From Anaerolineales bacterium (lineage in GTDB: Bacteria > Chloroflexota > Anaerolineae > Anaerolineales > Villigracilaceae): DNA of 34,772 nt. This document shows positions 1-34,772 of this stretch, in pieces. The notes under the pieces are model-generated. The model made no database searches. It was not told where the DNA came from and worked only from the letters and a program-made list of their open reading frames with translations. A program made the position numbers and the translations under genes. Each line of letters begins with the position of its first letter. Position 1 is the first letter of the stretch. The DNA is taken from the NCBI GenBank assembly GCA_014860805.1, contig JACZJB010000042.1:1-34772 (forward strand). The letters are read 5' to 3'.

Positions 1-75
1 AAAAGATCTATATATTCTCATTTATTTTTTGTATGATTGCCGATACGAAAAGCTATTTTGTTTGGGAGAAAATCA

Positions 76-1017
76 ATGACGTCAAAACAGCCTTTAAAAG
101 AAACTCAAAAAAAGATATCTGAAATAATTGAAGTAATAAAAACTTTTTGGGTGCCAATAGTAGGTTTGATTGGGGCTGTAATATTAGGTGTTCAATTTCT
201 TGAACTTCTGAGAGCAAAGCCGAATTTAATCCTAGATGTTATAGTTATTTTGCTGTTTGGTACGACGCTCTTTATATTTTATTATCTTACATCGCAACGA
301 AAAAAAATGGACAATAAAAATAAGGCATTTTTTATTGTCTTAATATTAGGTGCTCTTGTTGGTGCTTTTTGGGTTAAAGGACAGGCAGCTAGGCAAACTG
401 ATTACTTCATCTTGGATGCATCTGAAAATACTGGGGAATTATTTCAGCAAGTAAGAGCAAAATTGAATCTAACATTAACGGTTGATTCGATACCAAACAA
501 CAAAGACGTAGGCTTAGCCGTTTTTGGTGGAGGAACAAGAGGAAACTATGGATGTAGCGATATTGAAGAATTAGTTCCACCTTCTCCTAAAGAAAAAAGC
601 GCTCCACAAATAGATGCTGTTGTTAATTCATTAGTAAACAATAAACCATCTGGACCAGGAAATATTCAGGGAGCTATATTATTCGTGTTGGAAAAACTAA
701 GATCTCGCCCTGGCACACCAAGGATTGTTTTAATAACTTCTGGAATCGATGAAAGCTGTGCTCGATTAGACCGAACCGCGCTTGATAAATTTGCTCAAGA
801 AAATAATTCGAGATTTGAGCTTGTTATTTTAACCGTTAATGTGAATGAGGCTGATCAAATTAAATTGAGAGCATACGCTACTAATCAGATATTAATAAAT
901 GCGGAAAACTCGGATCAAATTTCAAATAGTATTGAAGTTATTCTAAATGCACCGCCTGCATCTAGCGACATATATTATTTTGGTTATTATGGATATATAC
1001 CAACATCTGATAAATAA
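76..1017 (+). CDS. Membrane-anchored VWA-like protein
   Basis: A protein of 313 residues. Three hydrophobic segments fill the N-terminal third (roughly residues 20-45, 53-74 and 86-105). They are followed by an extracytoplasmic or cytoplasmic domain that reads like a von Willebrand factor A fold: a first strand ending in YFILDASENTG (a degenerate MIDAS-like D-x-S), a strand GLAVFGGG, an NIQGAILFVLEKL helix and a strand PRIVLITSGIDES. I chose ATG 76 because GGGAG lies 7 nt upstream; an in-frame TTG at 37 has no comparable ribosome-binding site. It is followed after a few bases by the next membrane protein, so the two are probably cotranscribed. Base composition is AT-rich like the following three genes. 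VWA assignment is by fold pattern only; the role (perhaps in surface polysaccharide assembly) is unknown. Confidence 0.7.
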   Translation: MTSKQPLKETQKKISEIIEVIKTFWVPIVGLIGAVILGVQFLELLRAKPNLILDVIVILLFGTTLFIFYYLTSQRKKMDNKNKAFFIVLILGALVGAFWVKGQAARQTDYFILDASENTGELFQQVRAKLNLTLTVDSIPNNKDVGLAVFGGGTRGNYGCSDIEELVPPSPKEKSAPQIDAVVNSLVNNKPSGPGNIQGAILFVLEKLRSRPGTPRIVLITSGIDESCARLDRTALDKFAQENNSRFELVILTVNVNEADQIKLRAYATNQILINAENSDQISNSIEVILNAPPASSDIYYFGYYGYIPTSDK

Positions 1018-1032
1018 TCATTGGCGATAATA

Positions 1033-2736
1033 ATGATGACCATTTATCAAGATGAAAAAAAAAGTGTAAATAATCGGCTCCTAATAATAATTCTTATTTC
1101 TTTTTTATTTTGGGGCATCGCATTTTTATCTGGCGCACAATTGAATTCGTGGGACGGATTGACCCATATTTTCTTTTCTAAAGGTTATGCAGATAATTGG
1201 TGGAGTGTTTGGGATGATAGATGGTACGGAGGCTTCAATAAGGCTTCTTATCCACCGTTGGCGCACCAACTGGTAGCGCTTCTTATTATTATTACAGGCA
1301 AAATTGAGTTGTCCTACAGTATTATCTTATGGCTCTTCCTAACGATATTCCCTTTGGCTGTTTATAGATTTTCGAGAGTATTTATTAATGCAGATGGAAG
1401 CTTGATAGCTGCATTTCTTTCAATATTTCTACCCTCTATTAGAGTAATGACCTTTGTATTTGGCCAATTTGCTGGATTTGCAAGTTTGACATTTTTGCTT
1501 TTGTCTATATCATCATATTCGATTTTTATGAGGCAGCGCTCATTGCTGGCTGGCTGTGTATCGGTTGGTTGGCTTGGATGTGTTGTTGCTTCTCATACAA
1601 ACACATTTTTCTTTTTAGCACCGCTGCTTTTTGTTGTTACAGGTCTATATCTTTTTAATGTTTTGAAAATTTCTTTAAAACAAAAGTTGGTTAGTAATTT
1701 AATAATTATTTCTTTGTACTTACTAATTTCCGCGATTATCATACTGCCTTTTTGGCTATGGTTTTTGGATTACAGGATGCAGACTCCTATTATGCATCCA
1801 AGTCGATGGAACCTATTATCGTTAGTGGGAACTGGGATATTTCGCCTTTATTTTTTAGACATGTATGACTACCTGCTTTTAGCATATTTGGTATTAGCAA
1901 TTGGATTATTTAGAGATAGAAGCTACTTGCTGTTATTCTTTTGCTTTTCAATTTATTTTTTACTTGGCTTAGGAGGTAGTACTGATCTGCCCAATATTGT
2001 TTTTGGAAAAGATTGGGAATGGCTTACCTATGAACGGTTCAGCGTCTGGGCATCAGTTATTTCATTGCCTATGATCGGTTATGGACTTCAAAGTTTGCAA
2101 GTCCCTTCTTTGAGATTTTTATTAAAGGTCTTTGTTTTGATAAGCGTACTTAATGCGTTCATATGGCTTTTTAATCCTAGCATTAATCAAATGACAAGGC
2201 AACGAATGGATTTAAGTTCTGTGTATGAAGTGTTCAATAGCAATACACAGTGCAAAAATAGATTCTTAACCTTGGGATTCGATTATCAACTACCCGAATT
2301 TTCTATTTATACGAATGCAAGAACTCTTGATGGATTATGGCATACTGCAAGAACAGATGATTTTCTGCGACAAAGTGGAATGGGCTCGTTGGACACAGCT
2401 TTATACTGGGGAAATGGAGAAAACCTTCTGAGAGAATTTCTCGCAAGGAAAGATTTAGTTCCAGCAAGATGCATTTTTCTCAATGAGACAAATTTGTTGA
2501 ATGCTATGAAATATAGAACTATATTAATTGAAACAGGATGGCGTCAAGAAAAGATCGATGGGAGTCTGATTTCTTATTGGGTAAGAAGTTATGAGATTCT
2601 TGCCCAAGAAAATTCAGAACCAAAGGATGGATCTTTGAATTTGCAGATTTTATTGTGGGGTATTTTGCCAATATTTAATCTATGTCTAACAATTTTTGCT
2701 GAGGTAGTAAGGTGTAAGGTTGCCTCATGCGAATAA
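1033..2736 (+). CDS. Large polytopic membrane protein, PTPS-related/GT-C-like
   Basis: About 567 residues with roughly ten to twelve membrane segments and a soluble C-terminal part of about 150 residues. The first loop carries SWDGLTHIFFSKGYADNWW and then RWYGGF, with SYPPLAHQL. This layout resembles the bacterial membrane family named 6-pyruvoyl-tetrahydropterin synthase-related and other GT-C-type sugar transferases, where a long periplasmic first loop carries acidic catalytic residues. The start is uncertain: ATG 1033 and ATG 1036 are both possible, an in-frame TTG lies at 1021, and no clear ribosome-binding site is visible. The 3' end overlaps the next gene by 10 nt, indicating translational coupling. 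Given the two glycosyltransferases that follow, a role in transferring a lipid-linked sugar is inferred, not shown. Confidence 0.72.
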   Translation: MMTIYQDEKKSVNNRLLIIILISFLFWGIAFLSGAQLNSWDGLTHIFFSKGYADNWWSVWDDRWYGGFNKASYPPLAHQLVALLIIITGKIELSYSIILWLFLTIFPLAVYRFSRVFINADGSLIAAFLSIFLPSIRVMTFVFGQFAGFASLTFLLLSISSYSIFMRQRSLLAGCVSVGWLGCVVASHTNTFFFLAPLLFVVTGLYLFNVLKISLKQKLVSNLIIISLYLLISAIIILPFWLWFLDYRMQTPIMHPSRWNLLSLVGTGIFRLYFLDMYDYLLLAYLVLAIGLFRDRSYLLLFFCFSIYFLLGLGGSTDLPNIVFGKDWEWLTYERFSVWASVISLPMIGYGLQSLQVPSLRFLLKVFVLISVLNAFIWLFNPSINQMTRQRMDLSSVYEVFNSNTQCKNRFLTLGFDYQLPEFSIYTNARTLDGLWHTARTDDFLRQSGMGSLDTALYWGNGENLLREFLARKDLVPARCIFLNETNLLNAMKYRTILIETGWRQEKIDGSLISYWVRSYEILAQENSEPKDGSLNLQILLWGILPIFNLCLTIFAEVVRCKVASCE

Positions 2737-3893
2737 TAGCAATAACTACCTTTTCTCCGAGTCGAAATGTTCTTAGCTCATTTGGCTATCAGTGCATAAA
2801 AGGTTTTTTGAAAATTCCTGAAGTGCGAGAAGTAGTTGTTCTTGGCGATAAGATATTTCAAGGTGATGAAATTCTAAAAAACGAGAAGGTAGTTGTTGAT
2901 CGATGTTGGGAGCCTAATTCTTTACTTAATCTAATAGCAATTGTATATAAAGTGATATGTTATTCTCCAGATATTGTCTGGGTTAACTTTCAATACACTT
3001 TATTTGGCCCGAGTTTTTTGTCGGCGTTCTTGGGCTTGTTTAGCATCCCTTTGTTGAGGCTGATGGGATATCCTGTTGTGACGGTTTTGCATAACTACTA
3101 CGGCGCAATAGATATTAGCAAGTTGGGGATACGTAGAGATAAAATAATTAAGTGCCTCATGAAAATATTAGACCCAATAATAATGTGGGCAATTGTTGGG
3201 TCTAATAAAATATTTGTAATGACTAAGGAGTATTTGTGTGACTTAAAAAACAGATATCCTTTTGCTAATGTTGAATTTGCGGAACAAGATTTGTGGGATG
3301 TCCCAGGTTACCGACAAGTAAACCATAATACTAAAAATATTTTAACGTTTGGCTATTTTGGAACATATAAAAAGCTCGAGCCCCTTTTAGATGTATTCCC
3401 TAAAATTCAAGTGGCTTTTCCAATTTCTAAACTGATTATTGCTGGGCAAAGTCATCCCCAAACCCCAAATTATCTTGACAATGTGCTTCTTCAATACTCT
3501 GCTACTACGGGTGTTCTTTACAAAGGCTATATCCAAAACAATGATTTAGATAAACTGTTTTGGGATGCCAATGTCGTTGTACTAACAAATAGCGTGGTTA
3601 CTGGCAGTTCTACTGTTTTGAGGTTTGCATCGTGTTTTGGGCGTGGAATAATTACTCCAAGTGTCGATGAGTATGACGGTTTAGATGAAGGGCTTTGGGG
3701 TGTAAAAAAATATATAGAAGGAGATCGAGAACAGCTTTTAGAAAATATCTTAACCGTCTTGTCTAGTACGGATTTGCAAATGTCATTGAGTCAAAAGAAT
3801 TACAAACAAGCTGTTTTAGGAGAAGGGCTTTTTATTTCTGCGCACGGGAAAGTTTTTAGAGAATTAATATCTGCCAGACAAAAAAATATATAA
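2727..3893 (+). CDS. Glycosyltransferase, GT-B fold, GT4-like
   Basis: 388 residues. The N-terminal half has alternating hydrophobic strands typical of a GT-B acceptor domain (MRIIAITTFSPSRNVL; DIVWVNFQYTLFGPSF; YPVVTVLHNYYG). The C-terminal half begins with a nucleotide-sugar domain strand NILTFGYFGTYKKLEPLLDVF, then KLIIAGQSH, and a late loop VTGSSTVLRFASCFGRGII in the place where GT4 enzymes recognise the donor sugar; the classical E-x7-E motif is not obvious. The start codon lies inside the end of the upstream membrane protein gene. The substrate cannot be told from sequence. Its position between a membrane sugar-transferase-like protein and a GT2 enzyme points to surface polysaccharide or glycolipid synthesis. 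Confidence 0.82.
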   Translation: MRIIAITTFSPSRNVLSSFGYQCIKGFLKIPEVREVVVLGDKIFQGDEILKNEKVVVDRCWEPNSLLNLIAIVYKVICYSPDIVWVNFQYTLFGPSFLSAFLGLFSIPLLRLMGYPVVTVLHNYYGAIDISKLGIRRDKIIKCLMKILDPIIMWAIVGSNKIFVMTKEYLCDLKNRYPFANVEFAEQDLWDVPGYRQVNHNTKNILTFGYFGTYKKLEPLLDVFPKIQVAFPISKLIIAGQSHPQTPNYLDNVLLQYSATTGVLYKGYIQNNDLDKLFWDANVVVLTNSVVTGSSTVLRFASCFGRGIITPSVDEYDGLDEGLWGVKKYIEGDREQLLENILTVLSSTDLQMSLSQKNYKQAVLGEGLFISAHGKVFRELISARQKNI

Positions 3894-3914
3894 GTTGGAT
3901 ACTTATTGCGTGAT

Positions 3915-4640
3915 ATGGGTAAATCAATGTATATGCTTTCAATTGTAATTCCTACTTATAATGAAGAAAAACGACTACAACCAACAATATTGGCAGCTAT
4001 TGAGTATTTGAACTCACGAGGTTTAATTGGCGAAATTATCATCTCTGATGACGGTAGTAATGATGAAACTATAAGAATTGCCACTAAACTTTTAAAAAAT
4101 GTACCATCAATAATTATTACTGATTTCACTCATCATGGAAAAGGTTGGGCTGTTCGGAAGGGGGTGCTAGCTTCTAGAGGTGATATGGTGCTTTTTGCCG
4201 ATGCTGACTTGAGTACTCCATTTATTATGTTAGATTCTATGGTTCCTTGGCTTTTGAAGGGTTATAGTTGTGTTATCGGTATTAGAAAGAAACAGCTGTT
4301 CAAAAGATATTCTCAACCGCTTTGGCGTTTTTTGCTTGGATGGGGTTATCTTCATATTGCTAATTTTGCATTAGGAATCTCTTATGAAGATATTAATTGT
4401 GGATTTAAGATTTTTGAAGGCAAAACTGCACGGAAGCTATTTTCTTTACAACAACAATGGGGCTGGGAATTCGATGCAGAAATTCTTTTTCTTGCAAGTA
4501 GATTTAGTTTTAAGGTAAAAGAAGTGCCAGTTATATGGCATCACAAGAATGGGTCAAAGATTGATGCTTGGAATGATATATTGCGAACTATATTTTTTCT
4601 AGGTCAAATTCGTTTGAAGATATGGTTCAATCGATATTGA
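3915..4640 (+). CDS. Glycosyltransferase family 2, dolichyl-phosphate glucosyltransferase-like
   Basis: About 241 residues, a complete GT-A catalytic domain. It opens with LSIVIPTYNEEKRL, has IIISDDGSNDET (nucleotide contact), then HGKGWAVRKGVLASRGDMV and the metal-binding DADLSTP. The late region EDINCGFKIFEG and WGWEFDAEILFLA matches ALG5-type and polyprenyl-phosphate glycosyltransferases, which move a sugar from a nucleotide donor to a lipid phosphate carrier. There is no C-terminal membrane anchor beyond a short hydrophobic stretch. Start is ambiguous: ATG 3915, 3927 and 3933 are in frame and none has a strong ribosome-binding site; the conserved domain begins at 3933. It is the last gene of the AT-rich block. 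Confidence 0.85.
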   Translation: MGKSMYMLSIVIPTYNEEKRLQPTILAAIEYLNSRGLIGEIIISDDGSNDETIRIATKLLKNVPSIIITDFTHHGKGWAVRKGVLASRGDMVLFADADLSTPFIMLDSMVPWLLKGYSCVIGIRKKQLFKRYSQPLWRFLLGWGYLHIANFALGISYEDINCGFKIFEGKTARKLFSLQQQWGWEFDAEILFLASRFSFKVKEVPVIWHHKNGSKIDAWNDILRTIFFLGQIRLKIWFNRY

Positions 4641-4720
4641 GCGGGGCATAACGGGAAAACAAATGCTTATCGGAACAGAATCAACCATCCCTTAAGTAAG
4701 AAGCGGTAAAATCATTCCCA

Positions 4721-5749
4721 ATGACACCGACCTTCGCATATTCCCTCATCCTTGTCCTCTCCTATCTCGGCGTGTGGATCATCCGCCGTTATGCCGAAAA
4801 ACGCAGTATTTTAGATCACCCCAACGAACGCAGTTTACATTCCACGCCCACGCCGCGCGGCGGAGGGTTGATGATCGTGCTGCTCGTGACGGCGGCTGGT
4901 TTGTGGGCCGTGTACGAAGCGGGCTTCACCCGTGGATTGATCTACATCGTCTGCGGGCTGGTCATTGCATGGCTGGGCTGGCGCGACGACCTGCATTCGC
5001 TTTCGCCGCGTTTGCGTTTTGGCGTGCAAAGCCTCGTTGCGCTGGCGTCTGTGCTCGGGCTGGGATATTTCAAATCGGTCACCATCCCCTTGTTCGGAGA
5101 ATTGCAACTTGGCGTGGTGGGCTTCGTCATCACTTTTTTTTGGATCGTTGGCCTAGCCAACGCCTACAACTTCATGGACGGTATTGACGGCCTTGCGGGC
5201 GGCGTGGCGTTTGCGGGCGGCATCGGCTGGATGGTGCTTTCCGTGAACATGGAAAACACTTTCGCATTTTGGGTCGCGCTTGCGGTTTCAGCCAGCAGCC
5301 TGGGCTTTCTTTTGCATAACTGGTCGCCTGCAAAAATTTTTATGGGTGACGTTTCCAGCACTTTCCTCGGCTACACCTTTGCCGTCCTGCCGTTGCTTGC
5401 CGCAGACGAGGGCGGCGACGTGCTCATGCTCGGCACGCTTTTGATGTGGACCATCATCATGGATGCGGGTGTCACCTTCATTCAACGCGCGCTTCGGCGG
5501 GAAAACGTCCTCGCTGCGCACCGCACGCATGTCTATCAACGGCTCGTGGCGGGCGGCTATTCACACGGGACCATCAGCTTCATGTTCATCGTCCTCACCT
5601 TCGTCGCCGTCAGGCTCACCCTCGCATGGTCGCAAGGCGCAGTCATCGCCCCCGTCCTCATCATCATCGGTCTGCCCGCCATTTGGGTCGTCCTTTATCG
5701 TCATGCAACTCAGTTATTAAACACGACGGACACAAAGGACACGAAGTGA
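4721..5749 (+). CDS. WecA/WbpL-like undecaprenyl-phosphate glycosyl-1-phosphate transferase
   Basis: 342 residues with about ten to eleven membrane helices. Family motifs are intact: DHPNERSLHSTPTPRGGG near residue 32, NAYNFMDGIDGLAGG (the DD-type catalytic/metal loop), KIFMGDVSSTFLGY (UDP-sugar loop) and AAHRTHVYQRL (the HIHH-like region). These enzymes transfer a sugar-1-phosphate from a UDP-sugar to undecaprenyl phosphate in the cytoplasmic membrane, the first step of O-antigen-like or teichoic-type polymer synthesis. The MGDVSSTFLGY form is closer to WbpL/WecA than to MraY. The gene is clearly richer in G+C than the four genes before it. The final residues (NTTDTKDTK) come from a low-complexity stretch of the kind seen in dispersed repeats, so the true conserved C-terminus ends a little earlier. 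A TAAAAT box 8 nt before the ATG suggests leaderless expression. Confidence 0.9.
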   Translation: MTPTFAYSLILVLSYLGVWIIRRYAEKRSILDHPNERSLHSTPTPRGGGLMIVLLVTAAGLWAVYEAGFTRGLIYIVCGLVIAWLGWRDDLHSLSPRLRFGVQSLVALASVLGLGYFKSVTIPLFGELQLGVVGFVITFFWIVGLANAYNFMDGIDGLAGGVAFAGGIGWMVLSVNMENTFAFWVALAVSASSLGFLLHNWSPAKIFMGDVSSTFLGYTFAVLPLLAADEGGDVLMLGTLLMWTIIMDAGVTFIQRALRRENVLAAHRTHVYQRLVAGGYSHGTISFMFIVLTFVAVRLTLAWSQGAVIAPVLIIIGLPAIWVVLYRHATQLLNTTDTKDTK

Positions 5750-5758
5750 TTCGATTGA

Positions 5759-5786
5759 GAATTACGAATTACGCATCACGAAATAT
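5759..5786. repeat. Degenerate heptamer tandem repeat
   Basis: Four adjacent 7-mers lie between the two genes: GAATTAC, GAATTAC, GCATCAC, GAAATAT. The first two are identical, and the third and fourth match at 5 and 4 positions. Similar heptamer runs occur at 7870-7890 and 9707-9727. They look like fragments of a dispersed low-complexity repeat family placed at gene ends. Confidence 0.5.
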
Positions 5787-5792
5787 TTTCTC

Positions 5793-7865
5793 ATGCTCAA
5801 ACGGATAAAGATCCTCGCCTCTCTCTCCCTTGAACTTGGTCTGCGTTGGTCAGCCTTTCGCCTTGCCTACGCATTTCGCCACCGCAGCGGACTCATCCGC
5901 CTGCAAATGCCGCAATATAAATGGACAGACCGTCCGCTGGCGACGTGGTTAAAGAAAAACATCCCCTCCGAATCAACCGCCTACGCCGAATGGCGCAAAG
6001 CCAATGCACCAAAAATTTTCTTTGATGAAAACACTGGTGGTCGAGTAGCGCGGACGGTTTTCCCGCGCGTATCGAGACCACCTATTGAAGAAGCCGACCG
6101 CATCCTCAACGGCGAGATCAAATTCTTTTCTCACGAATATCAACGAACAGGCTTCCCTCCCGTTTGGAACGATGGACAACAAAAACACTGGTCCCAAATC
6201 TCCGACGACTCAGATACCGACATCAAATTTATCTGGGAACCGAATCGTTTTGCCTTCATCTACACCCTCGTCCGCGCCTATGCTGCCACGAACGACGAAA
6301 AATATCCACAAGCCTTCTGGCAATTGATTCAAGATTGGGCTGAACACAATCCACCCAACACTGGCGCCAACTGGAAAGATGGACAAGAGATCGCCTTGCG
6401 TCTCATGGCATGGACATTCGGCTTCTATGCCTTCATCCATTCCCCATCCACCACGCCTCAGCAGATTTCCCAATTCACGCAACTCGTCGCCGCCCAAGCT
6501 GAACGCATCCACAAGAACATAGGCTACGCCATCTCCACCCGCAGCAATCACACTATCAGCGAAGCCTTCGGCCTGTGGATGGTCGGTCTGCTTTTCCCTG
6601 AACTCAAAGACTCCGAAAAATATTTCACCCTTGGCCAAAAACTGCTCGAAGAAGAAGCCGCCAAACAGATCTTCCCCGATGGAAGTTATGCAATGTACTC
6701 GCTCAACTATCATCGTTTCATTCTTCATATTTATTTGTACGCTATCAAACTTGGTGAACTCAACCATTTTCCAGAGCGAAGTCTCCCTGTGGGACTTTCC
6801 ATTTCCCTCAAAACCTCAATCTCCAATTCCATTAATTACCTCTCCAACCTCATCGACCCCGCCACAGGCCAAATGCCCGTCTACGGCTCAAACGATGGAG
6901 CACTTGTCCTCCCTCTGAACAATTGTGATTTCACCGATTACCGTCCGCTGTTGCAATTGGGTTCGGTTATTACGACAGGTGAGCGCATGTTTGAGTCAGG
7001 CGAATGGGATGAAGATGTGTTTTGGTTATGTGGAGAGAATCCCCTCTCCCAGCGGGAGAGGGTGTCCGAAGGACGGGTGAGGGAGAAATTCCAATCATCC
7101 TTCCCTGATGGCGGTACCTACATCCTTCGCAACGAAAACTCCCGCGCTGTCATCCGCTGCACAGACTTCACCTCCCGTCCCTCCCACGCCGACCAGCTCC
7201 ACGTGGATCTGTGGATGGGCAGCGACAACATCGCCATTGATGCTGGAACCTATCTCTACAGCGGCGAAGGCATCTGGCGCAACGGACTCGCGCGCACGTC
7301 CGCACACAACACGGTGACCGTAGATGGTAAAGATCAAATGTCCATGGCCAGCCGCTTCACGTGGACGGATTGGGCAAAAGGCAAAGTATTGCAGCATGGC
7401 GATAATCTCTGGGTAGGGGAGCAGGATGGGTATAAACCTGTCACTCATAAACGCACGGTCATGTCACTGGATGGGGATAGATGGTTGGTGATCGATAATC
7501 TCGACGCAGATGAATCGCATCAATACATACTTCATTGGTTGTTGAATGATGTGCCGTTCACAGAAAGCAAAAACTCGATTTATCTAAAGTATGAATCGAG
7601 TACATACAAAATTCAAACGGGTTTACTCGGCGGTGAGGCGAAATTTTCCACCGTCCGCGCCGACGCCAACTCCACGCGCGGGTGGTGCTCGCGATATTAT
7701 GGTCACAAAGAACCTGCGATTTCTCTCTTGCTCGAAGCGAATCTACCTAAAGTATGTTTTTGGACATTCTTCGGGTTTGAAAATGATTCGGTTGAATTGA
7801 GGAAAGATGTGTTGCGGGTAAATGGAACGGAGATCAAATTAACGACGATGGACGACAGACGCTAG
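5793..7865 (+). CDS. Heparinase II/III family protein
   Basis: 690 residues. The N-terminal two thirds form an alpha/alpha-toroid type domain: Trp- and Tyr-rich, with FIWEPNRFAFIYTLVRAY, ALRLMAWTFGFYAFI, TRSNHTISEAFGLWMVG and SYAMYSLNYHRFILHIYLYA. The C-terminal beta-sandwich domain starts near FPDGGTYILRNENSRAVI and contains RPSHADQLHVDLW, IDAGTYLYSGEG and LARTSAHNTVTVDG, which are hallmark Hepar_II_III segments. Members are polysaccharide lyases for uronic acid polymers. When located in glycan-synthesis clusters, as here behind a WecA-like gene, they may trim or modify the exported polymer. There is no signal peptide. An in-frame palindromic repeat (7042-7082) inserts about 14 residues at the junction of the two domains. 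The last codons (MDDRR) lie in a hairpin repeat. Confidence 0.88.
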   Translation: MLKRIKILASLSLELGLRWSAFRLAYAFRHRSGLIRLQMPQYKWTDRPLATWLKKNIPSESTAYAEWRKANAPKIFFDENTGGRVARTVFPRVSRPPIEEADRILNGEIKFFSHEYQRTGFPPVWNDGQQKHWSQISDDSDTDIKFIWEPNRFAFIYTLVRAYAATNDEKYPQAFWQLIQDWAEHNPPNTGANWKDGQEIALRLMAWTFGFYAFIHSPSTTPQQISQFTQLVAAQAERIHKNIGYAISTRSNHTISEAFGLWMVGLLFPELKDSEKYFTLGQKLLEEEAAKQIFPDGSYAMYSLNYHRFILHIYLYAIKLGELNHFPERSLPVGLSISLKTSISNSINYLSNLIDPATGQMPVYGSNDGALVLPLNNCDFTDYRPLLQLGSVITTGERMFESGEWDEDVFWLCGENPLSQRERVSEGRVREKFQSSFPDGGTYILRNENSRAVIRCTDFTSRPSHADQLHVDLWMGSDNIAIDAGTYLYSGEGIWRNGLARTSAHNTVTVDGKDQMSMASRFTWTDWAKGKVLQHGDNLWVGEQDGYKPVTHKRTVMSLDGDRWLVIDNLDADESHQYILHWLLNDVPFTESKNSIYLKYESSTYKIQTGLLGGEAKFSTVRADANSTRGWCSRYYGHKEPAISLLLEANLPKVCFWTFFGFENDSVELRKDVLRVNGTEIKLTTMDDRR
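7042..7082. repeat. Dispersed palindromic repeat inserted in frame in a coding region
   Basis: CCCTCTCCC (7042-7050), loop AGC, GGGAGAGGG (7054-7062) is a perfect 9-bp inverted repeat. It is followed by GTCC-GAA-GGAC (7064-7074) and then GGGTGAGGG. This arrangement is a very common dispersed intergenic repeat type in bacterial genomes. Here it is translated in frame as PLSQRERVSEGRVRE within the heparinase-family gene, without breaking the reading frame. Confidence 0.7.
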
Positions 7866-7890
7866 ACTATCGTCCATCGTCCACGGTCAT
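7844..7890. repeat. Hairpin and heptamer repeat over the stop codon
   Basis: GACGATGGACGA (7844-7855) pairs perfectly with TCGTCCATCGTC (7870-7881), giving a 12-bp stem with a 14-nt loop that includes the stop codon of the upstream gene. The right arm is itself a run of heptamers (TCGTCCA, TCGTCCA, CGGTCAT). There is no T-run, so this is a repeat that could act as a 3'-end stabiliser rather than a standard terminator. The convergent gene on the other strand stops at 7887. Confidence 0.6.
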
Positions 7891-8225
7891 TCCTTCTCCG
7901 TCAGGTAGTGGAGCAGGATCAAGCCGAGGCCTAGAAAAAGCGGGACGAAGCCGCCCAGCATCCACGGTCCGAGGTGAAGCGGGTAATTGTTGCCAGAGTC
8001 AAAGCCTAATGGGTAGAGTCCCAACGAAAGAGCGAATCCAAGCGCGGCGATGACAATTCCCCAGCGCAGCAAACCTTTTTTGCCAGATTTGCTTTCGGGG
8101 CGGGATAATCCCTTTTCGGCAAGTGCGATGGTTTCCTTGTAATTCATGTAACGCATGAAGGCGAGAAAACCGAAGATAATGGCGAGAACGCCGACGACAC
8201 CGAGGCAGGGAATGAGATCGTTCAT
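7887..8225 (-). CDS. Small membrane protein, DUF6249-like
   Basis: 112 residues with three predicted membrane helices (near residues 5-25, 55-75 and 84-105), separated by a cytoplasmic stretch YKETIALAEKGLSRPESKSGKK. The YKExIALAEKGL pattern followed by a basic linker and two more helices is typical of short conserved membrane proteins (DUF6249-like) that often lie close to ECF sigma/anti-sigma genes. I chose ATG 8225 because AAAGGA lies 6 nt upstream; an in-frame TTG at 8231 overlaps that ribosome-binding site. It lies downstream of the DUF4097 gene, after a strong terminator-like hairpin, so its transcription may depend on read-through. Function unknown. Confidence 0.72.
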   Translation of the reverse strand: MNDLIPCLGVVGVLAIIFGFLAFMRYMNYKETIALAEKGLSRPESKSGKKGLLRWGIVIAALGFALSLGLYPLGFDSGNNYPLHLGPWMLGGFVPLFLGLGLILLHYLTEKE

Positions 8226-8246
8226 GAGCAATCCTTTATAAAAATT

Positions 8247-8274
8247 CAGGGACTGGAGATCTCTCCAGTCCCTG
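8247..8274 (-). terminator. Rho-independent terminator after the DUF4097 gene
   Basis: A perfect 13-bp inverted repeat (CAGGGACTGGAGA / TCTCCAGTCCCTG) with a 2-nt centre. On the - strand it begins 5 nt after the stop codon at 8280 and is followed by AATTTTTA. It also has T-rich sequence on the + side. Confidence 0.8.
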
Positions 8275-8279
8275 TTATT

Positions 8280-9584
8280 TTACTTGATGGCGGTGATGTT
8301 GATGCCGCCGCTGTTGGCACTGACAGTGAGTTGTTCGCCGCCGCCATTCATGGTTCCAATCTGGCGGTTCTTTTCAGAGTTTCCATCCAGTGTGACGGTG
8401 AGCGGAATATTTGAAGTGATTTTTCCAAAATCGGTTTTGAGATCTACATTAAGTTTTGAGTCTGCTGGCAGGGAGAGTGTGATATCGCCAAAATCCGATT
8501 TGACATTGTGAGGGCCTGTGCCAAGCGAACCGCTGAAATCGATGGTGCCGCTGTTCGTTTTGACATCCAATGTGACAGATTTCGCGTTTGAGATTTCGAT
8601 GTTTCCGAAATCAGTGCTAGCTTTAAGGTTGCCCTTTGCGCCGTTAATAGTGATGCTGCCACTGTTGGTGTGAAGGTCGTAGGTGCCTGCCATTGCCTGG
8701 TTCAAGTCAATGTCGCCAAAATCATTTTGGATATTCAATTCCTTCGCTATATTAACCTTGGTTACAGATGTTTTTCCGCTGTTGGTGTCTAAGGTAAGTG
8801 ATGCGGCGGAGCCGTTTTCGTAGATGGTGTTTCCAAAATCGGTTTTGATGAACACATCTCCTGTAGCACGGACATCGGTGAGTGTGATGGTCCCGCTGTT
8901 CGATGTGATATTGACATCCTTGCCTTTGATTTTTTCCAGTTCAATGTTGCCAAAATCAGCTTTTATCGTCACATTGTTGCTGCCCGCGTTCACGGCCATG
9001 GCATTGATCCTGCCGCTGCTGCTCTCAACTGCTAAAGCACCTTCGACGTTTTCTACGGTCACATTACCGAAATCGCCATTGATATCCACGTTGCCCTTCA
9101 AGTCCGTGACGGCTACGGTGCCGAAACCTGTATCAGCGTTTACGGTGGTTTCTGTTGGGACAGTGACAATGAAATCCACGGTATTGATCTTGTTGTTGAA
9201 GTTCATAGACTTGGGCAGTTCGTACTTGAGGGTAATGGTATCGCCGACCTGCTCAACGGTATATTGGATGGCCTTCACTTCTTCGTCTGCGCGGGCCTGG
9301 GTGGAGTCGTAGGCGGTTTTGATTACTTTAACCTGCACCGTATCCACGTCTGCACCTGTGACGGTGATGTCGCCTGAGTCATCCGCCACGATCAGCGTAA
9401 GCGGCTTTTCCGTATCTACTTTGATGGTCTTGCTTTCCTCCACCACGGAAGAGATATTATTTATATCGAATGGACTGTTGGCCGGGAAACCGCCATTGAC
9501 GGCAAAAAATGCCACCGCACCGATGCCCAGACATACCAGCGCCAGCGCAACGATTAAAAGAGTAATTACAACGGGTCTTTTCAT
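8280..9584 (-). CDS. DUF4097-family beta-helix surface protein
   Basis: 434 residues from ATG 9584, which has AGGAG at good spacing; an upstream in-frame extension has no such site. One N-terminal membrane segment (KRPVVITLLIVALALVCLGI region, residues 2-28) anchors an exported domain made of repeated coils of about 20 residues. From about residue 170 the coils carry alternating turns: GDFGNV, SSSGRI, ADFGNI, SNSGTI, TDFGNT, TNSGKT, NDFGDI, TNSGSI, TDFGNI, TNSGTI, SDFGDI, TDFGKI, ANSGGI. DUF4097 proteins are predicted right-handed beta-helices, commonly genetically linked to ECF sigma or LiaR-type envelope-stress regulators. Here the gene is divergent from an ECF sigma gene and has an ECF-type promoter matching that of the sigma gene. 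Role inferred: envelope-stress output or sensor protein. Confidence 0.82.
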   Translation of the reverse strand: MKRPVVITLLIVALALVCLGIGAVAFFAVNGGFPANSPFDINNISSVVEESKTIKVDTEKPLTLIVADDSGDITVTGADVDTVQVKVIKTAYDSTQARADEEVKAIQYTVEQVGDTITLKYELPKSMNFNNKINTVDFIVTVPTETTVNADTGFGTVAVTDLKGNVDINGDFGNVTVENVEGALAVESSSGRINAMAVNAGSNNVTIKADFGNIELEKIKGKDVNITSNSGTITLTDVRATGDVFIKTDFGNTIYENGSAASLTLDTNSGKTSVTKVNIAKELNIQNDFGDIDLNQAMAGTYDLHTNSGSITINGAKGNLKASTDFGNIEISNAKSVTLDVKTNSGTIDFSGSLGTGPHNVKSDFGDITLSLPADSKLNVDLKTDFGKITSNIPLTVTLDGNSEKNRQIGTMNGGGEQLTVSANSGGINITAIK

Positions 9585-9641
9585 TTTATTTCTCCTGAAT
9601 TTACAAAGTGCCGCAAATGGCGGTATGATGTTCTCATTTCG

Positions 9642-9670
9642 TTTGACAGGCGATTGGCGAAAAAGTTTCA
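9642..9670 (-). promoter_or_regulatory. ECF-type promoter for the DUF4097 gene
   Basis: Reading the - strand: TGAAACT (-35), 16 nt, GTCAAA (-10), giving a predicted transcript start about 50 nt before ATG 9584. The GAAAC/GTC pair with 16-nt spacing is the general form of ECF sigma promoters, and it matches the sigma gene promoter at 9737-9765 on the other strand. Confidence 0.6.
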
Positions 9671-9736
9671 AATTTGTTTAACCACGAAGGAAAACCAAAG
9701 CTTTTATTCATCGTTCATAATTCATCCTTGCTCTTC

Positions 9737-9765
9737 TGAAACTTTTTTCCACTTTCCCTGTCTAA
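9737..9765 (+). promoter_or_regulatory. ECF-type promoter for the sigma factor operon
   Basis: TGAAACT (9737-9743), 16 nt, GTCTAA (9760-9765). The predicted start point is 7-10 nt before ATG 9781, so the leader is very short. The shared pattern TGAAACTTTTT...CCTGTC(T/A)AA on both strands supports autoregulation by the encoded ECF sigma. Confidence 0.6.
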
Positions 9766-9780
9766 CCCTGTAGAGATTCC

Positions 9781-10356
9781 ATGCCCGAGACTGAAGCCAC
9801 CCTCATCCAGCGCGCGCAAAAGGGAGACCATGATGCTTTTGCCGCACTGGTCACCGAACATCAACGCTACGTCTACAACCTTGCGCTGCGCGTCGTCAAG
9901 GATGAGAACGAGGCGCTTGACCTGGCACAGGAGACCTTCGTGCGCGCATGGACGGCGCTGCCCAACTTTAAGGGACAGAGCCAGTTCCGCACCTGGTTGT
10001 ATCGCATCGTTACCAACCTGTGCTACAACCGTCTGCCCAATCTGCGCCGTTCACTCAACGACCTGGGTGATGATGTGATGGAAGAGATTCCTGAATCTGA
10101 CCCCGCCTTTGACAATCCCGTGCAGAGCCTTGAATCCCAGGAACTGCGCGAATACCTGCGTCGCGCGCTGGATAACCTCGACGAACAATACCGCCTGCTT
10201 CTCACGATGCGTTATCAGGATGAACTTTCCTACGACGAGATCGCCTCGACTCTTAATCTGCCGCTTGGCACTGTCAAAACAGGCTTATTCCGCGCGAAAG
10301 CGCAATTGCGCCTTGCACTTGAATCCTACGAGGAGCCCTCATGGACAATCGCTTAA
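9781..10356 (+). CDS. ECF RNA polymerase sigma factor
   Basis: 191 residues with both sigma-70 family regions. Region 2 (residues about 10-85) includes HDAFAALVTEHQRYVYNLALRVV, DEALDLAQETFVRAW-like recognition (here NEALDLAQETFVRAW) and FRTWLYRIVTNLCYNRL. Region 4 (about 125-180) includes LDEQYRLLLTMRYQDELSY and the HTH DEIASTLNLPLGTVKTGLFRAKAQL. The linker is acidic (DDVMEEIPESDP). It is a typical group 4 sigma that redirects RNA polymerase to GAAAC/GTC promoters. The 3' end overlaps the next gene by 16 nt, the usual arrangement with a cognate anti-sigma. The divergent DUF4097 gene is a likely target because it carries the same promoter. Confidence 0.92.
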   Translation: MPETEATLIQRAQKGDHDAFAALVTEHQRYVYNLALRVVKDENEALDLAQETFVRAWTALPNFKGQSQFRTWLYRIVTNLCYNRLPNLRRSLNDLGDDVMEEIPESDPAFDNPVQSLESQELREYLRRALDNLDEQYRLLLTMRYQDELSYDEIASTLNLPLGTVKTGLFRAKAQLRLALESYEEPSWTIA

Positions 10357-10715
10357 CCCCCGAACAAAAAGATGCTCTCATCGAACGTGCCCTTCACGAT
10401 ATTCCACTTGCGCCCATGCCGCGCGATATTACCGCCAACATCATGGCTCGCATTCAGGTGGATAAACGCCCCACCCTCGCCACATGGAATGACTTTGCCA
10501 TTGCATTCACGATTGCGCTTTGCGTAGGGGCCCTATTTTTTGCCGCGCAAAATCTCCCGCCGATCATACTGGCAAAAATCCGCATTCAAGGCATTCTGTT
10601 CTATCAAGATCTCATCGTCAACGCCCGCTGGCTTGTCCCCGCTGTGCTGTTTGGCGCGGCTGCATTTTTCTCCGCTCTCACCATCCCATATTTGCGAAGA
10701 GAATTATCGAAGTAA
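10341..10715 (+). CDS. Putative anti-sigma factor, two membrane helices
   Basis: 124 residues, overlapping the sigma gene by 16 nt. The first 45 residues are soluble and charged (LTPEQKDALIERALHDIPLAPMPRDITANIMARI), followed by two membrane helices (about residues 53-70 and 94-115). The HxxxCxxC zinc motif of ZAS-type anti-sigma factors is absent, so the family cannot be named from sequence. Position, overlap and topology argue that it holds the ECF sigma at the membrane. A bidirectional terminator follows within a few bases. Confidence 0.65.
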   Translation: MDNRLTPEQKDALIERALHDIPLAPMPRDITANIMARIQVDKRPTLATWNDFAIAFTIALCVGALFFAAQNLPPIILAKIRIQGILFYQDLIVNARWLVPAVLFGAAAFFSALTIPYLRRELSK

Positions 10716-10716
10716 A

Positions 10717-10747
10717 AAAAACGTCGCGCGATAAGCGCGACGTTTTT
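10717..10747. terminator. Bidirectional terminator
   Basis: AAAAACGTCGCGC (10717-10729) pairs perfectly with GCGCGACGTTTTT (10735-10747) around GATAA. It has a T-run on the + strand and, by symmetry, one on the - strand. It serves the sigma/anti-sigma operon and the convergent thiolase-like gene, whose stop codon is at 10750. Confidence 0.9.
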
Positions 10748-10749
10748 GC

Positions 10750-11910
10750 TTAATCCAACCGTTGCAAGATATGACTCACGGCTGTGGATGCTGGCCCGCC
10801 GAGGGACTGGATCAATGCGGTTTTTGCGCCTGCGATTTGGTTCGCTTCAGCCTGACCTCGTAACTGGAGCGCAGCTTCGACAGCTTGATACACGCCCGCA
10901 GCCCCGCCGGGGAATCCGCGGGCTTTCATGCCGCCCATCGTGGCGCAGGGGAGCTTCCCCTTAAGTCCGATGGAACCATCCGCGGCGAATTTCCAACCCT
11001 TTCCTTTAATCGCAAATCCAATTGCTTCGAGCTGCAGTGCAGCATAGATGCTGAACACATCGTGATATTCAAAAAAATGGATCTGATCCAGTATCACACC
11101 TGCCTGCTTCATGGCTTTACCTGCGGAGATCTGCGCGGTTTCAAAGAAAAGCATATCTTTTCTATCGTGCATTGCCAGTGTATCGGACGATGCCGCCGAG
11201 CCGGCGATCTTCACGAGTGGATTCTTAAAACTGGACGGGAGCAGCTCACGGCGAGTCAGAACGAGCGCGGCTGCGCCATCCGCATTGGGAGCCATGTCGA
11301 ACATGTTGATTGGGTCGCTGACCATTTCCGCTTTGGCGTAGGTCTCGGCTTTGATGGCTTTGCGGAACATGGCGTATTTATTTGCAACAGCATTTGCGTG
11401 AGCGGTCAATGCAAAATTGGCAAAGCCATCTGCAGGGACGTTGTTTTCGTGCATGTAACGTTTCATCAGCAGCGCGGCTTGCGCGGTTGCCGTCATCCCG
11501 TGCACAGCTTCAAAATCCGAATCGGTGGCAGTGGCGACGGCTTCATCTACTTCCGCGCCGACCTTGTCTGTAAATTTTTCCACGCCGACCACGAGCGCCA
11601 CATCCACCATGCCGCTGGCAACAGCGAGATAGCCCTGACGCAGCGCCGCTCCGCCTGATGCGCCCGCCGCTTCAACGGTTACTGCTTCGATCCCTGTGAG
11701 ACCGGCATAATCCGCAAGCAATGCACCAAGGTGCGCCTGCCTTGAAAGATTCGGTGCGAGCATGTTGCCCACGAATAAGGCTTGCGGTTTCAACCCGCCC
11801 GCATCTTGAATTGCATCGTGGATGGCGGCGTAGGCAAGGTCGCGCAGACCGATATCCCAATGCTCGCCGACTTCTGTTTGTCCTATTCCTGTAATAACGA
11901 CTTCAGCCAT
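10750..11910 (-). CDS. Thiolase-like protein (SCP-2/archaeal type) lacking catalytic Cys and His
   Basis: 386 residues, full length for the archaeal acetyl-CoA acetyltransferase/SCP-2 thiolase type that sits beside HMG-CoA synthase. Family landmarks are clear: VVITGIGQTEVGEHW, LFVGNMLAPNLSRQAHLGAL, VASGMVDVALVVGVEKFTD, FFEYHDVFSIYAALQLEAIGF and LQLRGQAE. The active site is not normal. The nucleophile motif (usual A-A-C-A-S-G) reads VEAAGASGGAAL, with Gly for Cys (codon GGC), and the usual G-H-P motif reads KARGFPGGAAG, with Phe for His (codon TTC). The last motif, usually HN-x-GG, reads QSLGG. Known chemistry (acyl transfer through Cys) should therefore be lost. A structural or CoA-binding role with HMG-CoA synthase and DUF35 is an inference. 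Cotranscription with HMGS is likely, through a repeat-bearing spacer. Confidence 0.8.
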   Translation of the reverse strand: MAEVVITGIGQTEVGEHWDIGLRDLAYAAIHDAIQDAGGLKPQALFVGNMLAPNLSRQAHLGALLADYAGLTGIEAVTVEAAGASGGAALRQGYLAVASGMVDVALVVGVEKFTDKVGAEVDEAVATATDSDFEAVHGMTATAQAALLMKRYMHENNVPADGFANFALTAHANAVANKYAMFRKAIKAETYAKAEMVSDPINMFDMAPNADGAAALVLTRRELLPSSFKNPLVKIAGSAASSDTLAMHDRKDMLFFETAQISAGKAMKQAGVILDQIHFFEYHDVFSIYAALQLEAIGFAIKGKGWKFAADGSIGLKGKLPCATMGGMKARGFPGGAAGVYQAVEAALQLRGQAEANQIAGAKTALIQSLGGPASTAVSHILQRLD

Positions 11911-11930
11911 TTTTTACATCTCATTCCCAT

Positions 11931-12043
11931 GTCATTGCGAGCGCACGTTGCGAAGCAATATCTCATTAATTAAAAATATAGTGTAAATAGTTTTCACTCT
12001 GTTAATAAGGAGATTGCTTCGTCGCTCCGCTCCTTGCAGCGAC
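11931..12043. repeat. Pair of inverted dispersed-repeat copies between thiolase-like and HMGS genes
   Basis: The left copy (11931-11963) reads GTCATTGCGAGCGC...GAAGCAATATC. The right copy (12009-12043) is the reverse orientation of the same element, GGAGATTGCTTCGTCGC...CCTTGCAGCGAC. An AT-rich spacer of about 45 nt separates them. The GTCATTGCGAG...GAAGCAATC type is a widely dispersed bacterial repeat, known from general experience of such genomes. In transcripts the two arms could fold into a long hairpin. Confidence 0.65.
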
Positions 12044-12044
12044 A

Positions 12045-13124
12045 TCATTTCATTTGGAGTTTGCCGCGGAAGCGGACGTATGTAGCATAGTCAATTTCTG
12101 TTCTTCGCGCAATGTATTCCTGTGTCTTGGTGGCAAGACCTTGTCTGGCGGTGACTTTGTCAGTGACAGTGATGTCGAAGGCGTCTGACCCTGCTCCAGA
12201 GCCGAAAGAGACGACGAGAATCCTGTCGCCGGGTTGGGCGATGTCGAGAGTCGCAGTCAGGCCGATCATCGCCGCGCCTGCGTAGGTGTTCCCTATGGTG
12301 CCGACGAGCAAACCCGGTTCGATCTGCTCCGCCGTGAAGCCAAGCTGTCCCGCCACACGCTGCGGGAATTTTACGTTCGGCTGATGGAAGACAGCCCACT
12401 TGTAATCCTTTGCGGTGCTGCCCATGGCTTCCATGAGATGGGTGGCGGCTTCGGTGATGTGCTTGAAGTAGGCGGGTTCACCCGTGAAGCGCATGCCGTG
12501 CTCAGGATACTTTTGATATTCACGCCGCCAGAAATCGGGCGTGTCGGTGACGTAGGAATACGAGGCGTTGATGGTCGCGAGTGACTCTTCGGCGGGGCCG
12601 AGAATGTACGCGCCGCCGCCCGCGCCCGCGGTGTATTCGAGCGCGTCGCCGGGCTTGCCTTGCGCGGTGTCCATGCCAATGGCCATGGCATAGTGACCCA
12701 TGCCCGAGCCGACCAGACCCATCGCGGCGACCATCGCTTCGGTGCCCGCTTTGCAGGCGAATTCCCAATCCGCGGCTTGGGTGTTGGGGACAGCGCCAAT
12801 CGCTTCGGCGACCAAGGTGGAAGTTGGTTTGACCGCATAGGGATGCGATTCAGACCCGACCCAAACCGCCCGCAGTTCTGTCGGGTCAATTTGTGCGCGG
12901 AGCATGGCGTTGCGTGCGGCTTCAATAGACATGGTGATCACGTCTTCGTCGAGACCAGGCACGGCTTTCTCTTTGATGGGAAGTCCGCCCGTTTTGCCTG
13001 TCCATACGCGCGCGACTTCCTTCGCAGGCAGGCGATACCGCGGCACGTACGCGCCATAGCCGACAATGCCAACAGGCTTGATGGGTTTGAGGAGGGTGGG
13101 GGAGTGTGGTTGAGGAGTTGTCAT
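12045..13124 (-). CDS. Hydroxymethylglutaryl-CoA synthase, archaeal type
   Basis: 359 residues, close to the archaeal HMGS family and shorter than eukaryotic HMGS. The enzyme condenses acetyl-CoA with acetoacetyl-CoA to HMG-CoA in the mevalonate route to isoprenoids. Catalytic residues are present: Glu92 in VGSESHP, Cys124 in [12 protein letters not shown], His247 in [11 protein letters not shown], plus [12 protein letters not shown] and [11 protein letters not shown]. The N-terminus is about 15 residues longer than usual before [21 protein letters not shown] 13124 is kept because AGGAAAA lies upstream. In archaea HMGS forms a complex with a thiolase and a DUF35 protein. The thiolase-like partner gene is directly downstream here, and a DUF35 gene lies at 24399. 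A TTGACA promoter candidate lies upstream. Confidence 0.92.
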
Positions 13125-13173
13125 TTAGTTTTCCTGAATTCGTAGGAGAATTTTAGTTAGGATGGGCTTTCAA

Positions 13174-13201
13174 AAGCTATCTTGTTCATTTTCAGTGTCA
13201 A
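13174..13201 (-). promoter_or_regulatory. Candidate sigma-70 promoter for HMGS
   Basis: On the - strand: TTGACA (13201-13196), 16 nt, TAGCTT (13179-13174). The -35 is perfect and the -10 is weak. Position about 50 nt before the HMGS start is reasonable. Confidence 0.35.
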
Positions 13202-13293
13202 AAGGCGGTTTAGTCATCTTTTGGGATCAAATGCCTTGCACTCAATTTATTGCATGTTTCTTGACCAGGCTGAAGTATATCTTCAAGTCTGAA

Positions 13294-14172
13294 TTAGAAC
13301 GCGGTTGCGATGATGCCGATGATTGCCGTGGCGATGCCTAGCCCTTGAAATCTTGAGATATTGTCTTTCAAGAAAATCACAGCCAGCGCAATGGTCACAA
13401 TTGACAAAGCGGACGCGATGGGCGTGATCAAGATGGCATCGCCAATGGTTAATCCGTAATTCACGAGCGCCACAGCGCTGACTTCGATCATACCTATTAA
13501 TAGGATCACGAATTTTATTTTTGTAGAACCGTGAGTCAGTTCGATTTCCTGTTTTACAGCAAAGGAGAAGATCAATAGGAATATGGCAATCCCCAATTTT
13601 ACAAGCAGAGTCGTTAATAACCACCCGATCTCTTCAGAAATAATCTCACTGATATTCCAAAAGATTCCAAAGAAGAAAGCGCCCAGAATTGCCTCTTTGA
13701 CCCCCAATGAAAGTTGAAACCTTTGTTTTGTAAGATTGCCCCAGTCCATCGAAGCGAGTGTCGCGCCAGAAAGAATCATGACTACGCCAATGGTTTGTAT
13801 TGTAGTAAGCCGTTGCCCCATAAAGACGAAGGCGAACAGCATGGTAAATACAGCCCATAGATTCATGGTTGCGGCAATGATCGATACATTGCCTTTCTCA
13901 AAACCTTTGAAGAAAAACAAATAACCAGCAGAATAAACGATGGCTGCAACAGGGGATAAAATGATTGCAAGGCTGGGAATGTGGAATTCTGTTTTGAAGG
14001 CAAAAGCAATTAGAAGGATGGAACCCAAACCTGCTAACTGTGACCAAAATAAAGACTTGAAAGACCCGATCTGTTTTGAGAAAACCCCGCCTAGAAAATC
14101 ATATATTCCCCATCCAAGCATACCGCCTATTCCCAATAAGATACTTAATATAGTTGTATTCATTAATGTCAT
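13294..14172 (-). CDS. EamA/DMT-family transporter
   Basis: 292 residues with ten hydrophobic segments in two homologous halves of five, the layout of EamA drug/metabolite transporters. The first half opens with LGIGGMLGWGIYDFLGGVFSKQIG and contains AIVYSAGYLFFFKGFEKGNVSIIA. The second half contains LGAFFFGIFWNISEIISEEIG and ALVNYGLTIGDAILITPIASALSIVT, followed by FLKDNISRFQGLGIATAIIG. Substrates of this family range over amino acids, metabolites and nucleotide sugars and cannot be assigned. It starts 14 nt after the MerB-like gene and belongs to the same operon as the YgeY-like hydrolase, so it may export or import the molecule those proteins handle. ATG 14172 (with AAGG close by) or ATG 14163 could be the start. 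Confidence 0.82.
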   Translation of the reverse strand: MTLMNTTILSILLGIGGMLGWGIYDFLGGVFSKQIGSFKSLFWSQLAGLGSILLIAFAFKTEFHIPSLAIILSPVAAIVYSAGYLFFFKGFEKGNVSIIAATMNLWAVFTMLFAFVFMGQRLTTIQTIGVVMILSGATLASMDWGNLTKQRFQLSLGVKEAILGAFFFGIFWNISEIISEEIGWLLTTLLVKLGIAIFLLIFSFAVKQEIELTHGSTKIKFVILLIGMIEVSAVALVNYGLTIGDAILITPIASALSIVTIALAVIFLKDNISRFQGLGIATAIIGIIATAF

Positions 14173-14186
14173 GAACCTTATTCACA

Positions 14187-14855
14187 TCACAAATACCAAA
14201 ACTTGGACTTCAACCCAGCCTGCCTGAAAACCTCTGCAACCTGTTCAGTGCTGCGCCCATGAAAATCCACGGACAAGCGGTTGTGATACCAAAGTTTGGA
14301 CAATTCCCAAACTTGATCGATGGTCAGGATTTCTCCGCGTTCGAGATTGTTTCGTTTGCACCACTTATCAATCCATTCTTCCGACTGGAAGAGAAGCATG
14401 TTTGCTCAGGTGAAGACGAGGTCATCGTACCAGCGTGAGAAAGGAAGTGGAAAGTGGACAAGTAATTCACTGTTTGTAACTTTGCCATCCTTTACTTCCA
14501 ATTGAATCGATTCATTGCTTTCAGTGCAAACTGCATCAATGACAGCGTCGCAGTGCAGCGCGGCGGGGATGCCAAGCATGTCCCAGGCGCAGTTGGCGAA
14601 GTAGGTCTTACCATTCGCGTGGACTTTGAAGTCCGTGGGAATCCCTGAGAAGGGGTTTGCCATGCGCATGGTCAATGTCTCTGGCTCGAGGAAGAAGGAA
14701 TGTCGGTTATGTAATTCCTTGTAAAGTTCGCCAGCTTCCTCTGCGCTGATGTTAAAGTGCGAGGCAGTTTCTTCTACACTCGGCGGGTGAGTGGTGTCCG
14801 CGAAGTGGGCATAAACGAAATGACGAACTTGCCAGAGAATAGTATCGTCTTTCAT
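14187..14855 (-). CDS. MerB (organomercurial lyase)-like protein with in-frame UGA, probable selenoprotein
   Basis: Read through one TGA (14408-14406) this is a 222-residue protein, matching MerB-family length (about 212). The N-terminal winged-helix-like part (residues 1-60) precedes the lyase domain: MANPFSGIPTDFKV, TYFANCAWDMLGIPAAL, FSRWYDDLVFT, then UGA, then ANMLLFQSEEWIDKWC and the C-terminal FWYL. MerB uses Cys96, Asp99 and Cys159. Here Cys89 and Asp92 (CAWD) correspond to the first two, and the UGA is codon 150, aligning without a gap to Cys159 in MerB's FCCHVHFFAS. A SECIS-like hairpin follows at 19 nt. Without recoding, a 149-residue fragment lacking the third catalytic residue would result, followed two codons later by an in-frame ATG. 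Neighbours are a YgeY-like hydrolase 11 nt upstream and a DMT transporter 14 nt downstream. A recent nonsense mutation is the alternative. Confidence 0.72.
14377..14392 (-). promoter_or_regulatory. Candidate bacterial SECIS element (upper stem-loop)
   Basis: In the mRNA, UCUUCC (from 14392), loop AGUC, then GGAAGA (to 14377) form a perfect 6-bp stem. Nineteen nt separate the UGA codon from the loop, within the 16-37 nt range used for bacterial SECIS. The loop differs from the E. coli fdhF loop GGUC at one base and keeps the G-U that contacts SelB. A bulged base followed by one more pair can extend the stem. Confidence 0.6.
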
Positions 14856-14866
14856 CTTTCCACTTT

Positions 14867-16018
14867 CTATTTACCCAACACCGTTTCAATAATCCCAACA
14901 TAGCCGCGCGCGGTCTTTTCCAATTCAAGCAGGCTGAGTTGTTCATCCACCACGTGCGCGTCCCATTCTGCGCCGGGGCCGAATCCGATGGTTGGCACGC
15001 CTGCTACGCCCATGCTATAAGCGGCGTTCGTGCAAAAGCGATAGGCGCCCAGCTTCGGGTCCAGGCCAGAGGCGCGGAGTCCCTTCAATGCCAGTTGGAC
15101 GAATTCATTCTCTTCATCCAATTCCCAGGCAGGGAAGAATTTTTCCGCGTGCAGGGTTTTGCCGGTATAGGTGAGGTGGTCACTGCTGGCGATCTTCGCC
15201 GTGAAATTTACATCTTTCAATGCAGGCAGAGACGTGATCTCGTCCAACACGCCTTGCGGGGTTTCGCCCGGCAGCAGGCGGCGGTCATAGGTCACTTTGC
15301 AGCGGGAGGGAGTAACCGAATAAGCGGGATATGGCTCCGAGATGATGTCGGTCAGCGCGAGGATGGCGGGACCCATCAACGGGTGTTCTCCCAGTTTCAA
15401 TTTTTCAATTTCAGCGATGACCTTTGTCATCAAATGCACGGCGTTCACGCCCAATTGTGGAGAAGAGGAATGCGCGGGTTTGCCGATGGTTTCAAGGTGA
15501 ATCTCCGCACGCCCGCGCCCGCCGCGTGCAAGGTTGAGCTGGGTTGCTTCGCCGATGACAACAAAATCTGGTTTGACCTCGTCCATCACGGCTTTGAGCG
15601 CGCCGCCTTCGTACACTTCTTCCAGCACCGAAGCGGAGACGATGACCGTGCCATGCAGTTTACTTTTGTCCACACTTGCGGCGGCGTGGATCATTGCGGC
15701 GAGCGAGCCTTTCATGTCCATCACGCCGCGCCCGTACATGTGTGTGTCAGTCACTTCTGCGCCGAAAGGGGCGCGAGACCAGACTGATCCGGGAGCGATT
15801 CCCACCGTATCCGTGTGCGCATCAAAAAGCAGAGTCTTACCCGGATGCGCCCCTCGCATCGTTCCCACCACGGAGCCGTATCTGTCAACCCAAACCTGAT
15901 CAAAGCTGAGAGCATTCATCTCGTCCATGACGAGCTTGCTTACAGCGCCTTCTTCGCCAGACAAACTTTGCTGGCGGACGATCTTCTGCGTGAATTCGAT
16001 CAGGGCTTCAATATCCAT
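14867..16018 (-). CDS. M20-family hydrolase, YgeY-like (selenium metabolism-linked type)
   Basis: 383 residues from ATG 16018, which has TTGGAG 6 nt upstream; an in-frame extension to 16066 is unsupported. It is a zinc-dependent amidohydrolase of the ArgE/DapE/M20 fold with metal ligands visible: His68 in FDAHTDTVG, Asp101 in GVMDMKG, Glu133/134 in VLEEVYEGGA, Glu157 in IGEATQ, and a late His in WDAHVVDEQ. The signatures TPSRCKVTYDRRLLPGETPQGVLDEI, LPAL, FFPAWELDEENEFVQLALKG and GVPTIGFGPG track E. coli YgeY closely. That family is annotated as selenium metabolism-linked because its occurrence correlates with selD; its substrate is unknown. It is the first gene of a tight three-gene operon with the UGA-containing MerB-like gene and a transporter. 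Confidence 0.82.
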   Translation of the reverse strand: MDIEALIEFTQKIVRQQSLSGEEGAVSKLVMDEMNALSFDQVWVDRYGSVVGTMRGAHPGKTLLFDAHTDTVGIAPGSVWSRAPFGAEVTDTHMYGRGVMDMKGSLAAMIHAAASVDKSKLHGTVIVSASVLEEVYEGGALKAVMDEVKPDFVVIGEATQLNLARGGRGRAEIHLETIGKPAHSSSPQLGVNAVHLMTKVIAEIEKLKLGEHPLMGPAILALTDIISEPYPAYSVTPSRCKVTYDRRLLPGETPQGVLDEITSLPALKDVNFTAKIASSDHLTYTGKTLHAEKFFPAWELDEENEFVQLALKGLRASGLDPKLGAYRFCTNAAYSMGVAGVPTIGFGPGAEWDAHVVDEQLSLLELEKTARGYVGIIETVLGK

Positions 16019-16031
16019 GTGTCTCCAATTT

Positions 16032-16134
16032 ATGACATCCTGAGGGTAGCGAAGGATCACTACCATTACTTGAAGTCATGATAATCTAAAGTAGAGACCC
16101 TTCGGTCACGAAGAACGCTCCCTCAAGGTGACAT
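16032..16134. repeat. Pair of inverted dispersed-repeat copies
   Basis: The left arm (about 16032-16059) contains ATGACATCCTGAGGG and GCGAAGGATC. The right arm (about 16094-16134) reads GAGACCCTTCGGTC then GCTCCCTCAAGGTGACAT. The right arm is the reverse-complement form of the same TGACA-CCTGAGGG-GCGAAGG element. It fills the spacer between the HMG-CoA reductase and YgeY-like genes. Confidence 0.55.
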
Positions 16135-16145
16135 GATTAGGCATT

Positions 16146-17432
16146 TTATTTTCCGCTCAGCGATTTCAAAATCTCTTCCGCGCGGTCAATTCTTACAACC
16201 TTCTCAGCCACCATTTGTGCGGCGACTTTTTCGATCAACTCTCCGCTGGCGCCTGTGGCGATGGCGACTTGCCTTGCGTGTAGCGACATGTGTCCGCGCT
16301 GGATGCCTTCGGTGGCGAGGGCACGCAGGGCCGCCATGTTTTGAGCGAGTCCGACGGAGACGATGATCTGCGCGAGTTCGTTGGCAGTTTTGACGCCCAT
16401 TAATTTGACAGCGGCTTGCGCAGCCGGGTGGACTTTGGTCGCGCCTCCAACAATGCCAACAGCCATTGGCATTTCTAATGTGCCGACCAGATTACCGTCT
16501 TTATCTTTGCCCCAGGTGGAGAGGGAGGTGTATTTGCCAGAGCGGGCAGCGTAGGCATGGGCTCCTGCTTCGATAGCGCGCCAATCATTGCCTGTGGCGA
16601 GGACAACCGCATCCACGCCGTTCATGATGCCTTTATTGTGGGTGGCGGCGCGGTACGGGTCAGAGGCGGCGAAGGCATACGCGGCGATAATCCCATCACG
16701 GACCGCTTCGCCGTTGAATTCGTCGGCGGCCATGGTCAATTCATTAACAGGGATGGTCGCACGTACACGCGCAATTCTGCGGTCTGCCAAATTGGAGAGA
16801 ATTTTCAGGTGGATTTTCCCGCCCGTGATGGTTTCGATCTGCGGAGCAAGCTTTTCGCAAGCCGTGTTGACTGCGTTCGCGCCCATCGCATCTCGCACAT
16901 CATAGATGAGATGAATGACGATGAATGCGCCGATGGGGGAGTCGTTGATCACGCGGACTTCGAGGTCGCGCGCGCCGCCGCCGAATTTCTTGAGAATCGG
17001 GTCTATCTCATCGGCAATGGCGAGCAGTTCGGCTTTGTGCTCATAGACTTTCAGCTTGGCTTCTTCCACATTCACCACGTTGATGAGCTGCATTTGGCCG
17101 ATCATCAACGGGTCGGTGGTAGTGGCGTGGAATCCGCCGCCTGCGCGGACAAGTTTTGCCATGAACGAAGCGCCTGCCACCACAGACGGCTCCTCCACGA
17201 CGAAGGGCACGAGCACATCGCGCCCATTCACCATGAAGTTGAGTCCAATGCCGAGGGGCAGGGAATGCATGCCGACCACGTTTTCGATCATGTGGTCAGC
17301 TGATTCAGCAGAGAGTCCGCCTGTGGTCCACGGGGCAAGATCGGATGGGGAGAGATGCGCTGCGTCCGCAAGTTTGGCGCGGCGTTCTTCGATGGTCAGG
17401 TTGTAAAATCCAGAGATGCGGGAAGTTGTCAT
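16146..17432 (-). CDS. Hydroxymethylglutaryl-CoA reductase, class II
   Basis: 428 residues from ATG 17432, the same length as the Pseudomonas mevalonii enzyme, which it resembles along its whole length; a TTG at 17468 is an unlikely start. It converts HMG-CoA to mevalonate with NAD(P)H. Catalytic residues are present: Glu81 in VVEEPSVVAGAS, Lys267 in ATHNKGIMNG, Asp283 in ATGNDWRAIEAG and His381 in RGHMSLHARQ. DAMGANAVNT marks the cofactor domain, and IENVVGMHSLPLGIGLNF is the class II start. In P. mevalonii this enzyme is degradative. Here the nearby HMGS and DUF35 genes point to biosynthetic use for isoprenoids. No mevalonate kinase or decarboxylase genes are in the window. Confidence 0.95.
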   Translation of the reverse strand: MTTSRISGFYNLTIEERRAKLADAAHLSPSDLAPWTTGGLSAESADHMIENVVGMHSLPLGIGLNFMVNGRDVLVPFVVEEPSVVAGASFMAKLVRAGGGFHATTTDPLMIGQMQLINVVNVEEAKLKVYEHKAELLAIADEIDPILKKFGGGARDLEVRVINDSPIGAFIVIHLIYDVRDAMGANAVNTACEKLAPQIETITGGKIHLKILSNLADRRIARVRATIPVNELTMAADEFNGEAVRDGIIAAYAFAASDPYRAATHNKGIMNGVDAVVLATGNDWRAIEAGAHAYAARSGKYTSLSTWGKDKDGNLVGTLEMPMAVGIVGGATKVHPAAQAAVKLMGVKTANELAQIIVSVGLAQNMAALRALATEGIQRGHMSLHARQVAIATGASGELIEKVAAQMVAEKVVRIDRAEEILKSLSGK

Positions 17433-17493
17433 AGTAGTTGTTCCAAGTATAGTTTGGCTTTCTTTCAAATTCTATCAAAAAGCGTTTATTCAT

Positions 17494-17499
17494 TATAAT
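17494..17499 (+). promoter_or_regulatory. TATAAT -10 box upstream of acyltransferase gene
   Basis: A perfect TATAAT about 45 nt before the start, with only a poor -35 (CTATCA, 17 nt upstream). The surrounding ATTCATTATAATGTCT recurs as ATTGATTATAATGTCT at 18725-18740 before the sensor kinase gene. Confidence 0.35.
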
Positions 17500-17543
17500 G
17501 TCTTGAAATATTTTGAGACCACCTTTAATTCATAGGAAGGATT

Positions 17544-18671
17544 TTGATTCTATTTATGATTCCGGGTCTGGATGGTCTACGGGCAATTGCATTTTTACTA
17601 GTATTTGGGTTTCATACTGAATACCTTGAATTTGGCTGGGTGGGGGTACAGCTCTTTTTTGTTCTCTCAGGTTTTTTAATCACAAATATCCTTGTGAAAA
17701 TGAAGGATGAGTATGGCCCGCGAGACTATTTTGTTAAGTTTTATGGCAGGCGGTTTCTGCGTATCTTTCCCTTGTATTATTTTTACCTTGTTTTGGTACT
17801 CGGCCTGACTTTTTTCTTTATTAATATCGGATACAAAACCAGTGTGATGAAACTGTTTCAGGAGCAACTTCCTTATGCTCTTACATACATTTATAATTTT
17901 CATTATGCCAGTGCTGATTACCGTCATTTGAATTTTCTCGTGCATTTTTGGTCTTTGTCTGTGGAGGAGCAGTTCTATATTTTTTGGCCTCTGTTTATTT
18001 TTCTGACTCCCAAACAATATCGAAAATCATTTTTTGTTTTTGTGGCCTTGTTTGGGCCAGTTGCCAGGTTTTTTATGGATTTTGTTTTTCGGGGAGGCTT
18101 GTTTTCGTCACTAAACCCAATGGCTCCTATGGCGTTATATCCGATCACCTTTAATCATTTGGACGCATTCGCGTTCGGTGCGCTGCTGACTGTATTCCGC
18201 ATTCCCAAGCCTAGGTTGCAATTTGTTATTCTGACTATTCTTCTGCCTGTAGCAGCATTTTTGTGGCAGTTCGTCTCTGTCGGGGATGTGAGTTCCTTGC
18301 AGAGCCTTGGATATTCTTTCTTGATGCCTGTTGGTTATCAATTTGTTTGGGGGTATTCTGCTTTGAATTATTATTTTGCTGTATTGGTCTTTGCAGTGGT
18401 GAGCGAGGGAGCGTTTACAGATTTTCTGAATAACAAGGTCCTTCGGTACCTTGGAAAGATCTCATACGGTTTGTATGTTTATCACAATGGAGTCCTCTGG
18501 TTTGCTTACAGGCTGCGGGATTTTGGCGTTGGAGAGGAATATATTAAGCCTATTTCCGCGCTGGTCACATTTTTGACGACTTTGTTGTTGGCTTCGTTGA
18601 CTTATTATTTGGTTGAAAAACCATTGCTTAATTTAAAGGATCAATTTTTTCCGACTTCCGGTAAAAATTAG
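17544..18671 (+). CDS. Acyltransferase family 3 membrane protein (OafA/YrhL-like)
   Basis: 375 residues with about ten membrane helices. Family signatures are present: PGLDGLRAIAFLLVFGFH (the catalytic H motif region), GWVGVQLFFVLSGFLIT, FYGRRFLRIFPLYYF, HFWSLSVEEQFYIFWP, and a late LGKISYGLYVYHNGVLW followed by TYYLVEKPLLNLK. These proteins acylate (often O-acetylate) surface sugars using cytoplasmic acyl-CoA. There is no C-terminal SGNH domain. Start is TTG 17544 (core AGGA 6 nt upstream) or ATG 17556 (ribosome-binding site far). It is divergent from the HMG-CoA reductase gene. Target glycan unknown. Confidence 0.87.
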   Translation: MILFMIPGLDGLRAIAFLLVFGFHTEYLEFGWVGVQLFFVLSGFLITNILVKMKDEYGPRDYFVKFYGRRFLRIFPLYYFYLVLVLGLTFFFINIGYKTSVMKLFQEQLPYALTYIYNFHYASADYRHLNFLVHFWSLSVEEQFYIFWPLFIFLTPKQYRKSFFVFVALFGPVARFFMDFVFRGGLFSSLNPMAPMALYPITFNHLDAFAFGALLTVFRIPKPRLQFVILTILLPVAAFLWQFVSVGDVSSLQSLGYSFLMPVGYQFVWGYSALNYYFAVLVFAVVSEGAFTDFLNNKVLRYLGKISYGLYVYHNGVLWFAYRLRDFGVGEEYIKPISALVTFLTTLLLASLTYYLVEKPLLNLKDQFFPTSGKN

Positions 18672-18755
18672 TATTTCCTATGTAATAGTCTCATTTGAAG
18701 GCAGAAAGGCTCAAAAAGCAGTGAATTGATTATAATGTCTGCGAGGTGTCTTTTC

Positions 18756-20441
18756 ATGTTATTAACCCGTGAACAATTGCAGGAACGATTATTTGCCCTT
18801 CATCGCGCCAGTTTGGAACTGGTGAAGGATGTTTCGCTCGAGACCTTGCTTGAACGTATTGCCTCCACAGCCTGTGAACAGTCGGATGCGCGTTATGCCG
18901 CTCTGGGGGTTTTGGATGATGACGGCAAATTGAAGCAGTTTATTTCCGTTGGGATGACCGAGCAACAGATCAAAAGAATAGCGCATCCGCCTGTCGGCAA
19001 AGGATTGATCGGCGAGTTGATGGATACCCAGACTCCGATCCGCCTGAAAATTCTTCAGGAGCACCCTGCTTCGGTGGGATTTCCTGAAAATCATCCGCGC
19101 ATGGTTTCTTTTTTGGGAGTACCGATCCGCACGGGGGATAAACAACTTGGTCAAATTTATCTCACCGAAAAAATCGATTCGGTTGAATTCACGCCTGACG
19201 ATGAAATGATCATCCAGATGCTTGCCGGGTATGCTGCTACAGCCATTACAAATGCGCGGCTGTACGAGCAGATGAAGGAGCGCGACCTCGCGCTGACCCG
19301 CCGCAACGTGGATATGTCCCTGTTGAACGGGATCGCTTCCACCTTAACCTCCAGCCTGGAACTCGACGAGATTCTTAATAAGACCCTTGGGCTTGTGATG
19401 AACTACATGAAAGTGGAAGCAGGCGAGATTTTCCTCCTGGAAGAAGATAAGAACACCTTGCGCATGGTGCTGCACCGTGGTCAGGCGGCGGAAGCCTTCT
19501 GGAGGCGGAATATTTTCAACGTAGGGGATGGTTATCCGGGTTTGGTAGCCAAAAGCCGCCAGCCGTTGATCAGCCGTCAGCTTGCGGATGATGCGAATTT
19601 CCTTCGTGATGCCGTAGTGGAAGCAGGCTTTCAGCAAATTGCCTGTATCCCTTTACTTTCCGGTGAAAATTTGATGGGTGTGATGAGCGTTGCCACACGT
19701 GGAACCGATCCATTTGACGAACGAAACATCCAAATGCTGACAGCGTTGGGTGCCTGGGCGGGACTTTCCATCGAAAATGCCCGCCTGCATGCCAACGCGC
19801 GCCGCCTGGCTGTGCTGGAAGAACGTGACCGCATCGGCATGGATTTACATGATGGCATTATTCAATCCATTTACGGCGTGGGTCTGGCACTGGAGGGGGT
19901 TCGTCTCACCTTAAGTGAAGACCCTGACGCAGCTAAAGGGAGAATCAACCATGCAATTGATGGATTGAACCAGGCGATTCGTGATATCCGTGCCTATATT
20001 CTGGACTTGCGGCCGCGTCAATTGGGTGCGGAAGGCTTGTTGAATGGTATAAAACGTCTTATAGCCGAATATCGCGCCAATACATTCTCCGAAGTTCATT
20101 TCACAGGCCCCGATTCAGATCTAAAAGACCTGCCTCAGACCCAATCATTGACCTTGTTCCACATCTGCCAGGAAGCATTGGCCAACGCTGCCAAGCATGC
20201 CAAGGCGAAAAGTGTGCAGGTCGCCATCTGGACGACGGATGACCGCGCATTAATGGAGATCCGTGATGATGGAAAAGGCTTTGATCTTGATGGCATGCGC
20301 ACTTCCATAGGTCATGGACTCGCCAATATGCAGACTCGTGCTCATGCAGTGGGCGGTGATATCGATATTTCATCCATTGTTGGGGAGGGAACTACCATAC
20401 TTGTATGGGTTCCACGCGTAATTAAAAAAACAAACGCATAA
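18756..20441 (+). CDS. GAF-domain sensor histidine kinase (HisKA_3, NarX/LiaS-like)
   Basis: 561 residues from ATG 18756, with GAGGTG about 8 nt upstream; an in-frame TTG at 18726 would add ten residues. Two GAF domains (about residues 25-180 and 190-345) are followed by a HisKA_3 dimerisation/phosphoacceptor helix, EERDRIGMDLHDGIIQSIYG, with phosphorylatable His365. The HATPase domain has the N-box HICQEALANAAKHAKA and G-boxes IRDDGKGFD and GHGLANMQTRAHAVGG. No membrane segment is visible, so it is a cytoplasmic sensor of a small ligand or redox/light signal through GAF domains. No response regulator gene is adjacent; it is an orphan kinase lying just before dnaA. Confidence 0.92.
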   Translation: MLLTREQLQERLFALHRASLELVKDVSLETLLERIASTACEQSDARYAALGVLDDDGKLKQFISVGMTEQQIKRIAHPPVGKGLIGELMDTQTPIRLKILQEHPASVGFPENHPRMVSFLGVPIRTGDKQLGQIYLTEKIDSVEFTPDDEMIIQMLAGYAATAITNARLYEQMKERDLALTRRNVDMSLLNGIASTLTSSLELDEILNKTLGLVMNYMKVEAGEIFLLEEDKNTLRMVLHRGQAAEAFWRRNIFNVGDGYPGLVAKSRQPLISRQLADDANFLRDAVVEAGFQQIACIPLLSGENLMGVMSVATRGTDPFDERNIQMLTALGAWAGLSIENARLHANARRLAVLEERDRIGMDLHDGIIQSIYGVGLALEGVRLTLSEDPDAAKGRINHAIDGLNQAIRDIRAYILDLRPRQLGAEGLLNGIKRLIAEYRANTFSEVHFTGPDSDLKDLPQTQSLTLFHICQEALANAAKHAKAKSVQVAIWTTDDRALMEIRDDGKGFDLDGMRTSIGHGLANMQTRAHAVGGDIDISSIVGEGTTILVWVPRVIKKTNA

Positions 20442-20516
20442 TTCTTTGATTTACACAAAATGAATCACAGGAACCCGAGTCTCATTTACAACGAATCAAA
20501 AAAGTTTTACTTAACA

Positions 20517-20669
20517 ATTCTTTAACATAGATATGCCTTCCATGACCAAAAAGCACCCTCTCCACCCATATATGGGGGGTGGCGGCAGGGTACAAGGCGC
20601 AAGTGGCTGAAACACTCGTTCTATAACATAACAATATCGTTCATGAATACGAGATGATTCTTTAACATA
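20517..20669. repeat. Exact 13-bp direct repeat upstream of dnaA
   Basis: ATTCTTTAACATA occurs at 20517-20529 and again at 20657-20669, 140 bp apart. Related words lie between and after them (ATAACATAACAAT near 20635, TTTTTAACTTAACG near 20693). They could be protein-binding sites for dnaA control. Confidence 0.5.
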
Positions 20670-20703
20670 ACCCAACCTTAAAAAAACACATCTTTTTAAC
20701 TTA

Positions 20704-20832
20704 ACGTAGGTTGAACGCCTGTTATCATTTCAAAGTATCTGCTAGAATGAAACCACGCTGATATAAAGGATGTTTGCCCCACACATCCGAATCCCGCAAG
20801 ACTCTTTACAAAAAAATTACAAGAACCTACGT
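20704..20832. repeat. 9-bp inverted repeat flanking the dnaA promoter
   Basis: ACGTAGGTT (20704-20712) and AACCTACGT (20824-20832) are exact reverse complements. With one extra base the match extends to CTTAACGTAGGTT versus AACCTACGTCTAAG. The promoter-like sequence lies between them. Confidence 0.45.
20740..20748 (+). promoter_or_regulatory. Extended -10 promoter candidate for dnaA
   Basis: TGCTAGAAT is an extended -10 (TGn plus TAGAAT). No good -35 is visible at 17 nt. It would give a leader of about 150 nt before ATG 20906. Confidence 0.4.
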
Positions 20833-20905
20833 CTAAGCCGCAATTAAAGGCGGGTTAGTTCAATATACTCTGAAAAACAAATACTTTTCACATTGAGGAA
20901 TGCTT

Positions 20906-22258
20906 ATGAACGCAGAGCAGGCTTGGCAGTCAGTACTCGCACAACTTCAAATGGAAATGCCCCGCGCATCCTTCGACACATGGGTGCGCGATTCGCGTCC
21001 TTTGGCATACGAAAACGGAATGATCACCGTTGGCGTACGCAATGCATATGCGCGTGACTGGCTCGAGAACCGCCTGGCGACCAATGTCAGCAAATTATTG
21101 ATCGATATTCTCAACTCGAACGTTGCCGTCAAGTTCGTTGTTTCCCAATCGGAAGAAAACGCCTCCACCACTGACCTTGAACCTGATGCCTCTTCCATTG
21201 AAATAACGCCGCCTGAGCCAAAACCCCGCCACGTGACCTTGAATCCGCGCTACACGTTCGATACGTACGTCGTCGGCTCTGGCAACCGCCTTGCACATGC
21301 GGCTTGTCAGGCAGTAGCAGAGAAACCCGCCCGTGCCTACAATCCGCTTTTTCTCTACGGCGGTGTGGGGCTCGGCAAAACACATCTTTTGCATGCCATT
21401 GGCAATGCCTGCCATGCCAGCGGACTTAACGTTCTTTACGTTTCCTCCGAAGAATTCACGAATGACATGATCAATGCCATTCGTACACACACCACTCAGG
21501 CATTCCGCGAGAAATACCGCTCAGCAGATGTCCTTCTTGTAGACGATATCCAGTTTATCGCTGGCAAGGAATCCACGCAGGAGGAATTCTTTCATACCTT
21601 CAACACCCTGCATGGACAGGATAAACAGATCATTGTTTCATCTGACCGCCCTCCCAAGTCTCTTGTCACGCTGGAAGAACGCCTGCGCTCCCGTTTCGAG
21701 TGGGGGTTAACCGCCGACATTCAGGCTCCCGACTTTGAAACCCGCCTAGCCATCCTGCGCTCCAAAGCCGAGCGCACAGGCCGTCAAATCTCAGATGAAA
21801 TTCTGGAAAGCGTCGCCAAGCAGGTTCAGTCCAATATCCGCGAACTGGAAGGCGCGCTCAACCGCATCATCGCTTTCGCAGACCTGAGTGGTTCCGCCCT
21901 CACCCCCAGCCTTGTGGAAGTAGCATTGGCAGATTTGATGCCTTCTCGAGGCGATATTGAACCGTCCCACGTAGTGGATTTGGTCGCCCGAAAATACAAT
22001 CTGACTGCCGAGAAACTCCTTGGCCGTGATCGCACAAAAGAGGTTGCTTATCCCCGCCAGATCGCCATGTACCTGCTGCGCGAGGAAGCAAAGATCTCTT
22101 TCCCGCAGATTGGTGAAGTCCTCGGCGGGCGCGACCACTCTACCGTCATGTCAGCCATCGAAAAGATCAAAGAGCAAATTCGCCATGGGGACAGCCGCCT
22201 GGAAAAAGACATCGCATCCATCAAACAGCAGTTGTACGATCAATCCGTACCTGCATAA
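20906..22258 (+). CDS. dnaA: Chromosomal replication initiator protein DnaA
   Basis: 450 residues from ATG 20906, which has GAGG 7 nt upstream; the in-frame ATG at 20900 overlaps that site. Domain I is residues 1-75 ([28 protein letters not shown]). Domain II is a short acidic linker. Domain III is AAA+ with Walker [17 protein letters not shown], Walker [14 protein letters not shown] and a sensor region [24 protein letters not shown]. Domain IV binds DNA through [27 protein letters not shown] and the signature [16 protein letters not shown]. It initiates replication at oriC. dnaN and recF, the usual neighbours, are absent; a membrane protein gene follows after a terminator. The next gene upstream is an orphan histidine kinase. 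Confidence 0.98.
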
Positions 22259-22280
22259 AACAAAACAGGAACAAAAATTA

Positions 22281-22314
22281 AAACAGGCGCACCCATTGGT
22301 GTGCCTGTTTTTTT
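22281..22314 (+). terminator. Rho-independent terminator after dnaA
   Basis: AAACAGGCGCACC (22281-22293) pairs with GGTGTGCCTGTTT (22298-22310) around CATT, with one G-U pair, and runs into a T-tract. Confidence 0.9.
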
Positions 22315-22325
22315 ATCCCCACTCT

Positions 22326-22350
22326 GACCTGTCAGGTCTTGTCTTATAAT
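22326..22350 (+). promoter_or_regulatory. Promoter with operator-like palindrome, probably leaderless
   Basis: GACCTG-T-CAGGTC (22326-22338) is a perfect inverted repeat in the -35 region. TATAAT follows at 22345-22350, only 6 nt before ATG 22357, so the transcript would start at or next to the start codon. Confidence 0.4.
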
Positions 22351-22356
22351 TGACGA

Positions 22357-24339
22357 ATGCTTAAAACCGTTTCAAAGTACCAAGCTCCGCTGCTTTTTGC
22401 CATCATCACAATCGCCGCCTACGGATTGCTCCTGCCTTTTACGGGTTTTTACTGGGACGACTGGCCTTTTGCATGGATTGCAAAGTTCCTCGGTCCCGCA
22501 GAATTTAATCCTGCTTTTGCGCCGTTCCGCCCATTCCTCGGTCCTATTTTTTATTTCACCACCAGCCTTATTCCGCCCGTGCCGTTATATTGGCAGATAT
22601 TTGCATTGGTCATTCGCTTCCTCATCGGTGTGGGGGCTTTCTGGGCATTCAAACAAATTTTTCCAAAACAACAAAGGATCGCCTTTATCACTACACTTTT
22701 AATTCTGGTCTTCCCAGGTTATAGCCAGCATTGGGTCGCGCTGACACACATCAATCAAGAACTTATCCCCTTTATTTTTTATCTGTTTTCCTTTGGTTTC
22801 ACGTTTAAAGCCCTGCGCGATGGCAAAACTGTGTATGCCATCATCGCCCTGCTTCTTCAAGTTTGCGGCATCTTTCCAACGGAATATTTTTTCGGACTCG
22901 AAGGCTTGCGTTTCCTTTTTTTATTTTTCTTTTTCGACGGTACATTAATTGAGCGTTTCATCAAAACCCTCAAGATATGGTGGCCGTATCTCCTCATTTG
23001 GATGCTCAACGCAGCTTGGCTCGTCTATTATTACAAATTCGGCCCCTACAATTCTTATGAAGTCAACGTAACTCAATCCTTCACCGTTTTAATGTTTTTG
23101 AAAGAAGCGCTGGATGCACTTTGGAAAGCGGGTTTTTACATCTGGATACAAGTCCTCACTTTGACATTTTCCACGCTGTCCGCGCCCGCTTCGCTCTTAA
23201 GCCTCGGCTTGGCCGCTCTTTCCTTGGCATTGCTTACGCCGTACCTGCTCCGCTTCGCGCCAATAGATGAGGTGAACGAAAAGACACTTCCCATCTCGTT
23301 GATCATCATTGGCCTGATCGGTATTTTGCTTGGCAGGCTGCCATCTCTCGCCGCAAGCCTCCCGCTCACTTTGCAATCCTCCTTCGATAGATTCATGGTT
23401 TCGATGATGATTGGCGGGAGTTTGTTTGTCATCGGGCTGGTGGAATTGCTGGTCAGGAACAGCCGCGCAAAGCTCGTCATTTTCTCTGTTCTCATTTCCC
23501 TCGGCATTGGGCAACAATTCTTCAACGCCAATATCTTCCGCAGGGATTGGGAAGACCAGAAAGAAATCTATTGGCAAATGACATGGCGCATGCCTGCTTT
23601 AAAGCCAAATACCGTCCTATTAACCGATCAAATGCCCATTGATTACGAGACCGATCTTTCTTTTACCGCCCCCATTAACTGGATGTATGCGCCAGAATAT
23701 ACCCGTTCTGACCTGCCTTATATTTTGCTGTACACCGAAAAACGAATTGGCGGCGGGACTCTGCCTTCGTTTGAGCCAGACGTTCAGATTTTCTATCCAT
23801 ACCGCACAGTAAATTTCAAGAGTTCCACTTCGAATGCGGTTGTTATGTACATGCCTCGTAACGGCTGTTTGCGCGTGCTAGATCCCGCCCGCGGTGACAG
23901 GCAGATCTACGCCAAATTACCTGCTGTGTTGACTCAGGCGATTCCGCTTTCTGATCCGTCTCGTATCATTGCAGATACGGAAAAGCCTGCAATTCCCATG
24001 TTTTTTTCCGAACCTGAACATGAGTGGTGCTATTACTTTACGAAAGCGGGGTTGGCTCAACAACAAGACGATTACGCCCAGGTGGTATCCCTTGGAAATG
24101 ATGCCATGGAAGCTGGTTATAAACCTCAGGATCAAAATGAATGGCTGGTATTTATTGATGCCTACGCTCGAGTGGGTGACTTCCAAACTGCGGGGAAATT
24201 ATCCGTAGACGCATTGGCTGAAGATGTGCGAATCCGCCGGGGGGTGTGTACTGTTTGGGAGCAGATTCAGGCTGAGGGCGGGGCTGGAGGCGAAAGTCAA
24301 ATTATGGAGATTATGCGTCAAATTAATTGCAATCCCTAG
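22357..24339 (+). CDS. Polytopic membrane protein, GT-C-like, unknown function
   Basis: 660 residues. About ten to eleven membrane helices occupy residues 10-410. The first extracytoplasmic loop contains TGFYWDDWPFAWIAKFLGP; an acidic WDDW pair at the start of loop 1 is a feature of GT-C glycosyltransferases that use lipid-linked donors. The C-terminal 240 residues form a soluble domain (INWMYAPEYTRSDLPYILLYTEKRIGG; EPEHEWCYYFTKAGLAQQQDDYAQVVSLGNDA) with an end that reads like a TPR-type helical pair. No family name can be given with confidence. No Shine-Dalgarno is visible, in keeping with a leaderless transcript. It stands alone between two terminators and promoters. Confidence 0.75.
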   Translation: MLKTVSKYQAPLLFAIITIAAYGLLLPFTGFYWDDWPFAWIAKFLGPAEFNPAFAPFRPFLGPIFYFTTSLIPPVPLYWQIFALVIRFLIGVGAFWAFKQIFPKQQRIAFITTLLILVFPGYSQHWVALTHINQELIPFIFYLFSFGFTFKALRDGKTVYAIIALLLQVCGIFPTEYFFGLEGLRFLFLFFFFDGTLIERFIKTLKIWWPYLLIWMLNAAWLVYYYKFGPYNSYEVNVTQSFTVLMFLKEALDALWKAGFYIWIQVLTLTFSTLSAPASLLSLGLAALSLALLTPYLLRFAPIDEVNEKTLPISLIIIGLIGILLGRLPSLAASLPLTLQSSFDRFMVSMMIGGSLFVIGLVELLVRNSRAKLVIFSVLISLGIGQQFFNANIFRRDWEDQKEIYWQMTWRMPALKPNTVLLTDQMPIDYETDLSFTAPINWMYAPEYTRSDLPYILLYTEKRIGGGTLPSFEPDVQIFYPYRTVNFKSSTSNAVVMYMPRNGCLRVLDPARGDRQIYAKLPAVLTQAIPLSDPSRIIADTEKPAIPMFFSEPEHEWCYYFTKAGLAQQQDDYAQVVSLGNDAMEAGYKPQDQNEWLVFIDAYARVGDFQTAGKLSVDALAEDVRIRRGVCTVWEQIQAEGGAGGESQIMEIMRQINCNP

Positions 24340-24398
24340 TCTGATAGTTTCTGATAGGCGCTCGGGATAGAATTACCTTCGAAGAAAGGAACACACGA

Positions 24399-24809
24399 AT
24401 GGAAATTCCACGACATTGGCGTCTCAAGAAACAACGATATGGTTTGGTGGGTGAGGTTTGCCCGCACTGTGATTACAAAATTTTCCCGCCCCGCGATGTT
24501 TGCCCGAATTGCGGCGACGAGGCAAAAGAACAGTTTGCCTTCAGCGGAAAGGGTGAAGTTTATTCCTTTACAACAGTTTACGAAGCCCCCGCAGGGTACG
24601 ATGCGAACGCTCCCTATACGGTTGCCATTGTCAAGCTGGAGGAAGGTCCCATGCTGACCGCCCAGTTGACCGATGTGGAGAGCAGCGCAGTGCAGATCGG
24701 TATGCCCGTGGAAATGGTCACTCGTAAGATGCGCAATGATGGCGATGAACGCGGGCTTATCGTATACGGTTATAAATTCAGGCCCCAAAATTTTGTACCC
24801 GCCAAATAG
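24399..24809 (+). CDS. DUF35 zinc-ribbon/OB-fold protein (HMGS/thiolase partner type)
   Basis: 136 residues. The N-terminal rubredoxin-like zinc ribbon has four cysteines, C21-PH-C24 and C35-PN-C38, separated by a ten-residue loop. It is followed by an OB-fold: GKGEVYSFTTVYEAPAGYD, PYTVAIVKLEEGPMLTAQLTD, IGMPVEMVTRKM and GLIVYGYKFRP. In archaea such a protein bridges acetoacetyl-CoA thiolase and HMG-CoA synthase and shapes their shared CoA site. Here it is about 11 kb from HMGS and the thiolase-like gene, but the simplest inference is the same complex. ATG 24399 has AAAGGA at suitable distance, and a TAGAAT box lies at 24368-24373. Confidence 0.88.
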   Translation: MEIPRHWRLKKQRYGLVGEVCPHCDYKIFPPRDVCPNCGDEAKEQFAFSGKGEVYSFTTVYEAPAGYDANAPYTVAIVKLEEGPMLTAQLTDVESSAVQIGMPVEMVTRKMRNDGDERGLIVYGYKFRPQNFVPAK

Positions 24810-24833
24810 AGAATAAAAATCTAAAAACGAATG

Positions 24834-24863
24834 AACACCCCCACGTATAGGGGTGTTTTCGTT
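24834..24863 (+). terminator. Rho-independent terminator after DUF35 gene
   Basis: AACACCCC (24834-24841) pairs with GGGGTGTT (24850-24857), followed by a T-rich tail. Outer AAACGA and TCGTTT can extend the pairing. Confidence 0.85.
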
Positions 24864-24929
24864 TAAAACATTCCCATAAACAATCAATCCATTTTTTGCT
24901 GTCTACCGACAGTCTGCCTGATCCCAGAG

Positions 24930-24976
24930 CCTGCCTGCTTTATACTGATCCTGTCAATTCATTACTTCAGGCAGGT
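24930..24976 (+). promoter_or_regulatory. Inverted repeat bracketing a -10 box and the ribosome-binding site
   Basis: CCTGCCTG (24931-24938) and CAGGCAGG (24968-24975) are exact reverse complements. TATACT (24941-24946) lies between them, and the right arm contains the AGG Shine-Dalgarno of ATG 24981. This is compatible with autoregulatory operator halves. Confidence 0.4.
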
Positions 24977-24980
24977 TCCT

Positions 24981-25718
24981 ATGCAGAATCATTCAACCGT
25001 TCTAGATCAAATCACATGGGGAATCCATCTCAACTTTGAGGGACACTTCGCCTCCCCACCGAACCCTCCCTCCTGGCTTACTCAGCTTCAACAGCAAGAT
25101 TGGCAACGGCGAGGGGCTGTCTTATGGGATGCAGAACTTCGCATCGTTGCTCATCTATATGCAGGATATGCGCTTGAACTCCTTGAGCATCTGCAAGACA
25201 ATAGCGTATGGAAGACCAAAGGTTTGGTGGTTGGTTCACCAGCCTTCCAGCTTTCAAGCAATAGTGAAAACATTCCATCAACAAAGGTGGATGGAGAGTT
25301 GGTACTGAAAAACCAAATAGAACTTGGCACAGATCAAGCACAAACCCTTGTTGAATTTCTCTCAGCGCAGGAGAACTTGTTAAAACTTATTTCATCGTAC
25401 GACAAAGAAGATGCGAAACAAGCCTTAAACAAGGTTTTTCGGCTTATCGCTGATTACGGCAGAAAAGTGCGGGAAAGAAAGGGAGACATAGAACTGATTG
25501 AGAATAAAGAACCGAAGGTAATACCCACCTCAATCCCACGCGGTAGTTATTTCACGGTTTATCAAGCCGCACAGGTTTGCAAAGTCACGTCAAAACAGAT
25601 CAGGGCATGGATCCGTATGGGAAAACTTGAAGCACTCGATTTACCTGGATTGGGGATCATTATTGAGGCTGGAAAACTAAATGAATTCTTGGAAAGGAGA
25701 ATTTCGGAGTCCAATTGA
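24981..25718 (+). CDS. Protein with C-terminal excisionase-type HTH domain
   Basis: 245 residues. The C-terminal 55 residues read as a MerR/excisionase-like DNA-binding domain: SYFTVYQAAQVCKVTSKQIRAWIRMGKLEALDLPGLGIIIEAGKLNEFLERR, with a helix-turn-helix and a short wing. The N-terminal 170 residues are not recognised. They begin WGIHLNFEGHFASPPNPP and include a helical part (AELRIVAHLYAGYALELLEHL and a charged region AKQALNKVFRLIADYGRKV). Such HTH domains occur in Xis proteins of mobile elements and in plasmid or phage regulators. No integrase gene is nearby, but a comM remnant follows directly, so the locus may be a scar of an insertion. ATG 24981 has AGG 6 nt upstream. Confidence 0.72.
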   Translation: MQNHSTVLDQITWGIHLNFEGHFASPPNPPSWLTQLQQQDWQRRGAVLWDAELRIVAHLYAGYALELLEHLQDNSVWKTKGLVVGSPAFQLSSNSENIPSTKVDGELVLKNQIELGTDQAQTLVEFLSAQENLLKLISSYDKEDAKQALNKVFRLIADYGRKVRERKGDIELIENKEPKVIPTSIPRGSYFTVYQAAQVCKVTSKQIRAWIRMGKLEALDLPGLGIIIEAGKLNEFLERRISESN

Positions 25719-25726
25719 TCAATGCG

Positions 25727-25789
25727 ATGAATCCTTGCCCATGCGGGTGGCACAATGACCCACAAAAGCCTGAGGGTGTACGCCAGTAA
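25727..25789 (+). pseudogene. Remnant of a ComM/YifB Mg-chelatase-like gene
   Basis: Translated from 25727 the sequence reads MNPCPCGWHNDPQKPEGVRQ, then a stop. NPCPCG(W/Y/F)-x-x-DP is a hallmark motif from the middle of ComM/YifB AAA proteins (known family motif; the match is seen here directly). No other part of the gene is nearby. It lies in the 204-nt gap between the HTH gene and the ROK regulator. Confidence 0.55.
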
Positions 25790-25868
25790 CGGCATTGCAT
25801 TATCGACCTAAGTTGATTTTGGGGTATTTTCACCTCATCATGTAGTAATTGAGCAGGGAATTGATCTA

Positions 25869-25901
25869 TTGACAAAACTTATTCCGAGTATTAGAATAAG
25901 T
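25869..25901 (+). promoter_or_regulatory. Sigma-70 promoter with embedded ROK-type operator
   Basis: TTGACA (25869-25874), 17 nt, TAGAAT (25892-25897). Within it ACTTATTC (25877-25884) and GAATAAGT (25894-25901) form a perfect 8-bp inverted repeat with a 9-nt centre, overlapping the spacer and -10. TTATTC-N9-GAATAA resembles NagC/Mlc operators (TTATTT-N9-AAATAA). Confidence 0.75.
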
Positions 25902-25922
25902 CAAAGAATAACAGGACTTCCT

Positions 25923-27188
25923 ATGCTTTCCAACTTCCCCATCGACAAATCTCAACCCACAACCCGCAATATTCGCGAAGCGAATCGCCTGCAAATATTG
26001 CATCAATTGCTCCTGCGCAAAAACAGTACCCGTCAGGAACTTACCCAATTAACGGGGTTGAGCAATGCCACAGTCGCTAATCTCATTGCTAACATGATGG
26101 AAGAAGGATTGATCGTGGAAGCCGGAACTGCCGCTTCCCAAGGGGGGCGCCCAACAGCAATTTTGTCTGTTAATGCTTCTGCTGGGGCTTGTGTAGGGGT
26201 CGATGTGGCGGAAACCTATATCCGATTTGAGTTGTATGACCTAACCCTCCAAAACCTTGCAGACCATGAGATAGAACTCCCCTCCACGCAGAAAGAGCCG
26301 CAGGAGGTGGTAAACATGATTGTTTCCGGCTTTGATGCGCTGCTAGTTCGATCCGGATTGCCTCGCGATCAGGTGGTCGGCGTTGGCATCAGTATTCCGG
26401 GTCCCTTCGAGCATTCTACAGGCGTCTCCGTTTTAGCGCCATCATGGGGTTGGCGAGATGTGCCGTTGCAGTCCATGTTGGAAAAAGAACTACAGCTCCC
26501 CTTATATATGGATAACCCTCTGAAGTTCAATGCTCTCGCAGAAGCTTGGTTTGGTGCAGGGCGAGGGGTCGACACAATGGCTGCAATAGTGCTTGGAACC
26601 GGTGTTGGGGCTGGATTGGTGATTAACGGGCAACTCTTCCGTGGCGCCAGCAATACCGCAGGAGAATGGGGACATTCCGTGATCGTTGCAGGCGGGCGGA
26701 CCTGCCGATTTGGAAATCGGGGCTGTCTGGAAGCGTACGTTGGCGCCCCTGGAATTATACAAACTCTGGCTGAGATCGATCCAAAAAGCACCCTGCTTTT
26801 TCCTGAAGACCAAACCCGCACGATTTCAGCCATTGCGAATGCCGCCGAAGAGGGCGACACCACGGCTTTAGCCGTTGTGCATCAAACCGCTGTTTATTTG
26901 AGTGCTGGGTTATCCAGCTTGATCAATATTCTCAACCCTGAACAAGTGATCCTCGGTTCCTGGGTGGCAGGATTATTAGGATCTGTAATGTTGCCAGAAC
27001 TGCTCGAATTGGTTGAAAAACAATCCCTTGCCCAACCCTATAAATCTGTTCAATTTACCCTCAGCAAGATGAATAGAAACCCGGTCAGTTTGGGTGCGGC
27101 AACATTGGTGCTTGAAGAATTTCTTGCGAGCGCCGGACGACAGGCTAGTGCCATTCGTTCCGAAAGTTTTTCGGTAACAAAGCCTTAA
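25923..27188 (+). CDS. ROK-family transcriptional regulator (NagC/XylR type)
   Basis: 421 residues from ATG 25923 (AGGA 6 nt upstream). An N-terminal winged helix (about residues 15-75: NRLQILHQLLLRKNSTRQELTQLTGLSNATVANLIANMMEEGLI) is followed by the ROK sugar-binding domain: GVGISIPGPFEHSTG, VLGTGVGAGLVINGQLFRGASNTAGEWGH and GNRGCLEAYVG. Two sites depart from the sugar-kinase pattern. The catalytic N-D-A-N motif reads NPLKFNALAE, and the zinc motif C-x-C-G reads CRFG. So this is a regulator without kinase activity and possibly with altered zinc binding. It probably represses the sugar operon downstream and itself through the inverted repeat in its own promoter, with a galactoside-derived sugar as inducer (inferred). 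Confidence 0.9.
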   Translation: MLSNFPIDKSQPTTRNIREANRLQILHQLLLRKNSTRQELTQLTGLSNATVANLIANMMEEGLIVEAGTAASQGGRPTAILSVNASAGACVGVDVAETYIRFELYDLTLQNLADHEIELPSTQKEPQEVVNMIVSGFDALLVRSGLPRDQVVGVGISIPGPFEHSTGVSVLAPSWGWRDVPLQSMLEKELQLPLYMDNPLKFNALAEAWFGAGRGVDTMAAIVLGTGVGAGLVINGQLFRGASNTAGEWGHSVIVAGGRTCRFGNRGCLEAYVGAPGIIQTLAEIDPKSTLLFPEDQTRTISAIANAAEEGDTTALAVVHQTAVYLSAGLSSLINILNPEQVILGSWVAGLLGSVMLPELLELVEKQSLAQPYKSVQFTLSKMNRNPVSLGAATLVLEEFLASAGRQASAIRSESFSVTKP

Positions 27189-27216
27189 CGGCACATTGTT
27201 CAAAAACTTAATGTAC

Positions 27217-27246
27217 AGGAGGTGAACGGAATTTAAACGCATTCCG
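27217..27246 (+). promoter_or_regulatory. Orphan Shine-Dalgarno-like site and inverted repeat before ABC transporter
   Basis: AGGAGGTGA (27217-27225) matches the 16S anti-Shine-Dalgarno fully, but no start codon follows at usable distance. CGGAAT (27227-27232) and ATTCCG (27241-27246) form an inverted repeat with an 8-nt centre, possibly an operator. The binding-protein gene starts 65 nt later with its own ribosome-binding site. Confidence 0.35.
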
Positions 27247-27311
27247 GTCTATAAACACGTCTATTTCACGATCAAATCGATTTTCACATACACCAAGAAG
27301 GAGAAAAGATA

Positions 27312-28655
27312 ATGAAACTATCCAAGTTATTTGCTGTGCTCGTTGTGTTAAGTATGCTGTTGGCAGCCTGCGGTCAAGCTGCTCCTACCACTGTAGTGGA
27401 AGAACCTGCAGCAACCGATGCGCCTGCCGCAGAAGTCCCTGCCGCCACCGATGCCCCAGTGACCGAACCGGTCACCCTGACATTAAGCTTCTGGGGCAGC
27501 GATCTGGATACCCAAGTCTACCAGCAACGCGTGAACATGTTCATGGAGAAGAACCCGGACATCAAAGTTGAACTGCTGTACATCCCCAGTGACTACAGCC
27601 AGAAGGTTCAGACCATGATCGCGGGCGGTACCGCTCCCGACGTGATCCAGTTGTCGGAAGATGTGCATTCGTATTCATCCAAGGGACAGGTTATCTCCTT
27701 GAATGATTTCGTTGCCAATGACAGCCTCGACCTCAAAACCCGCTATGGCGAGACCGGCGGCTTGACCACCGCCTATTCCCTGGACGGGAATTTATATGCC
27801 ATGCCCGACCGTGGCGGCGCGCTGATCCTTTATTACAACAAGGATATGTTCGATGCCGCTGGCGTTTCCTACCCAACCAAAGATTGGACCTGGGTCGAAT
27901 TCCTGGATGCCACTCAAAAACTGACCATCCGTGATGGCGATACCGTGACGCAATATGGCTTCGCCGCTGGCGGTTGGTGGCCCTGGTGGATGAGCTTCAT
28001 TTATATGAACGGCGGCGCAGTGCTGGATGCCAGTGGACAACCCGTGGTCAATTCACCCGAAGCAGTGGAAGCCATCCAGTTCTACAACGACTTGGTCTAC
28101 AAATATCAGGTAGCTCCCTCCCCAGAAGATTATGCCAACCTCGGCACCAACAGCCCAGATCCGCTCTTTGCACAGGGCAAGGTTGCCATGAGCACCACAG
28201 GTTTCTGGGGCATTGGCGGGTTGAAAGATGCCACCTTCAACTGGGACATCGCTCCGCTCTTCAAGAACAAGCAGAATGCCACAGTTGTGTTTGGTTCCGG
28301 CTTGGCGATTTCCAAAGATTGCAAGAACCCCGAAGCTGCCTGGAAGCTGATCGAATTCCTGACAAGCGAAGAAGGACAGGCTCCGATCGTTGATTTCAAG
28401 CAAGACGCGCCTGCCAACATCGCCAATTTGAGCGGTGATGCATTCCTCAACCAGAGTTGGAGCAGCAAACCGATCAACATGTCTGCGTTGGGCGACTCTG
28501 CCAATGCCGCATTCGCTTTGCCCCTCTCTCCGAAGTGGAATGAAATGATGTCTGTCTTCGATACCAATCTCGGTGAAGTGTTTGCAAATCGCGCCGAAGT
28601 CCAGCCAACAATGGATGCCATCCAGGAACAACTGGTCGAGTTGTTCGCTCAATAA
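27312..28655 (+). CDS. ABC sugar transporter substrate-binding lipoprotein (CUT1)
   Basis: 447 residues. The signal peptide ends in lipobox LLAAC (Cys20). A Pro/Ala/Thr-rich linker (EEPAATDAPAAEVPAATDAP) then tethers the extracytoplasmic solute-binding domain: LTLSFWGSDLDTQVYQQRVNMFMEKNPDIKVEL, MIAGGTAPDVIQLSED, DGNLYAMPDRGGALILYYNKDMFDAAG and FAQGKVAMSTTGFWG. It is a family 1 sugar-binding protein. Starts at ATG 27312 with AAGGAG upstream. Linked permeases, GH30, GH42 and galT suggest galactosides or galacto-oligosaccharides as ligand. A hairpin after the gene probably keeps its mRNA abundant relative to the downstream genes. Confidence 0.92.
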   Translation: MKLSKLFAVLVVLSMLLAACGQAAPTTVVEEPAATDAPAAEVPAATDAPVTEPVTLTLSFWGSDLDTQVYQQRVNMFMEKNPDIKVELLYIPSDYSQKVQTMIAGGTAPDVIQLSEDVHSYSSKGQVISLNDFVANDSLDLKTRYGETGGLTTAYSLDGNLYAMPDRGGALILYYNKDMFDAAGVSYPTKDWTWVEFLDATQKLTIRDGDTVTQYGFAAGGWWPWWMSFIYMNGGAVLDASGQPVVNSPEAVEAIQFYNDLVYKYQVAPSPEDYANLGTNSPDPLFAQGKVAMSTTGFWGIGGLKDATFNWDIAPLFKNKQNATVVFGSGLAISKDCKNPEAAWKLIEFLTSEEGQAPIVDFKQDAPANIANLSGDAFLNQSWSSKPINMSALGDSANAAFALPLSPKWNEMMSVFDTNLGEVFANRAEVQPTMDAIQEQLVELFAQ

Positions 28656-28664
28656 ATTTTGAAG

Positions 28665-28697
28665 AAACTGTGGGAGGTGCAAGCCTCCCACAGTTTT
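28665..28697 (+). terminator. Intra-operon terminator/attenuator hairpin
   Basis: AAACTGTGGGAGG (28665-28677) pairs perfectly with CCTCCCACAGTTT (28684-28696) around a 6-nt loop, followed by TC. The poor T-run suggests partial termination or 3'-end protection between binding-protein and GH30 genes. Confidence 0.75.
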
Positions 28698-28716
28698 CTC
28701 CCCGGATTGCCAAATC

Positions 28717-30195
28717 GTGAGAATTGCATTCAAACGTCCAGCAGGCATTTTGTTATTATTCTTTTTGATTTTCTTAAGCGCCTGTGCCACAATTAAATCG
28801 GATGCAGAAACCCATTCCCCCAGTGTGGATACGACTCCCATGACATCTATCTCTCAAGACACAAAAACAGTTGTAGTAACGATCAATTACCAATCCGAAG
28901 CGCAAACAATGGAAGGCTTTGGCGCGGCGGGAGCGTGGTGGGCGCAAGATGTCGGCGGCTGGGAGGATGAAAAACGACGCCTCGTTGCCGACCTTTTATT
29001 TGATCCTGCAAAAGGAATTGGTCTGTCCTTTTACCGCCACAACCTCGGCGGTGGTAATGGCGAGAACATTCAAGATGTATGGCGGCGGGCGGAAACATTT
29101 GAAATCGCCCCTGGTCAATATGACTGGACTCGCGATGCCAACGCCATGTGGATGTTGCGCGCGGCGCGGGATCGGGGCGTTGAACATTTTGTAGTTTTTG
29201 TCAACAGCCCTCCGGCGCGTATGACCGTATCTGGATTAACTACCGGGGAAAAAGACGGCAAGTCGAATCTGTCGCCGGAAATGTATGCGGAGTTTTCACA
29301 ATACATGGTGGATATAGTCCGCCACTTGCAGGATGAGGAAGACATCCCTGTTGATTGGCTCAGCCCGATCAATGAACCGCAGTGGGGTTGGAGTTACAAA
29401 AACGGACAGGAAGGTTGTCATTACGGTCCCGACGAAGCGCTTGCACTGACACGTGTTTTGCTGGAGACTCTGCGGAAAAACCAACTGGATGTGCAACTAT
29501 CCTTGTTCGAGTCGGGCGAGTGGAAGACTGCGGATGTCTACATCGAAAAACTTGCCAGCGATCCGCAGGTCTGGGATGCTTTGCCCCACCTCTCGATCCA
29601 TTCGTATTGGTCTACGCGTGCCGATAAAGAACGCTTCATGAAATATATGCAGAAGAATCATCCGGGCAAACCTCTGTGGATGTCGGAGTGGACCGAGATG
29701 CAGGAGGGGCGCGATGCAAGCATGGAATCCGCGTTGATCATGGCAAATGTCATCCACGATGACCTGACGATTGCCAACGTCACTTCGTGGCAGTATTGGA
29801 TCGCCGTCTCCAAATATCAGTATCGCGACGGTTTGATCTACGTCAACCCGCTCGGTCAGGATGTTCTGCAAACCAAGCGCCTGTGGGTGCTGGGAAATTA
29901 TTCCCGCTTCATTCGCCCCGGTTTTGTGCGCCTGGAAACGCAGGGCGGCGATGATACCCTACTTGTGTCGGCGTATCGTTCCGCAGACGATCAGCATTGG
30001 GTGGTGGTGGCGGTTAATTTGGCAAACGAACCAGTTGTCCTTAAGTTGAAAGCGTTGCAGGGTCAATTGCCTGAGTCCGTTCAGCAATTCGAGACTTCAG
30101 CGCAATTCGATCTGTCGTCCGTGGAAACGGGAAATGAGTCAGGAACATGGAATCTTGCGCCTCAGAGCGTGACCACGCTTGTCATGGACAGGTAG
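28717..30195 (+). CDS. GH30-family glycoside hydrolase lipoprotein, endo-beta-1,6-galactanase-like
   Basis: 492 residues. A lipoprotein signal (GILLLFFLIFLSAC, Cys22) implies surface anchoring. The catalytic TIM barrel starts at MEGFGAAGAWWAQDVGG, a form seen in GH30 beta-1,6-galactanases (from memory of the family). Acid/base Glu220 lies in LSPINEPQWGW and nucleophile Glu324 in LWMSEWTEM. Other barrel segments are GLSFYRHNLGGGNG, FVNSPPARMT and SIHSYWS. A small beta domain (residues about 400-492) closes the protein. Start is GTG 28717 without a strong ribosome-binding site. Context (GH42, GalT, sugar ABC transporter) supports release of galactose-containing oligosaccharides outside the cell; substrate is inferred. 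Confidence 0.82.
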   Translation: MRIAFKRPAGILLLFFLIFLSACATIKSDAETHSPSVDTTPMTSISQDTKTVVVTINYQSEAQTMEGFGAAGAWWAQDVGGWEDEKRRLVADLLFDPAKGIGLSFYRHNLGGGNGENIQDVWRRAETFEIAPGQYDWTRDANAMWMLRAARDRGVEHFVVFVNSPPARMTVSGLTTGEKDGKSNLSPEMYAEFSQYMVDIVRHLQDEEDIPVDWLSPINEPQWGWSYKNGQEGCHYGPDEALALTRVLLETLRKNQLDVQLSLFESGEWKTADVYIEKLASDPQVWDALPHLSIHSYWSTRADKERFMKYMQKNHPGKPLWMSEWTEMQEGRDASMESALIMANVIHDDLTIANVTSWQYWIAVSKYQYRDGLIYVNPLGQDVLQTKRLWVLGNYSRFIRPGFVRLETQGGDDTLLVSAYRSADDQHWVVVAVNLANEPVVLKLKALQGQLPESVQQFETSAQFDLSSVETGNESGTWNLAPQSVTTLVMDR

Positions 30196-30199
30196 CCTT

Positions 30200-31105
30200 A
30201 TGAAGAAAAAAGAAGCGTTGTGGTTTTATATGCTAGTATTTCCCTGGGTATTTGGTTTTATCGTCCTCACTCTGGGACCGATGCTCTATTCATTTTTTCT
30301 CAGTTTGACCAACTGGGATCTGTTCACCCCACCACAGTTCATCGGCTGGGATAATTACGCCCGGCTATTCACCGAAGACAAGATTTTCTGGAAAACAGTT
30401 TTCAATACTTTATATTACGCATTTATCTCCGTGCCATTGGGCATGCTTTTCTCTCTTTTTATTACTTATTTCCTGAATAGACCGATCAAAGGCTCGGCGA
30501 TCTACCGCACCTTGTACTACATCCCTGCGACTGTGCCCGGGGTGGCTTCAGCGTTGCTATTCAAGTGGCTCCTCGCGCCTGATGCCGGGATGATCAATCG
30601 CTTTCTCGCGATCTTCGGCATGGATGGACCTGCTTGGTTGTTAGAACCTGACTGGGTCAAGCCTGCACTGATCCTGATGTCCTTATGGACAGTGGGTGCC
30701 AATATCACTTTGCTGATGGCGGGAATGAAGAGCATCCCTACGGAATTTTATGAAGCGGCTGAACTAGATGGCGCATCTCCAATTGCTCAGTATTATCAAA
30801 TCACCCTGCCATTGCTGACGCCGGTCATCTTTTTCAACCTGATCAATGGCTTGATCGGCGCACTGCAAGTATTCACTCAGATATACATTATGACCGGTAC
30901 TGGCGGCGCCAATATGGGTGGACCGAACAACGCCAGCATGATGATCGTGCCGTATCTCTTCAACAATGGCTTCCGTTTTTACAAAATGGGCTATGCCTCC
31001 GCCATCGCCTGGATCCTGTTTGTGCTGGTAATGGTTTTGACCCTTTTGGTATTCCGCTCCTCAAGTGCCTGGGTCTATTACGAATCAGAGGTGCGCAAAT
31101 CATGA
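30200..31105 (+). CDS. ABC sugar transporter permease, MalF/UgpA type
   Basis: 301 residues, six membrane helices. The cytoplasmic EAA loop reads EFYEAAELDGASPIAQYYQITLPLLTP, which docks the ATPase. FWKTVFNTLYYAFISVPLGMLFSLF begins the conserved permease core. ATG 30200 has AGG 8 nt upstream and lies 4 nt after the GH30 stop. It overlaps the second permease by 4 nt (ATGA). No ATPase gene is in the operon, so a shared MsmK/UgpC-like ATPase elsewhere is expected. Confidence 0.93.
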   Translation: MKKKEALWFYMLVFPWVFGFIVLTLGPMLYSFFLSLTNWDLFTPPQFIGWDNYARLFTEDKIFWKTVFNTLYYAFISVPLGMLFSLFITYFLNRPIKGSAIYRTLYYIPATVPGVASALLFKWLLAPDAGMINRFLAIFGMDGPAWLLEPDWVKPALILMSLWTVGANITLLMAGMKSIPTEFYEAAELDGASPIAQYYQITLPLLTPVIFFNLINGLIGALQVFTQIYIMTGTGGANMGGPNNASMMIVPYLFNNGFRFYKMGYASAIAWILFVLVMVLTLLVFRSSSAWVYYESEVRKS

Positions 31106-31953
31106 ACAAAATGGGTAGGATCGAAAAGTTTTTTACATATCTCATCCTTACAGGATTGGGAGTGTTGCTGGCGGCGCCGTTCATGTATATGATTTCCATG
31201 TCCTTGGCAAGCGACGCCACATCAGCCAAACTTACCTTCACCTTCATCCCGGGCGAATTTCATTTCGAGAATTTCGTACGGGTCTTCACTTCCAACCTAA
31301 ATTTCGGTCGGTTTCTAATCAATAGCTTGATACTGGTATTCTTCTCGATGGCGGGGCAGGTACTGGTCAGCAGTTTAGTGGCGTATGCATTTGCGCGTTT
31401 GCGCGCCCCAGGAAAAGAGATCATTTTCATCATCCTGCTCTCAACTATGATGATCCCCACCGAAGTGACGCTCATCCCACAGTTTGTCCTGTTCACCAAA
31501 TTGGACTGGATCAACACCCTACTTCCTTTGATTGTGCCGAATTTTTTTGGTGGCGCATACAATATTTTCTTACTGCGTCAGTTCATTACCCGCATCCCTG
31601 TGGAGTTGGATGAAGCCGCGCAAATTGACGGCTTGAATTTCTTCGGCATTTACGTTTACATCATCCTGCCTTTGATCCGTCCCGCACTGGTGGCGGTGGC
31701 AATCTTTACTTTTGTTTGGAACTGGGGCGCATTCTTCGGTCCGCTGATCTACGTCAACGATGTCAGCAAAATGCCTCTGGCATTGGGTGTACAGATTCTG
31801 AGCGCTACCAACAGCGCCGGTCAAGTTCCGCCCTGGAATCTGGTCATGGTGGGGGCTCTGGTGTTGACCGTGCCGATGATCCTGGTCTATTTCTTTGGTC
31901 AACGCTTCATGGATCAGTTAAGTCTGTCAGGCGGCAGTGCGGGGATCAAGTGA
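31102..31953 (+). CDS. ABC sugar transporter permease, MalG/UgpE type
   Basis: 283 residues, six membrane helices. EAA loop VELDEAAQIDGLNFFGIYVYIILPLIRPAL. N-terminal helix YLILTGLGVLLAAPFMYMISMSLAS and core FGRFLINSLILVFFSMAGQVLVSSLVAYAFARL are typical of the second CUT1 permease. The start codon overlaps the stop of the first permease, so the two are translated together. It pairs with the other permease to form the membrane channel for the sugar delivered by the lipoprotein. Confidence 0.93.
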   Translation: MNKMGRIEKFFTYLILTGLGVLLAAPFMYMISMSLASDATSAKLTFTFIPGEFHFENFVRVFTSNLNFGRFLINSLILVFFSMAGQVLVSSLVAYAFARLRAPGKEIIFIILLSTMMIPTEVTLIPQFVLFTKLDWINTLLPLIVPNFFGGAYNIFLLRQFITRIPVELDEAAQIDGLNFFGIYVYIILPLIRPALVAVAIFTFVWNWGAFFGPLIYVNDVSKMPLALGVQILSATNSAGQVPPWNLVMVGALVLTVPMILVYFFGQRFMDQLSLSGGSAGIK

Positions 31954-31987
31954 CCTATTCTTTCAATATTCTTTTTGTGGCGGCGAA

Positions 31988-33991
31988 ATGCTAAATATCA
32001 ATAAAATTTACTACGGCGGGGATTACAACCCCGAACAATGGACAGAGGAAATTTGGCGAGAAGATATGCGCCTGATGCGCGAAGCAGGCGTCAACCTGGT
32101 CTCGCTTGGTATTTTTAGTTGGGCAAAACTGGAACCCAAGCCCGGTCTATATCAATTCGACTGGCTGGATCGCATCTTGGATTTATTACATGCCAATGGT
32201 GTGCAAGTTGCATTGGCAACAGCGACTGCTTCCCCCCCGCCCTGGTTTTCGCGTCTTCATCCTGAAAGTTGGCCCGTGGCTGCGGATGGAATCTCCTATA
32301 AACCGGGATCGCGCCAATTCTATTGCCCGAATAGCGCGGCGTACCGTGAAGCATCCTCCAGATTGGCAGGCGAGATGGCGCGGCGATACGGTCAACATCC
32401 GGCAGTTTGGATGTGGCATGTGAATAATGAATATGGATGTCACGTTCATGAGTGTTATTGTCCCGTCTGTACCAAAACCTTTCAGGAATGGCTGCGTGAA
32501 AGATATAAAAGTGTGGATGTATTAAATGATGTTTGGGGAACAGCGTTCTGGTCGTTGGGCATCAGTGATTGGGCGGATGTTCAACTGCCGAATCGCACCA
32601 CCTCGTATCGCAATCCGGCACAGGTGTTGGATTTTCGCCGTTTCATGAATCATTCCCTTCTAAATCTTTTCAAAGCGGAAATTGAAGCCATTCGGTCAAC
32701 AGGCGCAACACAACCGCTCTTTACCAACTCCGTGTTTGGATTGAAAGCCCTGGATGGTTTTGAATGGGCAAAGTATCAAGATGTTACTGCCATTGACATG
32801 TACATTGATCCTGCCCACGGTGATCAAGCATGGAAGGACGGCGCGTTCTGGCATGATCTCACCCGCAGTTGGGGGCGCGGAAAACCTTATTTATTGGTGG
32901 AGCAGACTACCAGTCAGGTCAATTGGCGGGCAGTCAATTCACTCAAGGCACCGGGCACGATCCGCACACTTAGTTATCAGGCATTGGCGCGCGGCGCATC
33001 TAGTGTGATGTTCTTCCAATGGCGCGCATCCAAAAGCGGCGCAGAAAAATACCACGCAGGAATGATTCCCCACTACGGCGTGGATGGGAGCCGCATTTTC
33101 GCTGAAGTCAAACAAATAGGCGCGGAATTTGCGCATCTGGAAAGATTGGGCTCACAGCAAGCACATGCGCAAGTCGGCATTCTGTTTAGTTATGAGAATG
33201 TCTGGGCGCTGGAAATCGACTCCAAGCCCGCTCAACTGGATGCATGGAACGTGTTGCGTCCCTGGTACAACGCGCTTATCGAACAAAATATTCCATTGGA
33301 TTTTATCCACCCGAATGATGATCTCAGCCGATACAAGGTATTGATTGCTCCATTGCTTTATCAAATATCTGAAGCCCAAGCAGAGAATCTAAAGTCTTTT
33401 GTGCAAGCAGGTGGCTTGTTGTTGATGACCTATTTCAGCGGCGTCACCGATTTGAACGAACGCATCTGGCTGGGCGGTTACCCAGCTTTGTTGCAGAATC
33501 TGCTTGGAATCAAAGTAGAAGAATGGCAACCTTTCCAGCCGGGAAAAACCAATCAAATGCTGGTAGATGATAAATCAATTAGTTGTTCCCACTGGGCAGA
33601 TCTGTTATATACAACCACCGCAGAAACAATTGCAACTTATATTGAAGATTTCTACGCCGGCAGACCTGCCCTCACCCGCAACCGCTACGGCGCAGGGACA
33701 GCCTATTACGCCGGCACCCTACCCGACCAGGCTTGGCTTCGCAACTGGATCAAGAAAATTTGTGCAGAACAGGGAGTTGAATCGCTGGTCGAAGCCGACC
33801 CGGATATAGAAGCCGGACTGCGAGCCGGCGCATATGGCTCATCAACCCTGGTTTTGGTAAATCATGCCAACCGGACTGCACAGGTCGATCTAATGGGAAA
33901 ACGTGGGCGTTCTCTGCTGGATGAGCGTCCTGTTACAAACAACCTGACATTGGACCCATACGGTGTAATGGTTTTGGAATTGGAACAATAA
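31988..33991 (+). CDS. Beta-galactosidase, GH42
   Basis: 667 residues from ATG 31988; an in-frame ATG at 31937 would overlap the permease gene. The start IYYGGDYNPEQWTEEIWREDM is diagnostic for GH42. Acid/base Glu148 is in WMWHVNNEYGCH, nucleophile Glu305 in YLLVEQTTSQVNW, and the Cys zinc cluster in CHVHECYCPVC. FFQWRASKSGAEKYHAGM and a trimerisation domain (ALLYQISEAQAENLKSFVQAGG) follow. There is no signal peptide, so it acts in the cytoplasm on imported galactosides, releasing galactose for GalT. It follows the permeases in the operon. Confidence 0.95.
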   Translation: MLNINKIYYGGDYNPEQWTEEIWREDMRLMREAGVNLVSLGIFSWAKLEPKPGLYQFDWLDRILDLLHANGVQVALATATASPPPWFSRLHPESWPVAADGISYKPGSRQFYCPNSAAYREASSRLAGEMARRYGQHPAVWMWHVNNEYGCHVHECYCPVCTKTFQEWLRERYKSVDVLNDVWGTAFWSLGISDWADVQLPNRTTSYRNPAQVLDFRRFMNHSLLNLFKAEIEAIRSTGATQPLFTNSVFGLKALDGFEWAKYQDVTAIDMYIDPAHGDQAWKDGAFWHDLTRSWGRGKPYLLVEQTTSQVNWRAVNSLKAPGTIRTLSYQALARGASSVMFFQWRASKSGAEKYHAGMIPHYGVDGSRIFAEVKQIGAEFAHLERLGSQQAHAQVGILFSYENVWALEIDSKPAQLDAWNVLRPWYNALIEQNIPLDFIHPNDDLSRYKVLIAPLLYQISEAQAENLKSFVQAGGLLLMTYFSGVTDLNERIWLGGYPALLQNLLGIKVEEWQPFQPGKTNQMLVDDKSISCSHWADLLYTTTAETIATYIEDFYAGRPALTRNRYGAGTAYYAGTLPDQAWLRNWIKKICAEQGVESLVEADPDIEAGLRAGAYGSSTLVLVNHANRTAQVDLMGKRGRSLLDERPVTNNLTLDPYGVMVLELEQ

Positions 33992-33997
33992 CCATTC

Positions 33998-34772
33998 ATG
34001 AATGATTTCCCTCATCGTCGCTACAACATTCTGACCCGTGAATGGGTGCTCGTCTCCCCGCACCGCGCCAAACGTCCCTGGCTGGGGCAAGTTGAAAAAC
34101 AGGCGCTTGAACAACTCCCAACATATGACCCAACCTGTTATCTTTGTCCGCGCAACAAACGGGCGGGCGGAATTTTCAACCCGGATTACACTGACGCCTA
34201 TGTCTTCGAAAATGACTTCGCCGCACTGTTGCCAGCCTTGGAAGAAAAACCCGCTTCGGACTCCCCTTTGCTTGTTTCTGCTCCCGAACAGGGGCAATGT
34301 CTGGTAGTTTGCTTCTCACCCCGCCACGACCTGACCCTGCCCGAACTCGAATTGCCCGCCATCGAAAATATACTCAAGACCTGGTCGCAGGCATCAGATG
34401 ATTTATCGAAAAAAGATTTCATTCAATATGTACAGGTCTTTGAGAACAAAGGCGCGATGATGGGTTGTTCCAACCCGCATCCGCACAGCCAGGTTTGGGC
34501 GCAATCCCAACCGCCGAATGAAATCGTCAAAGAACTTGCTTCACAACGCGACTATTACGAAACGCATAATCGTCCATTATTACTGGATTACGTTCAAGAG
34601 GAACTTAAGCGCAAGGAAAGGGTCTTGTTTTCCAACGACCACTTCACAGCCGTAGCTCCCTACTGGGCGGTCTGGCCATTTGAAATTTTAGTCTTGGCCC
34701 ACCGTCCAACGCAATATCTGAGCGATTTATCAGTTTCAGAAATATCCGCACTGGCGGATATATTCAAGCTGT
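33998..34772 (+). CDS. galT: Galactose-1-phosphate uridylyltransferase, 3' end beyond window
   Basis: 258 residues visible; the window ends inside the gene. The start (FPHRRYNILTREWVLVSPHRAKRPW) matches GalT, which swaps UMP between UDP-glucose and galactose-1-phosphate in the Leloir pathway. YLCPRNKRAGG carries one Cys of the structural zinc site, VFENDFAALLP follows, and the active site reads GCSNPHPHSQVWA with the nucleophilic second His; the usual G of HPHGQ is S here. FEILVLAHRPTQYLSDLS is also family-typical. ATG 33998 lies 6 nt after the GH42 stop, with no clear ribosome-binding site, so it is probably coupled to GH42. Confidence 0.93.
   Translation, partial: MNDFPHRRYNILTREWVLVSPHRAKRPWLGQVEKQALEQLPTYDPTCYLCPRNKRAGGIFNPDYTDAYVFENDFAALLPALEEKPASDSPLLVSAPEQGQCLVVCFSPRHDLTLPELELPAIENILKTWSQASDDLSKKDFIQYVQVFENKGAMMGCSNPHPHSQVWAQSQPPNEIVKELASQRDYYETHNRPLLLDYVQEELKRKERVLFSNDHFTAVAPYWAVWPFEILVLAHRPTQYLSDLSVSEISALADIFKL

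Follow-up and report, generated by a model that had tools for sequence, protein, structure and literature searches.

A predicted MerB-family selenoprotein with selenocysteine at the Cys159 position, encoded in a mevalonate gene cluster of an Anaerolineales bacterium

Is a gene of the MerB family in an Anaerolineales genome broken by a stop codon, or is that codon read as selenocysteine (Sec)? The question is raised by a stretch of 34,772 nucleotides (contig JACZJB010000042.1 of assembly GCA_014860805.1, hereafter the window). On its minus strand, the reading frame from 14855 to 14187 is interrupted by a TGA at 14408-14406 (codon 150) and otherwise stays open up to its terminal TGA. The original prediction, made from the letters alone, described one MerB-like frame interrupted only by this TGA, which was placed at the catalytic Cys159 of MerB, with C89 and D92 in the places of Cys96 and Asp99. 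Both descriptions were borne out. The Pfam profile PF03243 matched straight across the TGA, from residue 69 to residue 190, with a score of 98.2 bits (cut-off 27) and an E-value of 4.6e-28. The sole PDB match by phmmer was MerB2 (5c17), in whose alignment codon 150 stood opposite a MerB2 Cys and C89 and D92 fell at their proposed counterparts. We take the codon-150 position to be that of MerB Cys159, and C89 and D92 to be Cys96 and Asp99, in the MerB numbering; where canonical MerB has Cys159, the aligned codon of the window protein is thus UGA. The residue numbers Cys96, Asp99 and Cys159 are also given in a passage of PMC8261052. When TGA was read as Cys in a 42-row family alignment, C89 and the codon-150 residue were invariant. 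An alignment of 42 family rows was also the input for AlphaFold2, which returned a model of the window protein with a pLDDT of 96.8 and a pTM of 0.92. All 11 PDB matches to the predicted fold with E <= 0.001 were MerB or MerB2, and the window protein is predicted to have the MerB fold. No Rfam family at gathering score and no tRNA was found in the window. The coordinates are collected in Table 1.

Table 1. Positions of the features in the window and of the related loci with two in-frame TGA codons
Feature	Position	Strand	Remarks
MerB-family selenoprotein gene (predicted)	14187..14855	-	ATG start and TGA stop (14189-14187); 222 residues with Sec at codon 150
In-frame UGA, proposed Sec codon (codon 150)	14406..14408	-	at MerB Cys159 position
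Codons of C89-A-W-D92	14580..14591	-	counterparts of MerB Cys96 and Asp99
SECIS-like hairpin	14377..14392	-	6-bp stem UCUUCC/GGAAGA, AGUC loop
M20-family hydrolase, YgeY family	14867..16066	-	NF009555 over cut-off, TIGR03526 under cut-off
HMG-CoA reductase	16146..17468	-	TIGR00532; upstream of MerB-like gene
EamA-type transporter	13294..14172	-	next gene downstream
HMG-CoA synthase	12045..13124	-	TIGR00748; surrounding mevalonate cluster
Thiolase	10750..11910	-	surrounding mevalonate cluster
Double-TGA locus L108	909-2525	-	
Double-TGA locus L109	1800-3461	+	
Double-TGA locus L110	517-2073	-	
Double-TGA locus L111	258-1856	-	
Double-TGA locus L115	633-1355		second group
Double-TGA locus L119	857-1588		second group
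Double-TGA locus L120	882-1565		second group

Relatives were drawn from a scan of genome contigs, which gave 29 loci, and from 301 genomes of the order, 38 of which held a match, the window's genome included. We left out matches shorter than 150 residues, namely L046, L063, L073 and an additional short fragment in L035, together with duplicates that did not differ near the codon. In the 43 distinct full-length sequences (the window's is L048), codon 150 was TGA in 41, TGT in one (L075) and TGC in one (L076), so that the exchange with Cys codons expected of a Sec codon was found exactly at this position. The sense codon there was Cys in the relatives examined. Identity of the TGA forms to the window protein ranged from 86% (L020) down to 32% (L077), and a Gemmatimonadaceae genome (L047) was among them. 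The short relatives L046 and L073 also carried TGA at codon 150; L063 stops short of it. L057, from the genus of the window's genome, is identical to L034 around the codon. Extra copies of the last 20-30 MerB-like residues were seen about 680-750 bases past the gene end at three places (L035 7413-7502, G087:C11:165377-165460 and G284:C47:4394-4456).

A search of plasmids matched 12 of 72,556 records, and the three inspected were two Cys forms and a frameshifted Rubrobacter copy. The latter (L175, about 1956-2422 of Rubrobacter radiotolerans plasmid 1) is a decayed copy annotated as a short merB, with TGA at the codon and a frameshift after it. In four Cys forms, L075, L076, L173 (Paraburkholderia plasmid) and L174 (Sphingomonas plasmid), the Asp99 position is also Cys, giving CxxC, unlike the Sec forms of the window's family, which retain Asp there.

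Several observations would suit a true stop codon in a decaying pseudogene, or a sequencing error. TGA also serves as the stop codon in 11 of the 41 TGA forms, the window's among them; some relatives in the order-wide genome search keep only C-terminal pieces; and the Rubrobacter plasmid copy has its TGA in a frameshifted gene. The gene is patchy as well, with the 38 matches among 301 genomes of the order and absence from 12 of the 24 same-genus genomes listed. Against decay or error stands the constancy of the TGA at one codon in 41 of 43 sequences, with the frame open for 72-89 further residues in every one of the 41. The median Ka/Ks of 27 close sequences was 0.09 over the 20 codons before the TGA and 0.14 over the 70 after it. 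Purifying selection, as judged from these ratios, acts on the codons 3' of the UGA, and the 3' part is conserved and selected rather than decayed, as a genuine Sec codon would have it. The hairpin behind the UGA, conserved with compensatory changes, and the two Cys-form genomes, both without SelA (see below), also speak against a pseudogene, which we regard as very improbable.

An equally improbable course would be termination at the UGA and a restart at the ATG three codons on, so that two polypeptides are made. That ATG is present in 32 of the 41 TGA forms, the window's included. Yet in 8 of the 41 the ten codons past the UGA contain neither ATG nor GTG nor TTG, the split would halve the active site, and the hairpin would be left without a role. 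We reject a pseudogene, a sequencing error and a restart on the constancy of the TGA, the low Ka/Ks past it and these gaps in start codons.

The sequence directly behind the UGA can form a hairpin. The original prediction placed a 6-bp stem with an AGUC loop 19 nt after the UGA; the six base pairs and the loop at 19 nt stand, but the stem begins at 13 nt. The proposed likeness to fdhF holds in loop and spacing, as the GGUC apical loop of E. coli K-12 fdhF begins 18 nt past its UGA, although the fdhF stem is of different sequence. Taken by itself, the window hairpin is weak evidence, with a folding-energy z of -1.33, 22 of 200 shuffles as good, and the stem kept in 6% of synonymous resamplings. 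The case for the hairpin is comparative. A wider MerB-family set was drawn from 400 genomes of the phylum, among which 59 matched, at 72 listed places. Of these places, 30 loci were already in the set and 20 more, mostly TGA-bearing, were added by hand, so the ratio of TGA to Cys in the hairpin sample is no survey; L107 and L125, which had no match in the profile search, were dropped from it. At a fixed distance from the UGA, six pairs were formed in 66 of 69 distinct TGA sequences and five pairs in the other three, and an RGUC loop was present in all 69 (GGUC in 47, AGUC in 22). Under synonymous resampling, stem and loop together were expected at a mean of 5.7% and at most 39% for any one sequence, and the test is conservative because codon usage was pooled from the same frames. 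Among 30 distinct Cys sequences, two had the six complementary positions, three had the RGUC loop and none had both. The Ser codon within the hairpin was TCG in 66 of the 69 TGA sequences and TCA in three.

Compensatory changes were found in the stem. In 43 representative sequences, 99.6% of the cells pair and two stem pairs were changed on both sides, and in 20 sequences of the window's family one pair was changed on both sides, in two sequences; relatedness among the sequences inflates these counts. Distant members exchange C-G for U-A, at one pair in L066, L069 and L112 and at another in L115, L119 and L120. A bacterial SECIS lies directly after the UGA and presents a loop of SelB type; the hairpin has both properties, and its binding by SelB is predicted. 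The SelD UGA hairpins of four related genomes differ among themselves and do not have the RGUC loop, so the loop is not one that every selenoprotein gene in the group shares.

If UGA is read as Sec, the machinery for its insertion should be encoded in the same genome. The window's genome (G000; 96.8% complete, 274 contigs) contains a tRNA-Sec (68.5 bits, cut-off 47), SelB (349 bits, cut-off 242) and SelA (540 bits, cut-off 268), so that selA, selB and selC, three of the four genes named for checking, are in place. SelD, the fourth, was not found in the assembly: the lone match, at 61 bits under a cut-off of 125, was HypE-like and lay beside a HypD-like gene. SelD was over the cut-off in 18 of 22 chosen genomes, including all 12 other genomes of the genus, where each SelD gene has one in-frame TGA. 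The remaining four were G010 and G037, both with the Cys form, G206 (fragments only) and the window's genome. We presume that selD is missing from the window's assembly. SelA passed its cut-off in 54 of 57 chosen genomes, the exceptions being both Cys-form genomes and G002, which has SelD but, for SelA, just a partial piece close to the end of a contig. SelD genes from the same lineages (L147-L150) contain a TGA themselves, and their hairpins are unlike the RGUC one.

The UGA might also be read through as Trp, Cys or another residue by a suppressor that works outside SelB. We hold this to be highly unlikely, given the presence of tRNA-Sec, SelA and SelB, the resemblance of the hairpin to that of fdhF, and Cys as the sense codon in those relatives examined. 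Sequence comparison indicates that Sec very probably takes the place of MerB Cys159 through decoding of the UGA, and that Cys96 and Asp99 are retained. SelB and Sec-tRNA would recognize the RGUC hairpin just behind codon 150, and Sec would be inserted where MerB has Cys159.

The genes around the MerB-like gene belong largely to the mevalonate pathway. The run in the window is HMG-CoA reductase, hydrolase, MerB-like gene, transporter, HMG-CoA synthase and thiolase. A gap of 11 nt separates the MerB-like gene from the M20 hydrolase before it, and the two probably share an operon. The mevalonate genes are grouped around the MerB-like gene between 10750 and 17468; further out lie dnaA and a gene for a histidine kinase. 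We compared the neighbours in 29 related loci, some of which end early at contig ends. In 24 of them HMG-CoA reductase precedes the MerB-like gene on its strand, at a distance within 100 nt in 12; the M20 hydrolase stands between the two in six, and a homologue of the transporter occurs in one. None of the nine neighbours searched for was found at the distant loci L043, L045 and L047. Judged by gene order, the link to the mevalonate cluster is conserved among near relatives.

The mercury context was also considered. Six of 35 genomes had a MerA over the curated cut-off and the window's genome did not, so that it lacks the classical setting of mercury resistance. HgcA was over its cut-off in none of the 35, and no mer gene was named among 26 other reading frames of the window that were picked and scanned. 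A reading of the locus as a classical mer operon was rejected on the lack of a MerA over the cut-off.

What, then, might the protein do? In MerB, the cysteines bind the metal cation and the Asp protonates. In the window's family Cys96 and Asp99 are kept and only Cys159 is changed; therefore the MerB catalytic set is present in a seleno form. By analogy with MerB, a soft metal or organometal cation would be bound first by the selenolate and so be captured between Sec150 and Cys89, and a proton from Asp92 would free the organic group. We find this capture and protonation reasonably likely. The natural substrate may be an organomercurial, another soft organometal or an electrophile; the mevalonate setting argues for a substrate other than, or besides, environmental organomercury.

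The main rival is a redox or metal-sequestering role: the protein would be a selenoprotein and no carbon-metal lyase. Cys89 and Sec150 would either pair in a redox-active selenylsulfide or bind metal, in the service of sequestration, sensing or redox repair, and the protein would be made together with HMG-CoA reductase. The position of the gene directly behind HMG-CoA reductase, at the short distance seen in 12 of the 29 loci, is in its favour, as are the lack of a MerA over the cut-off in the window's genome and the replacement of Asp99 by Glu in seven of eight double-TGA relatives of one clade (see below). However, the window's family has exchanged Cys159 alone and has held on to Cys96 and Asp99, and a redox pair would have no evident use for Asp99. 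We consider such a role possible but rather unlikely. With some confidence we prefer the reading of the whole as a MerB-family selenoprotein that works in the manner of a lyase. Of the selenoprotein MerB-like lyase originally proposed, the selenocysteine is well supported, and organomercury lyase activity is an inference only.

Eleven loci have two in-frame TGA codons in the MerB domain, at the Cys96 and Cys159 positions. Eight of them form one clade (L108-L111, L116-L118 and L121), in which Asp99 is Glu in seven. The other three (L115, L119 and L120) lie on a long branch in another part of the tree; they keep Asp99, and the hairpin after their second TGA is the UCUUCU/AGAAGA version. From reading frames and alignment, L108-L111 are fused to an AAA+ ATPase domain, and PF00004 was over its cut-off in the three scanned, L108-L110. 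The RGUC hairpin follows the second TGA at all 11 loci. L128, the sister of the first clade, has Cys at position 96 and TGA at 159; behind that Cys it keeps both arms of the first-TGA hairpin, and its loop is without the GU that is found in all eight TGA copies of the clade. With the arms kept in a Cys form as well, this is no clean test, and the case for a SECIS behind the first TGA in the double-TGA genes is at most suggestive. The genomes that carry L108-L111 (G198, G175, G117 and G217) each have a SelA above its cut-off. In a tree of 68 rows the label changes numbered three for single-Sec rows, four for Cys rows and two for double rows; the tree came from a short search and has several weak and long branches. 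In the review PMC13188914, MerB occurs twice, both times in the SaoL row with one Sec, and no double-Sec MerB was found among the literature matches listed. The double-TGA relatives are candidates for double-selenocysteine enzymes.

A wider picture may be drawn, plausible yet tentative, of a radiation in Chloroflexota of selenium-based MerB-like enzymes that operate apart from both mer and SAO. One form, with a single Sec, would be tied to the mevalonate cluster, and Sec would occupy both the Cys96 and Cys159 positions in two places of the tree, one lineage being fused to AAA+; carbon-metal bonds would be cleaved, or soft electrophiles trapped, by the Sec-Cys or Sec-Sec pair.

The affinity of selenium for mercury exceeds that of sulfur. 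A natural family with selenium at a metal-capturing position of MerB would make selenium-mercury chemistry testable in a protein. It also raises the question how the product is released from a Sec enzyme of this family. Imidazole-based selones that mimic organomercurial lyase react faster than their sulfur analogues, according to PMC11639659. Gene callers that stop at UGA are expected to split such genes in two, and merB surveys that require Cys159 are described in PMC8261052; Sec relatives of MerB may therefore be missed.

MerB-like selenoproteins are already known as a kind, and the window's is not the first, contrary to the original prediction, which knew of no such description. A 2020 review (PMC7435645) places 'Organic mercuric lyase MerB2' among predicted selenoproteins, a 2022 review (PMC9312934) has a pfam03243 selenoprotein in its list, and a 2026 review (PMC13188914) names the 'MerB-like organometallic lyase SaoL (alkylmercury lyase MerB-like protein)' of the SAO system, with the motif CU and one Sec, which it traces to Haft and Gwadz 2023. 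No mention of MerB, mercury or lyase was found in the main text of PMC5029168, PMC12013277 and PMC2398784. SaoL (NF040728) is, like the window protein, a MerB-family selenoprotein with one Sec. Unlike SaoL, the window protein reaches 48.4 bits against the SaoL cut-off of 140, and the residue before its Sec is Thr, not the Cys of the CU motif given in PMC13188914. The profile NF040728 has 159 positions, of which position 137 falls at window residue 129; it seems to end near codon 150, and the Sec of SaoL may be at the same place. None of 400 Chloroflexota genomes passed the SaoL cut-off, and membership in SaoL was rejected on the score of the window protein and on this result for the phylum. 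A scan of 20 window proteins against NCBIfam also named no Sao partner. Against the canonical MerB profiles the window protein also stayed under the cut-offs, with 33.1 of 200 bits for NF033555 and 36.7 of 193 bits for NF009710. It differs from MerB and MerB2 (PF03243; PDB 3f0o and 5c17) in having a predicted Sec for Cys159 and in coming from a genome without a MerA over the cut-off, and it shares with them the predicted fold, the equivalents of Cys96 and Asp99, and the position of the third active-site residue.
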